Shown here: piece by piece, positions 1 to 64,000 of the stretch | Numbering within the stretch: position 1 is the stretch's first letter | How the letters are laid out: every line of letters begins with the position of its first letter | DNA from: Chloroflexota bacterium | Lineage (GTDB): Bacteria; Chloroflexota; Anaerolineae; UBA4142 | Direction: 5' to 3' | Length of the DNA: 64,000 nucleotides | Assembly: GCA_016219275.1 (NCBI GenBank) | Contig: JACRBM010000060.1 | Coordinates: 62,001-126,000 of the forward strand | Program-made: the position numbers and the translations under genes | The notes under the pieces: generated by a model | Told to the model about the DNA's origin: nothing | The model's input: the letters and a program-made list of their open reading frames with translations, nothing else | The model's database searches: none

Positions 1-94
1 AGGTCCCGGCAACGAGCGACCATTGCAACCAACGGCTCGCGAGAATTTTTTTGATGATAGGAATGCGGGTAAGGTCGAGACGAGTATCTGTCAT
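1..94 (-). CDS. Membrane 4Fe-4S protein, N-terminus only (partial)
   Basis: An open frame begins with ATG at 94 and runs off the left edge of the window. The visible residues start MTDTRLDLTRIPIIKKIL and continue into ASRWLQW and SLVAG, a basic N-terminus leading into a first membrane helix. This resembles the start of NapH/NosR/CcoG-like polyferredoxins, and compares loosely with the N-terminus of the protein at 7365 (KSNWFPG). It lies downstream of, and on the same strand as, the CuA-domain gene at 157, so it may be its electron-transfer partner. The iron-sulfur cysteines would lie outside the window, so the assignment rests on the N-terminus and context only. Confidence 0.5.
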   Translation of the reverse strand, partial: MTDTRLDLTRIPIIKKILASRWLQWSLVAGT

Positions 95-156
95 GGTCTT
101 TGTCGGACTGTGTAGTATGTGTTGCGTAAGACGGAACATGCAATACGCAACACGCG

Positions 157-618
157 CTATGTCCTGTTCCAGAAATAGATCACCGCGCCGATGGCTGTGA
201 TCAACGTAGCGATGATTGCGCGCGCGAACGGATAATTTGGCGTGACATCCAATTCGCCGATCATAAACGGATGCAACGTGCCGCACGCAATCGAACAACG
301 AAATTTGAACTTGCCTTCCTTATCCGCGACAAACGTCACGTCCGCGCTCTTCCCAGGTTCGGCTTGAATGTTCACGGCATAGCCGTCAACCGCCAAGCCG
401 TGCGCCGCGTCGAGCGATTCGAGATGCACCGTGATCGTATCGCCGCGCTGGACGTTGAGCGTCGCGGGTTCGTACGCGAATTGGCGCGCGCTGATTTCGA
501 TTCGGCGCGCTTGGGGCGCAGACGCAACGGCAGGGAGCGGCGCGACGAACGCCGCCAGCGTCAGCACCGCCGACACCGCGACAATTGCAAATCGCAATTG
601 GCGATTCGGTCGGCTCAT
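157..618 (-). CDS. Membrane-anchored CuA-domain cupredoxin (COX2-like, orphan)
   Basis: The protein has 153 residues. A signal or anchor helix lies near residues 10-30, a cupredoxin domain follows, and a second hydrophobic helix sits near the C-terminus (FARAIIATLITAIGAVIYFW). The domain carries a full CuA ligand set: Cys-x3-Cys-x3-His-x2-Met in CSIACGTLHPFM, and an upstream His in AAHGLAV. CuA domains of this kind pass electrons in cytochrome oxidase subunit II and N2O reductase, but no oxidase subunit I or nosZ is visible here. The ATG at 618 overlaps the stop of the upstream lipoprotein gene (ATGA), which implies translational coupling and fixes the start. Likely role: copper-based electron transfer or copper delivery outside the membrane (inference). 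Confidence 0.85.
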   Translation of the reverse strand: MSRPNRQLRFAIVAVSAVLTLAAFVAPLPAVASAPQARRIEISARQFAYEPATLNVQRGDTITVHLESLDAAHGLAVDGYAVNIQAEPGKSADVTFVADKEGKFKFRCSIACGTLHPFMIGELDVTPNYPFARAIIATLITAIGAVIYFWNRT

Positions 619-1046
619 TGATTCGGCGGTCCAAACTGGCTGTACGTCGCCATGATTGCCGCGCGAATGTCCGGCGGCGATTTCCCATCGCGCGTCAGTT
701 TCATTACATCCTGCGCGATGTCCACGCAAACGCTACACCCCAGCGCATGATCATCAAACACCGGCATGCCATCGGCTTTGATTTCTTTCACGTAACACGA
801 GTAATCGCTCGTGTGTCCAATCGCGCCGCAACCACAATAGCAGGGCACATTCTTGAGCGCGTCGGGATTCGCTACGGCAAATTGGTACGCTTCGCGCACA
901 CGCGTCGGCGCATTGTGAATATGCGCGGGCAAGCTACTCGCGGGCGCTAATTTCAATTCTTGCGCTGGAGTTGCCGCACACGCCGTCGTCAAGAGTAAAG
1001 GCGTAAGCATCACAATGAGCAAGACGAAAGATAGAATTCGATTCAC
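615..1046 (-). CDS. PCYCGC-motif lipoprotein
   Basis: The protein has 143 residues. It has a lipoprotein signal with lipobox LTTAC (Cys23), then a Cys-rich globular part with PCYCGCG, SCY and GCSVC. The PCYCGC motif defines a small family of unknown function (PF13798 type). The paired cysteines suggest metal binding or thiol chemistry on the outer face of the membrane. The start is GTG at 1046, preceded by GGGGTG. The stop overlaps the ATG of the CuA gene by four bases, so the two are made together and probably work together. Copper binding is an inference from the neighbours. Confidence 0.8.
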   Translation of the reverse strand: MNRILSFVLLIVMLTPLLLTTACAATPAQELKLAPASSLPAHIHNAPTRVREAYQFAVANPDALKNVPCYCGCGAIGHTSDYSCYVKEIKADGMPVFDDHALGCSVCVDIAQDVMKLTRDGKSPPDIRAAIMATYSQFGPPNQ

Positions 1047-1151
1047 ATTGCACCCCGCAGATAATCTTGCGCCTATTGTATAACCGCGCTAGCAAAATCG
1101 CACGGGCAAAGCGACGCATCGCCGGTACGCCATTTGGCGTATGCCAAAAAT

Positions 1152-1180
1152 AAAAAAACGGCGCACAATTTCGCGCGCCG
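1152..1180 (-). terminator. Intrinsic terminator downstream of the sensor kinase
   Basis: Read on the minus strand, a CGGCGC/GCGCCG stem with a 10-base loop (1159-1180) is followed by seven T (1152-1158) and a further T-rich stretch. It separates the kinase/regulator pair from the lipoprotein-CuA pair. Just beyond it, 1126-1139 carries TACGCCATTTGGCG, a small inverted repeat also present at 6446-6459. Confidence 0.75.
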
Positions 1181-1207
1181 CGTGTGTCCGTCAATTTGTC
1201 GCTCGGA

Positions 1208-1302
1208 GATTGCTTTGTCGCTGCGCTCCTCGCACTATCCAACCATCGCACTATCGCACTATCGCACCATCGCACTATCGCACTATTGAACTATCGCACT
1301 AA
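1208..1302. repeat. Dispersed 27-mer followed by tandem CACTATCG-type repeats
   Basis: Positions 1208-1234 match 15754-15780 at 25 of 27 bases. From about 1231 to 1302 the octamer GCACTATC or a close variant recurs head to tail. The array runs into the kinase gene, whose last codons and TAG (1283) are made of repeat sequence. This is one of several short degenerate repeat families filling gaps in the window. Confidence 0.8.
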
Positions 1303-2905
1303 CCGGCACAAACGCCACCACCTTCGTGCCCTTGCCGTGTTCCGATTTCACATAGACGTTGCCGCCGAACAATTGCGCGCGTTCCTGCATTCCCATCAAA
1401 CCGAAATGCCCGGCGGGCGCGTACGCTGTCGGCGCGTCCGGCGCGACGAAACCGACGCCGTCGTCTTCAATCGTCGCCGCGACTTCGTGCGCGTCGAACG
1501 ACAACGTCACCGCTACGTGCTTGGCTTGCGCGTGCTTGGCAACGTTCCGCAACGCTTCTTGCACGATGCGATACAGCGCGAGCTCGCGCTCCGCATCGAG
1601 CCGCGTTTCTTCGCCGGTCACTTCAAAAGTCGCGTGTGATTCGCGCGCCAGCATTTCCAGTGCGGGAATCAATCCTAGTTCCTCAAGATAGGTCGGACGC
1701 AAATCGCGCACGAAACGGCGCACCGACACAAGCGCCGTTCCAACCAGTTCCCTCAGTTCCTTGATTTTCCCTGCGGCACTGGCTGTGTCTCTACCCAACG
1801 CCTTTTCCACCATCTCGATCCGTTGTTGCAACGCGATGAGCGATTGGATGGTCTCGTCGTGCAGTTCGCGCGCGAGGCGCACACGTTCATCTTCCTGCCC
1901 GCGCGTCATCGCCGTGATGTAATTCTGCATCGCGTCCTGCGCCGCGCTAACCTGGCGCGCCATCGCATCGAGCGTTTCGCGCAGGGCTTCGATTTCACCC
2001 ACCCCGCCGACCGGTCGTTCTGCCGCACGATAATCGCCGTACGCGATGCGGTTCGCGGCTTGCGCGAGATTTTGCAGCGGACGCACGACATTGCGGACGC
2101 CAAAGTACACCGCGCCGAGCGCAACCACCGCCGCCAGCGAAAGCAGCAGCGGCAAGAGCACCGCGTACTGAAACATCGGCGCGACGATTTCTTCCCAGGG
2201 TTCTTCGACGATCAAGCCCCAGTTCATCGGCGCGATCGGCGCGTAACCGACGACGATTTCCGCGCCGGTGTCCGCGTGATGATACGTTGCGCCGGTTTCG
2301 CCGCGCATCACCTGCGTGATGCCGGCGTGGCGCGACATATCCTCGCCCAGGCGCGCGGCGTTGGGATGCGCGATAATTTTTCCGCGCGCATCCACGAGAT
2401 ACGCGATGCCGTGCGCGCCAAAGCCGAGGTTCGTCAGCGGCGGCGGCGCGAACGCGCCGATCAAAATATTTCCGCTTTGCGGCACGGCGACGAGAACGCG
2501 CGTCACGTTGTTTTCGACGAACGGCGGCGCGAAGGAAACCTCTCGACGGTTGAGCAGACTGGCGACGTGGGCGCGCCGATTTTGCCAAACGTCGGCGGAG
2601 GGTTGCGCGTGCAGCAGATTGCCTTGCGCGTCGAACGACGCGATGCCGCCGTCGAACGCGGCGCAACTCGTGTCGCATTGCGCGGGCAGACCTGGGTCGA
2701 GCGTGGGCAGCAGACGCGCGTGCAGCGCGAGGGTCTCCGACCATTGCGCGGCGGCGACGCGCGCGACGACGCCATCGCGCTCGGCGACCATCTCGCGCAT
2801 CGCGGTCTGATGACTATTGACACCGAAATACGCGACGACGATCAATATTGCGCCGAGCGGCAGAATCGTCCAGAGGAGGAGTTGGGTGCGGAGGTCTCGA
2901 AACAT
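1283..2905 (-). CDS. Membrane sensor histidine kinase, Cache-HAMP-HisKA_3
   Basis: The protein has 540 residues. TM1 is near residues 10-28, an extracellular region of about 215 residues follows, TM2 is near 245-265, then come HAMP, a NarX/DesK-type dimerisation domain with LARELHDETIQ (His near 348), and a HATPase_c domain (N box RNVAKHA; DDGVGF; HFGLMGM). The outer domain has dCache-like signatures (YLVDARGKIIAHP; GYAPIAPMNWGL), so it should sense a small ligand or metal outside the cell. It lies 45 bp downstream of its response regulator on the same strand. Neighbouring genes suggest copper or a redox cue as the signal (inference). Confidence 0.9.
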   Translation of the reverse strand: MFRDLRTQLLLWTILPLGAILIVVAYFGVNSHQTAMREMVAERDGVVARVAAAQWSETLALHARLLPTLDPGLPAQCDTSCAAFDGGIASFDAQGNLLHAQPSADVWQNRRAHVASLLNRREVSFAPPFVENNVTRVLVAVPQSGNILIGAFAPPPLTNLGFGAHGIAYLVDARGKIIAHPNAARLGEDMSRHAGITQVMRGETGATYHHADTGAEIVVGYAPIAPMNWGLIVEEPWEEIVAPMFQYAVLLPLLLSLAAVVALGAVYFGVRNVVRPLQNLAQAANRIAYGDYRAAERPVGGVGEIEALRETLDAMARQVSAAQDAMQNYITAMTRGQEDERVRLARELHDETIQSLIALQQRIEMVEKALGRDTASAAGKIKELRELVGTALVSVRRFVRDLRPTYLEELGLIPALEMLARESHATFEVTGEETRLDAERELALYRIVQEALRNVAKHAQAKHVAVTLSFDAHEVAATIEDDGVGFVAPDAPTAYAPAGHFGLMGMQERAQLFGGNVYVKSEHGKGTKVVAFVPVSAIVQ

Positions 2906-2950
2906 AGTGAACAGTCAACAGTCAACAGTAGGCAGTAAACTGTTGATTGG

Positions 2951-3613
2951 CTACTCAAGCATGATCCACTTTTCGCGTAACGCAAACAGCACCGCTTCCG
3001 TGCGCGTGGTGACGTGTAGTTTGGCGTAGATGTTGGCGAGATGCCCTTGTACGGTGCGGTCGCTGATGGAGAGCGTGACGCCGATTTGTTTGTTACTCAT
3101 GCCTTTCGCCGCGAGGCGTAACACTTCGAGTTCGCGGTCGGTCAGCGGTTCGACGATTTCGTCGCGCGGGGTTTCGACGCCCGACGCGCGTTGCACGAGT
3201 CGCTTGGCGACGGAGGGAGAGAGCGCCGATTCGCCGGCGGCAATCGCGTGCACGGCGCGGCAGATTTCATCGGAGTTTGCCGTCTTGAGCAGATAACCGC
3301 TTGCGCCCGCTTGGAGCGCGGCAAAGATGTACGGATCGTCGTCGTAGGCGGTGAGAATCAGCACGCGCGTGTGCGGAAATTCTTTTTTCACGCGGCGCGT
3401 CGCTTCCATCCCGTTCATCTTCGGCATCTGAATATCGAACACCGCGACGTCGGGCTTGTCGCGCGCGACGAACGCAACAGCTTCTTCGCCGTCGCTCGCT
3501 TCGGCGATGACACGAATCGCCGCGTCTTCTTCCAGAAACTCGCGGATGCCTTTGCGAACGACGGCGTGATCGTCGGCGAGGATCACGCGGATGACTGGCG
3601 CGGAATTTTCCAT
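2951..3613 (-). CDS. NarL/FixJ-family response regulator
   Basis: The protein has 220 residues. A receiver domain occupies residues 1-125 with acidic pocket ADDH and phospho-acceptor Asp near residue 60 (VFDIQMPKMNG). A LuxR-type HTH is near 150-215 (LTDRELEVLRLAAKGMSNKQ). It is the partner of the kinase immediately downstream. ATG at 3613 is preferred over an in-frame TTG six bases earlier because AAAGG sits at proper spacing. The 45 bp gap to the kinase contains a short tandem of GTCAACA units. Likely targets are the flanking copper and redox genes (inference). Confidence 0.92.
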   Translation of the reverse strand: MENSAPVIRVILADDHAVVRKGIREFLEEDAAIRVIAEASDGEEAVAFVARDKPDVAVFDIQMPKMNGMEATRRVKKEFPHTRVLILTAYDDDPYIFAALQAGASGYLLKTANSDEICRAVHAIAAGESALSPSVAKRLVQRASGVETPRDEIVEPLTDRELEVLRLAAKGMSNKQIGVTLSISDRTVQGHLANIYAKLHVTTRTEAVLFALREKWIMLE

Positions 3614-3717
3614 AGTCAACCTTTCAGCCGAATCTTAACACACTCGGTAACGGGATGCAAACGCAAACTCGCCGCGTCCGCGTTGAACGTGGCGAGTTTA
3701 GGCACGGTTCGAGATTT

Positions 3718-3792
3718 TCACGCGGCGAGATCGCGGCGCATTTCGTCGAACTGTTCTTTCGTGATTTCGCCTTTGAATTCTTCCGGGAATCG
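3718..3792 (-). pseudogene. SHOCT-motif tail in frame behind a stop codon
   Basis: Directly after the TAG of the preceding gene (3793-3795), the same frame continues as RFPEEFKGEITKEQFDEMRR and then DLAA before TGA at 3718. GEITKEQFDEMRRDL is a clear SHOCT motif like those in the neighbouring small proteins. There is no start codon or ribosome site of its own. It is either a decayed duplicate or a second SHOCT motif reached by readthrough of the TAG. Confidence 0.6.
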
Positions 3793-4008
3793 CTAAATTG
3801 TCGAATGACCCGGGTGTTCTGTCGGCGCATTAGCTTGCGCTGACGATGACACCCCCAGCGTACGCTTCAACTGTTCGAATTGCGCATCGTTGATTTCACC
3901 CAGCGCGTAACGCCGCTTGAGAATTTCCAACAGCGATTCGTTCGAGGTACTTGATGGTTGGTGTCCATCGTGGTTGCCGTGCAGAGCATGCATCAACATA
4001 CACCACAT
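3793..4008 (-). CDS. Small SHOCT-domain protein, His-rich N-terminus
   Basis: The protein has 71 residues. It starts MWCMLMHALHGNHDGHQP, which is rich in Met, Cys and His and so could bind copper. A SHOCT motif follows (LLEILKRRYALGEINDAQFE) and then a polar tail ending HPGHSTI. SHOCT is a short C-terminal oligomerisation motif of about 30 residues. The ATG at 4008 lies one base after the stop of the upstream membrane SHOCT gene, so translation is coupled. No membrane helix is visible. Function is unknown; a copper-sequestering or scaffolding role alongside the neighbouring oxidase is an inference. Confidence 0.7.
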   Translation of the reverse strand: MWCMLMHALHGNHDGHQPSSTSNESLLEILKRRYALGEINDAQFEQLKRTLGVSSSAQANAPTEHPGHSTI

Positions 4009-4009
4009 C

Positions 4010-4252
4010 TTACACCCCCACATCGCGCTTGAGCGTGTCGAACTGTTCTTTCGTGATTTCGCCTTTGGCATAGCGCGCTTGCAAAATCGCCAGCGGGGTT
4101 TGCCCGGATACCGGCGTCGCCAAGGAACCTTGACTGCCGCGCGCGAGCGTGACCACGAGCCACACCGCGCCGCCGATGACCAACACCCAGAAGGCGATCA
4201 TCAGCAATCCGCCGAACAACATTCCGCCACCGAGTCCAAATCCGCCCATCAT
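4010..4252 (-). CDS. Membrane SHOCT-domain protein
   Basis: The protein has 80 residues. The N-terminus is MMGGFGLGGGMLFGG, one membrane helix covers about residues 15-38, and a SHOCT motif closes the protein (LQARYAKGEITKEQFDTLKR). The start at 4252 is chosen because AGGAG lies eight bases upstream; an in-frame ATG at 4285 lacks a ribosome site. It belongs to a run of three SHOCT genes around the multicopper oxidase. The Met/Gly-rich start resembles that of the oxidase loop and of the protein at 5931, which suggests a shared metal-handling theme (inference). Confidence 0.8.
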   Translation of the reverse strand: MMGGFGLGGGMLFGGLLMIAFWVLVIGGAVWLVVTLARGSQGSLATPVSGQTPLAILQARYAKGEITKEQFDTLKRDVGV

Positions 4253-4325
4253 TTTATCTTCTCCTTTTTCATTCTTCGTTTTCACTAAAAAGTGAAACGA
4301 GTGAAATTTTATGTGTTTATCTGAT

Positions 4326-5924
4326 TCACGCTTGAACCAAATAGTTTCGCATCAAACCTTGATCCTCGTGTTCCAGATTGTGACAGTGATACAAGTACAT
4401 TCCTGGGAAATCTTCAAAGCGCATCAACAATTTGACGCGCTCACCAGCCCACAACGTCACCGTATCTTTCCAACCCTCATCCACGTACCCAGCGCGCACC
4501 GTGTCCCAGTCCACCCTGAATTGTGGCGCGATCTGCCGTTCGATCACCTGGAACTGCACGCCGTGAATGTGCATCGGGTGTACCATTTGATCCATGCTGT
4601 TCGTCTGATTGACAAACTCCCACGCTTCGAGCGTATTGAGTTTTACGATTTCGTCGTTCGCGATGCCCTCCATCTCGAACACGCGCCCGTTGATCGTCCA
4701 CGTCATCATTTGTTGCATCGAAACTCCAAAAGTGCGTGGACTCTGACGATTGATCGCGTCGTCGAGACGATAGCGTTGAATCGCGCTGAGACGTTCGGGC
4801 AATGGAGTACTGTCCTTGATCTCGCGATCTATCTTGACGCGCATGATCGTAAATTCTGCGCCGTGCGGTAATGTGGCGTTGCTGCCACCCATCATCCCGC
4901 CGCCCATCATGCCACCACCCATCATTCCGCCCATCATCCCCGATTCCGCACCCGAAAACGCGAGACTCTGAAGTTTCAATTCACTGCCCACGCGCCGATT
5001 GCTGAAATCCGCCCATAGTTCAACGCGTTCACCGGGTCCGAGCGTCACGTAATTCCGTTGCGCGGGTTTTTCGAGCAAGCCGCCGTCGGTTGCAATCACG
5101 GTCAACGGCGTACCGTCCTCCCACGCGAGTTTGTACACGCGCGAGTTCGAGCCATTCAATACGCGGAAACGATACGCGCGCGTGGCGACGTTCATCGCGA
5201 AATCAGGTCGCCCGTTGACGAGAATGCGGTCGCCGAGAAATCCCATCATCTGCTCCATCGGACTCGTGACATAGACCAGTTGATTCGCCGCGTTGAATGT
5301 GCGATCTTGAATGACGAGCGGCAAGTCGAATTCGCCGCGCGGCAAATTCGCTTCCGTTTCTTCGTCGTCCGAAATCAGGAACAAGCCCGCGAGTCCGGCG
5401 TACGCTTGAAAGCCGGTGCGTTGATGCGGGTGCGGATGAAACCAATACGTGCCGGCGCGATTACGAATCTCGAAATCGTACACGTACGACTGTCCTGGCT
5501 GGATCGCATAACGCGGATGCCCGTCCATTTCGGGCGGAACGTGCAGACCATGCCAATGAATGATCGTCGGCTCACCCAACGCATTATTCAAATGCACTCG
5601 AAACTTTTGTCCGCGTTTGGCGCGAATGATCGGACCGAGGTAACTGTTTGGAATCGTTTGCAAACTGGCGGAGTCGCCTTTCAGCACCGCGCCGTCGTAC
5701 TTCCATACGCGCGTCGGTTGACCTGGCAAGATGCTGGCTTGTGTATCGGTCGCGGTCAATTTGAGTTCGACATCGGGAACGAAATCGCCGCTGGTGCGAA
5801 CCGGTTGCGCCGCTCCAGATAGAAACGGTGCAACCCCGCAACCGCTCAAACCTACAATCGTCAAGGCGCCGACGCCCAAACCGGATAATTTCAGAAATTC
5901 TCTGCGCGTAAAGCGTCGTATCAC
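4326..5924 (-). CDS. Tat-exported multicopper oxidase with Met/Gly-rich loop
   Basis: The protein has 532 residues. A twin-arginine signal (RRFTRREFLKLSG) leads three cupredoxin domains. All copper-site motifs are present: HWHGLH, WFHPHPH, HPMHIHGVQF and YHCHNLEHED, which supply the type 1 and trinuclear copper ligands. Between the second and third blocks is a loop of repeated MMGG units (about residues 335-352), as in CueO-type cuprous oxidases that use Met-rich segments to bind Cu(I). GTG at 5924 is the start; GGGAGCG overlaps the upstream stop. It probably oxidises Cu(I) or another reduced metal outside the membrane. A laccase or bilirubin-oxidase-like role cannot be excluded. Confidence 0.93.
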   Translation of the reverse strand: MIRRFTRREFLKLSGLGVGALTIVGLSGCGVAPFLSGAAQPVRTSGDFVPDVELKLTATDTQASILPGQPTRVWKYDGAVLKGDSASLQTIPNSYLGPIIRAKRGQKFRVHLNNALGEPTIIHWHGLHVPPEMDGHPRYAIQPGQSYVYDFEIRNRAGTYWFHPHPHQRTGFQAYAGLAGLFLISDDEETEANLPRGEFDLPLVIQDRTFNAANQLVYVTSPMEQMMGFLGDRILVNGRPDFAMNVATRAYRFRVLNGSNSRVYKLAWEDGTPLTVIATDGGLLEKPAQRNYVTLGPGERVELWADFSNRRVGSELKLQSLAFSGAESGMMGGMMGGGMMGGGMMGGSNATLPHGAEFTIMRVKIDREIKDSTPLPERLSAIQRYRLDDAINRQSPRTFGVSMQQMMTWTINGRVFEMEGIANDEIVKLNTLEAWEFVNQTNSMDQMVHPMHIHGVQFQVIERQIAPQFRVDWDTVRAGYVDEGWKDTVTLWAGERVKLLMRFEDFPGMYLYHCHNLEHEDQGLMRNYLVQA

Positions 5925-5930
5925 TTTTTC

Positions 5931-6299
5931 TTACGCTCCCAAATCGCGCTTGATGGCGTCGAATTGTTCTTTCGTGATTTCGCCTTTGGCGTACCGCGCT
6001 TTCAAAATATCGAGCGGCGATTCGCTTGACGCTGAAGGCGTCACCCGATTCGCATTGCGCGCGAGCCAAACGACCAACAGCACGATGCCGCCAATGAAGA
6101 GACCCCAGTAGACGAGCATCATCATCGCGCCGAGCGGATTAAAGCTATAGCTGTTCATCATTCCGCCGTAACCGCCATAGCCGCCCATCATTCCGGATCC
6201 CATCATGCCGAATCCGCCCATCATCCCCGCGCCGCTAAAGAGCAACAGCGCAAGTACGACGACGAGAACGATGCCGAGAACCCAACTAGTGTTTTTCAT
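5931..6299 (-). CDS. Membrane SHOCT-domain protein with Met/Gly-rich segment
   Basis: The protein has 122 residues. An N-terminal hydrophobic helix comes first, then a low-complexity Met/Gly/Tyr stretch (MMGGFGMMGSGMMGGYGGYG), a second membrane helix (MMLVYWGLFIGGIVLLVVWL), and a C-terminal SHOCT motif (LKARYAKGEITKEQFDAIKR). AGGAGG lies just upstream of ATG 6299. The stop is six bases before the oxidase start, so the two genes are co-transcribed. The Met-rich segment could hold Cu(I) near the oxidase (inference). Confidence 0.85.
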   Translation of the reverse strand: MKNTSWVLGIVLVVVLALLLFSGAGMMGGFGMMGSGMMGGYGGYGGMMNSYSFNPLGAMMMLVYWGLFIGGIVLLVVWLARNANRVTPSASSESPLDILKARYAKGEITKEQFDAIKRDLGA

Positions 6300-6603
6300 T
6301 TTTCGCCTCCTGCGAATTTTTCAATCTTGTGGACAGTTTATCGAAACGTTGTGAAGATGGCGTGAAGAGGGTGTGTTTTTTTTCTGCGTTCCCAATATAA
6401 TCTGCTTTTCGACGCCGCGCCACCGCTTTTGAGCGGGTTGTGGGCTACGCCATTTGGCGGTAGCCCGTTGTTACCCCGCCATTTTGCCTAGTCCGTTCCG
6501 CGCCATTTCGCTCTGGGGGGTTGCGCGTGAGATTGTTAAAATATCGCAAGTCCCAAGCACGCCATTCGTGCGTGCGACCATTTTTCATGAGGAGGTTCCA
6601 TCA
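6300..6603. other. Divergent intergenic region with a strong inverted repeat
   Basis: This 304 bp gap separates the leftward oxidase operon from the rightward lipoprotein/Fe-S pair. It contains a GGGCTACGCC / GGCGGTAGCCC hairpin (6442-6466, loop ATTT), whose core TACGCCATTTGGCG recurs at 1126-1139. A TATAAT lies at 6396-6401 for rightward transcription, but without a good -35 box. The ribosome site GGAGG lies just before ATG 6604. No further gene is visible. Confidence 0.5.
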
Positions 6604-7347
6604 ATGAGAATCCGTTTTCGATCGGTCTGGTGGCGACTCGGCATCGCCGGCGTCGTTGTGTTGACGCTGGGTTTGACAGCTTGCGCCGCGCCTGCCGCGA
6701 CACCCATGATCGCCTCGCCAGTTGCCAACGCGATGGAAATCGCGCAGAACGAGTACCAAACCCAAGTGACCTTGATGTCGCCTGTGATCCCGGGAAGCAA
6801 TCCAATCACTGTGCAAGTGCGGAACATCCAGACCGGCAAGCCACTCCACGATGCGACGGTGCGCGTCGCGGTCGCCGCGAACCAGCGCGCCTCAATCGCA
6901 AAAGACGATCACACAAAAACCACATCGTCGAGTCATGGGTCTACGCCGGAAACTCACAGCGCCGTCAAGAAAGACGATCACGCGAACGAACAGAAGGACA
7001 CGCACGCAACAGCCCAGGTCGCATCGCACGCGAACGAAAAAAATGTCACGCACCAAGCCGAAGCGAAAAACGCAAGCCACGCCGATGAAGATGCCGCCCA
7101 CGCGGGCAAACCGATGACCGCCGGCAAGACCGAAGGCGAGTACGTCGGGCAGGTGATGTTTCCCAACGCGGGTGAATGGTTGCTCACCGTCAGTTACGAA
7201 ATCGAAGGCAAAGAACAGACGGCGCTGTTTGCCGTCAACGCGGCGCGCAGCGCGGAAACCTGGCTCGTGTTGAGCGGATTTCTCGGCGTGAATCTTGCCG
7301 TCATCGCGACGGCAGGCATCACCAAACGCAAAGCGTCGAAAAAATAG
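6604..7347 (+). CDS. FixH/YtkA-like lipoprotein with His-rich insertion
   Basis: The protein has 247 residues. A lipoprotein signal has lipobox LTAC near residue 25, a beta-sandwich domain of the FixH/YtkA type follows, and a C-terminal membrane helix precedes a basic tail. The domain is interrupted by about 75 residues rich in His, Asp and Lys (repeated DDH, THA, SHA and HAN units), a likely metal-binding segment. The ATG at 6604 follows GGAGG; an upstream in-frame start at 6454 has no ribosome site. Only 17 bp separate it from the Fe-S protein gene. In cbb3 oxidase assembly FixH works beside FixG and the copper ATPase FixI, and similar proteins stand together here. Confidence 0.65.
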   Translation: MRIRFRSVWWRLGIAGVVVLTLGLTACAAPAATPMIASPVANAMEIAQNEYQTQVTLMSPVIPGSNPITVQVRNIQTGKPLHDATVRVAVAANQRASIAKDDHTKTTSSSHGSTPETHSAVKKDDHANEQKDTHATAQVASHANEKNVTHQAEAKNASHADEDAAHAGKPMTAGKTEGEYVGQVMFPNAGEWLLTVSYEIEGKEQTALFAVNAARSAETWLVLSGFLGVNLAVIATAGITKRKASKK

Positions 7348-7364
7348 ACGAAGGAGTTATTCGG

Positions 7365-8735
7365 ATGTTGAATTCAAAACCACCGGCGACTGCCGCCGCC
7401 GGCAATCTGCTCAAGAATAAATGGATCGGCGGATTTGTAAAAAGCAACTGGTTCCCGGGAATTTTCCAATTGCCCACCATCGTGTTTTTTGCGCTGGTTA
7501 TCTATCAACTGGTGCTCGGTCCCGTCGTCGCGCACGACAACCTGGGCACCGCGCTGACCTGGGTGCTGTGGTGGCCCCTCATTCCAATCATCTTTCTCAT
7601 CCTGGGCAGATTCTGGTGCGCGATTTGTCCGTTCGGCACGTTAAGCGATGTCGTGCAAAAGTTTGTCGGACACCATCGCCGCGTGCCGCAGTTTTTGAAA
7701 CAGTACGGCATCTGGATCATTGACGCCGCGTTCATTATGATTACGTGGAGCGATCACGTCTGGGGCATCGTCGAGTCGCCCTGGGGCTCGGGCATTCTGC
7801 TTTTGCTCATTACGACCGGCGTGGTGATTGCCGGCGCGCTGTGGGAACGCCGCGCGTGGTGCCGCTATCTGTGCTTCCTGGGTGGACTGTCCGGCAATTA
7901 CGCGCGCACCGGAATGCTGGCTTTGCGCGCGACGCCGGAAAAATGCGCCAAATGCAACGTGTCGGCGTGCTACAAAGGCAATGATCAAGTCGCGGGTTGC
8001 CCCATGTTCGAGTTTCCGCGCGTGATGGACACGAACGCCGAATGCAACGTGTGCGGCAACTGCGCCAAGACCTGCCCCAACGATTCGATTCGCCTGACCT
8101 TGCGCTTTCCCACGAAAGAGTTGTGGTTCATTCGCAAACCGAAATTGGAAGAAGCGTTTCTCGCGGTCGTGATTATGGGCATCGTGTTCATTCAAAACGT
8201 GACAATGCTCGAAGTGTGGCGTTCGATGTTGACCTGGCTTGAGAACGCGATCGGCACACAAAATTACGCGATCACATTCACGATCACGTTTCTGATCGCG
8301 ATGGGAATTCCGATCGGCTTGTTGTCTATCGCCGCGTTGTTCGCGCAGAAACTGAACGGCGATTCGCCGGCGCAAAACTTTGCCAAGTTCGGCTACGCGA
8401 TCATTCCGCTCGATGTCGCGGGACACGTCGCGCACAACTTGTTCCACCTGTTGGCGGAAGGCAAAGCCGTCGTCTACACCGCGCTCACGTTCCTGGGTCA
8501 AACCGCGCCCGATGCGTCGCCCGCGCTCGTGGACAATGCGACGATTCAACTGCTTCAATTCGTGTTGATTGTTCTCGGTGCGGCGCTCTCGCTCTACACC
8601 GCATATCGCATCGCGCGGAACAACTACACCGGCGGCAAGAGCTGGACGACCCTGATTCCGTACGCGAGTTTGATCGCGTTGCTCGGCATCGTGAACATTT
8701 ACTTTTTCATGTTGCCGATGGCAATGCGAATGTAA
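7365..8735 (+). CDS. Membrane polyferredoxin, CcoG/NapH/NosR-like
   Basis: The protein has 456 residues. Membrane helices surround a double-Cys motif GRFWCAICPFGT. Two [4Fe-4S]-type clusters lie in a cytoplasmic segment (CAKCNVSACYKG ... GCP and CNVCGNCAKTCPND), and more helices follow toward the C-terminus. Relatives (CcoG, NapH, the C-terminal part of NosR) move electrons across the membrane, and CcoG is known to reduce Cu(II) for oxidase assembly. AAGGAG precedes ATG 7365. Its neighbours, a FixH-like lipoprotein upstream and a metal P-type ATPase convergent, suggest copper reduction before transport (inference). Confidence 0.85.
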   Translation: MLNSKPPATAAAGNLLKNKWIGGFVKSNWFPGIFQLPTIVFFALVIYQLVLGPVVAHDNLGTALTWVLWWPLIPIIFLILGRFWCAICPFGTLSDVVQKFVGHHRRVPQFLKQYGIWIIDAAFIMITWSDHVWGIVESPWGSGILLLLITTGVVIAGALWERRAWCRYLCFLGGLSGNYARTGMLALRATPEKCAKCNVSACYKGNDQVAGCPMFEFPRVMDTNAECNVCGNCAKTCPNDSIRLTLRFPTKELWFIRKPKLEEAFLAVVIMGIVFIQNVTMLEVWRSMLTWLENAIGTQNYAITFTITFLIAMGIPIGLLSIAALFAQKLNGDSPAQNFAKFGYAIIPLDVAGHVAHNLFHLLAEGKAVVYTALTFLGQTAPDASPALVDNATIQLLQFVLIVLGAALSLYTAYRIARNNYTGGKSWTTLIPYASLIALLGIVNIYFFMLPMAMRM

Positions 8736-8744
8736 GCGCCATCA

Positions 8745-8774
8745 AAAAGGGAGCGGTCGTCGCCGCTCCCTTTT
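8745..8774. terminator. Bidirectional terminator
   Basis: A 12 bp stem AAAAGGGAGCGG / CCGCTCCCTTTT with a 6-base loop lies between the convergent Fe-S gene and metal ATPase gene. The T-rich end of the stem serves each strand. Confidence 0.9.
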
Positions 8775-8778
8775 GCTT

Positions 8779-11217
8779 TCAATCGCCCAACTTGGTGTAC
8801 TTGAGCATCAACGCGTTCACCGCGACGATGAGCGAACTCCCGCTCATCGCGATCGCGCCGATTTCAGGGCGGAGCATCAAGCCGAACGCGGGATAGAACA
8901 CGCCGGCGGCAATCGGAAACGCAATCGTGTTGTAACCCGCCGCCCACCACAAATTCTGTTTCATCTTGGCGACCGTCGCTTTCGACAATTCGATTGCCTT
9001 GACAACATCAAACGGATCGCTCTTCATCAACACGACATCGGCGGTTTCCATCGCGACATCCGTGCCTGCGCCAATCGCGATGCCCACGTCGGCTTGCGCA
9101 AGCGCGGGTGCATCGTTGATGCCGTCGCCGACCATTGCGACCTGCTTACCCTGGGACTGTAATTCCTTCACCTTGTCCGCTTTTTGATGCGGTAGAACCT
9201 CGGCGAACACGGTTTCGATTCCCAGTTCCCCTGCGATACGTTTTGCGGTTGCGCGATTGTCGCCGGTCAACATCGCGACTTGAATACCCCGCGCGCGTAA
9301 TTTCGCGACGGTCGCTTTCGATGTGTCGCGTGACGCATCCGCAATCGCGATCAAGCCCGCAAATTTTCTGTCCAGCGCCGCGTACACGACCGTGCGCCCC
9401 GCGCCTTCGAGCGCATCGGCGGATTGCGCCAAACCATCGAACGCGATGTGATTATCGCGCATCAATTTGCGATTGCCGACGAGAACCGTTTTGCCGTTCA
9501 CCGTTGCTTGCGCGCCGTGACCTGGGATCGCCTCAAAGTTTTTCGCTTCGGCGAGAGCCAGGTTCTGCGCTTTCGCTTTATTCACAATCGCCTGCGCGAG
9601 CGGATGCTCGGATGATTGTTCGACGGACGCGACAAGGGATAGAAATTGGAGGTTGGACGTTGGAGGTTGGACGTCGGTCTTTCCAACTTCCAAAACCTCT
9701 ACCACTTCCGGTTGTCCGCGGGTCAACGTTCCCGTCTTGTCGAAAATAATCGCGCTCACCTTCGACGTTTGTTCCAGCGCGGTCGCGTTCTTGAACAGGA
9801 TGCCATTCTGCGCGCCGAGTCCCGTGCCCATCATCACCGCGGTCGGCGTCGCGAGACCCAGCGCGTCGGGGCAGGCGATGACGACGACCGTGATTGCGAG
9901 CGTAAGCGCGAACACGAACGGCGTCGTCTCCGCCGGCACATAGCGCGCGCCGAACAAGTACCATCCGATAAACGTCAATGCGCCGAACCCAATCGCCGCC
10001 GCGACAAGCCACTGCGCCGCGCGATCCGCTAATCTCTGCGCGGGCGCTTTGGAATTTTGCGCGGTCTGCACGAGTTTGACGATTTGCGCGAGCGCGGTGT
10101 CCGCACCGACTTTGGTCGCCTTGAATTTGAACGTCCCGGTTTTGTTGATCGTCGCGCCGATGACCGGATCGCCCACTTTTTTCGACACGGGCAGCGACTC
10201 GCCCGTAATCATAGATTCGTCCACCGACGATGCGCCTTCGACGAGCACACCATCCACCGGAATTTTATTCCCAGGTCGAATCAGCACGATGTCGTCGCGC
10301 AGTACGTCGGAGGTTGCCATTTCGATTTCTTGTCCATCGCGTATCACCGTCGCTTGCGGCGGCGCGAGATTGAGCAGCTGCTGAATCGCTTGCGATGCGC
10401 CCGACCGCGCGCGCATTTCGAGCCAGTGCCCGAGCAAGACGAAAACGAGCAGGAGCGCGGACGCTTCGTAGAATACTTCGCTCTCGAACAGAAACGTCGC
10501 GGCGACGCTGAACAGATAGCCCGCGAGCACCGAGAGCGCGACGAGCACCGCCATATTCAGCACGCGATTCTTGAGCGCACGCCACGCGCCGATGTAGAAA
10601 ATCCAACCGCTGTACAAAATCGGCGGCGTCGCGAGGATGAATGAAAAGAGTTTGTTGCTCAAACCGAACGGCACCGGCAAAACGATTTTGAAAAAATCGG
10701 TGAAGAGCGGCGAGTAGAGAAAAATTGGAAGCGCGAACACGAGCGCCACAAGAAACCGATTTCGCATATCGCGCACCATCGCGTCCATCGTCATTCCCGC
10801 GCCATGCCCCACACCTGCACTTGCGTGCGGTGCAAGTGTCTCGTGCGCCATCGCGGCGGTTTCGCCATGCGCCGCGTGACTCCCCTCTCCTTTTAGGAAA
10901 GGGGCAGGGGGTGAGGTCGGCATCACGTGTCCCATGTGCGCGGCGTGCTGATCCATCGTCATCGTCGCGGCAGGTGGGTCGGCGTCTTTGACGAGGTGTC
11001 GCGGCATGGACTGCATGCACTCGAATCCCCGTTCGTCAAGCATTTTTTTCATGGCGGCAACAGAGGTTTGCGTTTCGTCGAAATGCACCGTGACCGTCCC
11101 GCTCATAAAATTCGCGTCGGCGTGATGCACGCCGCGCACCTGCAGCAAGCAGTGTTCGATGCACTGCGCATCGAGGACCGATTTCCAATCCCCAATCTCC
11201 AAGGTTGCTTCTTTCAT
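8779..11217 (-). CDS. CPx-type metal-transporting P-type ATPase with CPD motif
   Basis: The protein has 812 residues. An N-terminal HMA-like domain has CIEHC in place of the usual CxxC. A His/Met-rich linker of about 80 residues follows ([15 protein letters not shown]), then eight predicted membrane helices, the actuator loop ([12 protein letters not shown]), and the catalytic loop with [16 protein letters not shown] and [10 protein letters not shown]. The membrane metal motif is [10 protein letters not shown]: Asp replaces the second Cys or His of CPC/CPH pumps. It probably exports or loads copper, but the altered motif leaves the metal open. Three dispersed repeats lie in frame inside the gene (9646-9697, 10811-10840, 10882-10916). 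The rhodanese gene is 9 bp upstream on the same strand. Confidence 0.92.
9646..9697. repeat. Intergenic-type GGTTGGACGT repeat inside the ATPase gene
   Basis: Alternating GGAGGTTGGACGT units facing CCAACTTCC units lie inside the coding frame, between the phosphorylation motif and SEHPLA. They encode [15 protein letters not shown], which has no counterpart in ordinary pumps. The same units fill the gap at 41475-41625. Confidence 0.8.
10811..10840. repeat. Palindromic small repeat inside the ATPase gene
   Basis: ACACCTGCAC ... GTGCAAGTGTC forms a near-palindrome in frame in the His-rich linker. The same sequence with a slightly different centre occurs at 43813-43848, nested in a larger dispersed repeat. 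Confidence 0.7.
10882..10916. repeat. CCCCTCTCC/GGAAAGGGG repeat inside the ATPase gene
   Basis: A C-rich arm and a G-rich arm around TTTTAGG are read in frame as [11 protein letters not shown] in the linker before the first helix. A related C-rich/G-rich hairpin sits in the gap at 15705-15747. Confidence 0.7.
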
Positions 11218-11226
11218 CGCGTCATC

Positions 11227-11643
11227 TCACTTTCGAATGACTGGCAAGCCCGCGTTTTCCCACGCGCTCATTCCGCCGTCAAGGTGCCACAAGTTGGTGT
11301 AACCCAGTTTCACCAACTCTTCCGCTGCGATCGTGCTCATGCGACCCGACTGACAGTACAAGAGAATCTTGGCATTCTTGTCGGCGGGAAATTTGGAAAT
11401 GTTTGGCTGAATCTCGTCGTACGGGATGAACGCATCCGTCTTTTCGATTTCGCCGGCATACGGAATGTGCACGTTGACCAAGACGAAATCTTTTGTCGCG
11501 AGCATCTGCTTCAACAGCGCGGGCGCAACATTCGTGTACGAACCGTCTGCGACGTTTACCTTCGTCGGCGCGTTGAGCGCCGGCGTCCCGCATGCGGCGA
11601 GCGCGAGCATTGCCACGAGTAGAAACAAAAATATCGTTCGCAT
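11227..11643 (-). CDS. Rhodanese-like lipoprotein
   Basis: The protein has 138 residues. A lipoprotein signal carries lipobox LALAAC, followed by one rhodanese domain with active loop CQSGRMS (catalytic Cys) and the closing DGGMSAWENAGLP. Such domains move sulfane sulfur or carry thiols outside the membrane. GGGAGG precedes ATG 11643; a longer frame upstream has no ribosome site. It is the first gene of a pair with the metal ATPase (9 bp gap), so it may serve metal or thiol homeostasis in the envelope (inference). Confidence 0.88.
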   Translation of the reverse strand: MRTIFLFLLVAMLALAACGTPALNAPTKVNVADGSYTNVAPALLKQMLATKDFVLVNVHIPYAGEIEKTDAFIPYDEIQPNISKFPADKNAKILLYCQSGRMSTIAAEELVKLGYTNLWHLDGGMSAWENAGLPVIRK

Positions 11644-11662
11644 CGAATCCTCCCATGTGACA

Positions 11663-12307
11663 TCAAGGTTTGCATCCGCGATACAACGCCAGCGTACCAA
11701 ACACACTCATAAATTGTTCGACGATTTGGACGGATTGAAAGCCCGCACCGCGAAACATGTCGGGCAGACGTCCCAGGATATTGTCGTCAGTCCTTTCGAG
11801 TCGCCGCGTCACGCGCGAAATCAGCCACGCGAGCGAATTGTGTGGTTCGCCAAAATCTACCACGAGCAATTCGCCGCCTGGCTTGAGCACGCGAAATGTC
11901 TCGCGCAATGCGCGCGATTTGTCTGCGGTCGTCAAGTGGTGCATCACGAGACTCGAAACGACCCGGTCAAATGAGTCAGCGGGGTACGGCAGTTGGAAAG
12001 CCATCCCTTCGTCAAAAGTGATCGTCACGTTTTGTCGCGCCGCTTTTGCGCGCGCCATTGCCAGCACCGTTGGATCGCCGTCCATGCCAATGATTTCGGC
12101 AGCGGGATGCGTTTGCTTGAGCAGGACAGTCAGCGTGCCGGTGCCACAACCGAGATCGAGTACGCGGAATCCAGTTGCGATGCGTGCGGTTTCAATGAGA
12201 CGCCGCTTGAACGTGAGTTCGCGCATGCCCCAGCGCAAGAGTGGATCGTACAACGGAGTTAGAACACGAAACCGCAACGCGGGAATATATTCCTTGTCAG
12301 TGTTCAT
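11663..12307 (-). CDS. Class I SAM-dependent methyltransferase (UbiE/Methyltransf_11 type)
   Basis: The protein has 214 residues. Motif I is LDLGCGTGTLT, motif II is GMDGDPTVLAMAR, the post-II region is FDRVVSSLVMHHL, and motif III is LKPGGELLVVDF. This is the Rossmann fold of small-molecule methyltransferases. The ATG at 12307 follows GGGAGA. Its stop lies 19 bp upstream of the rhodanese start, so it may open that operon. The substrate cannot be told from sequence; arsenite, thiol and quinone methylation are all seen in the family. Confidence 0.85.
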   Translation of the reverse strand: MNTDKEYIPALRFRVLTPLYDPLLRWGMRELTFKRRLIETARIATGFRVLDLGCGTGTLTVLLKQTHPAAEIIGMDGDPTVLAMARAKAARQNVTITFDEGMAFQLPYPADSFDRVVSSLVMHHLTTADKSRALRETFRVLKPGGELLVVDFGEPHNSLAWLISRVTRRLERTDDNILGRLPDMFRGAGFQSVQIVEQFMSVFGTLALYRGCKP

Positions 12308-12478
12308 CGTGTCTCCCAAGAGCAGACCTGGTTTGGTAATTCAATTGTACCACCAAACAACATACTGTTCTACCGTCGGTTGGCGTAATTCGCAGTAGGC
12401 GATTTGACCTATCCGTTAAGTTCGTGATCTCGGCGGTGAATTGTGAGCAAACAAAAATTAAAGATGTATTATAAACGT

Positions 12479-12625
12479 TACCTTCGCCAAATCGTTTTCG
12501 CCCGTTTTTTTATACGCGAATAACGCGAATCTCCGCTAATTTTTAAATTCATTCGCGTTACACTTGCCCTGGCGGGAACGCAAGTGCCAGGGTTCGCGTT
12601 ATTCGCGGATGAATTTATGATTTGG
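12479..12625. repeat. Palindromic dispersed repeat A, copy 1 (MITE-like)
   Basis: The element begins ACCTTCGCCAAATCG and contains long inverted arms (CGCGAATAACGCGAAT ... ATTCGCGTTATTCGCG type). Copy 2 is at 27263-27376. Copy 1 carries an extra palindrome of about 40 bp (CACTTGCC ... CAAGTGCCAGGG) and has lost its right end. No transposase is visible, so it resembles a non-autonomous element. Confidence 0.8.
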
Positions 12626-12635
12626 TAGCCCAACA

Positions 12636-12776
12636 CTGAATCGTGGAGTTAAAATGGGCGATTGAAATTGCCTTTGGTGGGCGTTCCGCCGGGCGTCCAC
12701 CTACGTGGACGCCGCATTTCGCCCGCGTAGGCGGGCGACCAGCCAACGGCTCATGCGGGGCAATTTCAATTGCCAA
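12636..12776. repeat. Dispersed repeat B, copy 1 (MITE-like)
   Basis: The copy starts CTGAATCGTGGAGT and ends GGGGCAATTTCAATTGCC, with inverted ends ATTGAAATTGCC / GGCAATTTCAAT. Copy 2 is at 43781-43932. A nested palindrome (GTCCACCTACGTGGAC) is specific to this copy. It abuts the broken regulator gene that follows and may have removed that gene's own start. Confidence 0.8.
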
Positions 12777-13411
12777 GGATAAACGTAAAACGACCTCGAA
12801 ATTCGTTCGAACGCAACTCCTCAATGCGATTTTCATTGAGCAGCATGTTCCCGGTCAACGGCTTGACCAGAACGAGATCGCGCGCGCTAGATGTCAGTCT
12901 CATCCCGGTGCGGGAGGGATTGCGACTGCTGGCGGCAGAGGGATTAGTGACGATAACACCCCATCGCGGCGCGTATGTTAGTGAACTCTCGCACGACGGT
13001 CTGCTTGAAATTTATCGCATTTGTCAGGCGCGCGAACCGCTTGGAATCGATCTGGCGATTCCCCAAATGACCGATCAGGATTTTGATAAAATCCAGGCGG
13101 TGCAACAACGTTTTGCGGAAGCGGCAAAACAACAGAACCACGCGTTAGCATTGCAAATCAACCAAGAATTTCACGTTCTGCTTTACACCCCGGCTCGTCA
13201 ACCGCTTTTGCTCGAACTCGTCAGCAGTCTCGCGCTCCGCTCGGCGTGCTATCGTCAAATGTACTCGTCCATCCTCGCGCGCGATGAAATGGCAATCGCC
13301 GACCACACCGCGATCATCGCCGCGTGTCGCTACCGCGAGGTTGATCGCGCGAAAGTGTTGTTGGTGGAACATTTGCGCCATACGGTCGAAGGGGTTCTCA
13401 GCATCCTCTGA
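12772..13411 (+). pseudogene. GntR/FCD-family regulator, frameshifted
   Basis: The wHTH N-terminus (KFVRTQLLNAIFIEQHVPGQ, then RLDQNEIARA) is read in one frame up to about 12887. The rest (LDVSLIPVREGLRLLAAEGL and an FCD effector domain through ILDL-like helices) is read in the next frame. Adding one GC unit to GCGCGCGC at 12880-12887 restores EIARALDVSLIPVREGL, a textbook GntR sequence. No start codon with a ribosome site is left upstream, where repeat B lies. The FCD domain binds carboxylates and metal. Its original target was perhaps the oxidoreductase or the lost BKACE gene downstream. A sequencing error in the dinucleotide run cannot be excluded. Confidence 0.75.
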
Positions 13412-13467
13412 TTTTCTCGCGCGCAACCCAGATCCGTTTCTTGTGCTTGTCTTAATGGAGGATTTCG

Positions 13468-13554
13468 TTGGATAAATTGATTATCACTGCCGCGCTCACC
13501 GGCGGAGTGACCCCACCGACAGGCGCGTTTGCAAATTGTTTGCGAGATGTGTAA
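13468..13554 (+). pseudogene. Stump of a BKACE (beta-keto acid cleavage enzyme) gene
   Basis: Behind GGAGG, a TTG start opens 28 codons: the first 18 read LDKLIITAALTGGVTPPT, the conserved N-terminus of the BKACE/DUF849 family, after which homology stops and TAA follows. The remaining roughly 250 codons are gone. It sits between the broken FCD regulator and the molybdopterin enzyme, so a former catabolic operon seems to have lost regulator and enzyme together. Confidence 0.65.
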
Positions 13555-13596
13555 ACTCTGGATCACGTAAACCGAGATGAATCAGTGAGGTGAGCC

Positions 13597-15660
13597 ATGT
13601 CTGCGAATAATCAACGCACAGTCCGAGGCGCATGTCCGCTGGATTGCCCCGATACGTGCAGTTGGGAAATAACCGTCGAGGATGGTCACGCCGTCGCGTT
13701 GCGCGGCGCGCGCGATCATCCGTTCACGCGCGGCAGTCTGTGCGCCAAGATGAACAACTACTTGGAGCATGTGTCTGCGCCCGACCGATTGCTTTATCCG
13801 TTGCGGCGCGTCGGTCGCAAGGGTGAAGGACGATTCGCGCGCATCACCTGGGACGAGGCGCTGGGCGAGATGGCGGAACGATTGAACGCGATCATCGCGC
13901 AACACGGCGGCGAAGCGATTTTGCCGTACGTTGGAACCGGCAATATGGGATTTCTCCAAGGCGAGGCGGGCGTGGGTCAACGATTGTGGAATACGCTCGG
14001 CGCGTCGGTTCACCTGGGAAATATCTGCTCGCGCGCGGGAAGTCTGGGCACGATCTACACGATGGGGTCGCGCGATGGCATGGATCCGGAAGAATGTCGT
14101 CATTCCAAGTTGATCATGCTCTGGGGCACGAATCCGCTCACGAGTCACAACCATGTTTGGCGCTTTATTAACCAAGCGCGCACCCAGGGCGCGTATGTCG
14201 TCGTGATTGATCCGATCCGCACGCGCACCGCCGATCAAGCCGACGAACATATCTCCATCATTCCTGGGACGGACGCCGCGCTTGCGCTCGGACTCTTGAA
14301 CCTCGTCGTCACGCTGGGCGCGGAGGATCGCGCGTTCATCGAACAGAACACGCTCGGCTGGGATCATTATCGCGAACGCATCGCGGAATATCCGCCGGAA
14401 CGCGTCGCGCGGATCACCGGCATCGCGGAAGAAAAAATTCGCGCGCTGGGCGAACGTCTCGCCACAACCAGACCGACGAGCATCCTCACCAAAATGGGCA
14501 TGCAACGTCACGCCGGCGGCGGCATGGCTCTGCGAACGATCATGACCATCCCAGGTGTGACCGGCGATTGGCAATACCGGGGCGGCGGCGCGGTGTACTC
14601 GACCGGCGATTATTGCCAGGGAAATTTCGCGCGCCTCTTTCGTCCCGATCTGCGACCAGCCAAGACGCGCGTGCTCATGATGTCGCGTCTCGGCGAGAGT
14701 CTGCTCGAGGTCGCGAACCCGGCGGTGATGGCGCTTCTGATCTTGTGCGCGAATCCCGCCGCGAGCAATCCCGATCAAAACCAGATTCGCCGGGGATTGA
14801 CGCGCGAGGACCTGTTCACAGTCGTCGTTGACCACTTTCAAACCGATACCGCGGATTACGCGGATCTCGTGTTGCCCTCCACAATGCAGCCCGAACACGC
14901 GGATATTCTTAACGCGTACGGACATCTCTATGTGATGTGGAACGAGCCAGCAGTGGCGCCGCCCGGCGAATGTCTTGCCAACACCGAAATCCTTCGTCGT
15001 TTGGCGCGACAAATGGGACTAACCGATTCGTACCTTTACGATAGCGACGAAGACCTGGCGCGCGCGTTCCTCGACACGGAGCATCCCTCGCTCCACGGAA
15101 TTACTTTGGAAAAACTCAAGGAGCAGGGATGGGCGCGTTTGAATTATCCACAACCAACTCACGCATACCCGCTCGGTTTTCCAACGCCGTCGAGCAAGAT
15201 CGAGTTCTACTCGAAGAAAGCGGCGAATGACGGATTCGATCCCTTGCCGACTTTTATCCCATCCCAGGAAGTTGTAGATGCGGAATTGGCAATGCGCTAT
15301 CCGTTAATCCTCATCACCCCGGCGTCGCACTATTTCTTAAACAGCACGTTCGCGAACAAACCCGACCTGGCAAGACAAGCCGGACCGATTCGCGTGATTC
15401 TCCATCCCACGGATGCCGCGCATCGCAAGTTATCGCATGGCGATCACGCGCGCATCTTCAATGATCGCGGCGAGTTCTACGCGATGGTACAAGTGAGCGA
15501 TGTCATTCGTCCTGGGTTGGCGATGAGTCCCAAGGGCTACTGGGTCAAGTTGAATAGCCACCCCTCCAACGCGAACGCCACCGTCGCGGAACGCGATTCG
15601 GATATGGAAGGCGCGGTCTTTCACGACAATCGCGTCGAGGTCGAGCGGTCGCGTTCGTAA
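13597..15660 (+). CDS. Stand-alone molybdopterin (bis-MGD) oxidoreductase
   Basis: The protein has 687 residues. The N-terminal [4Fe-4S] motif is CPLDCPDTC with a fourth Cys in GSLCAK. The molybdopterin domain follows (GRFARITWDEALGEMAERL; IMLWGTNPLTSHNH; VVIDPIRTRTADQADEHISI) and a C-terminal dinucleotide-binding barrel (LILITPASHYFLNSTFANKP). This is the layout of the DMSO-reductase superfamily, in the group of soluble or single-subunit BisC/PhsA-like enzymes. GAGGTGAG precedes ATG 13597. No electron-transfer or membrane subunit lies nearby, so the partner and substrate are unknown. The 165 bp after it hold only repeats. Confidence 0.9.
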   Translation: MSANNQRTVRGACPLDCPDTCSWEITVEDGHAVALRGARDHPFTRGSLCAKMNNYLEHVSAPDRLLYPLRRVGRKGEGRFARITWDEALGEMAERLNAIIAQHGGEAILPYVGTGNMGFLQGEAGVGQRLWNTLGASVHLGNICSRAGSLGTIYTMGSRDGMDPEECRHSKLIMLWGTNPLTSHNHVWRFINQARTQGAYVVVIDPIRTRTADQADEHISIIPGTDAALALGLLNLVVTLGAEDRAFIEQNTLGWDHYRERIAEYPPERVARITGIAEEKIRALGERLATTRPTSILTKMGMQRHAGGGMALRTIMTIPGVTGDWQYRGGGAVYSTGDYCQGNFARLFRPDLRPAKTRVLMMSRLGESLLEVANPAVMALLILCANPAASNPDQNQIRRGLTREDLFTVVVDHFQTDTADYADLVLPSTMQPEHADILNAYGHLYVMWNEPAVAPPGECLANTEILRRLARQMGLTDSYLYDSDEDLARAFLDTEHPSLHGITLEKLKEQGWARLNYPQPTHAYPLGFPTPSSKIEFYSKKAANDGFDPLPTFIPSQEVVDAELAMRYPLILITPASHYFLNSTFANKPDLARQAGPIRVILHPTDAAHRKLSHGDHARIFNDRGEFYAMVQVSDVIRPGLAMSPKGYWVKLNSHPSNANATVAERDSDMEGAVFHDNRVEVERSRS

Positions 15661-15704
15661 CTACCCAGGTGTCATTGCAAGGGTGGTCCTTGCCCGAAGC
15701 AATC

Positions 15705-15780
15705 CCCAACCCCACCCTAGCCCTCCCTTGCTAAGGGGAGGGTTGGGAGGAGTGATTGCTTCGTCGCTGCACTCCTCGCA
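15705..15780. repeat. C-rich/G-rich hairpin plus dispersed 27-mer
   Basis: 15705-15747 pairs CCCTCCCTTG with CTAAGGGGAGGG and has flanking CCCAACC / GGTTGGG arms. 15754-15780 is the second copy of the 27-mer at 1208-1234. Both are intergenic filler repeats; the hairpin may also act as a weak terminator for the oxidoreductase gene. Confidence 0.7.
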
Positions 15781-15825
15781 AATGATGCTGAAATAGGTTT
15801 TTAAAACAATTCGAGGAGGAACTCG

Positions 15826-17034
15826 ATGAAAGAATTACGCCGCAAGGGATTTGTCACACGCGCCGTGCACGCGGGCGAACGTGCGCTCCAGGGTGACTAT
15901 ACACCGGTTGCCACACCCATTCACCCGACGGTCGGTTTTGTGTACGAAAGCATGGACGATTTGGACGCGATCTTTGCGACGACGCGTGAAGGATACGTCT
16001 ATCCGCGTTACGGCAGTCCAACCGTCGCCGCATTTGAGCAAGCGATCGCGGAACTCGAAGCCGGCGAAGCGGCGCACGCCTACGCTTCGGGAATGGCGGC
16101 GGTTCATGCCGCGTTGTTAGCCGCGGGCGTGCGCGCGGGAACGACCGTGGTCGGCGCGATGGATGTGTACGGCGCGACCTTCACCTTACTGCAACGTCTC
16201 TTTTCGCAATTGGGCGCGACCGCGCGATGGGTGGATGTGACCGACCTGGCATCGGTTGAAGCGGCGCTGGCTGAAACGCGTCCTGTTGCGCTGTGGGCGG
16301 AAACGATTTCGAATCCCTTGCTCAAAGTGGCTGACATCCCGGCGCTCGCGGATTTGGCGCATCGCTATGGCGCGCAGTGTCTGATCGACAATACGTTCGG
16401 CTCGCCGTACTTGTGCAATCCCATCGCGCACGGCGCGGACTATGTCGTGCACAGCGCGACCAAGTACATTGGCGGACATGGCGATGTGATGGCAGGCGTG
16501 GTGGTGACGGCGAATAAAAATAAAAGTACGCTGTACGAGTTGAACAAACTCGTCGGCGGAGTGCTCGGTCCGTTCGAGGCGTGGCTGGCATTGCGCGGCG
16601 TCAAGACGTTGCCGTTGCGAATGCGCCAGCAGTGCGCGAACGCGGCGCGCATCGCGGAATGGCTCACCCAGCATCCGAAGGTCGCGTGGATTAATTATCC
16701 TGGATTGTCGAATCATGCTCAACACGCGTTGGCGCAAAAACTTTTTGGCGCACGCGGCTTTGGCGGAATGGTGTCGTTCGAAATTGTTGGGGCGGATCGC
16801 GCCAAGGCATTCCGTTTCATGGAGGCGCTCGAACTATGTCTGCCCGCGACGACGCTGGGCGATATTTACACGCTGGTCTTGCATCCGGCATCGTCGTCGC
16901 ACCGCGGACTGACACCGGCAGAACGCGCCCAGGTCGGCATCGGCGAGGGCTTGGTGCGAATGTCGGTTGGCATCGAGGATGCCGACGATATTATTGCCGA
17001 TCTCGCCCAGGCGCTTGACAATGCCGGCATGTAA
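15826..17034 (+). CDS. PLP-dependent Cys/Met-metabolism lyase or synthase
   Basis: The protein has 402 residues and is full length for the cystathionine gamma-synthase / methionine gamma-lyase family (fold type I). Visible motifs are YPRYGSPT (substrate and phosphate contacts), ASGMAAVHAALLA, LIDNTFGSPY (Asp to the PLP ring) and SATKYIGGH with the PLP lysine. The active-site Cys typical of methionine gamma-lyase (YGCTF) is Ala here (VYGATF), which argues against a classic gamma-lyase. GAGGAGG precedes ATG. It leads an operon with the next two genes (gaps 45 and 28 bp). Confidence 0.88.
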   Translation: MKELRRKGFVTRAVHAGERALQGDYTPVATPIHPTVGFVYESMDDLDAIFATTREGYVYPRYGSPTVAAFEQAIAELEAGEAAHAYASGMAAVHAALLAAGVRAGTTVVGAMDVYGATFTLLQRLFSQLGATARWVDVTDLASVEAALAETRPVALWAETISNPLLKVADIPALADLAHRYGAQCLIDNTFGSPYLCNPIAHGADYVVHSATKYIGGHGDVMAGVVVTANKNKSTLYELNKLVGGVLGPFEAWLALRGVKTLPLRMRQQCANAARIAEWLTQHPKVAWINYPGLSNHAQHALAQKLFGARGFGGMVSFEIVGADRAKAFRFMEALELCLPATTLGDIYTLVLHPASSSHRGLTPAERAQVGIGEGLVRMSVGIEDADDIIADLAQALDNAGM

Positions 17035-17079
17035 AATCGTGGGGCAATTTTCCAAAATTGCCAATAAAGGAACTTGCAG

Positions 17080-17769
17080 ATGAAGTACGTTGCTTTACTG
17101 GGAGAATTCACGCTGACATCGAAAACACATCGCGCGACGAACGCGGCGACTCAACATTCGTGTGACACGCTCGGCATCGGCGTCGCCGGCGAATGGGTCT
17201 CGACCGAGGATATCGCACCTTCTCTTTTCGCGCGCTATTCCGGAATCTGGGTCGCGCCCGGCAGTCCATACAAAAACATGGACAGGGCGCTCTGGGCGAT
17301 TCAACACGCGCGGGAGAACCGCATCCCTTGCCTGGGCACGTGCGGCGGCTTTCAACACATGATCATCGAGTACGCGCGTAACGCCCTGGGTTTCCAGGAC
17401 GCGCAACATGCCGAGTACGATCCCTACGCGTCCAATCTGTTCATCTCACGGCTAGAGTGCTCACTAGTTGGACGCGCGATGAAATTGAATTTTGGCGCGG
17501 ATTCGCATGTGGCGGCGTTCTATGGTGCGCGATCCGCCATCGAAGAGTATTACTGCAACTTTGGCGTGAACCCCGACAAGATGCAATTCTTGACGAGCGG
17601 CTCACTGCGCGTCACAGGGTCCGATTCGGAGGGAGCGGTTCGGGTGATCGAGTTGCCGGACCATCCATTTTTTCTGGGCACACTGTTTGTGCCCCAGGCG
17701 CGCTCCACGCCCGAGAAACCCCATCCGCTCGTCACCGCGTTTTTGAAAGCGGTTGCTGGTACGGACTAA
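17080..17769 (+). CDS. CTP-synthase C-terminal-like amidotransferase without His-Glu pair
   Basis: The protein has 229 residues and matches the glutaminase half of CTP synthase with no synthetase domain. The nucleophile region is CLGTCGGFQHMIIEYARN, which keeps the Cys. The catalytic His-x-Glu of CTP synthase (FHPEFTSTP) reads FVPQARSTP, so both residues are lost. Close relatives are annotated as CTP synthase C-terminal region-related (seleno)proteins; here the codon is TGC, ordinary Cys. ATG 17080 is chosen over a TTG at 17074 by AAAGGA spacing. It is the middle gene of an operon with the PLP enzyme and the cyclase. It may act as a hydrolase or binding protein rather than an amidotransferase. 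Confidence 0.8.
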   Translation: MKYVALLGEFTLTSKTHRATNAATQHSCDTLGIGVAGEWVSTEDIAPSLFARYSGIWVAPGSPYKNMDRALWAIQHARENRIPCLGTCGGFQHMIIEYARNALGFQDAQHAEYDPYASNLFISRLECSLVGRAMKLNFGADSHVAAFYGARSAIEEYYCNFGVNPDKMQFLTSGSLRVTGSDSEGAVRVIELPDHPFFLGTLFVPQARSTPEKPHPLVTAFLKAVAGTD

Positions 17770-17797
17770 CATTCGCGATGAAAGGGAAATCGCATTC

Positions 17798-18469
17798 ATG
17801 GACAAACGCATCAAGTTCATTGATCTGAGTCACACCATCGAGGATGGTCTGGTCACGTACAAGGGGTTGCCCGCGCCGATCATCTGCGATTATTTGAGCC
17901 GCGAAAAATCGCGCGCGGTGTACGCGCCGGGGACCGAATTTCAAATCGGCAAAATCGAAATGGTGACGAACACCGGCACGTACGTGGATTGTCCGTTTCA
18001 CCGGTACGCGGACGGCAAGGATTTATCGCAAATGGGGCTAGAGGCGTTCGCCGACCTCGAAGGCATCGTTGTCCGCGCGGATTATCGTAACTCGTTAGCG
18101 GTGGACGCGACGTTCTTCCAAGACAAGGAACTGCGCGGCAAGGCGGTCTTGGTCCACACGGGCTGGGATGTTCATTGGAACACCGACGCGTATTTTCAAA
18201 ATCATCCCTACGTGACCGAGGATGCGGCGGTGTATTTGCAAACATGCGGCGTCAAACTGGTTGGCATTGATTCGATGAACATTGACAACACGAGCCAGGT
18301 CAAGTCCCGCCCCGTTCATTCGATTTTGTTGGCATCGGACATTCTGATCGTCGAGCACTTGTGCAACCTGGGCGAATTGCCCGACGAAGGATTCACATTT
18401 AGCGCGGTGCCGCCCAAGTGGAAAGGCGTCGGCACCTTCCCGGTGCGCGCGATGGCGAAACTCAGGTAG
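17798..18469 (+). CDS. Cyclase-family protein (kynurenine formamidase fold), altered ligands
   Basis: The protein has 223 residues of the PF04199 type. It starts FIDLSHTIEDGL, and the metal-site motif is TNTGTYVDCPFHRY. In metal-dependent members this reads HxGTHxDxPxH; here the first two His are Asn and Tyr, while Asp and the last His remain. Downstream, HTGWDVHWNT and GIDSMNIDN follow the family pattern. The ATG at 17798 follows AAAGGGAA. It is the last gene of the operon with the PLP enzyme and the CTP-synthase-like protein. It may still hydrolyse an amide or ester, or it may have changed its metal. Confidence 0.82.
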   Translation: MDKRIKFIDLSHTIEDGLVTYKGLPAPIICDYLSREKSRAVYAPGTEFQIGKIEMVTNTGTYVDCPFHRYADGKDLSQMGLEAFADLEGIVVRADYRNSLAVDATFFQDKELRGKAVLVHTGWDVHWNTDAYFQNHPYVTEDAAVYLQTCGVKLVGIDSMNIDNTSQVKSRPVHSILLASDILIVEHLCNLGELPDEGFTFSAVPPKWKGVGTFPVRAMAKLR

Positions 18470-18474
18470 CCACT

Positions 18475-19383
18475 CTAGTCACTCGACTCGACCATCGCGC
18501 CCACGATTTTCGTTTGTGGCGCAAATTTGCGATTCACCAAGATCACCCCTGCCAGGATAAGACTCAATCCCAGGATCGCTTCCCATGCAATCGGTTCGCG
18601 CAACAACACCGCGCCCCACATCACGCCGAAGATCGGCAACAGATATGTGACCAGCGACGTGCGCGTCGCGCCGGTGTGATTGACGAGCCAGTAGTACAAA
18701 ATATACGCGACTGCGGTGCCGAGGATTGCCAGCGTGACCAATGCGCCGAGCGCAGGCAACGTTGGACGCAACGTCCACGGACGATCAATGACTATGCTGG
18801 GTATCACCATCCACATTGCCGCCGTGCCAAGTTGCCCCGCGGCGGCAAGCACTGGCGACACGCCGCGCAAGGTGCGCCGCGCCATGATCGTTGCAACCGC
18901 GTAACTCAACGCCGCGCCGACGACTGCCAGCTGTCCCCAGAATTCGATTTGAATTCCCCCGCGCAATTCCGGCAGGAAAACAATGACGACCCCGACAAAT
19001 CCGACCAACACGCCAAGCATCTTGGGCATCGTCATGCGTTCGTCGTGCGTCCAATAATGCGCGAGCAAAACGGTGAACAAGGGCATCGCCGCGTTCAAGA
19101 TGGATGCCAAGCCGCTCGTGATGTGCGTTTCGCCCCAGGTGATCAGCGTGTACGGAATCACGCCGTTCAAAATTCCTAGCGCGATGAACGTCGTCCATAA
19201 TGCGCGCGTGCGCGGGAACGCTTCGCGGCGAAATCGCATCACGCCGAACAAGACGGTCGCGGCGATCAACGTTCGTCCCAGGACGAAGGTGAACGGCGGA
19301 ATCTCGGCGACGCCGACTTTGATGAACAAGAACGATGCGCCCCAGATCGCGCCAAGCAAGAATAATATGAACCAGGCAAACAT
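18475..19383 (-). CDS. EamA/DMT-family transporter
   Basis: The protein has 302 residues with ten predicted membrane helices in two EamA repeats, each opening with a hallmark (ILFLLGAIWGASFLFIKVG near the N-terminus; WGQLAVVGAALSYAVATIMA in the second half). The family exports amino acids and other metabolites. AGGAG precedes ATG 19383. It converges with the cyclase gene five bases away and is followed upstream on the same strand by the PPOX-family gene. The substrate is unknown. Confidence 0.88.
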   Translation of the reverse strand: MFAWFILFLLGAIWGASFLFIKVGVAEIPPFTFVLGRTLIAATVLFGVMRFRREAFPRTRALWTTFIALGILNGVIPYTLITWGETHITSGLASILNAAMPLFTVLLAHYWTHDERMTMPKMLGVLVGFVGVVIVFLPELRGGIQIEFWGQLAVVGAALSYAVATIMARRTLRGVSPVLAAAGQLGTAAMWMVIPSIVIDRPWTLRPTLPALGALVTLAILGTAVAYILYYWLVNHTGATRTSLVTYLLPIFGVMWGAVLLREPIAWEAILGLSLILAGVILVNRKFAPQTKIVGAMVESSD

Positions 19384-19409
19384 GGGTGCTCCTATTTTTG
19401 ATTTTCGAT

Positions 19410-19979
19410 TTACGAATTCGCGCTGGACGAAGCATGCGCCGCGTCGTACCAAAACGCGCCCGGAAAATCTTCGGCGACTTGTTTCCGCTTGCCGCTCCAT
19501 TGCTCGATCTCGATGCGATACACGGCAGTGCGCGCCAATTCTTGCGGCGAAATGGAACGATAATCCATGCCGTACTCGAGATGTGCAAAATATTTTTCGA
19601 GGAGCAACTGCAACGCGTGCGCGGCTTCCGCTTCATCGGCGACGACCGACGCGCGTCCGAACACGACGACGCTCGCGTACTCGCTGCTCATGGCGAATGC
19701 AGTCGGCGCGGGCAATTGTCGCCCAATCTCGTTGACGCTGAAACAGACGCGCGGGTTGTCCTCAACATCGGTGCGCGTGCGCCCGGCGGGCGCGCCGTGC
19801 ATGTAGATCGCGTCCGCGGTTTCGTCGAAAACATAGTGCCGGGCGGAGATGTACGGCTGACCCTCGTGGGCGGTCGCCATGATCCCGATTGCCGCGCGAT
19901 GGAGCATCGCCCGAATCCATGCTTCATCCTCGACAGCGCGGTCTTGGCGTTTGACTTGGGCTAAGGAAATTGTTTTCAT
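19410..19979 (-). CDS. Pyridoxamine 5'-phosphate oxidase-family flavin protein (NimA-like)
   Basis: The protein has 189 residues with a split-barrel FMN-binding fold: IGIMATAHEGQPYISARHYV, DAIYMHGAPAGRT and YASVVVFGRASVV are the beta strands that hold flavin in this family. Members include NimA-type nitroreductases. It is divergent from a MocR regulator that senses PLP-type ligands, with 82 bp between the starts, so it is the likely target of that regulator. The EamA transporter lies 26 bp downstream and may be co-transcribed. Confidence 0.8.
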   Translation of the reverse strand: MKTISLAQVKRQDRAVEDEAWIRAMLHRAAIGIMATAHEGQPYISARHYVFDETADAIYMHGAPAGRTRTDVEDNPRVCFSVNEIGRQLPAPTAFAMSSEYASVVVFGRASVVADEAEAAHALQLLLEKYFAHLEYGMDYRSISPQELARTAVYRIEIEQWSGKRKQVAEDFPGAFWYDAAHASSSANS

Positions 19980-19996
19980 GCGCCATAATGTAACCT

Positions 19997-20050
19997 AAAA
20001 GTGGTCTTGACACAAGTGCCATTTTTCGCTAAATTGAAGGTACCACTTTT
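19997..20050 (+). promoter_or_regulatory. MocR gene promoter flanked by an inverted repeat
   Basis: TTGACA (20007-20012), a 17 bp spacer and TAAATT (20030-20035) form a sigma-70 promoter toward the MocR gene. It is bracketed by AAAAGTGGT (19997-20005) and ACCACTTTT (20042-20050), a perfect 9 bp inverted repeat. A weaker copy, ACAAGTGC, lies at 20012-20019. These are likely half-sites for the MocR protein, which would control itself and the divergent PPOX-family gene. Confidence 0.7.
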
Positions 20051-20061
20051 TGGAGGGCGTT

Positions 20062-21573
20062 ATGGCAAAACGCGCGGCATTTCTTACGCTCGCGGCATTG
20101 GATCTCGAACGCGGCACGCCCACCGCGTTGCACCGTCAACTCTATTATCGTTTGAGTCACGCGATTCTTACACATCGGCTCGCGCCTGGCGTGCGGCTTC
20201 CGCCGACGCGCGCGCTCGCGGCGGAACTGGGCGTCTCGCGGAACACGGTCGTCAACGCGTTCGAACAACTTTTGGCGGAGGGCTACATCGAGGGCAAGGT
20301 TGGCAGCGGGACGTACGTCAGCCACGCCTTGCCCGATCAGGTCCTGCAAGTACGCGCGCAAAGCAGTGCGCCTTCGCGCGCGATGTTGGCGCGCGCCACA
20401 CTATCCAAGCGCGGCGCGATCATGGCGTCCGCGCCGGCGCGCGATTGGCAGGATAGCGACAAGCCGCGCGCGTTCCGTCCCGGCATCCCCGCACTCGACG
20501 AATTCCCCTTTGCGATGTGGCGGCGGCTCGCGCACAAACGTTGGCGCGATCTGCCGCGCGACGCGCTCGGGTACGGCGAACCGGCGGGTTATCGTCCGTT
20601 GCGCGAATCTATCGCCGCGTACCTTGGCGCATCGCGCGGCGTGCGGTGCGATCCGGAGCAAGTGATCGTCGTCGCCGGTTCGCAACAGGCGCTTGATCTC
20701 GCCGCGCGCTTGCTCCTCGACTCCGGCGATATCGCGTGGATCGAAGACCCAGGTTATCGCGGCGCGCGCGGCGCATTGCTTGCGGCGGGCGCGCGGCTAG
20801 TCCCGGTGCCCGTGGACGCGGAGGGATTGCGCGTGGAAGTCGGCGTTGCGAAAAACGCCGACGCGCGCCTGGCGTACGTCACACCGTCGCATCAATATCC
20901 GCTCGGTGTGACGATGAGTCTGGCGCGCCGACTGACTTTGTTGGAGTGGGCAACGCATTCGAATGCCTGGATTTTGGAGGATGATTACGATAGCGAATAT
21001 CGGTACGCGGGGCGACCGCTCACCGCGTTGCAAGGATTGGACAACGCGCAGCGAGTGATCTACATCGGCACGTTCAGCAAGGTGCTGTTTCCCGCATTGC
21101 GCCTGGGTTACCTGGTCGTGCCGCCGAACTTGGTGGACGCGTTCGTCGCCGCGCGCGCGATGGCGGATCGTCAATCGCCGACGCTCGATCAAGCCGTGCT
21201 CGCCGATTTTATCGCGGAGGGATTTTTCGCGCGGCACGTACGGCACATGCGAACGTTGTACGCGGAACGACGCGCGGCGTTGGTGGACGCTGTCGCGCGC
21301 GAACTGGGTGGGCTACTGGAGATTACGTCGGAAGAAGCGGGGTTGCACGTGCTGGCGCGCTTGCCGAAAGGCGTGGATGATCGCGTGATTTCGCGACGCG
21401 CGGCGAAGCATAATGTCGAAACACCGGCGCTGTCCGATTATGCGCTCGCGCGTTTGGCGCGCGGTGGACTGGTGCTCGGTTACGCGGCGGTCAACGCGCG
21501 CGAGATTCGCGAAGGTGTGCGGCAACTCGCGTCCGCGTGTTCATTCGCGCATCCGCGCAAATCGCGCGAATAA
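20062..21573 (+). CDS. MocR-family regulator (GntR HTH + aminotransferase-like domain)
   Basis: The protein has 503 residues. The N-terminal wHTH (RLPPTRALAAELGVSRNTVV) covers about residues 25-90. A linker leads into a fold-type I aminotransferase domain with PLP lysine in GTFSKVLFPALRLGY and DDYDSEYRY. MocR regulators read PLP or its adducts and often control vitamin B6 or amino-acid genes. TTGGAGGG precedes ATG 20062. It is divergent from the PPOX-family gene and the EamA transporter, the standard layout for a MocR target. Confidence 0.93.
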   Translation: MAKRAAFLTLAALDLERGTPTALHRQLYYRLSHAILTHRLAPGVRLPPTRALAAELGVSRNTVVNAFEQLLAEGYIEGKVGSGTYVSHALPDQVLQVRAQSSAPSRAMLARATLSKRGAIMASAPARDWQDSDKPRAFRPGIPALDEFPFAMWRRLAHKRWRDLPRDALGYGEPAGYRPLRESIAAYLGASRGVRCDPEQVIVVAGSQQALDLAARLLLDSGDIAWIEDPGYRGARGALLAAGARLVPVPVDAEGLRVEVGVAKNADARLAYVTPSHQYPLGVTMSLARRLTLLEWATHSNAWILEDDYDSEYRYAGRPLTALQGLDNAQRVIYIGTFSKVLFPALRLGYLVVPPNLVDAFVAARAMADRQSPTLDQAVLADFIAEGFFARHVRHMRTLYAERRAALVDAVARELGGLLEITSEEAGLHVLARLPKGVDDRVISRRAAKHNVETPALSDYALARLARGGLVLGYAAVNAREIREGVRQLASACSFAHPRKSRE

Positions 21574-21631
21574 TAATGTTCAATGGGTTGGGCGAGCGCA
21601 TCGCGGCGCAAGAACGATTTCGAAGACTCGT

Positions 21632-23440
21632 TTATTCCAGGTACGTCGCTTCGGCGTACTTGCGTTGAAAACCGGGAACACTCGCCAACTCGATGTACGC
21701 ATCGCGCTGCGCGATTTGCTTCGCCAATGCGCGCTGTTCGCGCGAGATGAGCGCGAGGCGCGCGCCCGTGCCTGCCGCATTGCCGACTTGTTTGAACCGC
21801 TCCAAAGGTAATCGCGGCAACATCCCAATCGTGACCGCGCTCGACACGTCAATGAAGGTGCCGAATGCGCCGGCGATGATGACTTGCTCGATGTCGTTTT
21901 CGGTGAGACCCGCGTCGGCAACCAACGCCTGAATCCCCATGCGGATCGCGCCCTTCGCCAATTGCAATTCGCGTACATCTTTTTGCGAGATCGTGAGCGC
22001 GTCCAGTCCTTGACGTTCTTCCTCGCTCACAATCACAAATTCGCGCATCCCACTCTGAACGCGGACGCGCGCGTGATCGCCCATACGACCTTGCCGATCC
22101 AGTATCCCATTCAAGCGCAATTGCGCGACCGCGTCCAGCAATCCCGACCCGCACACCCCGACTGGTGCGACGCCGCCAATCGTTTGATACTCTAATTTTT
22201 CTTTCGTCAACAACAGATGCTCGATTGCGCCTGGCGCGGCGCGCATTCCGAATTTGATGTGCGCGCCTTCGAATGCCGGACCCGACGCGCATGACACGCT
22301 CGTCATCTTGCCGCGATGGTTCAGACAAATCTCGGTGTTGGTGCCGATGTCGAGCGCGAGCACGACGCCTTTCAATTCGGCGAGACGCGTCGCCAAGATC
22401 ATCGCGACGTGATCCGCGCCGACGTAACCGGCGATGTTGGGGAGCAAATGCACGTACGCGCCCGGCGCAATGTTCAAATCCAGGTCGCGCGCCTTGACAT
22501 CGAGCGCGGCGCGTGTGGCTGGCACGTACGGCGCGAATCCCAGTTGTTGCACCGGCAAGCGCAAAAAGAGATGGTGAATCGCGGTGTTGCCGACGACGAC
22601 CGCTTCGACAATCTCGCTTGGATTCGCGCTGATCGTCGCGCACAAATCCGCGGCTAACTGACTCAACGCGTCGGTGAGCAACTTTTGCATGCGCGCGGCT
22701 TGAGCAGCTCCTTGACACGCGATGCCAATGCGCGTGACCACATCCTCGCCGTACGAAATTTGCGGATTCATCAAGCCCTGGGATGCGAGCGTCTGTCCAG
22801 TTTCCAAATCCAAGAGATAGCCCGCGATCTTGGTCGTGCCAATGTCCACTGCGAGACCGAGCCAACGCGTCGCCGGCGCGCTCACCGCGACGATTTCGTT
22901 TCCGCGTAATCCAACGCGAACGCGCCAATTCAAATCGCGCAAGTGTGGCGAGAGCGTTTGCAAGACATGGTAATCAATCGTCCCAGGTTCGACGTGATGC
23001 TCGCCGGCTAACGCCGACCAGAGACCCAGGTCGTCCGCACGTGGGTTTTCGAGCGTAGGTGGGGTGAGTTGAATATCGAAAGTACGGATCGGCGGGTCGG
23101 GTTGAATTTCAACTTGCAATCCTTCGAGCTGGGTACGTTGCGGGGCGGTGAGTGATTCCGGGGGAACGCGCAACTTGACATCACTTTGTGGAAACGTTTG
23201 GCACGCGAGGCGATAACCTCGCTCCAATTCGCGCGGGGTCAAAATATTTTTTTCGTCAACGGTGGGTAGAGAGACTTGCCCAGACACAACCTGGACTTTG
23301 CAGCGTTCGCAACTGCCCATGCCACCGCACACGTTGACCAGGTCAACGGCAAGTTGGCGCGCGCAATCGAGCAAGGATTGGTCATGGGGACATTCACCGC
23401 GACGTCCCACCGGCTCGAAATCTATTTGAAAAGCCGTCAT
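21632..23440 (-). CDS. Corrinoid-protein reactivase, 2Fe-2S ferredoxin + ASKHA (RACo-like)
   Basis: The protein has 602 residues. The N-terminal [2Fe-2S] domain has Cys38, Cys44, Cys47 and Cys80 (NVCGGMGSCERCKV; LACQTF). A linker and an ASKHA ATPase fold of the DUF4445 type follow (GLAVDIGTTKIAGYLLD; VVGNTAIHHLF; LALDIGTNTEI; IIAGAFGTFID). RACo proteins use ATP to lift an electron from the ferredoxin onto Co(II)-corrinoid, rescuing oxidised methyltransferase systems. It is the last gene of the leftward corrinoid operon, 110 bp after the UroD gene with a hairpin between. Confidence 0.93.
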   Translation of the reverse strand: MTAFQIDFEPVGRRGECPHDQSLLDCARQLAVDLVNVCGGMGSCERCKVQVVSGQVSLPTVDEKNILTPRELERGYRLACQTFPQSDVKLRVPPESLTAPQRTQLEGLQVEIQPDPPIRTFDIQLTPPTLENPRADDLGLWSALAGEHHVEPGTIDYHVLQTLSPHLRDLNWRVRVGLRGNEIVAVSAPATRWLGLAVDIGTTKIAGYLLDLETGQTLASQGLMNPQISYGEDVVTRIGIACQGAAQAARMQKLLTDALSQLAADLCATISANPSEIVEAVVVGNTAIHHLFLRLPVQQLGFAPYVPATRAALDVKARDLDLNIAPGAYVHLLPNIAGYVGADHVAMILATRLAELKGVVLALDIGTNTEICLNHRGKMTSVSCASGPAFEGAHIKFGMRAAPGAIEHLLLTKEKLEYQTIGGVAPVGVCGSGLLDAVAQLRLNGILDRQGRMGDHARVRVQSGMREFVIVSEEERQGLDALTISQKDVRELQLAKGAIRMGIQALVADAGLTENDIEQVIIAGAFGTFIDVSSAVTIGMLPRLPLERFKQVGNAAGTGARLALISREQRALAKQIAQRDAYIELASVPGFQRKYAEATYLE

Positions 23441-23472
23441 CGCTTTCTAGAACTCCAGTTGAGGTAAAACGC

Positions 23473-23513
23473 GGGCGCATAGTGCAGAACAAGTTGCAAT
23501 GCGCTATGCGCCC
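23473..23513 (-). other. Hairpin between methyltransferase and reactivase genes
   Basis: GGGCGCATAG (23473-23482) pairs perfectly with CTATGCGCCC (23504-23513) around a 21-base loop. No T-run follows on the minus strand, so it is more likely a stability or partial-termination element that lowers reactivase expression relative to the methyltransferases. Confidence 0.5.
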
Positions 23514-23550
23514 AGAACGAATTGTATGCTATTTTGCGAACCGCGCAAAA

Positions 23551-24828
23551 TTAGTACACGCCGTACTCTTTCGTCGCATCTACCCAAACTTTGACGAGGT
23601 CTGGTCTGCAACCTTCCATCTCGCCGACGCCGACGCTCATAATATAGCCGCCGCCTTTGCCGACGATCTGGCACAGTTTCTTGGTCAGATCGCGCACTTG
23701 GTCTGCGGTACCAGCTTGCAACAACGAGTTAGGCATGCCGCCCATAATGCACATCGTATCGCCGACGATTTCCTTGACCTTGAAAATGTCACTGGACTGG
23801 AACAAGCCCGCGGTCTTACCTTTGGGCAACTCTGCCAGATATTTCAGGCGTTGATTCCAAACCCCTTCGTAAAAGACAAAGGGCTGGATGCCCGCGTTGA
23901 CCAAGCCCACCATCATTGCTTTCAATTGGGGCCAATAGAATTTTTCAAACTGCGGGAGCGACATGAATCCGTCCGAGCCGCGATGCAGCGGAATGAACGC
24001 GACGTTGATGCCAGTCGCGCGACTCCAGTTGATCGCGAATTCGAGCTCAAAGCGCAAGACCTTTTCTTGCGCCGCGAGCAATTTTTCCGGTCGGCGGTGC
24101 ATGTCGAGAAAAATGCCGCGCATCCCGCGCAAGGTGTCGGACATGAAATCGAACGGCGCTTCGATCAGCGAACCCATGAACGTGGGCGGCGCGAATCCCA
24201 GTTCGATCATGCGCTGAACCCCGCGGACGGCACGCGCATCGCCGGCTGCTTGCGCTTCGATCGCTTTGGCAAGCGTTTGCAGTGCCTGGACGACGGGCGG
24301 CGCTTTGAACACTCCCAGGTTGAACAAACTATAATGACCGAACGCCGCCATACCTAGCGGCGGGAGGACGGCTAGCCCTTCCAGTCGTGGGAAGACGCGG
24401 GGCCAATACTTGCGAATGCTCCAATCGGCGGGGTCGTCGAGAAAGGCGTCGTAATCTTCCGCCTTCATGTACTCGCCTTCGACGAACTGGAACGAGCCAT
24501 TCGGATCCAAACCATGACCTGGGAACTTGGTCATGCGGTCGCCCACCACCAGACCGGGCGCGGGATTATTGAACACGCCCATGATGCTGTCGGGTTGAAA
24601 GTGCAACGCCGCCTTTTCCAGCAATTCCAATTCTTTCGCGCCGTTCTCGTGTTGCTCTTGCCGCGTGATGCCGCCCATCTCCGCCAGCATGTAACCCATG
24701 CCGAGTTGAATCGGGATACGGTCGGGTTGCTTGAGTTGCAAAGCATCCTGAATGCGCTTGGCGCGCTCGGCAAAAAGTTGCTGAGGACTTTTGCCGACAT
24801 CTGCGTCTTGAAAAGAATTCGTTGCCAT
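23551..24828 (-). CDS. UroD-type corrinoid methyltransferase
   Basis: The protein has 425 residues of the uroporphyrinogen decarboxylase-like fold used by MtaA/MtbA and O-demethylase methyltransferases. It opens with FAERAKRIQDALQLKQPDRIP, the family's first helix and strand. The HxC zinc pair of MtaA is not evident: the matching strand reads FVFYEGVWNQRL, as in UroD-like methyltransferases thought to act on methoxylated or methylamine substrates. GGAGG precedes ATG 24828, one base after the corrinoid gene's stop. It probably moves methyl from a substrate to the corrinoid protein. The substrate is unknown. Confidence 0.85.
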   Translation of the reverse strand: MATNSFQDADVGKSPQQLFAERAKRIQDALQLKQPDRIPIQLGMGYMLAEMGGITRQEQHENGAKELELLEKAALHFQPDSIMGVFNNPAPGLVVGDRMTKFPGHGLDPNGSFQFVEGEYMKAEDYDAFLDDPADWSIRKYWPRVFPRLEGLAVLPPLGMAAFGHYSLFNLGVFKAPPVVQALQTLAKAIEAQAAGDARAVRGVQRMIELGFAPPTFMGSLIEAPFDFMSDTLRGMRGIFLDMHRRPEKLLAAQEKVLRFELEFAINWSRATGINVAFIPLHRGSDGFMSLPQFEKFYWPQLKAMMVGLVNAGIQPFVFYEGVWNQRLKYLAELPKGKTAGLFQSSDIFKVKEIVGDTMCIMGGMPNSLLQAGTADQVRDLTKKLCQIVGKGGGYIMSVGVGEMEGCRPDLVKVWVDATKEYGVY

Positions 24829-24829
24829 T

Positions 24830-25465
24830 TTACTTTCCTCCTGCCCACTGCTTGGCGAGCACGACCGCTTCCATCGCATCTTTGCCGAAGGCATCCGCCC
24901 CGGCATACTGGCGTACCTGATCGTCCACTGTGCCACCGCCGATCATGATCTTGACATCGTTGCGCAACCCCGCCGCTTTGATCGCGTCCACCGTTTCTTT
25001 CATCGAAGTGTACGCCAGCGTGAGAAAACCGCTGAGCGCGACGATGCTGGGTTGGTAACTCTTGACTTCGCTGATGAATTTTTCGATAGGCACATCCACA
25101 CCCAGGTCTTTCACTTCAAAACCATTCACGTCGAGCATGAACACGACAATGTCTTTGCCGATGTCGTGAATGTCGCCCTTGACGGTGCCGACCAACACCT
25201 TCGCGCCTTGCTTGGCGGTTTCCGCGGCGCCGGTGACGCGCGGCTTGACCACGGCGGAGATGGACTTGAGCATCTCGCCGGCGAGGATCAACTCTGGGAT
25301 GAAATACTTGCCTTCCTCAAATCGTTTGCCGACAATTTCCATCGCGAGCCGGCAATCGTCGAGAATGGTCATGGGGTCGGTCCCATTTTCCAACAATTGC
25401 TGGGTGAGCGCAAGGACCTCTTCTTCCTGCATGTCCGCAATCGCGTTGACCAGTTTTTCTGACAT
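24830..25465 (-). CDS. Corrinoid-binding methyl carrier protein (MtaC/MttC-like)
   Basis: The protein has 211 residues. The N-terminal four-helix cap (residues 1-85) is followed by a B12-binding Rossmann domain with lower-ligand motif GDIHDIGKDI (Asp98, His100, Gly103) and IMIGGGTV near the end. It carries the methyl group between the UroD-type and pterin methyltransferases beside it. AAGGAG precedes ATG 25465. The length equals that of typical methanol, methylamine and O-demethylase corrinoid proteins. Confidence 0.95.
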   Translation of the reverse strand: MSEKLVNAIADMQEEEVLALTQQLLENGTDPMTILDDCRLAMEIVGKRFEEGKYFIPELILAGEMLKSISAVVKPRVTGAAETAKQGAKVLVGTVKGDIHDIGKDIVVFMLDVNGFEVKDLGVDVPIEKFISEVKSYQPSIVALSGFLTLAYTSMKETVDAIKAAGLRNDVKIMIGGGTVDDQVRQYAGADAFGKDAMEAVVLAKQWAGGK

Positions 25466-25516
25466 ACCCTTCTCCTTTGAAAGTGACTTGGGCGCTTGAT
25501 TCTCGCGCACCCACGT

Positions 25517-26323
25517 TTAACTCGGTTTGTTTTCCAATAATCCCGCGCGATACGCGCGCGTATAGTTCAAACAGTGCTTGTCGCGACCCAGCAAAAGATT
25601 GGCGGCGAGCATCGTCGCTTGCAGTTCGCGGTCGTTCGGATCAATAATCGCGGTATCCATGCCGGCATCGAGCGCGAGCGCCAGAAAAGTTCGATTGATC
25701 AACGCGCGCACCGGCAAGCCAAACGATACATTGCTCAACCCGCAAGAAATGTGCGCTTGCGGAAATCCCGCGCGGATCGCGCGCATCGTGTTGAAGGTGA
25801 TACGGCTCGCTTCGGTGTTCGTCGCAATCGTCATCGCCAACGGATCCACGTACACTTTCTCGTCGGGCACGCCGGCGCGGCGCGTTGCCGCGAACACGTT
25901 GCGGATCACGTCGAGCCGCGCGGCAACCGTCGGCGGAATGCCCTTGTCGTCCATGCACAGCGCGATGACTTCACAGCCGAACTCGGCGACGATGGGCAGG
26001 ATGCCACTCAAGCGCGTTTGTTCGCCACTGATCGAGTTGATCATCGGCGTCTTTTTGACGTGCTTCATCGCGACGCGCAACGCGTTGGGATTCGCGCTGT
26101 CCAGGCAGAGCGGCACATCCACCGCGTCTTGCGCGAGTTGGATAAGCCACACCAGGTCGTCCGGCTCGCGATCGGGCGGTGTGCCCGCGTTGACATCGAG
26201 CCAATGCGCGCCGCCTCCGACTTGTTTCTTTGCCAGGTTCTGAATGAATTCAGCATTCCGTTCGGCAATCGCTTTCTTAACCTGGGCGCGAGTGCCGTTA
26301 ATTTTTTCGCCAATAATTTTCAT
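25517..26323 (-). CDS. Methyltetrahydrofolate:corrinoid methyltransferase (DHPS-like)
   Basis: The protein has 268 residues with a dihydropteroate-synthase-like TIM barrel: IIGEKINGTR, HWLDVNAGTP, LCLDSANPNAL, MINSISGE and ISCGLSNVSFGLP match the AcsE/MtgA pterin-binding family. It would take the methyl from the corrinoid protein to tetrahydrofolate, or run in reverse. GGAGCGGTAG precedes ATG 26323. It sits 51 bp upstream of the corrinoid gene in the operon. Confidence 0.92.
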   Translation of the reverse strand: MKIIGEKINGTRAQVKKAIAERNAEFIQNLAKKQVGGGAHWLDVNAGTPPDREPDDLVWLIQLAQDAVDVPLCLDSANPNALRVAMKHVKKTPMINSISGEQTRLSGILPIVAEFGCEVIALCMDDKGIPPTVAARLDVIRNVFAATRRAGVPDEKVYVDPLAMTIATNTEASRITFNTMRAIRAGFPQAHISCGLSNVSFGLPVRALINRTFLALALDAGMDTAIIDPNDRELQATMLAANLLLGRDKHCLNYTRAYRAGLLENKPS

Positions 26324-26409
26324 CTACCGCTCCTTCGGAATTGGGACGCGGATGAGCGCGGATGAACGCGGATAAGAATAAAATCTGCGTTCGTCTGCGT
26401 CCCCTTGAT

Positions 26410-27093
26410 TTAATCGCGCGCGGGAGGGAAAAAGTGTTCGTACAAAATCGTTTGCCCGGGCGGCACGACGACGAACTCGTCATCCCAGGGTCCAAAGATC
26501 ATTTTCTTGACGAGCGCGGGCGACCCTTCGATTTCTTCAAAGCGCAGTCCGAACTGCTCGGCGGTGTTGCGCGCGTATTGGCGATATCGTTCGAGCTCGA
26601 ATTGTCCGGTATTGATAAAACCAAGCCGCGTGTAATTCTTGAGCATCAGATTGATCATGCGCTTTGCTTTGGTCGCGCCATATTTTTCGGCGAGGCGTTT
26701 GTACTCTTCGAACGGACTATCGCCGACCTCGATCCAACCTTTCGTGAGATAGTACGTTCCCGGTTCGCGGTTGATCTGCTCTTTGTACGCCGCGCACGAT
26801 CCCAGAAAAATCGCGATACAATCGTCGGTGCGCGGCACGACGAGCGTGGCAGTGGTCGCGCGGAGACCGATCACCGCCATCGAGCACAAGCCGTAACCCA
26901 GCAACACCATATCGGCGTGCGGACTGACTTGCTCGATCTTTTTTTGCAATGTGTTCTTCAGATCGTTGGGGTGAAGGTGAAGACCGAATTCGAGGATATC
27001 ATACGAGACATCACCGGGGAGAAAGGGGAGCATCTCCTCGATGACCGTCGCGCAAGCGATTACACGAGTGCTAGAGAGATTCCTAGTCGCCAT
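26410..27093 (-). CDS. DUF1638-family protein, first gene of the corrinoid operon
   Basis: The protein has 227 residues. It shows the DUF1638 pattern: an N-terminal VIACATVIEEML, a central LLGYGLCSMAVIGL, PRTDDCIAIFLGS, and GTYYLTKGWIEVGD. The family often lies next to corrinoid methyltransferases, but its function is unknown; the conserved Cys and the GYGLC segment hint at metal or cofactor binding. The start at 27093 is chosen by family N-terminus. A consensus promoter at 27112-27140 leaves a leader of only about 12 bases. The 86 bp to the next gene hold a short GCGGATGA tandem. Confidence 0.75.
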   Translation of the reverse strand: MATRNLSSTRVIACATVIEEMLPFLPGDVSYDILEFGLHLHPNDLKNTLQKKIEQVSPHADMVLLGYGLCSMAVIGLRATTATLVVPRTDDCIAIFLGSCAAYKEQINREPGTYYLTKGWIEVGDSPFEEYKRLAEKYGATKAKRMINLMLKNYTRLGFINTGQFELERYRQYARNTAEQFGLRFEEIEGSPALVKKMIFGPWDDEFVVVPPGQTILYEHFFPPARD

Positions 27094-27111
27094 TGTCTTG
27101 AATCCACCCCG

Positions 27112-27140
27112 ATTATACACTTATATAGGGAAGTTGTCAA
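27112..27140 (-). promoter_or_regulatory. Consensus sigma-70 promoter of the corrinoid operon
   Basis: On the minus strand TTGACA (27140-27135), a 17 bp spacer and TATAAT (27117-27112) match the consensus exactly. The expected transcript start is near 27105, about 12 bases before the DUF1638 ATG. A perfect promoter usually needs repression, so the divergent UTRA regulator is a likely controller. Confidence 0.85.
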
Positions 27141-27179
27141 ATTGGCTATTATTCAAGTGTTTTTTGATGAGAAAGCGTA

Positions 27180-27207
27180 TTGACATTTTCGTTTTTGTGA
27201 ATATCCT
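27180..27207 (+). promoter_or_regulatory. Promoter toward the UTRA regulator
   Basis: TTGACA (27180-27185), a 16 bp spacer and TATCCT (27202-27207) point rightward. TGTCAA at 27135-27140, TTGACA here and ATGACAA near 27214 are related half-sites that could bind the regulator. The transcript would cross repeat A before reaching the gene. Apart from these promoters and repeat A, the gap 27094-27439 holds nothing else I can see. Confidence 0.55.
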
Positions 27208-27262
27208 ACAGATATGACAACTACACATCCTTGCGATGGTTCGAGCGGTGTCTTAAATTCAA

Positions 27263-27376
27263 TACCTTCGCCAAATCGTTTTCACCCGTTTTTTTATCCG
27301 CGAATAACGCGAATCTCTGCTAATTTTTAAATTCATTCGCGTTATTCGCGGATGAATTTATGATTTTGGCGAAGGT
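27263..27376. repeat. Palindromic dispersed repeat A, copy 2 (complete)
   Basis: The 114 bp element has inverted ends ACCTTCGCCAAA / TTTTGGCGAAGGT and inner arms built from CGCGAATAACGCGAAT and ATTCGCGTTATTCGCG. This is the intact form of the element at 12479-12625. It lies between the promoter and the start of the UTRA regulator gene, so its RNA would fold into a long hairpin in that leader. Confidence 0.85.
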
Positions 27377-27439
27377 GTTGAAATTGAAATGCGTTTTTGC
27401 AACCTTCGCAAGGATGGATGGGCAACCGAGTATTGCAAA

Positions 27440-28246
27440 ATGACTAGAAAAGGGAAACCACTCACCGCGCGGAATCTAAGCGGGCGTATTGATCGCGATT
27501 CATATGAGCCGGCGTATGCCCAGCTCGCCAATATCTTGCGCCGACAAGTGGCGACCGGTGTGTTTCAGCCCGGCGACCAGTTGCCTTCCGAATCGCAACT
27601 CGTCGGTCGCTTTGATGTCAGCCCGATGACGGTGCGCCGCGCGATCAACCTCCTCGCCGACCAGGGAGTTATCAGCACCGCGCAAGGACGCGGCACATTC
27701 GTGCGCGGCGTCGAATTAAGCACGGCGACATTCGGACTCAAAGAATTGCAAAGTCTGTTCAGCAACAAACCACAGACCAACGTCAAACTGCTTGAAGCGC
27801 GCGTCGTCACGGCGGATGAACGCACCGCGCGCAAACTCGATATCGCGCTGGGGCAACGCGTCGTCTATATTCGTCGCCTCTTGACGATCGAAAACCAACC
27901 GGCGTTTTATCATCGCGAGTACGTGGTGTACGATCCCGCGCGCCCGGTCGTCGAAGCGGAAATGGAAGTGACGTCGCTCCAAGGATTGTTTACCGGCATC
28001 GGCGAAACTCTGCTCAAGCGCGGCGAACTCGGCATCGAAGCGACGATCCTCAACGACGAGGAGGCGCGCCTGTTGGAGGTCGCCACACCCGCCGCGGCGT
28101 TTTGCATCGAGCATCTTTTCTACGATCTCAAAGAGCGTCCGGTCAGTTGGGGTTGGTTCGTCTGCCATAGCACGCGCTTGCGCTTTACGACCGGCGTGGG
28201 CATTCCACGATTGGACGGAATGGATCAACCCAGGAAGGAAAGATAA
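27440..28246 (+). CDS. GntR/HutC-family regulator with UTRA domain
   Basis: The protein has 268 residues. The wHTH covers about residues 20-85 (QLPSESQLVGRFDVSPMTVR; RGTFVRG), and a UTRA ligand domain follows (ALGQRVVYIRRLLTIENQPA; FCIEHLFYDLKERPVSWGWF). UTRA domains bind small metabolites that relieve repression. I take ATG 27440; an in-frame start at 27389 is possible, and neither has a clear ribosome site. It directly abuts the second corrinoid gene and is divergent from the main methyltransferase operon, which it probably controls. Confidence 0.88.
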   Translation: MTRKGKPLTARNLSGRIDRDSYEPAYAQLANILRRQVATGVFQPGDQLPSESQLVGRFDVSPMTVRRAINLLADQGVISTAQGRGTFVRGVELSTATFGLKELQSLFSNKPQTNVKLLEARVVTADERTARKLDIALGQRVVYIRRLLTIENQPAFYHREYVVYDPARPVVEAEMEVTSLQGLFTGIGETLLKRGELGIEATILNDEEARLLEVATPAAAFCIEHLFYDLKERPVSWGWFVCHSTRLRFTTGVGIPRLDGMDQPRKER

Positions 28247-28918
28247 ATGCCGAGCAACGATCAACGCGCCGCATTGATCGCGCATGTGGCTAACTTGGAG
28301 GAGAATGCCGTTCTCGATCTCGTGCGCCAACGGTTGACGGAAGGCGAAGACCCCTTGAAGATTGTCGAAGAATGCCAGGAAGGGATGCGCCAGGTCGGCT
28401 TGCGTTACGAGCGCGGCGAGTATTACTTGGCGGGTTTGATCATGGCAGGCGAAATTTTTCGCGAGGTGACCGAGATCGTCCAGCCCTTGCTCGAACATCG
28501 CATCCGGCAACAATCTTCGGGACGCGTGTTGCTCGGCACGGTACAAGGCGACATTCACGACATGGGCAAGAATATGCTCGCGATGTTGCTGAGTTGCTAT
28601 GGCTTTACGGTGATTGATCTCGGTGTGGACGTTGCGCCGACGGAGTTCGCCGCGCGCGCGGTCGAGATCAAACCGGACATTGTCGGATTGTCCGCACTGC
28701 TGACTTCGGCGCACGAAAAAATGCGCGAGACGGTGTCGCTCTTGCGCGGCGAAGCCAAGCGCACCGGCGCGAAATTTTCGATTATCATCGGCGGCGGACA
28801 AATTGATGAACAAGTTCGCACGAACACTGGCGCGGACTATTACGGACAAGACGCGATGATGGGCGTGCGTTTGTGTCAGCGATTGATGACAGAACATTCA
28901 ATCGTCGTTGACTCGTGA
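28247..28918 (+). CDS. Second corrinoid-binding methyl carrier protein
   Basis: The protein has 223 residues with the same layout as the protein at 24830: a helical cap, then a B12-binding domain with GDIHDMGKNM (Asp102, His104, Gly107) and SIIIGGGQID. ATG 28247 directly follows the regulator's TAA, with AGGAAAG inside the regulator's last codons. No methyltransferase lies with it on this strand. It may share the leftward enzymes with the first corrinoid protein, giving two substrate branches, or serve the regulator as a sensor (inference). Confidence 0.93.
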   Translation: MPSNDQRAALIAHVANLEENAVLDLVRQRLTEGEDPLKIVEECQEGMRQVGLRYERGEYYLAGLIMAGEIFREVTEIVQPLLEHRIRQQSSGRVLLGTVQGDIHDMGKNMLAMLLSCYGFTVIDLGVDVAPTEFAARAVEIKPDIVGLSALLTSAHEKMRETVSLLRGEAKRTGAKFSIIIGGGQIDEQVRTNTGADYYGQDAMMGVRLCQRLMTEHSIVVDS

Positions 28919-28936
28919 TGGAAACGAATGTATACT
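28908..28936 (+). promoter_or_regulatory. Promoter of the methyltransferase-nuclease gene
   Basis: TTGACT (28908-28913), a 17 bp spacer and TATACT (28931-28936) lie across the end of the corrinoid gene. The transcript would start near 28943, some 25 bases before ATG 28970, so the restriction-modification-like gene has its own promoter. Confidence 0.7.
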
Positions 28937-28969
28937 TTTGGCAGATTATTCGAGAGCCATGATGTTTAG

Positions 28970-31141
28970 ATGAAATCGTTAGAGCAAACCGTTTTGCCGT
29001 TTCCCGCAGTCGCCGAGCCAGAAATAATTTCCATCCCCGAAATCAACGGTAAAGCCAACAAACTGGATTCTCAAGACCGTCCATTCCACGAATGGTACCG
29101 GTTTGTGCTTTCATTTCCTCCCCATCTTGTGCGCCAATACATTCAGGATTTTGGACTGGATGAAAAAAGCACATTGCTCGATCCTTTCTGTGGAACTGGC
29201 ACAACATTGGTCGAAGCCAAATTGAATGGAATCCATGCGATTGGATTGGAAGCAAATCCGTTTGCCTACATTGCCAGCTCTGTCAAAACAGATTGGTCGA
29301 TTGATCCCGATATTTTGTTGGTGCGCGCGCACGATATTGCCGAAGCGGCATCGAAAATTTTGCAGACACAAGGAATTGACGATAACCAAATTCTTCAAGA
29401 CGAAATCAAAAACTTGACGCTAAGAACGCTCAATCCTGATGCGGCTAAACTTTTGCTAACAGATTCAATCAGCTCATTGCCACTACACAAAACTCTGGTG
29501 CTTTTGGATTGCTTGCGTGAATTTGCCAACGAACCATTCTATCGCCATGCCGAATTGGCATTGGCAAACGCGTTGGTATTCAAGATCGGCAATCTCCGTT
29601 TCGGACCCGAGGTCGGAGTCGGTGTAAAAAAGCAAGACGCGCCGGTCATTGCAATCTGGTTATCCGAAGTTGGAAAGATTGCGAACGACTTGCGGCGCGT
29701 CGCTGGCAAATCCTATCCTGAATGTCAGGTTTACAATGCGGATGCGCGCGCGGTCAGCCATCTCCAATTTAATGGAATCGCGCCTCATTCGATTGATGCC
29801 GTGATCACATCGCCGCCGTATCCAAATGAAAAAGATTACACACGAACCACGCGGCTCGAATCGGTCATCTTGGGTTACATCAAAACCAAACAAGATTTGC
29901 GCGAACTGAAAAAGAGACTGGTGCGGTCGAATACGCGCGGGGTATACAAAGACGACGACGACGACGAATGGGTGGAAACACCCGCTGAGATTCGGCAGAT
30001 TGTTGATTCGATTGAAACTCGCCGAATCGCGCTGGGAAAAAATTCCGGTTTTGAAAAGCTGTACGGTCGAGTCACGAGTCTCTACTTTGCGGCAATGGCG
30101 CGCCATTTGATCGAACTGCGCCCCTTGCTTAAACCGGGTGCGCGGTTGGCGTACGTCGTCGGCGATCAAGCTTCCTACTTGCGTGTGATGATTCGCACCG
30201 GACGATTGCTGGCGGAAATCGCGGAGACGGTTGGATACGAACTCGTTAGAACAGACCTTTTCAGAACGCGCTTTGCGACGGCAACCAAAGAACAATTGCG
30301 CGAAGAAGTCGTCATTCTACGTTGGCGAGGAGAAAAAAACGACATGGCAGAAGAAAAGAATCGCTATACTCGACTGATCGAATCCATTTTTTTCACGCAT
30401 TACCAGGAAGGCGCAACAGAAGTTGAATTTGAAAGATCAGATATCAACCGCGCGGCGGATAAATTGAAGATGGACTTGCCCAAAAACCTGGGCGATGTGC
30501 TCTATTCTTTTCGATACCGAACTCAATTGCCGGACAGCATCATCACGAAAGCGCCCTCCGGCTTTGAGTGGGTTATCCGCGCGGCAGGACGATCACGCTA
30601 CAAATTCGTGCTGGTCATTCAATCTGCCATCGCGCCATCGGATAATTTGGTCGAGACCAAGATTCCGGATGCCACACCTGGGATCATCGTCAAATATGCT
30701 TTGAACGACGAACAAGCCGTCTTGGCAAAACTACGTTACAACCGACTCGTTGATATTTTCACTAGGCTTGCCTGTTATTCTTTGCAAAACCATTTGAGGA
30801 CAACCGTCCCAGGGATGGGGCAAGTCGAAACCGACGAACTGTACATTGGCATTGACAAACGCGGCGCGCAATATGTTTTGCCGATTCAAGCAAAAGGCGG
30901 AACCGATCGAATTGGCATTGTGCAAGTTGAACAAGACATCGCCATGTGCGCGGCAAAATTTCCGAACCTGGTTTGCCGTCCGATCGCAGCGCAGTTCATG
31001 GAGGAAAATCTGATTGCATTATTTGAACTAGAGCAAACAGATGAAGGCATCAAAGTCGCCGCTGAAAAACATTACAAACTTGTTCATCCGGATGAATTAA
31101 CGACGGAAGAACTCGAAAAATACAGAACACGTTCAGTCTGA
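28970..31141 (+). CDS. DNA methyltransferase fused to a putative restriction endonuclease domain
   Basis: The protein has 723 residues. Residues 1 to about 455 form an amino-methyltransferase with motif I LLDPFCGTGTTLVEAKLNG and motif IV ITSPPYPNEKDYTR (SPPY, N4-cytosine or N6-adenine type). After EKND an internal Met opens a second domain (about 458-723) that reads like a separate protein: FFTHYQEGATEVEFERSDIN, ETDELYIGIDKRG, then VLPIQAKGGTDRI. The spaced Glu/Asp ... Gln-Ala-Lys fits a PD-(D/E)xK nuclease with Gln in the third position. It is probably a one-polypeptide restriction-modification enzyme. Base composition is visibly AT-richer than its neighbours, a sign of transfer. The stop is two bases from the convergent glucokinase stop. 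Confidence 0.8.
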   Translation: MKSLEQTVLPFPAVAEPEIISIPEINGKANKLDSQDRPFHEWYRFVLSFPPHLVRQYIQDFGLDEKSTLLDPFCGTGTTLVEAKLNGIHAIGLEANPFAYIASSVKTDWSIDPDILLVRAHDIAEAASKILQTQGIDDNQILQDEIKNLTLRTLNPDAAKLLLTDSISSLPLHKTLVLLDCLREFANEPFYRHAELALANALVFKIGNLRFGPEVGVGVKKQDAPVIAIWLSEVGKIANDLRRVAGKSYPECQVYNADARAVSHLQFNGIAPHSIDAVITSPPYPNEKDYTRTTRLESVILGYIKTKQDLRELKKRLVRSNTRGVYKDDDDDEWVETPAEIRQIVDSIETRRIALGKNSGFEKLYGRVTSLYFAAMARHLIELRPLLKPGARLAYVVGDQASYLRVMIRTGRLLAEIAETVGYELVRTDLFRTRFATATKEQLREEVVILRWRGEKNDMAEEKNRYTRLIESIFFTHYQEGATEVEFERSDINRAADKLKMDLPKNLGDVLYSFRYRTQLPDSIITKAPSGFEWVIRAAGRSRYKFVLVIQSAIAPSDNLVETKIPDATPGIIVKYALNDEQAVLAKLRYNRLVDIFTRLACYSLQNHLRTTVPGMGQVETDELYIGIDKRGAQYVLPIQAKGGTDRIGIVQVEQDIAMCAAKFPNLVCRPIAAQFMEENLIALFELEQTDEGIKVAAEKHYKLVHPDELTTEELEKYRTRSV

Positions 31142-31143
31142 TT

Positions 31144-32139
31144 TTAATCGCGCAAGCCATAACACGCCGCGCCGATAAGCGCGGCGTGCGGATTGAGAAT
31201 CACGCGCACCGGGACGCGGCGAAGCAATTCCGCAAAGCGTCCCTTGCGCGTAAATCGTTCCAGAAAAGTTCTTTCTTTCAGATACGGCAAGATTCGCGGC
31301 GGCATGCCACCCCCCAGATACACGCCGCCCGTCGCCAAAATCCGCAACGCCAGATTCCCTGCTTCGCTTCCCAGGATTGCCACAAACAGATTCAGCGTTG
31401 CCGCGCAAATCGCGACCTGGCTTTCGAGCGCCGCCTGCACGATGATGGGCGTCGGGTCGCTCGCCGCGGCGAGCGCATCGCGCAACCAGGCCGGCTCGTC
31501 CATGTGCCGCGCGTCTTTGAAAAACGCGTACACGTTCGGCAGTCCCATTCCCGACGCGACGCGTTCGTAACTGACGTGTTCCATCCGTGCCTGCATGTAC
31601 TCCAGCAGGTCGCGTTCGAGCGCGGTTGTCGGCGCGAAATCGGCGTGACCGCCTTCGGAAGCGCACGCGCGGTATCCATCGTCGTCCCAGGTTAGAAATG
31701 CTTCGCCCAATCCCGTGCCTGGCGCGATGACCGCTAGCGCGCCCTGGGCGACCGGCGCGCCTTCGTTCAACGTTTCCCAGTCCGCCGATTCCAGAAAGGG
31801 AATCGCATGCGCGATGGCTTCGAGATCGTTTAGCAAACACACCGGCGTATTGCCGAGCATTTCACTCAACTTGCGCGCGTCCACTACCCAGGACAAGTTG
31901 GTCACCTGTGCGCGCTGGTCAACGACCGGACCCGCCACGTCAATACACACGCGCGTCGGTTTCAAATCCAGGTCCGCCAAAAATCGGTGGACGATGGCTT
32001 CCATCGAGGCATAGTCTTTGCTTGCAAAGGTCGCCTGCGCGAGCGGCTGATGCGGACCGCGTTCACGCGCATAAATCGCGAGCGCGGTTTTCGTGCCGCC
32101 AATATCGCCCGCCAGCAACCATTCATTCGTACGATTCAT
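31144..32139 (-). CDS. glk: Glucokinase (Glk family, PF02685)
   Basis: The protein has 331 residues. ATP-binding LLAGDIGGTKTALAIY is at the N-terminus, the sugar-binding segment is CLLNDLEAIAHAI (catalytic Asp), then come VIAPGTGLGEAFL, ASEGGHADFAP and the C-terminal ILATGGVYLGGGMPP. This is the Glk rather than ROK branch, as no Cys-rich zinc motif is seen. It phosphorylates glucose released by the GH3 enzyme encoded just upstream on the same strand. A strong terminator in the 81 bp gap may set lower expression than for the hydrolases. Confidence 0.93.
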   Translation of the reverse strand: MNRTNEWLLAGDIGGTKTALAIYARERGPHQPLAQATFASKDYASMEAIVHRFLADLDLKPTRVCIDVAGPVVDQRAQVTNLSWVVDARKLSEMLGNTPVCLLNDLEAIAHAIPFLESADWETLNEGAPVAQGALAVIAPGTGLGEAFLTWDDDGYRACASEGGHADFAPTTALERDLLEYMQARMEHVSYERVASGMGLPNVYAFFKDARHMDEPAWLRDALAAASDPTPIIVQAALESQVAICAATLNLFVAILGSEAGNLALRILATGGVYLGGGMPPRILPYLKERTFLERFTRKGRFAELLRRVPVRVILNPHAALIGAACYGLRD

Positions 32140-32182
32140 TTTTTGCTCTTGCGTTTTTAGAAATAAATTTTCGCCACTATCA

Positions 32183-32213
32183 AACGGGGCGCAGTTTCGG
32201 ACTGCGCCCCGTT
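32183..32213 (-). terminator. Intrinsic terminator after the GH3 gene
   Basis: A perfect 13 bp stem AACGGGGCGCAGT / ACTGCGCCCCGTT with loop TTCGG (or CCGAA) lies 8 bp after the GH3 stop. The T-tract is short on the minus strand, so read-through into the glucokinase gene is likely. Confidence 0.75.
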
Positions 32214-32220
32214 GGGTCTT

Positions 32221-34884
32221 TTACTGTATCGTCGCCAAATTTTCGTTGATGACGTCGAGCACTTGCGCGGGCAATGACTGGGGAACGTGCGTTGCGATTT
32301 GTTCGAGCGTCATCCCGCCCACCGCGTCCAGGTGCATGTGCGCCAACTGCGCGGCGAAATACTTGTACAAAATCGCTCTGCCTTGCGCGTCTTCCATCAA
32401 CGTCCGCAACGGCAAGCCGGCGTGCAAGCGCGCGCATTGGCGCGATTGGGATGCCGCGCCCTGAAAGTTGAACTTTGCCGTCAGGTGAATCGCGCGCGAC
32501 GAACTGCCGACCAATACCTGGAACTCGCCCGCTTCGGCGACCCAGCGTTTTATCGCCGGGTCGTAGTATGCCAACGCGTTCTCGTCCACCACGAGCGTCA
32601 CCGTCTTGATTTCGCCCGGCGCGAGCGCGACCTTGGCGAACGCTTTTAACTCTTTTTCCGGACGCACGAGGCGTGACTGTGCATCGCGCACGTACAGTTG
32701 GACGATCTCTTTGCCCGCGCGCGCGCCGGTGTTTTGAATATCCACGCTCACTAAAAGCGCCTCGCCCGCGCCGAGATCGGTCTGGCTCAAGCGCAAATTA
32801 CTGTATGCGAACGTCGTGTACGACAAACCATAGCCGAATGGAAACAGCGGCGTAACATCTTTTGCGTCATAGTAGCGATAGCCGACAAAAATTCCTTCAC
32901 CGTACGCGACCTTGCCGTTTTCGCCGGGATAATTGATGTACGCCGGGTTGTCCTGCAAGCGTTTCGGGAACGTCGTCGGCAACTTGCCGGACGGATTCAC
33001 GTCGCCGAACAACACATCGGTAATCGCGTTGCCGGTCTCTTGACCCAGGTACCACGCCTCGACAACGCCCGCGACCCGATCGAGCCAGTTCATCGTGATC
33101 GGCGACCCGGCATTGACGACGACAATCGTGCGCGGATTCGCCGCGGCGACTTGCTCGATCAACCCGGCTTGGTCGCCGGGCAATTCCATATCTGCGCGAT
33201 CAAACCCCTCGCTCTCCCATTCGTCCGTCAAACCGACGAACACAATTGCGACGTCCGATTTTGCCGCGAGCGCGGCGGCTTGCGCGATGGAATCCGCCGG
33301 CAGTTTGATCGCGCAGCCGATTCGCAGATTACGCCACCGCGGACCTGGCTCCGGCACATACTCGACGGTCAACTGGTACGGCTTGCCGGAGTCCAACGCG
33401 ATGTCGCCCTTGACCGGTTTACCTTCGCGAGTTTCCCACACCGTCGCGCGGTCCCAGGAATTGAGGAGCAGTGTGTCGTTGATGAACAAGCGGCTCTTGC
33501 CGACGCCAGCCAAACTAAATTCAAACGTCCCACACGCGGGCGTGGTGAACGCGCCGGTCAAGCGCACGGAAAAATCCGCGCCCTTGACAAATCCCAGGTT
33601 GTCGTCAATCCACACGAACTCGGCGTTGCGGGTTGTTTCGGTATGCACCGGCTCGCCCGCCAACGCGCGATTGCCAAAGTACTGCAAGGTCAAACCATTC
33701 GACAACCAACTCGTGTCGAGCAGCGGCGTGTTCTTGCGCGTGACGCATCCCATCGCGTACTCGACCTGCACCGAATCGCCCGCGCGTTGCGCGATGCTGT
33801 CGAACGGCGCGACGACGTAATGCGGATTGACGCGCACGCTGCCGCCGCCGCGAATAGATGCCCACTTGGCGTTCTCGCCAATCACCGCGATAGATTTGAC
33901 GCGGCTCGCATCGAGCGGCAAAACCGCGCGCTCGTTCTTGAGCAGAACGATGGCTTCACTGGCGGCTTGCCGCGCAATCGCGCGATGTTCTGGCTTGTCT
34001 ATCGCGCGCTCTGGCTGCAATTCGGGATGCGCGAACGCGCCGGCGCGCTCGACGGTACGCAACAGCCGGCGAACCTTGTCGTTGAGCATGTCTTCGCTAA
34101 CGTTGCCCTGCTTGAATTCTGCCATCACTTTATCGCCCATCCAACGCGCGGGACCAGGCATCTCTAAATCCAAGCCGCCCCGGGCAACGTTCGGACTGTA
34201 CGAGCCGAACCAATCGGACATGACGATGCCGTCAAAGCCCCATTCGCCCTTTAGAATATCGAGCAAGGTGTACGCGTTCTCGCTGGCGTACACGCCGTTG
34301 ATGCGATTGTACGACGACATGACCGACCAGGGTTTCGCTTCACGAATCGCGAGTTCGAACGGGCGCAGATAAATTTCGCGCAGCGTTCGTTCGTCCACCT
34401 CTGAACTCATAGACATGCGCTCGAATTCCGAATCGTTGCAAACAAAGTGTTTGATGCACGCGCCGACGCCCTTGCTCTGCAAGCCGGTGATGTACGCAAT
34501 TGCCATGCGCGCGGTCAGGTACGGGTCTTCGGAGTAACATTCAAAATTGCGTCCCGCCAGCGGCGTGCGATGAATGTTGACGGTTGGCGCGAGCAGGATG
34601 TGCGCGCCCTTGGCGCGCGTCTCTTCCGCGAGCGCTTCGCCGACGCGCTGGACGATCTCTGGATTCCAGGTTGAGGCGAGCGCGGTGCCGCACGGAAAAC
34701 ACGCCGAGGTGACGCCGGACTGCATACTCGTGCCGCGCGCGCCGATCGGTCCGTCGGTCACGCGGATGGCTGGAATGCCCAGGCGTTTGATAGCAACGGT
34801 GTGCCAGAAATCCGCGCCGGCGAGCAGCGTGATTTTTTCTTCCAACGTTAATTGCGCGATCAAGGATTCGATTTTGTCGTTCAT
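32221..34884 (-). CDS. GH3 beta-glucosidase with PA14 domain
   Basis: The protein has 887 residues. The N-terminal TIM barrel has substrate-binding KHFVCNDSEFER and nucleophile Asp in GIVMSDWFGS (near residue 228). A second alpha/beta domain is interrupted by a PA14 domain (about 390-530), and a fibronectin-III-like domain follows (about 680-780). The last 70 residues are extra. There is no signal peptide, so it acts in the cytoplasm on imported beta-glucosides. AAGGAG precedes ATG 34884. It lies between the GH2 and glucokinase genes of the sugar operon. The PA14 insertion is typical of the broad-specificity glucosidase group. Confidence 0.95.
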   Translation of the reverse strand: MNDKIESLIAQLTLEEKITLLAGADFWHTVAIKRLGIPAIRVTDGPIGARGTSMQSGVTSACFPCGTALASTWNPEIVQRVGEALAEETRAKGAHILLAPTVNIHRTPLAGRNFECYSEDPYLTARMAIAYITGLQSKGVGACIKHFVCNDSEFERMSMSSEVDERTLREIYLRPFELAIREAKPWSVMSSYNRINGVYASENAYTLLDILKGEWGFDGIVMSDWFGSYSPNVARGGLDLEMPGPARWMGDKVMAEFKQGNVSEDMLNDKVRRLLRTVERAGAFAHPELQPERAIDKPEHRAIARQAASEAIVLLKNERAVLPLDASRVKSIAVIGENAKWASIRGGGSVRVNPHYVVAPFDSIAQRAGDSVQVEYAMGCVTRKNTPLLDTSWLSNGLTLQYFGNRALAGEPVHTETTRNAEFVWIDDNLGFVKGADFSVRLTGAFTTPACGTFEFSLAGVGKSRLFINDTLLLNSWDRATVWETREGKPVKGDIALDSGKPYQLTVEYVPEPGPRWRNLRIGCAIKLPADSIAQAAALAAKSDVAIVFVGLTDEWESEGFDRADMELPGDQAGLIEQVAAANPRTIVVVNAGSPITMNWLDRVAGVVEAWYLGQETGNAITDVLFGDVNPSGKLPTTFPKRLQDNPAYINYPGENGKVAYGEGIFVGYRYYDAKDVTPLFPFGYGLSYTTFAYSNLRLSQTDLGAGEALLVSVDIQNTGARAGKEIVQLYVRDAQSRLVRPEKELKAFAKVALAPGEIKTVTLVVDENALAYYDPAIKRWVAEAGEFQVLVGSSSRAIHLTAKFNFQGAASQSRQCARLHAGLPLRTLMEDAQGRAILYKYFAAQLAHMHLDAVGGMTLEQIATHVPQSLPAQVLDVINENLATIQ

Positions 34885-34904
34885 ACAGCTCCTTAAAAAT
34901 GTAG

Positions 34905-34970
34905 GGCAAGTTTCCAACTTGCCTTGCTTCGTTGGGATGTCGGATCAGGGTGGCAAGTTGGAAACTTGCC
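34905..34970. repeat. Pair of palindromic GGCAAGTT repeats
   Basis: GGCAAGTTTCCAACTTGCC (34905-34923) and GGCAAGTTGGAAACTTGCC (34952-34970) are each near-palindromic and are inverted relative to one another. They fill the gap between the GH2 and GH3 genes. A related AACTTGCCC element flanks the LuxR gene promoter at 44092. Confidence 0.8.
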
Positions 34971-34980
34971 TCACGATTGT

Positions 34981-37440
34981 CTAGTACGTATCGTACACCG
35001 AGCGAATGGCGAGCGCGACGCGCGCTTGCGCTAACGTCCAGCCCGCCGGCAAGGGACACGTAATCGAGACGGTACGTCCGGCGGGCAAATCGAAATAGTT
35101 GTCGCTGAAAACCACGTCCACATCGCGCAGCGACAACTCGACCAACCGAGCGAACGAGAGCGACGAAAGTTCGATCGTTAGCGAGCCGCTCTCTTCGCGC
35201 GCGTTTACTGTGATTGCCGGGTCGGTCAGCGCGAGATGCTTGGTCGGCGCAAAGGTCGCGGTTTGCAACGCGAGACGATGTTCTCCTTGCATCAGCTCCG
35301 CGATGAATACCAACTCGCGCCGATTGTCGTACGTCACGCGATTTGCAAAATCGAGCGCGCGAACCTGGGTCGAAGCGAGCGGCGCGGCGCGCACATTTTC
35401 TTGGCTTGAAGCCAGCAACTTGCCATCGAGTGTTTCGAGCGACCAACGAATCACGCCTTCCCAGGTTTCGCGCAGATCGCTCGTCACGTGAAGCGTTTGC
35501 ATGGGCGGCTGGTCTTCGATGGAAAGCAAAAGCGGCGCATAGAATCGGCGCGCGGCATAGTGCAACGCTTTCCAACGCCCGAAATAATCCAGACTCGACC
35601 AGGATGCGACTTGCCAACAATCGTTGAGTTGCCAATACAGCGTGCCGGCAACGCGATGCATATTTCGCCGCCAATGCTCGACGCCGTAGCGAATGCCTTC
35701 AGCTTGGAGCACCATCGTCAAGTAAACGAGCGAGTCGAAATCTTTGGGCAGTCGAAACGTATCGAGCATCTGCCCAACCATCAAACTGTTGCCGTTTCCA
35801 TTTTTCTGGTGCTGTTCCATGATGTACGAGGTCATGTTCCAGTCTGCTTGATCGGCGAACGTCCGAATCGTCGCGAGCGGCGGCAATGCCTGGAATCCAA
35901 ACTCACTCATAAAGCGAGGAAACTGATCGCGGTACGCGGTGAACGGTTTTCGCCCGTGCCACACGTCCCAGTAATGCGCGTCGCCGCGTTCCTGTCCGTT
36001 CGGATTTTCAAACGGCGTGTACGACGTGGGCGAGCTGGGCAAATAAAAACGAGCGGGGTCATGTGCCGCGCACCATTCCGGCAACGTGTGATGAAAGAAC
36101 TGCACGTACGCGTCTTGCAAATCGCTCAAGTCGGGACGATTCCAACCGCGCGGCGCGTAGAGCCATTCGATCTCGTTGTTACCGCACCACATCGCCAAAC
36201 ACGCGCGATGGCGCACGCGCCGGATGTTTTGGATCGCTTCGACGCGAACGTTTTCGACAAACCCAGGATCGTCGAGCGGATAAACATTGCATGCAAAGAT
36301 AAATTCTTGCCACACGAGAATGCCGTAGCGGTCGCACAAATCGTAAAAGCGTTCCTCTTCGTACAAGCCGCCGCCCCACACACGCAGCATATTTTGATGC
36401 GAGTCGGCGGTCGCGCGAATCAATCCTTCCAAGTGCGCGTCGCCGATGCGCGTCGGGAATGAATCCGCCGGAATCCAATTCGACCCCTTGGCAAATATCG
36501 GCACACCGTTCACGACGAACGCGAACGATTGCCCCCATGGATCGTCTTCGCGGCGCACCTCGATCGTTCGCAGACCGATGCGATACTCGCGGCGATCCAC
36601 GATCACATTGTCGTGTGCGATGGTCACTTGAACAGCGTAGAGTGGTTGCGCGCCATAGCCGTTGGGGTACCACAGTTGCGGGTTCGCGATTGGGATTTGC
36701 AGAGTCCCCTGATTGCTCGCGGGAATCGTCGCGCGCACATCCCAGGTCGCGCCGTCCGGCGCAGTGACGCGCATCGTCGCGGCAAGCGGCGCATCACTCC
36801 AGCGCTCGACGACGATCCGCGCCTCGATGGTCGCGTTGCCGTCGGCGTGGTGTTGGCGCAAATGTACTTCTTCGAGTCGCGCGTCGGTGTATCCATCTAA
36901 ACGCAGGTCTTTCCAAATTCCAATCGGCGGAAGTTGCGGACCCCAGTCCCAACCGAACTGGCACGGCGCTTTGCGAAGGTACGGTCCGCCGGGAATTGGG
37001 TGCGAGGTGCCAGGGAGCGCGCGCACCTTTTGCTTTTCGGCGATGTACCGCACCGACGAATCAAAAATGATTTGCAATTCGTTCGCATCTGCGCGCAACC
37101 ATCGTTTAACATCCCAGGTGTACTGCCGGAACATATTGTCGGTCCGACCCAGCTCCTGCCCGTTGAGCTTGATCGTCGCGAGCGTGTCGAGTCCATCGCA
37201 GACGAGCCGGACGTGATCCTCGTTTAGCAATTCGGGCGCGCACGAAAACGTGCGGCGATATTCCCAGTCGGATTCGGCAACCCACTTGACGCGCTGTTCA
37301 TTGTCGCCCACAAAGGGATCGGGGATTTTGTTTGCCGCGAGCAAATCGGTGTGAACACCACCGGGGACGTTTGCCGGCAACCACTCGGTTGTCCCCACTC
37401 GGCGAAATTGCCAAGCACCTTTTAGTGATTGTGAAAGCAT
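34981..37440 (-). CDS. GH2 beta-mannosidase
   Basis: The protein has 819 residues. A jelly-roll sugar-binding domain comes first (LKGAWQFRRVG; VPGGVHTDLLAANKIPDPFV), then an Ig-like domain and a TIM barrel with acid/base Glu in AMWCGNNEIEW (about 423) and nucleophile Glu in FMSEFGFQALP (about 511). VPGGVHTDL and WCGNNE are hallmarks of the beta-mannosidase branch. There is no signal peptide, so it hydrolyses imported manno-oligosaccharides. AGGAG lies before ATG 37440. It follows the transporter genes in the operon. Confidence 0.93.
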   Translation of the reverse strand: MLSQSLKGAWQFRRVGTTEWLPANVPGGVHTDLLAANKIPDPFVGDNEQRVKWVAESDWEYRRTFSCAPELLNEDHVRLVCDGLDTLATIKLNGQELGRTDNMFRQYTWDVKRWLRADANELQIIFDSSVRYIAEKQKVRALPGTSHPIPGGPYLRKAPCQFGWDWGPQLPPIGIWKDLRLDGYTDARLEEVHLRQHHADGNATIEARIVVERWSDAPLAATMRVTAPDGATWDVRATIPASNQGTLQIPIANPQLWYPNGYGAQPLYAVQVTIAHDNVIVDRREYRIGLRTIEVRREDDPWGQSFAFVVNGVPIFAKGSNWIPADSFPTRIGDAHLEGLIRATADSHQNMLRVWGGGLYEEERFYDLCDRYGILVWQEFIFACNVYPLDDPGFVENVRVEAIQNIRRVRHRACLAMWCGNNEIEWLYAPRGWNRPDLSDLQDAYVQFFHHTLPEWCAAHDPARFYLPSSPTSYTPFENPNGQERGDAHYWDVWHGRKPFTAYRDQFPRFMSEFGFQALPPLATIRTFADQADWNMTSYIMEQHQKNGNGNSLMVGQMLDTFRLPKDFDSLVYLTMVLQAEGIRYGVEHWRRNMHRVAGTLYWQLNDCWQVASWSSLDYFGRWKALHYAARRFYAPLLLSIEDQPPMQTLHVTSDLRETWEGVIRWSLETLDGKLLASSQENVRAAPLASTQVRALDFANRVTYDNRRELVFIAELMQGEHRLALQTATFAPTKHLALTDPAITVNAREESGSLTIELSSLSFARLVELSLRDVDVVFSDNYFDLPAGRTVSITCPLPAGWTLAQARVALAIRSVYDTY

Positions 37441-37488
37441 CTGCCTTTTCTCCTAACGCGCCCACGCCGAAACTAAACTGATGTTTTT

Positions 37489-37552
37489 CCACGAAGGACA
37501 CAAAGGGACACCAGATTTATTTCTTCTTCGTGTTCCTTCGTGTCCTTCGTGG
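37489..37552. repeat. Long inverted repeat between transporter and GH2 genes
   Basis: CCACGAAGGACAC (37489-37501) pairs perfectly with GTGTCCTTCGTGG (37540-37552). The 38-base loop contains a further partial copy. No T-run follows on the minus strand. It may stabilise the 3' end of the transporter message rather than end transcription. Confidence 0.65.
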
Positions 37553-37644
37553 GCGAAAAATTTTCCCGACCCTCTCCGCCTCTCCGAATCCGACGACTGT
37601 TTCGCAAGAGAGGCGAGAGAGGGCGAAGGAGGAGAAGAGCAAAA

Positions 37645-38454
37645 TCACGCTGTGCCCCATCCATGCAAACGCGGCACATCGGTCATCAAGCGTTTGGTGT
37701 ACTCGTGTTGCGGATTTGCTAACACATACTCAACCGGTCCCTTTTCGACCAATTCGCCGTTATACATGACCAGGATGCGGTCGCTCAAATAGTACGCCTG
37801 CCCCAGGTCGTGCGTGATGAACAGAATCGTCGTGTTATGCCGCTTGCGGAGATCGAGCAATAGATTCAGCACGGTGACGCGCAGCGATGCGTCGAGCATA
37901 CTCGTCGGCTCATCCGCGATCAACAACTTGGGTCCCACGACCAACGCGCGCGCGATCATCACGCGCTGCACCTGCCCGCCCGAAAGTTGATGGGGCAATT
38001 TGTTCAACACGTCGTCGGGGTCCAAGCCCACTTCGCGCAGACTTGCTTCGACGCGCGGCAAACGTTCCGTGTCCGTCAAGCGATGATCGAGCACGTTCAA
38101 CGCGTTGCCCAGAACGCGGCGAATCGTGTAAAACTGATTGAACGCGGCGAACGGGTCTTGAAAAACGCCTTGCACTTTTTGCCAATATTTTTTAAGGTCG
38201 TCCGTGCGCTTGAGTTGCGTGACATCGTCGCCGTCCAACAAAATACTGCCACTCGACACATCCAACAAACGCAACAAGAGCCGTGCGAGCGTGGACTTGC
38301 CGCTGCCGCTTTCGCCGACGATGGCGACGATCTCGCCGGGTTGCACCGTGAACGACACGCGATCCACTGCGCGCACGCCGCGTGCGCCATGACCAAACAC
38401 GCGTGAGAGGTCGCGCGTTTCGAGAAGAGGAACCTGGGATGGTTGCGCGCTCAT
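37645..38454 (-). CDS. Oligosaccharide/peptide ABC transporter ATPase (OppF/DppF type)
   Basis: The protein has 269 residues. Walker A is GESGSGKST, the signature is LSGGQVQRV, Walker B is LLIADEPTSMLD, and the switch His is in ITHDL. The usual C-terminal oligopeptide extension is short, and the four-Cys cluster of DppF is absent. ATG 38454 overlaps the stop of the preceding ATPase gene (ATGA), so the two are coupled and form the heterodimeric motor. Confidence 0.93.
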   Translation of the reverse strand: MSAQPSQVPLLETRDLSRVFGHGARGVRAVDRVSFTVQPGEIVAIVGESGSGKSTLARLLLRLLDVSSGSILLDGDDVTQLKRTDDLKKYWQKVQGVFQDPFAAFNQFYTIRRVLGNALNVLDHRLTDTERLPRVEASLREVGLDPDDVLNKLPHQLSGGQVQRVMIARALVVGPKLLIADEPTSMLDASLRVTVLNLLLDLRKRHNTTILFITHDLGQAYYLSDRILVMYNGELVEKGPVEYVLANPQHEYTKRLMTDVPRLHGWGTA

Positions 38455-39443
38455 CGCTGTTTCTCCTTCGCGATTTGGAATTGTTCGTGCAGCAACCAGC
38501 ACGCGGCAAAGCGTTCCTCGCTGCCGAAAATGGGCGGCTCTTCACGCGCGCAAATCTCTAGCGCGTGCGGGCAGCGCGGTTGAAAGCGACAACCGCTCGG
38601 AGGACGACGCAGATCGGGCGGCGCACCCAGGATGCCGTCGAGACGACACGCTCGCACGCGCGGATCGGGATCGAGCGTCGAACAAATCAGCGCCTTGGTG
38701 TAGGGATGCTGGGGCGAGTCCACAATTTCTCTCGTCGTGCCGATCTCGGCAAGTTTGCCCGCATACATCACCACGATGCGATGCGCGATGTTGCTCAACA
38801 TCGGCAAGTCGTGCGTGATGAACGCAATGCGCGTGATGAAACGACATTCCAAGAGCAACTGCAAAAGCAAGATGAGTTGCTTTTGCGACGACACGTCGAG
38901 CGCGGAGGTCGGCTCGTCCGCGATCAACACCTTGGGGTTGAGCAACGTCGAAATCACTGCGACGACGCGCTGGCGCATTCCGCCGCTCAATTGATGCGGG
39001 TAACTTTCGAGCACGCGCGACGGCAACGACACTTGCTCCAATCGCTCGCGCGCTTGCTCGATTGCCGCGCGCGATTGAATCGTGGGATCGTGCGCGCGCA
39101 CGACATCCACGACGACATCGCGGACGCGCGCGGTTGGATTCAGCGAATTCATCGCGCGTTGTGGAAGCAACGCAACTTTTTTGCCATGCCACGCGCGCGG
39201 CGCGTCAAGTTGATGGGTCAGCGGAAGCGTTTCGCCGTCGAGCGACATTTCGCCGCTCTTGACGAGGAGCGGTGCGCGCGCGGTCAACGCCATCACCGCG
39301 GCGAGTGTGGACTTGCCGCATCCCGATTCGCCGGCGATGCCCAGCACTTCGCCCTCGCGAATGGCGAACGAAACGCCGTCTACAGCTTTAACTTCGGGAC
39401 CCGTGCCAACCGCATAGTAGGCGCGGACGTTTTTGACAATCAT
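38451..39443 (-). CDS. Oligosaccharide/peptide ABC transporter ATPase (OppD/DppD type)
   Basis: The protein has 330 residues. Walker A is GESGCGKST, the signature is LSGGMRQRV, Walker B is VLIADEPTSALD, and ITHDL follows. The C-terminal oligo_HPY extension holds CRFQPRCPHALEIC and a last Cys, the motif that binds an Fe-S cluster in some Dpp/Opp ATPases. GGGAG precedes ATG 39443; the longer frame upstream is repeat sequence. It pairs with the next ATPase. Confidence 0.93.
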   Translation of the reverse strand: MIVKNVRAYYAVGTGPEVKAVDGVSFAIREGEVLGIAGESGCGKSTLAAVMALTARAPLLVKSGEMSLDGETLPLTHQLDAPRAWHGKKVALLPQRAMNSLNPTARVRDVVVDVVRAHDPTIQSRAAIEQARERLEQVSLPSRVLESYPHQLSGGMRQRVVAVISTLLNPKVLIADEPTSALDVSSQKQLILLLQLLLECRFITRIAFITHDLPMLSNIAHRIVVMYAGKLAEIGTTREIVDSPQHPYTKALICSTLDPDPRVRACRLDGILGAPPDLRRPPSGCRFQPRCPHALEICAREEPPIFGSEERFAACWLLHEQFQIAKEKQR

Positions 39444-39456
39444 CTCGTCATACTCC

Positions 39457-39590
39457 CGTGATGCGTGATACGTGAAACGTGAAACGTAAAACGTAAACAG
39501 GTAGACAGGTATACAAGTAAAGCGTAAAGCGTGAAACGTGAACTGAATACTGAATACTGAACACTGTCTCACTGTCCTACTGTTTACTAT
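39457..39590. repeat. GTGAAACGT tandem and CTGAATA/ACTGT array
   Basis: The gap before the permease genes is made of CGTGAAACGTGAAACGTAAA units, then variants of ACAGGTA, then ACTGAATACTGAATACTGAA and ACTGTC units. This is a degenerate short-repeat filler with no gene. Confidence 0.8.
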
Positions 39591-39593
39591 CCA

Positions 39594-40427
39594 CTATGCC
39601 TTTCGCAGACGCGGGTTCAACAACTCGTCCACGCTTGATTGCAACAACAAAAGCGAAAAGGCAATCAGGGTGAGGAACAACGCGGGCGGCACAAAGCCCC
39701 ACCATGCCCCGGTGCGGACCGATTCCCACAACAACGCCCAGTGCAACATTTGCCCCAGCGAGATCGTGTCACTCGGACCCAAGCCCAGCATACTCAACGT
39801 CGCTTCTTGCAAGATGCCGGTGTTGAGTTGCAGGACGAATGCCATCACGACGTACGACAACATGTAGGGCAAGATTTCCCAGATGATCAATCCAAAAGTT
39901 GCCGCGCCGGAGAGACGCGCAATGTCCACGTGCTCGCGCGTGCGCAGACTGCTCGTTTGCGCGCGCACCGCGCGCGCCGTCCAGGGCCAACTGGTTAGCC
40001 CGATGATCAATCCCATCGCGACGATGGAACGCGTGCTAATCGCAATCGAAAGCAAAATCAAAATCACGATGGAGGGAATCGTGATCACCACGTTGGTCGT
40101 CGCCATCAACACCTCTTCGACGATGCCGCCAATGTAACCCGCCAACGTCCCGATCACTAGTCCGATCAAGATGGCTTCTGCGCCGGCAATCGCTCCGATG
40201 ATGAGCGACGTGCGAATGCCGTGCATTAACTGGGTGAACACATCGCGTCCGAAATTGTCCGTGCCCAGCCACGCTTTTTCCGAGGGGTGGTCGTACAGCC
40301 CGCCAACCGTCGCCAACGGTTTGTCCCTGCCCAGGATCACCGGACCGAGAAAACCAAAACTGATGACCAAGCACAACATGATCACGCTGAACAAAAATCG
40401 CCGGTTGAGGCGCATGAGATTCGCCAT
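39594..40427 (-). CDS. ABC transporter permease (OppC/DppC type)
   Basis: The protein has 277 residues with six predicted helices. The conserved N-terminal segment is HPSEKAWLGTDNFGRDVFTQ, and the cytoplasmic coupling loop is AAVRA-like: TRARTSSLRTREHVDIARLSG in reading order of the family's EAA region (positions about 150-170). AAGGAG precedes ATG 40427. It forms the membrane channel with the neighbouring DppB-type permease. Confidence 0.9.
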   Translation of the reverse strand: MANLMRLNRRFLFSVIMLCLVISFGFLGPVILGRDKPLATVGGLYDHPSEKAWLGTDNFGRDVFTQLMHGIRTSLIIGAIAGAEAILIGLVIGTLAGYIGGIVEEVLMATTNVVITIPSIVILILLSIAISTRSIVAMGLIIGLTSWPWTARAVRAQTSSLRTREHVDIARLSGAATFGLIIWEILPYMLSYVVMAFVLQLNTGILQEATLSMLGLGPSDTISLGQMLHWALLWESVRTGAWWGFVPPALFLTLIAFSLLLLQSSVDELLNPRLRKA

Positions 40428-40436
40428 GGTGACTCC

Positions 40437-41450
40437 TTACCGTTCCCCGGATGTGCGCGCGCGAATGCGCGGATCAATAAAGCCGTATGCCAGGTCAACT
40501 AGAAAATTCGCCGCCAAGACCGCGACCATTAGCAAGAGGGTGATTCCTTGAATGACCGGATAATCGTTTTGGCGAATCGAGCCGAACAGCAAACTGCCGA
40601 TCCCAGGGTACGAAAAGACGACCTCGGTGATGAGCGCGCCGCTCACCATCGAGCCAATCGCCAAAGCCAACCCGGTGACCTGGGGCAACATCGCGTTGCG
40701 AAAAATGTAGGCGATGATCCGGTTGTCGGCGACGCCCAGACTGCGCGAGTAACGCACGTAATCCGCGTCCAGCTCGTAGATAGACATGGCGCGCATACCA
40801 ATCGCTTGCCCACCGATAAAAATCAACACGAGCGAGCCAAATGGCAGAATGTAGTGTTCCGACACACTCCGCACAAATTCCCAACTCCAGGTTGGCGTCA
40901 GCGCAAAACTATAACCGCCCGCGGCGGGAAAGATATTCCAGTACACGGCGAACAGATAGAGCAGGATGATGGACAAACAATAGTACGGCATACTCGATAT
41001 GAACATGAACGTTGGAAACACGCCGCGATCCAACCAGCCGCCCTTGTAAGCGACCAGCACACCCAGGACATTGCCCAGCGTCCAGCCGACGAGAATCGCC
41101 GGCAGTTGGAGCGCAATCGTCCACGGCAACGCCTGCGCGATCAGGTCTTGCACACGCGACGGGGAACGCGCGAACGAGATTCCCAGGTCACCCCGCGTCA
41201 AGTTTCGCACATAGAGCAGGAACTGCATCCACATCGGTTGATCCAGCCCGAATTCGCTGATGTAGGCGGCGTAAACTTTTTGCGCGGTCTCGCTGCTCAA
41301 CGTTCCACCCGTTGCCATCTCGCCGACGATGACATCTACTGGATTACCTGGGATTAGTCGGGGCAATAAAAAGTTGAGAGTCAAGGCAATGCAAAATGCC
41401 AGCATGAACCAAAGGATTTTGTTGAGCAGATAACTTTGAAATCGCGTCAT
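40437..41450 (-). CDS. ABC transporter permease (OppB/DppB type)
   Basis: The protein has 337 residues. The N-terminal helix leads to NFLLPRLIPGNPVDVIVGEM, the standard OppB opening. The EAA coupling region reads ELDADYVRYSRSLGVADNRI, and the C-terminal PGIGSLLFGSIRQNDYPVI closes the family pattern. Only nine bases separate it from the DppC gene. It transports solutes handed over by the lipoprotein encoded next upstream. Confidence 0.94.
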   Translation of the reverse strand: MTRFQSYLLNKILWFMLAFCIALTLNFLLPRLIPGNPVDVIVGEMATGGTLSSETAQKVYAAYISEFGLDQPMWMQFLLYVRNLTRGDLGISFARSPSRVQDLIAQALPWTIALQLPAILVGWTLGNVLGVLVAYKGGWLDRGVFPTFMFISSMPYYCLSIILLYLFAVYWNIFPAAGGYSFALTPTWSWEFVRSVSEHYILPFGSLVLIFIGGQAIGMRAMSIYELDADYVRYSRSLGVADNRIIAYIFRNAMLPQVTGLALAIGSMVSGALITEVVFSYPGIGSLLFGSIRQNDYPVIQGITLLLMVAVLAANFLVDLAYGFIDPRIRARTSGER

Positions 41451-41474
41451 CTTTTCCCGCCTTGGTTTGGGGAT

Positions 41475-41625
41475 AGGAGGTTGGAGTTTGGATGTTGGAC
41501 GTTAGAGGTTGCGGATGGCGGAATGCAAATCGGAAAATCGTTGTTGTCCGCAAATCTCCACCATCCAATTTCCAACTTCCAACCTCCAACCTCTAACGTC
41601 CAACTTCCAACCTCTAACTTCCAAC
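41475..41625. repeat. TTGGAGGTTGGACGT / CCAACCTCCAAC inverted repeat cluster
   Basis: The left part reads GGAGGTTGGAGTTTGG and variants, and the right part reads its complement (CCAACTTCCAACCTCTAACG repeated), so the RNA would fold into a long imperfect hairpin. It lies between the binding-protein and permease genes. Such hairpins commonly protect the upstream binding-protein message, giving it higher levels. The same family is found in frame inside the metal ATPase gene (9646-9697). Confidence 0.85.
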
Positions 41626-41626
41626 T

Positions 41627-43489
41627 CTACTTCGGCTTGATCTTGTAGAGGATTTTGATCCCGGCTTGTTGGTGCATCGGCGGAGCCCAGGGATTGTCCG
41701 AAGTCGGAAAGCCCGTCCAGACCGTTTCATTGAATTCGTAGAACTCGAGCGGGCGGTACATCAACCCGATCCCAGGAATGTTCTCGATAAAGATTTTATC
41801 GAGTTGACCGAACAGTTGCTTCTGGGTTGCCTCGTCGGTTGCCGCGGCGGCTTTGTCCAGCAGTTCGTACGTGCCGGCTGGGGGTTTGAAGCGACCAAAG
41901 TTCCAGAACGCTTGAGTCCCGCGATCGGGCACATCGCGGTCGTCAATCATATCGCGGATGCGTTGCCACGGCGCGGCGGGTGTCGCGCCCGTGATGCCAA
42001 ACAGGGCAAAGTCAAAGTCGCCGTTCCGCACGCGGCTCGTCACGACCGGTTGTTCGGGAAATTCGGTGTTGATGTCAATGCCGATTTCTTTCGCGCTTTG
42101 CGAGACCAGGGAGAGCGCGGTCATCCAGTCCGTCCAGCCGTACGGGGTGATGACTTTCCAGGGACCGAGGCGCGTGCCATCGGGCAACACATAGATTCCG
42201 TCCGCGCCTTTCTTGGCGGACAGTTCTTTTTCCAGAATCTCTTTGGCTTTTGCCGGATTGTACTCCCAGCCGAGACTCTTGGTTTGTTCGGCGTTAAAGT
42301 ACTTGGCTTCGCCGCCGGTGGGGAGAATGAGACTGGATTGAACCGGCGCTGAATAGCGCGACATGGCAGTCTGCGCGATGAGCGGATAGTTGATCGAATA
42401 CGCGAGCGCGCGGCGTACTTTGAGATTATCCAAGCCCTTCTTGCTTGTGTTGATGTGCATCATCGGGATGCTGCCGGGAATATAGTACGGTTCTTGTTTG
42501 AACCACGTACCCACCGGTTGTTTTTTCTGTTCCCACATCAACCAAATTTGCGGCGTGAACTGTTGCGAAATGTCCACTTCGCCGCGTTGAAAGGCGAGGT
42601 TGCCGTCGTCGTTGCTCTTGAAAATCGGATGGACGATGTACTTGGGCGCGGGAGCACCATAGATGGATTTGCCCCAGTAGTTGTCGTCACGCACCAACGC
42701 GACGCGCTCCGCCGAAGCAACCTGCAATTTGTAGGGACCCGAGCCGACTGGCGCGTTGTCTACGATTTGTGATAGAGCCGTGCCGGATTTTTCGCGTTCC
42801 GTCCAAATATGCTTGGGCAGAATACGCGTCGTCGCCAAACGTTGCTTGACGATCCCAGGGTTGATCACTTTGGGATCGAGTTTGAGTTGGATCGTGCGGT
42901 CGCCGGTAGACGTCATCTCAGTCACATAACGCCAAAAGTCACTATAGACCAGGTCCTTGTTCGTCTTGGCAAGTCCGAAGGTGTAGACCACGTCGTCCGT
43001 CGTGAGTGGTTTGCCATCCTGCCACTGCGTACCATTTTGCAACGTAATCACAACGGTCGTTGCGTCCGTGAATTTGTACTCTTTCGCGAGTAGCGGATCG
43101 AGATTACCGGTCGCCACGTTGAACGCGAACAATGTTTCATAAATCTGCTCGTGAATGCCGGTGCTGGGCCAGGCTGGAACGCCAGCCAGAGGATTGAAGG
43201 TTGCCGGTGGTCCCCACTGGAAGCCACCGATGTAGAGCGTTTCGTTGCGCGGGAGTTGACCCGGCGCGACCGGCGCAGAGGTTGGCGCGGGCGCTTTGGT
43301 CGCCGCGGCGGGCGCAGAGGTTGGCGCGGCAGCGGCTTTGGTCGGTTCCGCGGCGGCTTTGGTCGGCGCGGCGGCGGGGGGTTGAGTGGGCGCGGTTGTT
43401 GGCGCGGTAGTTGGAGTAGTGCACGCGCTCACAACGACAAGTCCAACCAACATCAACAACACGATACTCGCAATCAATTTTCGGTTCAT
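41627..43489 (-). CDS. Extracellular solute-binding lipoprotein, family 5 (DppA/OppA type)
   Basis: The protein has 620 residues. A lipoprotein signal has VVSAC near residue 23, followed by about 55 residues of low-complexity Ala/Pro/Thr/Lys linker (repeated PTKAAAEPTK-like units). The SBP_bac_5 fold comes next (FNVATGNLDPLLAKEY; VVITLQNGTQWQDGKPLTTD; DVVYTFGLAK; VRRALAYSINYP). Family 5 proteins bind peptides but also cello- and manno-oligosaccharides in anaerobes. With GH2 and GH3 enzymes downstream, a beta-oligosaccharide ligand is likely. AAGGAGGAG precedes ATG 43489. It is the first gene of the sugar operon. Confidence 0.93.
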   Translation of the reverse strand: MNRKLIASIVLLMLVGLVVVSACTTPTTAPTTAPTQPPAAAPTKAAAEPTKAAAAPTSAPAAATKAPAPTSAPVAPGQLPRNETLYIGGFQWGPPATFNPLAGVPAWPSTGIHEQIYETLFAFNVATGNLDPLLAKEYKFTDATTVVITLQNGTQWQDGKPLTTDDVVYTFGLAKTNKDLVYSDFWRYVTEMTSTGDRTIQLKLDPKVINPGIVKQRLATTRILPKHIWTEREKSGTALSQIVDNAPVGSGPYKLQVASAERVALVRDDNYWGKSIYGAPAPKYIVHPIFKSNDDGNLAFQRGEVDISQQFTPQIWLMWEQKKQPVGTWFKQEPYYIPGSIPMMHINTSKKGLDNLKVRRALAYSINYPLIAQTAMSRYSAPVQSSLILPTGGEAKYFNAEQTKSLGWEYNPAKAKEILEKELSAKKGADGIYVLPDGTRLGPWKVITPYGWTDWMTALSLVSQSAKEIGIDINTEFPEQPVVTSRVRNGDFDFALFGITGATPAAPWQRIRDMIDDRDVPDRGTQAFWNFGRFKPPAGTYELLDKAAAATDEATQKQLFGQLDKIFIENIPGIGLMYRPLEFYEFNETVWTGFPTSDNPWAPPMHQQAGIKILYKIKPK

Positions 43490-43780
43490 CGCATCTCCTC
43501 CTTGAAAAGTTGAGTTGACTTTAGCACAAATCGTTCAAAGAATTTTCCAAGCTCTTCAACCACCTCCTCTCATGGGTACTTGCCAGACTACTGTCAAGGT
43601 TCGGAGCTTCGATTAGGGCTTTATTTTCAGTATGACGACGCGCGGGCAAGCGCATCGCGCGCAATGACGTGGGGTTGAAGAAAGAGGTTGCGAAAAACTT
43701 GCGATTGCGCCATTGCCACAAGTAGACCACCGTAGTGAGTAATTCGGACTGCCTTGTCCCTGGAGTGTGGTAGCTCTATA
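43490..43780. other. Intergenic region upstream of the sugar operon
   Basis: This part of the 667 bp gap between the divergent binding-protein and LuxR genes shows no coding frame with a ribosome site. It should carry the leftward promoter of the sugar operon; TAAAGT near 43520 on the minus strand is a possible -10, but no matching -35 is clear. Confidence 0.4.
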
Positions 43781-43932
43781 CTGAATCGTGGAGTCAAAAT
43801 GGGGCGATTGAAACACCTGCACTCCCGAAGGGGTGCGGTGCAAGTGTCGCTTTTGGTGGGCGTTCCGCCGCATTTCGCCCGCGTAGGCGGGCGACCAGCC
43901 AACGGCTCATGCGGGGCAATTTCAATTGCCAA
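43781..43932. repeat. Dispersed repeat B, copy 2
   Basis: It matches 12636-12776 in its outer parts (CTGAATCGTGGAGT ... GGGCGACCAGCCAACGGCTC ... GGCAATTTCAATTGCC). It lacks that copy's nested palindrome but carries another one (43813-43848), which also occurs inside the metal ATPase gene. The element thus seems to be a target for smaller palindromic insertions. Confidence 0.85.
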
Positions 43933-44086
43933 TGTCCAGACTATGCTCCACGATTTAATGGGGTGCTACCCCAGGAGTATTTGGCAATCAGGATAGCGCA
44001 GAATCGCACCGTTGCCCATCCTTCGTTTGGCGGATTGTAGACGGAAGGGCATCGCCGAAAGAAGCGGAAAAGGCGGAGGGCAGAAA

Positions 44087-44133
44087 TTGACAACTTGCCC
44101 AACACGGATACAATCGCGGGTGTTGGGCAAGTT
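44087..44133 (+). promoter_or_regulatory. LuxR gene promoter within a perfect inverted repeat
   Basis: TTGACA (44087-44092), a 16 bp spacer and TACAAT (44109-44114) form a promoter. AACTTGCCCAACA (44092-44104) and TGTTGGGCAAGTT (44121-44133) are a perfect 13 bp inverted repeat around the -10 box. It may be an operator for the regulator itself. Only 23 bases separate its right end from ATG 44157. Confidence 0.75.
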
Positions 44134-44156
44134 CGCCGTCTCGATTTGGAGGGCGT

Positions 44157-47100
44157 ATGCGGAAATCCAGCAAGCCGGTTGTTAGGCACGACCGCGTGGT
44201 GACCGATGAGCCGGGCACACTCAACCCCATTCGCGTCGGTTCGCCGCAGTGGTTCGCGTGGCTCGACCAAACTCCAGGATTTGTTTTCGAGGGTGGCGCG
44301 GGGTACTTTACCGCGCGCCGCGAAACGCGACGCGGGATCGCGTACTGGTACGCCTATCGTTGGCGCGCCGGGAAACTTGCCAAGACGTACTTGGGCAAAT
44401 CGGAAGAACTGACCCAGGAATGTTTCGAGCAAGCCAGCGCGCGCCTTGCCGGTCAAACGACACTGGCGCGGCTAGCGAGCCAATCCGATTCGGTTGACTT
44501 GACAACTCCGCTCATTCAGGTTGCCGATACCAGCCCTCCCCAGGCAACGACGAGCGAGTTGTCTTTTTTACCCCTGACCAAAATCAAACCCCCGACGTTG
44601 CCGCAAGACCTCGTCGCGCGTCCGCGCCTCACGCAGCAATTGACCGCGCCGGTGACGATTATCTACGCGCCGAGCGGATTTGGCAAGAGCACCTTGCTCA
44701 ACGAATGGCGGCAAACGTGCGCGATGCCGGTTGCCTGGGTCTCGCTCGACGCGGACGACAATTCGCCGTCGCGTTTTTGGTCCACGGTCCTTTTGTCTCT
44801 GCGAACGAATTACCCGAACCTGGGTCACGCACTGCTCTCTCAACTCCAGATGTCCTCGGCTAGCGCAAGTTCCGAAATCGTCGTCGCGCTTTCGAATGAA
44901 ATCGTACGGGTGATGGATGAAGAAAATCCTCCTCGCGGGATGGCGTTGATTTTGGACGACTATCACCACGTTCAACAGCCGGTCATTCACGCCTCACTTC
45001 AAACCTTGATCGAACATTTGCCGCCCGCATTGCGCTTGATAATTTCCAGTCACACCAAACCGCCGATCGTGCTAGGTCGTTTGCGTGCAAAGGGAATCGT
45101 CACCGAGTTAAAGACGGAGGATTTGCGCTTTACTGTGGAAGAAGGAATTGATTTCTTGTGGCGGCGCAATCCGAACCGGCGTTTGGCGTTCGGCGATATG
45201 CAAACGTTGGTCAAACGTACCGAGGGCTGGGTCGCCGGGCTTACGCTCGCAACATTAGCGTTGACGCAGTATAACGATCGGCAAGCGTTCATGGCGAATT
45301 TTTCCGGCGCGCACGCGTACCTGCACGAGTATTTCATGGAGAGCATCCTGCATCAACAATCGCCTGCCGTTCAAACGTTTCTCCTCCGGACGGCGGTGTT
45401 GAAACATTTGACCGGCGGTTTGTGCGATGCGGTGACCGGGCAAAACGATGGCGCGGAGATGTTGGCGCGTCTATGGCAAGAAAATCTTTTCCTCGTGCGC
45501 TTGGAAGAACAAGACTGGTATCGCTATCACGATTTGTTCGCCGAAATGTTGTGCAGTCAATTACAGGCGCAATTCCCCGGCGAGATTCGGCAGTTGCATC
45601 AGCGCGCGGCGGAATGGTATCGCACACAGAACGCGCCGGCCGAGGCGGTACATCATTTTCTCGCGATTGGCGAGTGGGAACAAGCCGCCGCGCTCATCGA
45701 AAGCGTGGCACTGCGCGAACTCGAACAGTTCGGCGAAGACTCGCGCTTACTCCAGTGGCTGCAACAATTGCCCGAGACGGTGATGCAACATCACAAGACC
45801 TTGCTGGCGGTCTTTGTGCGTCTGGCGAAGATGGCGTTATCGCAAACCGAAGTGGAACGCTTTTTGGCGCACACCGAAACGTCCATCGCGCGCAAGCCGC
45901 TGGCGGAACAGACGCGCGACGAGCAAGCCGTGTTACTCGAGATCCAGCGACTCAAGCGCGCGTGGGCGACGGGCGCGTCCGCCGAATTGCCGACGAACGG
46001 TGAACATGCCGAGGTGTGGCAAATGTTGAACGAGCTGGCGCGCTTTCGTCTCAACATGCGGCAACAACTCGATCAAGCGGAAGCCATCGCGCAAGAGGTA
46101 TACGAAGCGGCGCAGGCGCGCCGCCATCTTTTTGTGATGTTGATGGCGGGCGGTACGTGCGCGTGTATCGCGGCATCCCGCGGCAATCTGCGGCGCAGTG
46201 AAAAGATCGCGCACCAGGTTTTGCAACAAGCCCTGGCGCGGCGCGGCAAATTGCCGGAACCGGCGAGCATCGCGCTCACGACAATGAGCCGCGTGTGCTA
46301 CGAGCGCAACCAATTGGCGCACGCGCATCAACTTTTGCTGCGCGCGACCGAGGTGGACCCGAACCCCACCAGTTCGAATATGCGCGTGATGGTGGCGGTG
46401 ACACGCGCGCTGATTCAATCCGCGGAGGGGAATCACGACGCCGCGCAAGTGACGATTCAAGCCGCGCTCGAATTGAATACCCAACGTCCGTCCGGCGCGT
46501 GGCTCAACCAGGATTTGATCGCGTACCAGGCGTTATTCGTTTTGCGGCAAGGCGACGGCGCGTCCGCCGAACGCCTGTTGAACGAAGCGGGCGAGGCAAC
46601 CACGCACGCCTTTTCCAGGCGCGTCCAAGCCGAGATTCTGTTGGAGCACGACGCCGCGGGTGCTGAAGAAATTCTCAATGCCTTACTCGCGGAATACCCG
46701 CACGGTTTGTATCGAGAGCCGTTGATGGGTACGCGGATATTGTGCGCGCTCGCGTTGTTCAAGCAGAACAAACCGAATCAGGCGCGCCAAGCGATGACTG
46801 ACGCGCTTCGGCTTGCCAGCCCGGAAGGATTCCTGCGCCCGTTCCTGGATTACGGGTCTCAGGTCGCGTCGTTGCTCACGCTCGTTCTGCACACTGGCAA
46901 CCTGACCGGCGAAACGCAAATGTTTGCCAAACAACTTGTGCGTTTGCTTGGATCCGCCAATGGCGGATACACGCCCTTGCCCAAACACGAACTCGCCGCG
47001 CTCTCTACTGCCGCGTCCATTAGCGCGCGCGAGCAAGAAGTATTGCGTTTGGTGAGCGCGGGTTTATCGAACCAGGAAATCGCCGACTGCTTTTGCATTT

Positions 47101-47204
47101 CGACGTGCACGGTCAAGACGCACCTTGAAAATATCTATCGTAAACTCGGAGTGAATAGCCGGACGCAAGCCATCGCGCAGGCGCAGACGTTGAGACTGGT
47201 GTGA
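44157..47204 (+). CDS. MalT-type LuxR-family transcriptional activator (STAND ATPase)
   Basis: The protein has 1015 residues. An N-terminal domain of about 95 residues (WFAWLDQTPGFVFEGGAGYF; YWYAYRWRAGKLAKTYLGK) looks like a small DNA- or ligand-binding module. The NTPase follows, with Walker A in YAPSGFGKSTLLNEW (near residue 175) and Walker B in MALILDDYHHV. A long helical TPR-like region covers about residues 500-920. The LuxR HTH is at the end (LSAREQEVLRLVSAGLSNQE). MalT-type activators switch on when a sugar binds the TPR part. It is divergent from the oligosaccharide operon, its probable target. GGAGG precedes ATG. Confidence 0.93.
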   Translation: MRKSSKPVVRHDRVVTDEPGTLNPIRVGSPQWFAWLDQTPGFVFEGGAGYFTARRETRRGIAYWYAYRWRAGKLAKTYLGKSEELTQECFEQASARLAGQTTLARLASQSDSVDLTTPLIQVADTSPPQATTSELSFLPLTKIKPPTLPQDLVARPRLTQQLTAPVTIIYAPSGFGKSTLLNEWRQTCAMPVAWVSLDADDNSPSRFWSTVLLSLRTNYPNLGHALLSQLQMSSASASSEIVVALSNEIVRVMDEENPPRGMALILDDYHHVQQPVIHASLQTLIEHLPPALRLIISSHTKPPIVLGRLRAKGIVTELKTEDLRFTVEEGIDFLWRRNPNRRLAFGDMQTLVKRTEGWVAGLTLATLALTQYNDRQAFMANFSGAHAYLHEYFMESILHQQSPAVQTFLLRTAVLKHLTGGLCDAVTGQNDGAEMLARLWQENLFLVRLEEQDWYRYHDLFAEMLCSQLQAQFPGEIRQLHQRAAEWYRTQNAPAEAVHHFLAIGEWEQAAALIESVALRELEQFGEDSRLLQWLQQLPETVMQHHKTLLAVFVRLAKMALSQTEVERFLAHTETSIARKPLAEQTRDEQAVLLEIQRLKRAWATGASAELPTNGEHAEVWQMLNELARFRLNMRQQLDQAEAIAQEVYEAAQARRHLFVMLMAGGTCACIAASRGNLRRSEKIAHQVLQQALARRGKLPEPASIALTTMSRVCYERNQLAHAHQLLLRATEVDPNPTSSNMRVMVAVTRALIQSAEGNHDAAQVTIQAALELNTQRPSGAWLNQDLIAYQALFVLRQGDGASAERLLNEAGEATTHAFSRRVQAEILLEHDAAGAEEILNALLAEYPHGLYREPLMGTRILCALALFKQNKPNQARQAMTDALRLASPEGFLRPFLDYGSQVASLLTLVLHTGNLTGETQMFAKQLVRLLGSANGGYTPLPKHELAALSTAASISAREQEVLRLVSAGLSNQEIADCFCISTCTVKTHLENIYRKLGVNSRTQAIAQAQTLRLV

Positions 47205-47387
47205 AAACTGGATGCCCCGCTCTGTCCGGGCACACGCCGCGTACCAACAGCAATCCCGCAATGAGCCGGGAACGTATTATCTAACAAAGGGCTGCCGCGA
47301 ACACAGAGGAGGAAATATTTTCTCGCGGTGACTTGATGCGGTTTGTGTTTTCGGTGATAGGATTAAAGTCATCGCCAGGTTGGGCTA

Positions 47388-47415
47388 TTGCCAAAATAAT
47401 CGAATGGCGTATAAT
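47388..47415 (+). promoter_or_regulatory. Promoter of the prkA operon
   Basis: TTGCCA (47388-47393), a 16 bp spacer and TATAAT (47410-47415) point rightward. The predicted start near 47422 gives a leader of about 420 bases before prkA. Upstream, 47205-47387 shows nothing else beyond the end of the LuxR gene. Confidence 0.7.
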
Positions 47416-47428
47416 TCGGGCAGTAAGA

Positions 47429-47458
47429 TCCCTCGCGGTCTTCCGGGAGCGCGAGGGA
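47429..47458 (+). ncRNA. First hairpin of the prkA leader
   Basis: TCCCTCGCG (47429-47437) pairs perfectly with CGCGAGGGA (47450-47458) around a 12-base loop, starting about seven bases after the predicted transcript start. It is the 5' hairpin of the long leader. Confidence 0.6.
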
Positions 47459-47471
47459 ATGACGCCAAAGG

Positions 47472-47540
47472 TAGTGACTTTCTCAATGACGAGGAACTCT
47501 GTCGCATTCACCGTTCTGGTCCAACTCTAGAACGGTTTTC
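47472..47540 (+). ncRNA. Shared leader element, copy A (prkA operon)
   Basis: This roughly 70-base element resembles 61354-61427. It has TAGTGAC, a small CTC ... GAG hairpin, CGCATTCACCGTTCTGG, and a pairing partner AGAACGGT followed by TTTTCGTTT. The stem ACCGTTCT / AGAACGGT (47510-47517 / 47529-47536) is identical in both copies while its loop differs, as expected for a conserved RNA structure. It lies in the 5' leader of the PrkA operon. Function is unknown; candidates are a riboswitch, a protein-binding site or a terminator. Confidence 0.55.
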
Positions 47541-47783
47541 GTTTAATAGCGAGTCACATGCAAGCGCGACGAAATTGCAACACGACCGTTTTCCAATCCA
47601 GCAAAAAGGACCGATCAATTACCACATCGCCAACACAACCAATCAAGGAGCAGTTCGCTAATTCAAAACGATTGCTCTAATCGTCCTACACCAACTCCAA
47701 CGCTACGTCCTGTTTCGTTCCCAGCATCGAGCATCGTCGCTAAAGCGCCGCACAGGCAGTTGCTCTATCGAAAAACGTGTCGC

Positions 47784-47818
47784 TCCCGGGAGGCATCTAG
47801 TTGCCCCCGGGATTTTTT
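47784..47818 (+). terminator. Intrinsic terminator in the prkA leader (attenuator)
   Basis: TCCCGGGAGGC pairs with GCCCCCGGGA (10 bp, one bulged A, 8-base loop) and six T follow at 47813-47818. It lies 25 bases before ATG 47843, inside the leader transcript. Transcription must pass it to reach prkA, so conditional read-through is likely. Confidence 0.8.
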
Positions 47819-47842
47819 GCAGATGTAACAGGAGAAATTACG

Positions 47843-49753
47843 ATGAGTGACTTGATCAACCGATTAGATGCGCACACCGAGAGCCACAAGGCGAACGAGT
47901 GGAGCGGATCCTTCCGCGACTATCTCGCGATTGTCCACGCGAATGTTCACGCCGCCCAACTCGCGCATGCGCGCATTTACGAAATGGTGCGTTCCGCCGG
48001 GGTGGAAACCGATGAGACGACCGGCGCGGAAAAGTATCTCTTTTTCCAGAAGGATTTGTTCGGCGTGGACGAGGCGCTGGCGCAAATCATGGAGTATTTC
48101 AAAGCCGCGTCGCTCGGTTCGGACGTAGGGCGACGAATCTTGATGATTTACGGACCGCCATCGTCCGGCAAAAGTCAATTCGTGATTTTGCTCAAGCGTG
48201 GCTTGGAAGAATACACGCGCACTCCCATCGGCGCGGTCTACGCGATTGCCGATTGTCCGATGCACGAAGAACCACTTCACCTCGTTCCGCATTCGATCCG
48301 TCCTGATTTTCTGCATGAGTACAAAATCCAGATCGAGGGTGAACTTTGCCCACGCTGCGCGATGAACCTGACCAACAAATATCGCAACGATATTTACGCC
48401 GTCCCCGTCAAGCGCGTCTTTTTTTCCGAACGCGAACGCATGGGGATTGGCACGTTCGTCCCCGCTGACCCCAAATCCCAGGACATTACCGAGCTGGTCG
48501 GCTCGATTGATCTGGCGACGATTGGCGAGTACGGCTCGGAATCCGATCCGCGTGCGTATCGGTTCGACGGCGAACTGAATGTCGCCAACCGCGGACTGAT
48601 GGAATTTATCGAAATGCTCAAGGCGGACGAGCGATTCTTGTACGTCCTGCTCACGCTCTCCCAGGAAAAAAATATCAAGACCGGACGCTTTCCGTTGATC
48701 TATGCGGACGAAGTCGTAGTCGCACACACGAACGAAGCCGAGTTCAACACCTTTATGGCGGACAAAAAATCGGAAGCGTTGCAAGACCGCATGATCGTCG
48801 TGCGGATGCCGTACAACTTGCGCGTGTCTGCCGAGCAGAAAATCTACGACAAATTGCTCCGCCAATCGAAATTCGGCAACATCCACATCGCGCCGCACAC
48901 ACTGGAACTGGCTTCGATGTTTGCGATCCTGACGCGTCTGGAAGAACCCAAGATCAAGGGGCTGACGCTGATCAAAAAGATGAAGTTGTATGACGGCGCG
49001 GAGGATGTGGAAGGTTTTCGCCAGAAAGACATCAAGCAAATCAAGGAAGCGACCGAACGCGAAGGCATGGACGGCATCTCGCCGCGCTTTGTCATCAACC
49101 GCATCAGCGCGGCGTTCACCAAGCCCAGCGCCAAATGTGTCAATCCGATTGACGCACTCCGTTCGATCAAGGACGGCATCGAAGGGCACAGCGGCATGAC
49201 GAAGGAACACAAGGAACGCTACATCAACTTGATCGCCGACGCGCGCAAAGAGTACGACGAAATCGCGCGCACGGATGTTCAAAAAGCGTTCTTCGTTTCG
49301 TTCGAAAAAGAGGCGCAGACTTTGCTCGACAATTATCTGGATAATGTCGAAGCGTACCTCGACGACCGCAAAGTCACCGATCCGATCACCGGCGAAGAAT
49401 TGCCGCCCAACGAAAAATTGATGCGCTCGATCGAGGACAAGGTCAAAGTCTCGGAAAGCGGCAAGGACGCGTTCCGCAACGAAATCTTCCGCAAGGTGGC
49501 GATGGCGCAGCGTCGCAGCGAACCTTTCGATTACCGCACGCACGACAAGTTGCGTGAAGCCATCGAGCGACAATTGTTTGACGAACGGCGCGACACGATC
49601 AAACTTACGGTGTCCACGCGCAACCCCGATCCCGAACAACTTCGCAAAATCAACCAAGTCGTCAACACGCTAGTCGAGCGCGAGGGCTATTGCTCCGAGT
49701 GTTCGAACGAGTTGCTCAAGTACGTGTCGTCGTTGCTCGCACGGGAAAAGTAA
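47843..49753 (+). CDS. prkA: PrkA-family serine protein kinase / AAA ATPase
   Basis: The protein has 636 residues. The AAA-type N-terminal domain has Walker A IYGPPSSGKS (near residue 105). A CPRCAMNL pair follows, and then the PrkA kinase-like C-terminal half with IDALRSIKDGIEGHSGMTKE. PrkA was described as a serine kinase and also as an AAA+ protease, and it acts with YeaH and SpoVR in stress and stationary-phase responses. Its relatives have about 640 residues. GGAGAAA precedes ATG 47843. It is the first gene of the three-gene operon. Confidence 0.95.
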   Translation: MSDLINRLDAHTESHKANEWSGSFRDYLAIVHANVHAAQLAHARIYEMVRSAGVETDETTGAEKYLFFQKDLFGVDEALAQIMEYFKAASLGSDVGRRILMIYGPPSSGKSQFVILLKRGLEEYTRTPIGAVYAIADCPMHEEPLHLVPHSIRPDFLHEYKIQIEGELCPRCAMNLTNKYRNDIYAVPVKRVFFSERERMGIGTFVPADPKSQDITELVGSIDLATIGEYGSESDPRAYRFDGELNVANRGLMEFIEMLKADERFLYVLLTLSQEKNIKTGRFPLIYADEVVVAHTNEAEFNTFMADKKSEALQDRMIVVRMPYNLRVSAEQKIYDKLLRQSKFGNIHIAPHTLELASMFAILTRLEEPKIKGLTLIKKMKLYDGAEDVEGFRQKDIKQIKEATEREGMDGISPRFVINRISAAFTKPSAKCVNPIDALRSIKDGIEGHSGMTKEHKERYINLIADARKEYDEIARTDVQKAFFVSFEKEAQTLLDNYLDNVEAYLDDRKVTDPITGEELPPNEKLMRSIEDKVKVSESGKDAFRNEIFRKVAMAQRRSEPFDYRTHDKLREAIERQLFDERRDTIKLTVSTRNPDPEQLRKINQVVNTLVEREGYCSECSNELLKYVSSLLAREK

Positions 49754-49861
49754 TGACCAATTACCAATTTCCATTTACCACATACCACATACCATTTACG
49801 TATCTCGAAATCAGTAATTGGTAAGCGGTAATTAGTAATTGGTAATTCGCAAAGGTTTGAT
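49754..49861. repeat. ATTACCAATT / GGTAATTAGTAATTGG repeat gap
   Basis: The gap between prkA and the YeaH gene holds ACCAATTACCA and ACCACATACCACATACC units on the left and GTAATTGGTAAGCGGTAATT units on the right, which pair imperfectly. There is no gene in it. An AAAGG ribosome site is at its end. Confidence 0.75.
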
Positions 49862-51028
49862 ATGGCAGTGGCAATTTCCAGTATGGCTGTTCCGTGGGAC
49901 TTGCGCCGGCGCGGGTTGAAAGATTCGATTCGTCACGACAAACGCGTGCGCGATGCGATCAAGCAGAACCTTAAGGAATTGATTGCCGAGGAAACGATCA
50001 TCACGTCCGACGGACAAAAGATGGTCAAGATTCCAGTGCGGTATCTCGACCAGTATCGTTTCATCTTCGACCGCGCGACGAACGGACGCGGCGTCGGTCA
50101 AGGTCCGGGGCAAGTTGGCGATGTGATCGCGCGCGACGGCGAAGACAACGCGCCTGGGCAAGCCGGCGATCAACCGGGGGAGGCGATCTACGAAGCCGAG
50201 ATTTCGCTCGACGAACTGACCCGGATGATGCTCGAAGACCTTGCTTTGCCCTGGCTTGTGCAAAAGCAAAAGGACCAGATCAAGATCGAGGCGTGGCGCT
50301 TTGAGGATATTCGCAAAAAAGGTTCGCCCGCCAATCTCGACCGGCGGCGCACCCTGAAGCAAACACTCAAACGCCGCGCCGCCAAGGGCAAACCCCAGAT
50401 CGGGAAAATCGTTGACGACGATTTGCGTTTTCGCGTGCCCGAAATCCGCACCGAATTCCATTCGCATTGCGCCGTCTACCTGTTGATGGACCGCAGCGGC
50501 TCGATGACGACGGAAAAAAAGTACATCACCAAAAGTTTCTTTTTCTGGATGGTGCGCTTTTTGCAACTCAAATACCGCACGGTCGAAACGATTTTCATCG
50601 CGCATGACACGCAAGCCGCGATTGTCCCCGAAAAAGATTTCTTTACGCTCTCCAACAGCGGCGGCACGATGTGCAGCAGCGCGTACGCGCTCGCGCTCGA
50701 CCATATCACCAAGCACCATCCATCCTCGCGTTGGAACAACTATGTCTTTCATTTTTCCGACGGCGATAACTATGCGGACGATAACGCGCGCTGCCTGAGT
50801 CTGGTCAAAGATTTACTGCAGGTCAGCACGATGGTGGGCTATGGCGAAGTGAACTATAACGAGTTCTTTGCATACGCCGGGCGCGGCGCGCATAGCACGC
50901 CGCAGTGGAGCACGCTCCTCCACGAATTCGGCTCCATCGCGAATTCGCGCTTTATCGCCGTGACGATTGAAAAACGCGATGAGGTCTATCAGGCGTTGCG
51001 CGAGTTTCTTCAAGTGCGGGAAAGTTAA
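49862..51028 (+). CDS. yeaH: YeaH/DUF444-family protein with VWA domain
   Basis: The protein has 388 residues. A basic N-terminal part (SIRHDKRVRDAIKQNLKEL) and a Gly/Gln-rich linker (GVGQGPGQVGDV) lead to a VWA-like domain with MIDAS motif LLMDRSGSMTTEKK near residue 208. YeaH proteins are partners of PrkA and SpoVR in many bacteria; the VWA domain suggests protein binding through a metal ion. The stop is two bases before the SpoVR ATG. Confidence 0.93.
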   Translation: MAVAISSMAVPWDLRRRGLKDSIRHDKRVRDAIKQNLKELIAEETIITSDGQKMVKIPVRYLDQYRFIFDRATNGRGVGQGPGQVGDVIARDGEDNAPGQAGDQPGEAIYEAEISLDELTRMMLEDLALPWLVQKQKDQIKIEAWRFEDIRKKGSPANLDRRRTLKQTLKRRAAKGKPQIGKIVDDDLRFRVPEIRTEFHSHCAVYLLMDRSGSMTTEKKYITKSFFFWMVRFLQLKYRTVETIFIAHDTQAAIVPEKDFFTLSNSGGTMCSSAYALALDHITKHHPSSRWNNYVFHFSDGDNYADDNARCLSLVKDLLQVSTMVGYGEVNYNEFFAYAGRGAHSTPQWSTLLHEFGSIANSRFIAVTIEKRDEVYQALREFLQVRES

Positions 51029-51030
51029 TC

Positions 51031-52407
51031 ATGTTTGAAGATCGCGTAATCGAGATCGAAAAACTGGCGCGGGATGCGGGGCTGCGTCCTTTCGACACGT
51101 ACTTTGAAGTGATTCCACTCGACATCATGCACGAGATTGCCGCGTACGGTTTGCCCACGCGCGCGCAACATTGGAGTTACGGCAAAGTTTACAATCACCA
51201 CAAGATTCACGGCGAGATGGGCTTGTCGAAAATCTACGAGATCGTGCTCAACAACGATCCCTGCTACGCGTTCCTGCTCGAATCGAACGAAGAGATTGAC
51301 AACCTGCTCGTCGCCGCGCACGTTTTGGCGCACAGCGATTTTTTCCGGAACAATATCTGGTTCGACGGATCGAATCGCAATATGGTGAACGAAGCCGTCG
51401 AACACGCGCGGCGCATTGACGAGTACATCAACAAGTACGGTTTGGAGCGCGTCGAGCATGTCATGGATATTGGCTTTGCGCTCGACCGGCACATTGACTC
51501 GCACAAAGGGCTGAATCGTAAGCGGTACCCGGCGCGGCAGGTCGTGGAGCGGGAAATTCCGCAAGCCCCGTATGCAGACCTTTTCGGTGAACGGCAATTC
51601 GCGGTGACGACCCAGGTCATCGGCGACAAACTCCCGCCGCATCCCGAAAAAGACCTGCTGTGGTTTCTCGCCAACTATGCGCCCATCGAGGCGTGGGAAA
51701 AAGATGTGCTGGAGATCATCCGCGAAGAAGCGTATTACTTTTTCCCGCAATTTGAGACCAAGATTCTGAACGAGGGCTGGGCATCATTTTGGCACGCCGA
51801 GGTTTTGAATCGCTACCAAAACCTCACGCCGAGCGAGACGCTCGAATTTGCGCGACTCCATTCGAGCGTGGTGCAACCAGGCGGTCGGCTCCAACTCAAT
51901 CCGTACTACCTCGGTTACAAAATCCTCGTGGATATCAAGACGCGCTGGGACGCGCAGTACGCGGCGGGCGAATCGCGCCAGGATGGGTTTGCCAAATTGT
52001 TCGAAGTGCGCGCGACCGAGAACGACATTTCGTTCTTGTCCAATTATCTCACCAAAGAGTTGGCGCTGAAACTGAATCTGTTCAGTTATGGATACGCCGA
52101 CGAAGAGGATACGAGCAACCACGATATTCGCGTCAAGAGTCGCGCGTACGACGACGTGATGCGCGCGCTCCTTGCGCCGCACTATAATTACGGCGCGCCG
52201 AAAATCGTCGTCGTCGAAGCGCATCCCAGCGAGTTGCGCTTGCAGCACGAGAAAGGATCGCTGGGCGATTTGGACGCGCGCTACGCGGAGAAAACGATGG
52301 GGTATATTTTTGAACTGTGGAAAAAGCCGGTCGTGTTGGAGGCGCGTCAAGGTGAACATTCGATCAAGTTCACCTTTAATCAGTCCGGCTTCAGTCAAAC
52401 CAAGTAA
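51031..52407 (+). CDS. spoVR: SpoVR/YcgB-family protein
   Basis: The protein has 458 residues. N-terminal LARDAGLRPFDTYFEVIPLD and YGLPTRAQHWSYGKVYNHHK, the central WASFWHAEVLNRY, and a C-terminal domain follow the SpoVR family. The family, first known from spore cortex formation, is widespread in non-sporulating bacteria in an operon with PrkA and YeaH, as here. Many His and Tyr residues are conserved, but the biochemical role is unknown. Confidence 0.94.
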   Translation: MFEDRVIEIEKLARDAGLRPFDTYFEVIPLDIMHEIAAYGLPTRAQHWSYGKVYNHHKIHGEMGLSKIYEIVLNNDPCYAFLLESNEEIDNLLVAAHVLAHSDFFRNNIWFDGSNRNMVNEAVEHARRIDEYINKYGLERVEHVMDIGFALDRHIDSHKGLNRKRYPARQVVEREIPQAPYADLFGERQFAVTTQVIGDKLPPHPEKDLLWFLANYAPIEAWEKDVLEIIREEAYYFFPQFETKILNEGWASFWHAEVLNRYQNLTPSETLEFARLHSSVVQPGGRLQLNPYYLGYKILVDIKTRWDAQYAAGESRQDGFAKLFEVRATENDISFLSNYLTKELALKLNLFSYGYADEEDTSNHDIRVKSRAYDDVMRALLAPHYNYGAPKIVVVEAHPSELRLQHEKGSLGDLDARYAEKTMGYIFELWKKPVVLEARQGEHSIKFTFNQSGFSQTK

Positions 52408-52430
52408 CGGCACACCCACCATCAAAAATC

Positions 52431-52469
52431 AGAATCCAGGTTTCCCCGCAGGGAAGAAACCTGGATTCT
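52431..52469. terminator. Bidirectional terminator between SpoVR and HD-GYP genes
   Basis: AGAATCCAGGTTTC (52431-52444) pairs perfectly with GAAACCTGGATTCT (52456-52469) around an 11-base loop, followed by TGTTTA. The genes on both sides converge on it. Confidence 0.85.
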
Positions 52470-52501
52470 TGTTTAGCAAGGTTCGCGCGCGGGAGCGCCG
52501 A

Positions 52502-55423
52502 TCAAATCTCGCCGTTGGATATTAATTGCAGAAAAATCGCGGCGACCTTTGGATCGAAGTGTTTCCCGGCTTGTTCCCGAATGTAATTGAGCGCGGCTTC
52601 CTCGCTCCACGCGTGACGATAAGGGCGGTCGGAACACAGCGCGTCCCACACGTCCACGACGGCAAAGATGCGCGCGACCAGCGGGATTTGTTCGCCCTTT
52701 AGCCCGCGCGGGTAGCCGGTGCCGTCCCATTTTTCGTGGTGACAGTACGGAATGTCGAGCGCCGGCTTGAGGTACGGAATCGTCGCCAACATTTGGAACG
52801 CGGATTCGGGATGCGAGCGCATGATCTGCCACTCGTCGTCGCTTAGTTTGGTGCTCTTGAGTAGAATTGAATCGGGCACGCCCATTTTGCCAATGTCGTG
52901 CAAGAGCGCGCCGCGCCGGATGTGCACCATGTCTTCCTGAGGAATGTTCATCGCGCGCGCCAGGCGCAAGGTTAGCTCCATCACTCGTTCGGTGTGTCCC
53001 TGAGTCTCCCGATCGCGCAGGTCTAACGCGCGCGACCACCCGTGAATCGTTTCATCGTAGGCAAGCGCGAGTTCGATGTTCGAGCGCTGCAAGTTGTTAA
53101 AGAGGGTGGCGTTGTCTATCGCCACGGCGGCTTGGGTTGCCAGGGTGTTCAAAAATTCGAGCCATTCGGCATTCGCCTCGATGGGCGCGCGATGAAAGAT
53201 TTCCAAAACACCTTTGATGTCGCCTTTGGCGATGAGCGGCACGGCGAAATAATCCACGAAATCTTCGCCGCCGAGCCAGGTCGTACGCGCCAACCCGTTC
53301 GTATCCTTGTCCCAGTGGGACGCCGTGATAATTCGGCGTTCCAGCGCCGCGCGCCCGGCATACCCTTCCCCCAGCCGTAACCGCGTTTGGCTCGTCGCGC
53401 TCGACCGAAAACCGCGTCCCGCCACGTATTCCAAGATATGCGAATGCGGATCGTAGAGCAAGACCTCGGCGGCATCCACGTGGAGTTGCGTTGTGGCTTG
53501 CTCCAAAAAGACGCCAATCGTAAAACGCAAATCGAAACTAGACGTGATGGTGATATCAATTTGGTGCAATGCCTGGGTGCGCTCCAAGCGTCGTTGCGCG
53601 TCATCGTACAGGCGCGCGCGGCGCAAGGTGTTGCCCACCATCTCGCCGATGGTGGCGAGCAAACGCACTTCGGCGGGCGAGAAGGGTTTGGCGTCCGGCG
53701 TGCGCGGGCGCGCGATCATCATCACGCCCAAGAACTCGATCTCGGATTGCAAGGGCACGAACGCCGCGGGACCAATGTGCTCGGTGGCTTCGAGAACCAG
53801 ACGCCGGGGGTCACTGGCATAATCCAACGTGACGTAGGGGCGTCGTGTGTGGAGGACTATTCCACCGATGGTCCCTTCGGTTCCATGCGTGTGCCCTACC
53901 GCGGACGCGATATGTCCTTCGGCAAACGCAATTTTGAATTGATCACTATTGAGTTGTTTCAGCGTGAGCGTCCCAGCATCCGCGTGGAAGATTTCCATGG
54001 TTTGGCGCAACGCGAGTTTCGCAACGTTGTCGGCTCCCTGCGCCTCGCGCAGTCGCGAGGAGACGGCGAAAAGCGCGTCGAGTTCCGTTCGGCTCGCGCG
54101 CTCTTGCTCGTACAAGCGCGCATTCGCAATCGCGAGCGCGGCTTGGTCCGCCAAGCCCTTGAGCAACGCGAGTTCGTCGTCGGCAAACTGACGGATTTCG
54201 CCGAACGAGTAGATGTTCAGCGAACCGATCAGTTCACTGTCGCGTTGCATCGCCCCGCTGACAACCGTGTGAATGTTCAAGTCGGTAAACAAGGGGGTAT
54301 TGGGAAACTCGCGTCTTGCTTGGATGTCCGGAATGACCAAGACAGTGCGCTCCTCTAAAAGGTACCGGTCGAAGAACGCGCGCGGCACGGGCTGGGCGCG
54401 CGCCAGGTACTCCGCCGGCATTCCAAAATCGGCGGCATAGTAAAGCACTTGCTCATGTTCATCGTACAAGGTCACGGTCGCGCCGGGGACGTTGAGCGCG
54501 CGCGCGGTTTCCTCGCACACCGCGCCGAGTACCGCGTTCATATCGAGTTGGGCATTGAGTCGCGCGGCGACCCGCGCCAGCGCCTCCGCGCGTGCGGCGT
54601 TTTTCTGAATTTGCTCTTCGGCGCGCTTGCGTTCGGTAATGTCGCGCGTAATTCCCAGGAATCCAATCATCTGGTCTTGCGCGTCGCGGAGAAATGTAAA
54701 AGTGATTTCCACCCAGACGGTCGAGCCGTCTTTGCAATATTCTTCCAACTCCAGGGTGCGCGATGGCGGCGAATTCTGGTATGCCCTGTCTTCGATAGCC
54801 AGCGCTTCTTGAAAAGCGTTTGCCACCAATTCTAGCGACGCGGGCGTCAGGATCTCGACGACGGTTTGCGCCATGGCTTCTTCGACCGTATAACCACGCA
54901 GCCGGGTGACTGAAGGACTAATATAAGTAAAGTGAAGGTTCATATCCATCGCGAAGATGACATCGCTGGCATTCTCCGCGAGAAGGCGATAACGCGCTTC
55001 GCTGTCCCGGAGCGCCTCCTCGGCGCGTTTCCGTTCCACGCCTACTTGTTTCTCTGCGAGCGCGTGAACCACCGCGGGTCCCAATCGTTTAATGTTTTCT
55101 TTGATGATGTAGTTAGTTGCGCCGGCTTTCATGCACTCGACGGCGATGTCTTCATTCAGCGAGCCAGTCCAGACGACCACGGGCGTAAGCGGAACACGCT
55201 CGAGCGCCAGTTTCAGCGCGGTCATGCCGTCGAAGCGGGGTAGACTATAGTCTGAGAGGATGAGGTCGGGCTGGAATGTTTCGAGCGCGGTCAAATAGTC
55301 TTCGCGCGTCTCCACATTGCGGAACACGCATGGTCCAAGCGACCTGCGAATTTCGCGTTGGGCGAGTTCCGCATCTCTCGACGAATCCTCGACGATCAAT
55401 ATGCGAATCGGTTCATTTGCCAT
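52502..55423 (-). CDS. Response regulator with PAS, GAF and HD-GYP domains
   Basis: The protein has 973 residues. The order is: receiver domain (1-125, phospho-acceptor Asp58 in LILSDYSLPRFDG), PAS/PAC (about 140-270), three GAF-like domains (about 300-450, 465-610, 640-780), and HD-GYP (about 790-965) with LLHDIGKMGVPD and the signature HHEKWDGTGYPRGLKGEQ. HD-GYP domains break down cyclic di-GMP. It ends the operon with the small receiver and the membrane kinase, which should phosphorylate it. No GGDEF cyclase is visible in the window. The start at 55423 (MANEPIRILIVED) is chosen by domain boundary, since no strong ribosome site is seen. Confidence 0.93.
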   Translation of the reverse strand: MANEPIRILIVEDSSRDAELAQREIRRSLGPCVFRNVETREDYLTALETFQPDLILSDYSLPRFDGMTALKLALERVPLTPVVVWTGSLNEDIAVECMKAGATNYIIKENIKRLGPAVVHALAEKQVGVERKRAEEALRDSEARYRLLAENASDVIFAMDMNLHFTYISPSVTRLRGYTVEEAMAQTVVEILTPASLELVANAFQEALAIEDRAYQNSPPSRTLELEEYCKDGSTVWVEITFTFLRDAQDQMIGFLGITRDITERKRAEEQIQKNAARAEALARVAARLNAQLDMNAVLGAVCEETARALNVPGATVTLYDEHEQVLYYAADFGMPAEYLARAQPVPRAFFDRYLLEERTVLVIPDIQARREFPNTPLFTDLNIHTVVSGAMQRDSELIGSLNIYSFGEIRQFADDELALLKGLADQAALAIANARLYEQERASRTELDALFAVSSRLREAQGADNVAKLALRQTMEIFHADAGTLTLKQLNSDQFKIAFAEGHIASAVGHTHGTEGTIGGIVLHTRRPYVTLDYASDPRRLVLEATEHIGPAAFVPLQSEIEFLGVMMIARPRTPDAKPFSPAEVRLLATIGEMVGNTLRRARLYDDAQRRLERTQALHQIDITITSSFDLRFTIGVFLEQATTQLHVDAAEVLLYDPHSHILEYVAGRGFRSSATSQTRLRLGEGYAGRAALERRIITASHWDKDTNGLARTTWLGGEDFVDYFAVPLIAKGDIKGVLEIFHRAPIEANAEWLEFLNTLATQAAVAIDNATLFNNLQRSNIELALAYDETIHGWSRALDLRDRETQGHTERVMELTLRLARAMNIPQEDMVHIRRGALLHDIGKMGVPDSILLKSTKLSDDEWQIMRSHPESAFQMLATIPYLKPALDIPYCHHEKWDGTGYPRGLKGEQIPLVARIFAVVDVWDALCSDRPYRHAWSEEAALNYIREQAGKHFDPKVAAIFLQLISNGEI

Positions 55424-55520
55424 TTTTTGTAACAATCCGGGTGTCATTTCGCGCGTTGCGTCACCACCGACCGAATCTGATATTGCCAAAAGCGAAACCG
55501 GTGAACCATAGACCGCGCGA

Positions 55521-55964
55521 TCATTTAGGCGATTGGTTCACCAACAACCAATAAAAGCCGAGCGTGCTCATGGCATCCAAGAAAACATCGAAATCCACCG
55601 GCTTGACGACGTAACTGTTCGCGCCTAGTTCGTATGCCGCCTTGATGTCCGGGTCTTCGGACGAAGAAGTCACGATGACGACCGGCGTCATGCGGGTCCG
55701 TTCATCGGCTTTGATCGCGCGGAGCACTTCGAGTCCGTTTACTTTGGGCAGTTTCAGGTCTAGCAGTACGACTTTGGGTCCATTCGTCACCGTGCGCTCC
55801 GGGTACTTGCCGCGCGCGAAAATGAAATCCAACGCCTCCGCGCCATCTTCCACTATGTAGAGCCGATTAGCCAGGTTGCGCTTTTTGAAGGCGCGGATCG
55901 TGAGTTCTGCATCGTAGGGGTTATCTTCTACCAGCAAAATATCTACCGCATCGAGTTGACTCAT
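55521..55964 (-). CDS. Single-domain response regulator (Rcp1/CheY-like)
   Basis: The protein has 147 residues and is a receiver domain only: acidic pocket [11 protein letters not shown], phospho-acceptor Asp69 in [13 protein letters not shown], Thr/Ser in [11 protein letters not shown] and Lys in YVVKPVDF. It resembles Rcp1-type partners of phytochrome-like kinases. ATG 55964 overlaps the stop of the kinase (ATGA), so the two are coupled. It may shuttle phosphate between the kinase and the HD-GYP protein. Confidence 0.94.
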
Positions 55965-58717
55965 AATGATGCTCCTTTACGGGGAAGCGTAAAGTAGAAC
56001 GTCGCGCCCTGGTCTACCTCACCCTCGCCCCAAACGTGTCCACCATGACGATGGATCACGCGTTGCACAATCGCCAATCCCACGCCGGTTCCTTCGAATT
56101 CTCTTTCGCTGTGTAAACGCTGGAAGACGCCGAACAATTTGTTAACGTACTGCATTTCAAAGCCCGCGCCATTATCGCGCACATAGTAGATATTTTCATC
56201 TGGGCTTGATGTACTACCGATTTCGATCATCGCGCGGGCGCGCTTGGACGAGAACTTGAGGGCATTGGAGATGAGATTCACCCACACTTGGCGGATCAAG
56301 GTCGGATCGCCCGCGACGGGCAGCAGAGCGGCTACGGCGAAATCAATCCGCGCGCGATTTTCGCGCCGCGTCAATTCATCGAATACTTCGTTCGCCAATG
56401 TCGTCATGTCGAGTGGCGAGGACTGCATTTCCACGCGGCTCAACCGGGAAAAGGCGAGCAGGTCATCAATCAACTGACCCATACGTTGCGCTTCGTCCCG
56501 CACGATGTTGCAGACGCGTTTGCCTTCGGCATCGAGAACGCGTTCGTAATCTTCGAGCAAGATGCGGGTGTAGCCGTCCACTGCGCGCAAGGGCGCGCGC
56601 AAGTCGTGTGAAACGGAGTACGAGAACGCCTCCAATTCCTTGTTCGCGGCTTGGAGTTGCGCGGTGCGTTCGACGACGCGCTGTTCGAGTTCTTCGTTCA
56701 ACCGGCGAATTTCTTCTTCCGCGCGTTTGCGCTCGGTGATGACGTCGAATACCGCGACGAAGAATCCCTTCGCCGGGCTGTACACAGAGATGGAGAACCA
56801 CATCTGCAACGCCGCGACGAATATCTCGAACTTTTCGTGGTTGCCAGACAACGACACCCGCCCATAAATGTTGAATAGCTCTGGGTCGGCTTCGCGGATG
56901 CCGGGGATGACTTCAGTCACACGTTTCCCGGTAACATTCTGCAAGCCCGTCAGAGTCGTGAACGCGTCATTGACCGTGAGATAGATCCAGTCTTTCGGTT
57001 GACCGTTCTCAAAGAGCATCTGGCAATACGCGTAGCCCTCGACCAGGTGCTCGAACAATCCACGATAGCGCTCTTCGCTCGTGCGCAACGCTTCCTCAAC
57101 ACGCTTGCGGTCGGTAATGTCGTCAAAGACCGTATAGACCTGGTAGGGCGCGTCCTCGCCTTGACGGAATAGCGGCACTGCGGTAATGTTGATCGAGCGG
57201 TACTGGCGCTCCCTGGGATTGTACACTTGCATTTCGACATCGCGCACTTGAAGCCCGGTGCGTAACGCGACCATGGCGGGATGGTCCATGCCTGGAAACG
57301 GCGAGCCATCTTCGCGCAGTGTGTCGTGCTCGACGCCGACCGAACTCTCGCCGAGAAACCCCGCTCTAGTCCTGCCGAGAATCCGCTCGGCGGCGGGATT
57401 CAGCGAGATGATCGCGCCTTGCGCGTCCTGATAGACGACGCCTTGGAGCATCGTATCGAACAGACCGCGATAGTGCTGTTCGGATTCGCGCAGCGATTCC
57501 TGGGCGCGCGTCTGCTCGGTGATGTCACGCGCGTAGAGATTGACGTATCCGCCGTTTACAACCGGCACGAGGACAACCGCATAGGTTCGTCCGTTCAGGT
57601 TGGTCTCCAGCGATTGATGCTGTCGTTGCGCCCGCGCCTGCGTCGCGAGCGTTTGCCAATCGTCCGGGACGCCTTCGCCGACTGTTCGATTCCAGGCGCG
57701 CAAGATCGGCGCGCTCGCTTCATTCGCGTACAGAATCACTCCCGCTTCATTCACGCGTAAAATAGGGTTGGGATTTTCGGCGGGGAAGCGCGCCAGGCTC
57801 GCGATTTCCTCTTGCGCCTTTTGGCGTTCTGCCTCGGCGCGATCTATGTTGTGCGAGATGACGCGCGCCACTTGGGTCACGATCATCGCGGTCGCCGCGA
57901 CGAAAAGCAGTGTGAACGACGCCGACAACACCGCGTAATTCAACTCAAACGACGCGGTAATGATCTCGTGCACAAACCCCTGAATCAGCGCGAAGGCGGC
58001 GGTCAACGGGAGAAAGGCGCGCAACATTCTGGCGCGAACAGAGGGACCGGCGAAGGGACGAAGAAAAACGTTGTCCGAACCGGCGGCGGCGACCAACCCA
58101 CAACCCAACAACAGGAATGCGAGAGTCGTGGTTGCCGCGAGCGGGATTATGTCGCCGCCGTAGAGCAAGGGCGTTCCGAAAACATAGCCGATCAGCATCA
58201 CAAAACCCGCGCCGAAAATCAGAGCCCCCAGACCAGCGACCAGGTTTCGGTCAAGTTGGCTAATGCGCTTCCAGAGAACCAACGACAGCGCGATTCCCGC
58301 GAGCAGAAAAAAGACGCCGGTGAGTGGGGACATGCGTCGGAGTGGAAAAGTGCCGAGTTGTTCGGTGACGGGAAACAAGATGTTCTCAAAGGTCAGGTCG
58401 GCTTTCACAAAATACTCGATGAACTTGAGCAGTCCGTACACCGATGCCAGGACGACCAGCGACATGCCGATGGCTCTGATTCGACGCGGCAAACGATCAC
58501 GCGTCGCGCCAAGCAGGAGCAATCCGAACAAAACAAATAACGCTGCAGTGTCGGGCGCCATCGGGATATAGTTGGTGTTGAGACTGGCAAGGACGCGCAG
58601 TCCCGAAATCCAACTGAACAACCCCAACCCGCCAAGCGACGCGACGACGATGCCACATACCGCCGCCGTCCTGCGAAAAGACTCTGGTTTTGATTCGTTC
58701 CCGTGAATGGATTCCAT
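55961..58717 (-). CDS. Multi-PAS membrane sensor histidine kinase
   Basis: The protein has 918 residues. About eight membrane helices occupy residues 15-285. PAS or PAS-like domains follow (about 305-400, 405-530, 535-660), then a coiled-coil segment ([20 protein letters not shown]), HisKA with [20 protein letters not shown], and HATPase_c ([33 protein letters not shown]). The kinase core is of the phytochrome-like type. The membrane region may sense an integral signal such as quinone state or a hydrophobic ligand. AGAGG precedes ATG 58717. It opens an operon with the receiver and HD-GYP genes, behind a leader with a terminator. Confidence 0.93.
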
Positions 58718-58731
58718 CGCCGACCTCTGCC

Positions 58732-58780
58732 AAAAAAAACCTCGTGGTTGAGCGCAGAATGCCTGCGTTTAACCACGAGG
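58732..58780 (-). terminator. Intrinsic terminator in the kinase operon leader (attenuator)
   Basis: Read on the minus strand, CCTCGTGGTT (58780-58771) pairs perfectly with AACCACGAGG (58749-58740). An inner ACGCAG / CTGCGC stem extends it, and eight T follow (58739-58732). It stands 14 bases before the kinase ATG, within the transcript from the promoter at 58891. This is the third leader terminator near a regulatory gene in the window. Confidence 0.85.
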
Positions 58781-58890
58781 CGCTCGATTGATCCAGTCGC
58801 GAGCATCACCTTGAAAATGACAGCGCGCTTTTCAACTCTCGCGTTGTCGCAAAAGCATGGAAAACGCCGACGCCGTACCCGACAAAATTG

Positions 58891-58919
58891 ATTATAGCAA
58901 GCTCTATTATGACTGTCAA
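58891..58919 (-). promoter_or_regulatory. Consensus sigma-70 promoter of the kinase/HD-GYP operon
   Basis: On the minus strand TTGACA (58919-58914), a 17 bp spacer and TATAAT (58896-58891) match the consensus exactly. The transcript should begin near 58884, giving a leader of about 165 bases that ends in the terminator above. Confidence 0.88.
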
Positions 58920-58964
58920 AAGCAGAATGGGGGTTGGCGTGGCGGAGAGCTGATGCCGCGTTTT

Positions 58965-58993
58965 TTGGTTATTCGCGCCATTCGCGATATAAT
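58965..58993 (+). promoter_or_regulatory. Promoter of the GAF kinase / NarL pair
   Basis: TTGGTT (58965-58970), a 17 bp spacer and TATAAT (58988-58993) point rightward. TTCGCGAT and ATCGCGAT half-sites flank the -10 box and could be a regulator site. The gap 58718-59164 thus holds two divergent promoters, one leader and no gene. Confidence 0.65.
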
Positions 58994-59170
58994 AATTATA
59001 TGTAAATGCGAAATCGCGATTGCCCGCGCATACCCAACCGCGAGCAAGGACTTGCAAGTGCAAGTCTGCCTGAGTCTCCGCACGATGATGTTCCACACCC
59101 TGATTCCCCGATTCGCTGTTGATGACTTGCTGGCGACAGAAGCATATCCAAAACGCGGTGCGAGGTGGTT

Positions 59171-60502
59171 GTGATACCGGCAGATCCACTCCCAGAGATT
59201 GGGCAAACGAACATTATGATCCAACCCATGGATGAGGCGACCGACATTCCTCCGGAACGATTCCGCGACCAAGTGCAACGACTTGATCGCGCGCTTTCGT
59301 CCCTGGAACGAATTTCGCACGCCCTGACTACGACCACGCAAGGTGTGGATGTCCTGCTCCAAACGATCGTCAAAACGGTTGCTGAGGTATTTGGCAGTCA
59401 ATTCGTCTTTCTCGTGATCAAGAACGGTTACAAAGAAATCAGCGCCATCTATCCGCCGATCAAGGCAAAGGCAGATGGGACCGAAGCGGATTTTTTGGAG
59501 CATGGTTGGTGCCTCACCGAGCAAGCCCTCCTCGGGTCTGGTTCGATGCGCGTCAAATGTATGGCGCGCAAGGGTTGCCCCTGCGAGCAGATTCGTAATG
59601 TTGTGACCGTGCCCATGTCGCGCGATGGAGTACTGGAAGGTTCGATTTCGCTCCAAATTGCCGGGGATCATGACATGGATGAGAATGACGCCTCCACGCT
59701 TCAGATTCTGGCGAACCAAGCAACGGTCGCGATCCAGAATGCCCGGTTGTTCGAAGAGAGTCAGTACCTCCGCGCGCAGGCGGAAGGATTGTACCGCATC
59801 GCGATCGAGCAAAAGAATGAAGCGGAGCGCAAACGGCGCGAGCTGGAAATGGCGCAAGATGAAATTGACGCGATGGAGCGCGAGCAGATCATCAGCACCG
59901 AGCGCGAGCGGATTGCGCGCGAATTGCACGACGACGTCGCGCAGATTTTAAGTAGCATTGGACTGAACCTGGAATGGTGCCGGCAGCATCTGCCGCCCGA
60001 CTCGTCGGTGGAAGAGCGCATCGTTTTGTTAAAACAATTGGCGCGCAACGGCTTGTACGAAATTCGCAACGCGATCCTGGGTATGTCGCCGGTCAGCATC
60101 GCGGAACTGGGACTGGCGCGCGCGTTGGAGAAATTGGTCGGCGATTTTGAAAACATCTCCCGCATCGCCGCCAAGATCGCGGTGAAAGGTGCGCCACGCC
60201 ATCCCGCGACCGGAGTGGAGAACGCGCTCTATCACATTTGCCAGGAAGCCCTCTACAATGTGTTCAAGCACGCGCAAGCCCAGCGGGTCAATGTGGAGTT
60301 GACGTTTGAGCCAGACGCCATGGTGCTGACCGTCGTTGACGATGGCATCGGTATTCGCGCCGGCGCATCCGGGGCGGAATCGTCCGCCGCAAGATTTGGT
60401 CTCAGGAACATGATCGCGCGCGCAGAAGAATTCAAGGGGACATGTACGATTTGCCGAGGCGAAGACAAGGGGACACGCATCATCACGCGTATTCCGGGCT
60501 AG
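59171..60502 (+). CDS. Soluble GAF-domain histidine kinase with four-Cys cluster
   Basis: The protein has about 443 residues. A GAF domain covers about residues 45-200 and carries Cys114, Cys130, Cys136 and Cys138 (spacing Cx15Cx5CxC). A coiled coil (about 205-255) leads to a NarX/NreB-type kinase core with ERERIARELHDDVAQILSSI and HATPase_c (NVFKHAQAQ; DDGIGI; RFGLRNM). Four clustered Cys in a cytoplasmic sensor domain recall Fe-S oxygen or redox sensors such as NreB and AirS. The start is uncertain: GTG 59171 has GAGG five bases upstream, but GTG 59165 and ATG 59216 are possible. Its response regulator follows after 8 bp. Confidence 0.88.
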   Translation: MIPADPLPEIGQTNIMIQPMDEATDIPPERFRDQVQRLDRALSSLERISHALTTTTQGVDVLLQTIVKTVAEVFGSQFVFLVIKNGYKEISAIYPPIKAKADGTEADFLEHGWCLTEQALLGSGSMRVKCMARKGCPCEQIRNVVTVPMSRDGVLEGSISLQIAGDHDMDENDASTLQILANQATVAIQNARLFEESQYLRAQAEGLYRIAIEQKNEAERKRRELEMAQDEIDAMEREQIISTERERIARELHDDVAQILSSIGLNLEWCRQHLPPDSSVEERIVLLKQLARNGLYEIRNAILGMSPVSIAELGLARALEKLVGDFENISRIAAKIAVKGAPRHPATGVENALYHICQEALYNVFKHAQAQRVNVELTFEPDAMVLTVVDDGIGIRAGASGAESSAARFGLRNMIARAEEFKGTCTICRGEDKGTRIITRIPG

Positions 60503-60510
60503 GAGCATTC

Positions 60511-61149
60511 ATGGAGACCATTCGGATTTTATTGGTGGACGATCATCAAGTGGTGCGGCAAGGGTTGCGCTCGCTCCTGGAATTGGAACCTGGCTTGCAA
60601 GTGGTCGGCGAAGCCGGCGCCGGCGCGGAGGCGCTCAACTTGATTGACCGCGTGCACCCCGATATCGTACTCTTGGATCTCAAGCTGACGGACATTAGCG
60701 GGACCGAGGTTTGTCGCCGCGCCACCGCGCAATACCCTGGAATCGCCATTCTGATTTTGACCGCGATCTCCAACGGTCAAGAAGTGCTCGAGTGCGTTGA
60801 CGCCGGCGCGAAAGGGTATCTGCTGAAGGACGTGGATGTCTACGAGTTGACGCGGACGATTCGCGCGATTCACCGAGGCGAATCGGTGCTCGATCCAAAG
60901 GTCACGCAAGCCGTCCTGCAACGCGCGCGCCGCGCATCGAAGGAAGCCGCGCCCGCGCTGACCTTGACCGATCAGGAGCTTGGGATCGTGCGACTGATCG
61001 CGCAGGGACTCACGAACAAGGAAATTGGCGAACGGTTGTTCCTGAGTCCGAACACGATCAAGTTTCACATTAGCGACATTATGCAAAAGCTCAAAGTGAA
61101 GCGACGTGCGGAGGTCGTATTCAAAGCCGCCGGCGAGCGTCTTATTTGA
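60511..61149 (+). CDS. NarL/FixJ-family response regulator
   Basis: The protein has 212 residues. The receiver domain has LLVDDHQVVRQGL and phospho-acceptor Asp56 (IVLLDLKLTDISG), and a LuxR-type HTH covers about residues 145-205 (LIAQGLTNKEIGERLFLSPN). AGGAG precedes ATG 60511. It is the partner of the GAF kinase just upstream. Its targets may include the next operon, whose promoter lies 73 bp downstream. Confidence 0.94.
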   Translation: METIRILLVDDHQVVRQGLRSLLELEPGLQVVGEAGAGAEALNLIDRVHPDIVLLDLKLTDISGTEVCRRATAQYPGIAILILTAISNGQEVLECVDAGAKGYLLKDVDVYELTRTIRAIHRGESVLDPKVTQAVLQRARRASKEAAPALTLTDQELGIVRLIAQGLTNKEIGERLFLSPNTIKFHISDIMQKLKVKRRAEVVFKAAGERLI

Positions 61150-61221
61150 TGCTCGGAGGCGTTACCCATCGCGGTAGCAATAGATTACCCATTCGGCAAG
61201 TCAAATGCACCTTTCTTTCTC

Positions 61222-61251
61222 TTGACAGCGTTGTCAATCGCTTGATACAGT
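61222..61251 (+). promoter_or_regulatory. Promoter of the small ORF / DUF6976 operon
   Basis: TTGACA (61222-61227), an 18 bp spacer and TACAGT (61246-61251) form a promoter. TTGACA and TTGTCAA (61231-61237) form an inverted repeat across the -35 box, a possible operator. The predicted start near 61258 gives a leader of about 240 bases. Confidence 0.65.
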
Positions 61252-61353
61252 ATCACTATGCTACTGGCATCGTCGTTCTAGAGTACTATCCGCGCACGAC
61301 CAATGGTACTCTTGAAAGAACAATCGGGAAAGTATATATTTCAAGTAATCATC

Positions 61354-61427
61354 TAGGGACCTACCTCGACGATGAGGGGCGGACTCGCCTTCACCGTTCT
61401 GGTACCGCGCCAGAACGGTTTTGTTTT
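61354..61427 (+). ncRNA. Shared leader element, copy B, ending in a terminator
   Basis: This element resembles 47472-47540. Its hairpins are CCTC GACGAT GAGG, GGCG GACT CGCC and ACCGTTCTGG / CCAGAACGGT (61393-61402 / 61410-61419), and TTTGTTTT follows. In copy B the last stem is 10 bp and perfect, so it acts as an intrinsic terminator inside the leader, 73 bases before ATG 61500. The loop and flanks differ from copy A while the stem stays the same. It is a candidate cis-regulatory RNA. Confidence 0.6.
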
Positions 61428-61499
61428 ACATGAGGTTCGGCTATCTACGTATTTTCACGGTGATACCTTGGCTGACAAATCTATAAGGAGTAAGTGACG

Positions 61500-61742
61500 A
61501 TGGATGTGCCATCCGTGCAGAACTCGGTTTGGAATGACATTGTTTCCGGCAAGGTCAAGTATCAACTTGATTTCTTGGCGGCGAAAATCATGTTGGGGCG
61601 CTTGATGCTCAGAGTAAAGAACGATTCATCACATAACATGATCGAGAAATGCGGGCAAGAGCTGCATAATCTGTACGCGCAGAATGCGGACTTGCCTTGT
61701 GTGCAGCGGGACTTGACAAAGATTTTTGGAGGTGTACGGTGA
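61500..61742 (+). CDS. Small protein of unknown function upstream of DUF6976
   Basis: The protein has 80 residues: it is helical and charged, with no signal peptide, membrane helix or known motif. It begins MDVPSVQNSVWNDIVSGKVK, and two Cys lie in KCGQEL and LPCVQRD. AAGGAG precedes ATG 61500 (a GTG six bases earlier is possible). The stop overlaps the GTG start of the next gene (GTGA), so it is translationally coupled and probably acts with that protein. I do not recognise a family. Confidence 0.75.
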   Translation: MDVPSVQNSVWNDIVSGKVKYQLDFLAAKIMLGRLMLRVKNDSSHNMIEKCGQELHNLYAQNADLPCVQRDLTKIFGGVR

Positions 61743-62737
61743 GCGGATGCATGCAAGAAATTGCTCAAGTAAAAGAAAAGATCGCGCGCGGCGAAAAACT
61801 ATTGCTGGCGGGCGATGAAAATATTCTCAAGCAACTTCCGCCGGGCGACTGGATCGGCGGAACGATTCCGTACTTTATGACGGAACAAGGCGGCTTGTCC
61901 ACGCAAGACCAGGTCTATGTCACCGAACTGCCAAGCTTTGTTTCCAACATCGCGATTCAGGTCTACGATAAAGCCGCGTTGCCGCGCGTGTACAGCGACG
62001 CCGCCAAGTACGGCTTTAGCATCATCATCATCCCGGCATCCAGCGCGACGCATCTCTCCTTTGCGCTGAACGCGCCGAACTATCAGGATTTTGCGATCCG
62101 ACCTTTGATCGGTTGGATCTCGGGTGTGCACCTCAACGACCTGGGCAAACTCACGCCGAAAGTGTTTAGCGGTCAATCCAATATGGCATTGGAAGATAGC
62201 GCCGTCGTGATGCACGTCACCTTGCCGCCTAATCGAGTTGCCGATGTCGGGATTCTGAATATCTTTGAACAGAGCGACGGCGACACCATCACGTTCCCGA
62301 ATGACGGTTTCAGCGCACACCAAGTCTTGGTCAACGGAGTCGAGACCAATTTTGCGGACTATATCGCCGCCAAACATCTGGATACGCGACTCCCTCTCGT
62401 GGCGGATTATTATGGCGCGATGGTGAACGTCAGTTTTCAAAGTGTGGACGCGGCAAATCGCCAGGTTCTATTCTACGCGCCGGTTTTTGCGGGTCTGCGC
62501 TACAAGCACGCCAAGCCCATCGCCAATTATGTGCAGCAATTCACCTCGCAAATGCCGACGAACCTGGGCAAGCAGATCGTTTTCTCGTGCAACTGCATTT
62601 TGAATTATCTGTATTCCGAACTCGAAGGAAAACAGACGGGAGACATTACGGGACCGATTACCTTTGGCGAGGTAGCGTACCAATTGCTCAATCAAACGAT
62701 GGTGTATCTCAACATCATCGAGCTAGGCGCGGGATAG
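61739..62737 (+). CDS. DUF6976-like protein with FIST-C-like ending
   Basis: The protein has 332 residues. N-terminal KIARGEKLLLAGDENILKQL and PPGDWIGGTIPYFMTEQGG are recognisable for the DUF6976 group. The C-terminal part (IVFSCNCILNYLYSELEG ... ITFGEVAYQLLNQTMVYLNI) resembles the FIST_C sensory domain, which has a Cys, a GE pair and an NQT motif in the same order. FIST domains are thought to bind small ligands in signalling. The start is GTG 61739, with GGAGG seven bases upstream. A role as a soluble sensor is an inference. Confidence 0.65.
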   Translation: MSGCMQEIAQVKEKIARGEKLLLAGDENILKQLPPGDWIGGTIPYFMTEQGGLSTQDQVYVTELPSFVSNIAIQVYDKAALPRVYSDAAKYGFSIIIIPASSATHLSFALNAPNYQDFAIRPLIGWISGVHLNDLGKLTPKVFSGQSNMALEDSAVVMHVTLPPNRVADVGILNIFEQSDGDTITFPNDGFSAHQVLVNGVETNFADYIAAKHLDTRLPLVADYYGAMVNVSFQSVDAANRQVLFYAPVFAGLRYKHAKPIANYVQQFTSQMPTNLGKQIVFSCNCILNYLYSELEGKQTGDITGPITFGEVAYQLLNQTMVYLNIIELGAG

Positions 62738-62763
62738 CCAGCGGCGGATCGCAATGGGAAAGG

Positions 62764-62792
62764 GCAACCTGGCACACGCAGGTTGCTCTTTT
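62764..62792 (+). terminator. Intrinsic terminator after the DUF6976 gene
   Basis: GCAACCTG (62764-62771) pairs with CAGGTTGC (62779-62786) around a 7-base loop; TCTTTT follows. It separates the DUF6976 gene from the next gene on the same strand. Confidence 0.8.
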
Positions 62793-62855
62793 CAATGATG
62801 TTCGATTCAGCCAGGATCAAGACCGCGCACAAAACCCGCGACGAATAGGTGAACG

Positions 62856-63290
62856 ATGCAAGATATTGATTACGAGATCATTTTGAAATCATTGGTCTTT
62901 GTGGCAGATGGTTTGGCAAAAGACCTGGGAGAGAACGGCGCGCGCGCGTTGCTGCGGCAGAGCGGACATCACGCGGCGATCAACCTGGTCGGGGAATGGC
63001 ACGAGCAAGTGGATGTCGCCGAGGCGGTGGCGCAAGCGTGCCCCGTGCTCGAAGCCCTGGGGTTCGCACAGCAAGTCAACCTCCTCGATGCGACGCACGT
63101 CGTCGTACGTGGCAACGTGATTACCGCGATGGTGGAACAACTGGGCTTGCCTACCGCGCGCCATCCGATTTATTATTATGCCATCGGCTTGTTCGAAGGA
63201 CTGGTGTACGTGATCAGCAAAACACACGTTGGTATCGTGCGGCACGAGCTCAAGGACGATAGCGAAGTCTGGACACTGGGCGATTATTGA
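62856..63290 (+). CDS. Unknown protein, possibly V4R-like ligand-binding domain
   Basis: The protein has 144 residues and no signal or membrane helix. It has ARALLRQSGHHAAINLVGEW in the first half and YYYAIGLFEGLVYVISKTHV near the end, a pattern that recalls V4R/heme-NO-like ligand pockets (two helices, then a GLxEGL strand). The match is weak. A start at 62856 has no strong ribosome site; GTGAACG lies just before it. It may be co-regulated with the DUF6976 gene by read-through of the terminator between them. Confidence 0.6.
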   Translation: MQDIDYEIILKSLVFVADGLAKDLGENGARALLRQSGHHAAINLVGEWHEQVDVAEAVAQACPVLEALGFAQQVNLLDATHVVVRGNVITAMVEQLGLPTARHPIYYYAIGLFEGLVYVISKTHVGIVRHELKDDSEVWTLGDY

Positions 63291-63296
63291 TTAGCG

Positions 63297-63333
63297 AACC
63301 TTGCGAAGGTCGTAAACCTTCGCAAGGTTTTTT
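63297..63333 (+). terminator. Intrinsic terminator after the unknown gene
   Basis: AACCTTGCGAAGG pairs perfectly with CCTTCGCAAGGTT around a 7-base loop, with TTTTTT at the end. It lies seven bases after the stop at 63290. Confidence 0.92.
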
Positions 63334-63349
63334 GCGAGTTGGCAAATTG

Positions 63350-63385
63350 AAAAGCGAGACGCGATATTTGTCGCGTCTCGCTTTT
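63350..63385. terminator. Bidirectional terminator before the MoaD gene end
   Basis: AAAAGCGAGACGCGA (63350-63364) pairs perfectly with TCGCGTCTCGCTTTT (63371-63385). It serves the leftward MoaD/SPASM operon, whose stop is at 63390, and backs up the rightward terminator just before it. Confidence 0.9.
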
Positions 63386-63389
63386 CGTC

Positions 63390-63632
63390 TCACCCGCCGG
63401 CGACCGGCGGAAACATTCCCAGGTCTTCGCCGTCGCAAAGTACGTGATCGTCTTCGACAGCCCTTCCGCCACTGAACACCAATTTCACAGTGTCAGGCGG
63501 AATGCCGAGGTTGGCGATCAGTCGCTTCACCGTGGCTCCCGCCGGCAGATAAACGACATATGTCTCGCCTATTTTTAGGTGGGGTTGGTATTGTCGCAAT
63601 GTCGCGTATAGCCGAACTCGGACTTGGATCAT
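63390..63632 (-). CDS. MoaD/ThiS-family sulfur carrier
   Basis: The protein has 80 residues with a ubiquitin-like fold: IQVRVRLYATLRQY at the start and LGMFPPVAGG at the end, with the Gly-Gly tail that is adenylated and thiocarboxylated to donate sulfur. MoaD-like proteins of this kind often accompany tungsten aldehyde oxidoreductases in anaerobes. It is the last gene on the minus strand after a radical-SAM maturase (44 bp gap). This supports molybdopterin/tungstopterin cofactor assembly. Confidence 0.9.
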   Translation of the reverse strand: MIQVRVRLYATLRQYQPHLKIGETYVVYLPAGATVKRLIANLGIPPDTVKLVFSGGRAVEDDHVLCDGEDLGMFPPVAGG

Positions 63633-63676
63633 TGTCGCGTTACCTTCTACTCAACCCAGACCCGTGGGGTCTTTTT

Positions 63677-64000
63677 TCATGGACACCGAATTATGTCTTG
63701 CGCCCACAAGCAGTCCGCGCAAGAGGGATTCCAGCCCCAGCATCCTTCGTTGCGTTCGCGCAAGTCGCACGTTTCGCGCAGATCGCAATCGGGACAAGAG
63801 GGAAAGTGATAACTACGCACTTCGTTGCGATAGCGGACGTAATCTTCGGACATCCAGGTTTCCGCCAAGGATTGCTCATTCACATTGCCCAGGATGTATC
63901 GGTTGACATGTTTTTCCTTGCCGTCCACTGCCAAGTACGTATAGTTGTGCGATAACGCTAAACATGGCGCGACGCCGCCGTCCCAGCCAATGACGCTTGA
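63677..64000 (-). CDS. Radical-SAM/SPASM cofactor maturase, C-terminus only (partial)
   Basis: The frame enters from the right edge with GWDGGVAPCLALSHNYTYLA and ends IIRCP with stop at 63677. The Cys pattern (GVAPC; CPDCDLRETCDLR; GCWGWNPSCADCLW) is the SPASM domain that binds auxiliary Fe-S clusters. The ending NPSCADCLWAQDIIRCP fits tungsten-cofactor oxidoreductase maturases. Only about 107 codons are present here; the catalytic radical-SAM part lies beyond the window. The MoaD gene follows. Confidence 0.8.
   Translation of the reverse strand, partial: SSVIGWDGGVAPCLALSHNYTYLAVDGKEKHVNRYILGNVNEQSLAETWMSEDYVRYRNEVRSYHFPSCPDCDLRETCDLRERNEGCWGWNPSCADCLWAQDIIRCP

Follow-up and report, generated by a model that had tools for sequence, protein, structure and literature searches.

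What do three short genes that follow a two-component system in a Chloroflexota genome encode, and do their products act together? The stretch of DNA analyzed here (the window, 64,000 nt) comprises positions 62,001 to 126,000 of the forward strand of contig JACRBM010000060.1 from a Chloroflexota bacterium (Anaerolineae; UBA4142; assembly GCA_016219275.1, here G000). A preliminary description made from the sequence had proposed that a small protein, a DUF6976 protein with a FIST-like fold, and a V4R-like protein form a ligand-sensing set.

Organization of the locus

All three open reading frames were confirmed as genuine genes, and all are on the plus strand. The first (61500-61742) encodes an 80-residue protein, and the second (61739-62737) encodes the DUF6976 protein, which scored 477 bits with Pfam PF22396 (cut-off 27). 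The two genes overlap by GTGA at 61739-61742, as had been described, and the GTG at 61739 is the start codon of the DUF6976 gene. The 4-nt overlap was also found in both other genomes of the same family having the pair, there as ATGA. The third gene (62856-63290) encodes a protein of 144 residues and is referred to below as gene 3.

Upstream and on the same strand are genes identified by profile matches as encoding a sensor histidine kinase of GAF-HisKA_3-HATPase architecture (59165-60502) and a LuxR/GerE-type response regulator (60511-61149, with the start set at the second ATG of the open reading frame). The best NCBIfam models for these proteins were MadS and MadR, respectively, but both scores were under the curated cut-offs (239 bits versus 500 for the kinase, and 228 bits versus 300 for the regulator), and we refer to the proteins as MadS-like and MadR-like. 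A C-x5-C-x-C cluster and a further Cys in the GAF domain of the kinase are kept in three family genomes (the window's, L017, and L018), and the cluster is absent from the L085-type kinase; judged from sequence, it is a possible Fe-S or thiol redox site. The region upstream of the kinase is dense in signaling genes, including, just upstream on the minus strand (52502-58717), genes that we take from reading their translations to encode further large kinase-like and receiver proteins.

The leader of approximately 350 bp between the response regulator and the small gene was found to contain the elements given in the preliminary description. These are a promoter-like site from the promoter scan (TTGACA-18-TACAGT, 61222-61251, plus strand), an operator-like palindromic repeat, TTGATACAGTATCA, that overlaps the -10 element (61242-61255), and a hairpin followed by a T-run, resembling an intrinsic terminator, from the terminator scan (61393-61419, plus strand). 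All three are kept in the related genome G010, but are absent from G012, where the small gene begins about 29 nt past the stop codon of the response regulator. A single promoter-like site is weak evidence, because the scan found 8 such sites compared to 2.1 expected in shuffles. The repeat was also considered as a regulon-wide site and rejected, as exact matches were found once in G000 and once in G010, in each case at this locus, with few one-mismatch hits elsewhere. An Rfam search of 61100-63700 returned sub-threshold matches only, the best at 26.5 bits versus a gathering score of 54, and revealed no known riboswitch in the leader.

Another terminator had been placed between the DUF6976 gene and gene 3. 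A hairpin is indeed found there (62754-62796, plus strand; arms 62754-62771 and 62779-62796; z -3.6), and it is present in G010 as well, but the terminator label is uncertain because the T-run falls within the stem and the hairpin was not listed by the terminator scan. A strong hairpin with a T-run lies 3' of gene 3 (63297-63329, plus strand). Beyond it on the minus strand are genes for a MoaD/ThiS-like sulfur carrier (63390-63632; profile matches) and part of a radical SAM/SPASM maturase (63678-64000; TIGR04317, 420.7 bits against a cut-off of 380) that continues past the end of the window.

The 80-residue protein and DUF6976

The first two genes encode the two parts of a single unit. When named genome contigs were scanned, 293 related stretches were obtained, and in 76 of the best 80, from many phyla, the small domain was either encoded directly upstream of DUF6976 or fused to it, the exceptions being L034, L036, L050, and L061. 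Among 149 relative genomes, a set that contains the window's own, seven were found to have the small domain and the same seven to have DUF6976. In four related genomes the small protein and DUF6976 form a single 412-residue open reading frame, and comparison of the loci identified the 80-residue protein as the N-terminal domain of the fused homologues. A 79-row tree of DUF6976 implies at least four changes of the fused state, judged by well-supported branches, and it places the window and its two closest relatives, which have split genes, as the sister group of a clade comprising 15 fused rows. These 79 rows (alignment A3) consisted of the window and the DUF6976 rows from the best 80 of 293 loci, 82 in number, less L036, L075, L086, and L093; an earlier structure alignment, A2, which included solo small proteins, was discarded because MAFFT misplaced those rows. 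That the first gene encodes a domain of the second gene's protein had not been recognized in the preliminary description, and the pair is more conserved than had been supposed.

The small domain matched no Pfam or NCBIfam family. In some Gammaproteobacteria it occurs in four or five copies within a longer upstream protein (L071 3467-5311, L068 8050-9948, L090 8127-9956, and also L084 and L067), with DUF6976 encoded next and then, in several, REC, CheW, and MCP genes. In L071, a weak ISL3-transposase-like zinc ribbon/HTH precedes the copies of the small domain. Two fused DUF6976 genes per locus were seen in L021 and L023.

DUF6976 had no match to Pfam FIST (PF08495) or FIST_C (PF10442) at E values up to 1, and in sequence searches of the PDB its profile retrieved nothing below E 0.29, while a search with one FIST protein retrieved no match. 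The fold was instead examined with an AlphaFold2 model of L085, a fused homologue that shares 69% identity with DUF6976 of the window; the model was built from a 79-row alignment and had a mean pLDDT of 93.4 and a pTM of 0.86. The four best PDB chains found by Foldseek with this model were all FBXO22. VIA-align superposed the model on these with Z scores of 12.0, 11.9, 11.9, and 11.4 over 217-228 residues (rmsd 3.7-3.9), at approximately 11% identity. The next unrelated rows, cyanuric acid hydrolases and barbiturases, had Z scores near 5 (best 5.4), and the small domain part of the model gave weak structural rows only, to lambda P fragments at Z of about 4. In PMC11185555, the FBXO22 domain is named FIST, chorismatases and cyanuric acid hydrolases are given as its fold neighbors, and the FIST domain is described as sensory; no obvious ligand pocket was seen in the FBXO22 domain. 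The structural comparison bears out the earlier guess of a FIST-like fold and supports assignment of DUF6976 as a divergent FIST domain by predicted fold. FBXO22 (PDB 8ua3, 8s7d) differs in being a eukaryotic ubiquitin-ligase subunit, with an F-box where DUF6976 has the small helical partner.

Comparison of the DUF6976 profile with FIST proteins gave p values of 0.005 over 336 columns and 0.0016 over 100 columns at probabilities of just 7-16%; the alignment was colinear though weak, with the FSCN, (F/Y)GE, and LxNQT (L(H/N)NQT) motifs in register. DUF6976 thus has the C-terminal Cys (FSCN) and Glu (GE) motifs that are frequent among FIST proteins and, like Chloroflexota Pfam FIST/FIST_C proteins, an L(H/N)xxT motif, whereas its WIGG and CNC motifs are its own. 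Across the 79 sequences 40 columns are invariant. All 79 rows have the aligned Cys, another Cys two positions after it, and the Glu, which in the window are Cys284, Cys286, and Glu311 (plus-strand codons at 62588, 62594, and 62669). A profile of 13 FIST proteins matched FBXO22 with E 4.6e-5 and aligned the FIST Cys and Glu with residues 326 and 362, as counted by hand from the printed alignment, which puts Cys326 and Glu362 of FBXO22 in register with the Cys and Glu conserved in DUF6976. Ordinary bacterial FIST proteins commonly have the FIST Cys as well.

The window's genome additionally encodes an ordinary FIST_C protein (L139, G000:C68:30191-30580), and DUF6976 is therefore not its sole FIST-fold protein. 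In Desulfopila aestuarii (L037, 11099-12265), an ordinary FIST protein adjoins DUF6976 and is followed by two kinase genes.

Gene 3 and its distribution

The gene 3 product had no Pfam match, V4R (PF02830) included, at E values up to 10, and a PDB sequence search with its profile found none. One model, built from three sequences, reached a pLDDT of 76.8, with the other four at 37-52. Over most of its length this model matched TRAPP/Bet3, the MopR/PoxR aromatic sensor domain, H-NOX, and the vinyl-4-reductase MJ1460; the listed rows for V4R/TRAPP/MopR folds (PDB 5kbi, 2oso, 2cfh) had Z scores from 13.5 to 8.0 over 121-141 residues. The V4R-like fold anticipated for this protein is thus borne out at the level of the predicted model. 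Profile comparison with V4R was colinear, with a probability of only 10.7% and p 0.003. Unlike the related V4R proteins L108-L118, the gene 3 protein lacks a C-terminal Cys, its single Cys being at position 62.

Relatives of gene 3 were detected in 5 of the 396 class genomes and 2 of the 400 phylum genomes examined, with the window's genome counted in both. Together with the pair, gene 3 was found at only two of the best 80 of 293 loci (L017 and L018), both from the window's own family; counting the window, all three family genomes found to hold DUF6976 have it. Elsewhere, a relative in G388 (L099 3778-5640) is directly 5' of genes that, from reading, we presume to encode HypA-/HypB-like hydrogenase maturation proteins, and another in G005, which lacks DUF6976, has genes for a GAF kinase and a response regulator as neighbors. 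Gene 3 is plausible as a sensor domain, but is not a constant partner of the pair. The expectation that the three genes would be found together elsewhere thus held for the first two but failed for gene 3 outside the window's family, and the proposed three-gene set exists as a lineage-specific arrangement only.

Genomic neighborhood and a candidate auxiliary sensor

Signaling genes (REC, HATPase, MCP, CheW, or GGDEF, using profiles seeded from the 80 loci) are enriched around the pair. At the best 80 of 293 loci, 60 of 492 open reading frames within 3 kb encoded signaling proteins, compared to 21 of 435 at 5 kb or more (odds ratio 2.7, p 4e-5), where the reading frames were called by a greedy length rule that includes shadow frames, those within one locus are non-independent, and the near and far limits were chosen after an initial look. 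On the same strand as the pair the counts were 52 of 263 near versus 9 of 192 far (p 1e-6), and at the 61 loci outside Chloroflexota, a label assigned by hand, 41 of 368 versus 18 of 326 (p 0.0055). Counted by locus, 32 of these best 80 had a signaling gene within 3 kb (12 of 19 in Chloroflexota and 20 of 61 in others), which leaves 41 of the 61 non-Chloroflexota loci with none at that distance. A histidine kinase adjoins the pair in the window and at many Chloroflexota loci, but not at most loci elsewhere in this sample. The enrichment supports the sensory reading that had been proposed.

The pair in Chloroflexota frequently has as neighbors a histidine kinase together with a response regulator and an aldehyde ferredoxin oxidoreductase (AOR) of the tungsten type. 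AORs act on aldehydes. An AOR gene was present within 2 kb at 8 of 19 Chloroflexota loci versus 0 of 61 others among the best 80 of 293. The distance from the pair to an AOR gene is approximately 3 kb in both the window's genome and G012; the former carries 10 AOR genes over its 6.16 Mb, from which we estimate a chance of about 1% that a given site has one no more than 3 kb away. A tungsten-cofactor AOR gene set was found beside the locus, comprising the AOR, the TIGR04317 tungsten-oxidoreductase radical SAM maturase, and MoaD-like genes, including the sulfur carrier gene noted above; the AOR and a second MoaD-like gene are beyond the window edge, after the maturase. This set, mostly outside the window, had not been recognized previously. 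In Thermoflexales (L010, L011, and L012), fused DUF6976 is beside a YqeC-MocA fusion and DVU_1557-type genes instead, in clusters with what from reading we take to be XdhC-like and molybdate-transport-like genes.

According to PMC12570481, NosP is a FIST protein whose gene neighbors that of a kinase, and on binding NO at its heme NosP controls the autophosphorylation of this kinase. The DUF6976 pair resembles NosP in that a FIST-fold protein has its gene next to those of a histidine kinase and a response regulator, in an auxiliary-sensor arrangement. It differs in having a near-obligate helical partner, in the LuxR-type transcription factor that is the response regulator at the window locus, and in sequence, with the NCBIfam NosP model giving DUF6976 11.6 bits against a cut-off of 450. 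We consider the pair a variant within the FIST auxiliary-sensor kind, filed by fold and arrangement only, because the Pfam FIST and NosP sequence tests failed.

Near-obligate pairing, repeated fusion, the FIST fold, the enrichment of signaling genes, and the recurring kinase, regulator, and AOR neighborhood in Chloroflexota are the computed support for a reading to which we give an even chance, in which the pair would be a bipartite auxiliary sensor that tunes the adjacent kinase. The all-helical 80-residue domain, as an obligate part of this NosP-like sensor, would join the divergent FIST domain, and the FIST part might bind a small molecule close to the invariant Cys and Glu. By analogy with NosP, the state of the ligand would change autophosphorylation of the GAF kinase, and the response regulator would then adjust the nearby tungsten-type AOR and cofactor genes. 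Gene 3, with its predicted V4R fold, could provide a second, lineage-specific ligand-binding input.

Other functions for the pair can be envisioned. The AOR, MoaD-like, MoaA-like, or YqeC/DVU_1557-type genes near the pair at many Chloroflexota loci would also be in keeping with an accessory or maturation factor of tungsten or molybdenum enzymes, whose CNC motif would hold metal or sulfur through its two Cys. We think this unlikely, given that AOR within 2 kb is missing at every one of the 61 non-Chloroflexota loci among the best 80 of 293, that signaling genes are enriched at those loci as well, and that the domain with this fold has been described as sensory. Somewhat less probable still is an enzymatic role, in which DUF6976 would belong to the cyanuric acid hydrolase/chorismatase ("Toblerone") fold class and the small protein would serve as a regulatory or structural subunit. 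Enzymes of this type are the next-best structural rows, and 40 invariant columns are, in our judgment, above expectation for a pure sensor domain; on the other hand, FBXO22 is by far the best match (Z of 12 versus 5.4 for the enzymes), and no conserved metabolic neighbor is apparent across phyla at the best 80 of 293 loci.

The arrangement of the genes invites two further readings. The order kinase, regulator, small gene, DUF6976, and V4R-fold gene is kept in the three family f1 genomes holding DUF6976, as might be expected if all three genes were one conserved ligand-sensing system. We find this improbable in view of the scarcity of the V4R-fold gene beside the pair across the sampled loci, and the HypA/HypB-like or kinase and regulator genes that adjoin its relatives elsewhere. 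A small first gene overlapping a larger second one is also reminiscent of a toxin-antitoxin-like pair, but nothing beyond the arrangement favors such a function, and with the two genes repeatedly fused and the larger protein having a predicted FIST fold we regard it as extremely improbable. The interpretation given in the preliminary description is, overall, partly supported.

A more specific form of the auxiliary sensor reading concerns its ligand. According to PMC13316043 and PMC11208438, aldehydes form a reversible adduct on Cys326 of FBXO22, replacement of Glu362 ablates aldehyde-degrader-dependent activity, and the ligands concerned are synthetic. By analogy, the alignment of DUF6976 with this residue pair suggests, without showing, an aldehyde sensor. 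The invariant FIST Cys, together with the Glu, might bind aldehydes covalently through a reversible hemithioacetal, with the signal in Chloroflexota passing via the kinase and regulator to AOR, through a chemistry that would be ancient and general to FIST domains. We hold this doubtful: the FBXO22 ligands are synthetic, loci outside Chloroflexota are without a close AOR, and the Cys is widespread among FIST proteins. The conservation of Cys and Glu and the proximity of AOR are nonetheless a coincidence worth testing. In a limited literature collection, we found no publication naming DUF6976 or PF22396, none linking FIST to AOR, and none on a tungsten-AOR kinase.

FIST domains are called sensory, yet to our knowledge most have no known ligand. 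A family of unknown function from many phyla is now placed in the FIST fold, as predicted by modeling, with a near-obligate second part. A signaling partner can be named as likely, and so, within a single phylum, can a target enzyme of known substrate class; together these lead to a short list of ligands and to a kinase assay. If the aligned Cys is reactive, bacterial FIST sensors would be linked to the FBXO22 Cys used for targeted protein degradation. If the aldehyde reading is true, the substrate of AOR would control the enzyme in Chloroflexota.
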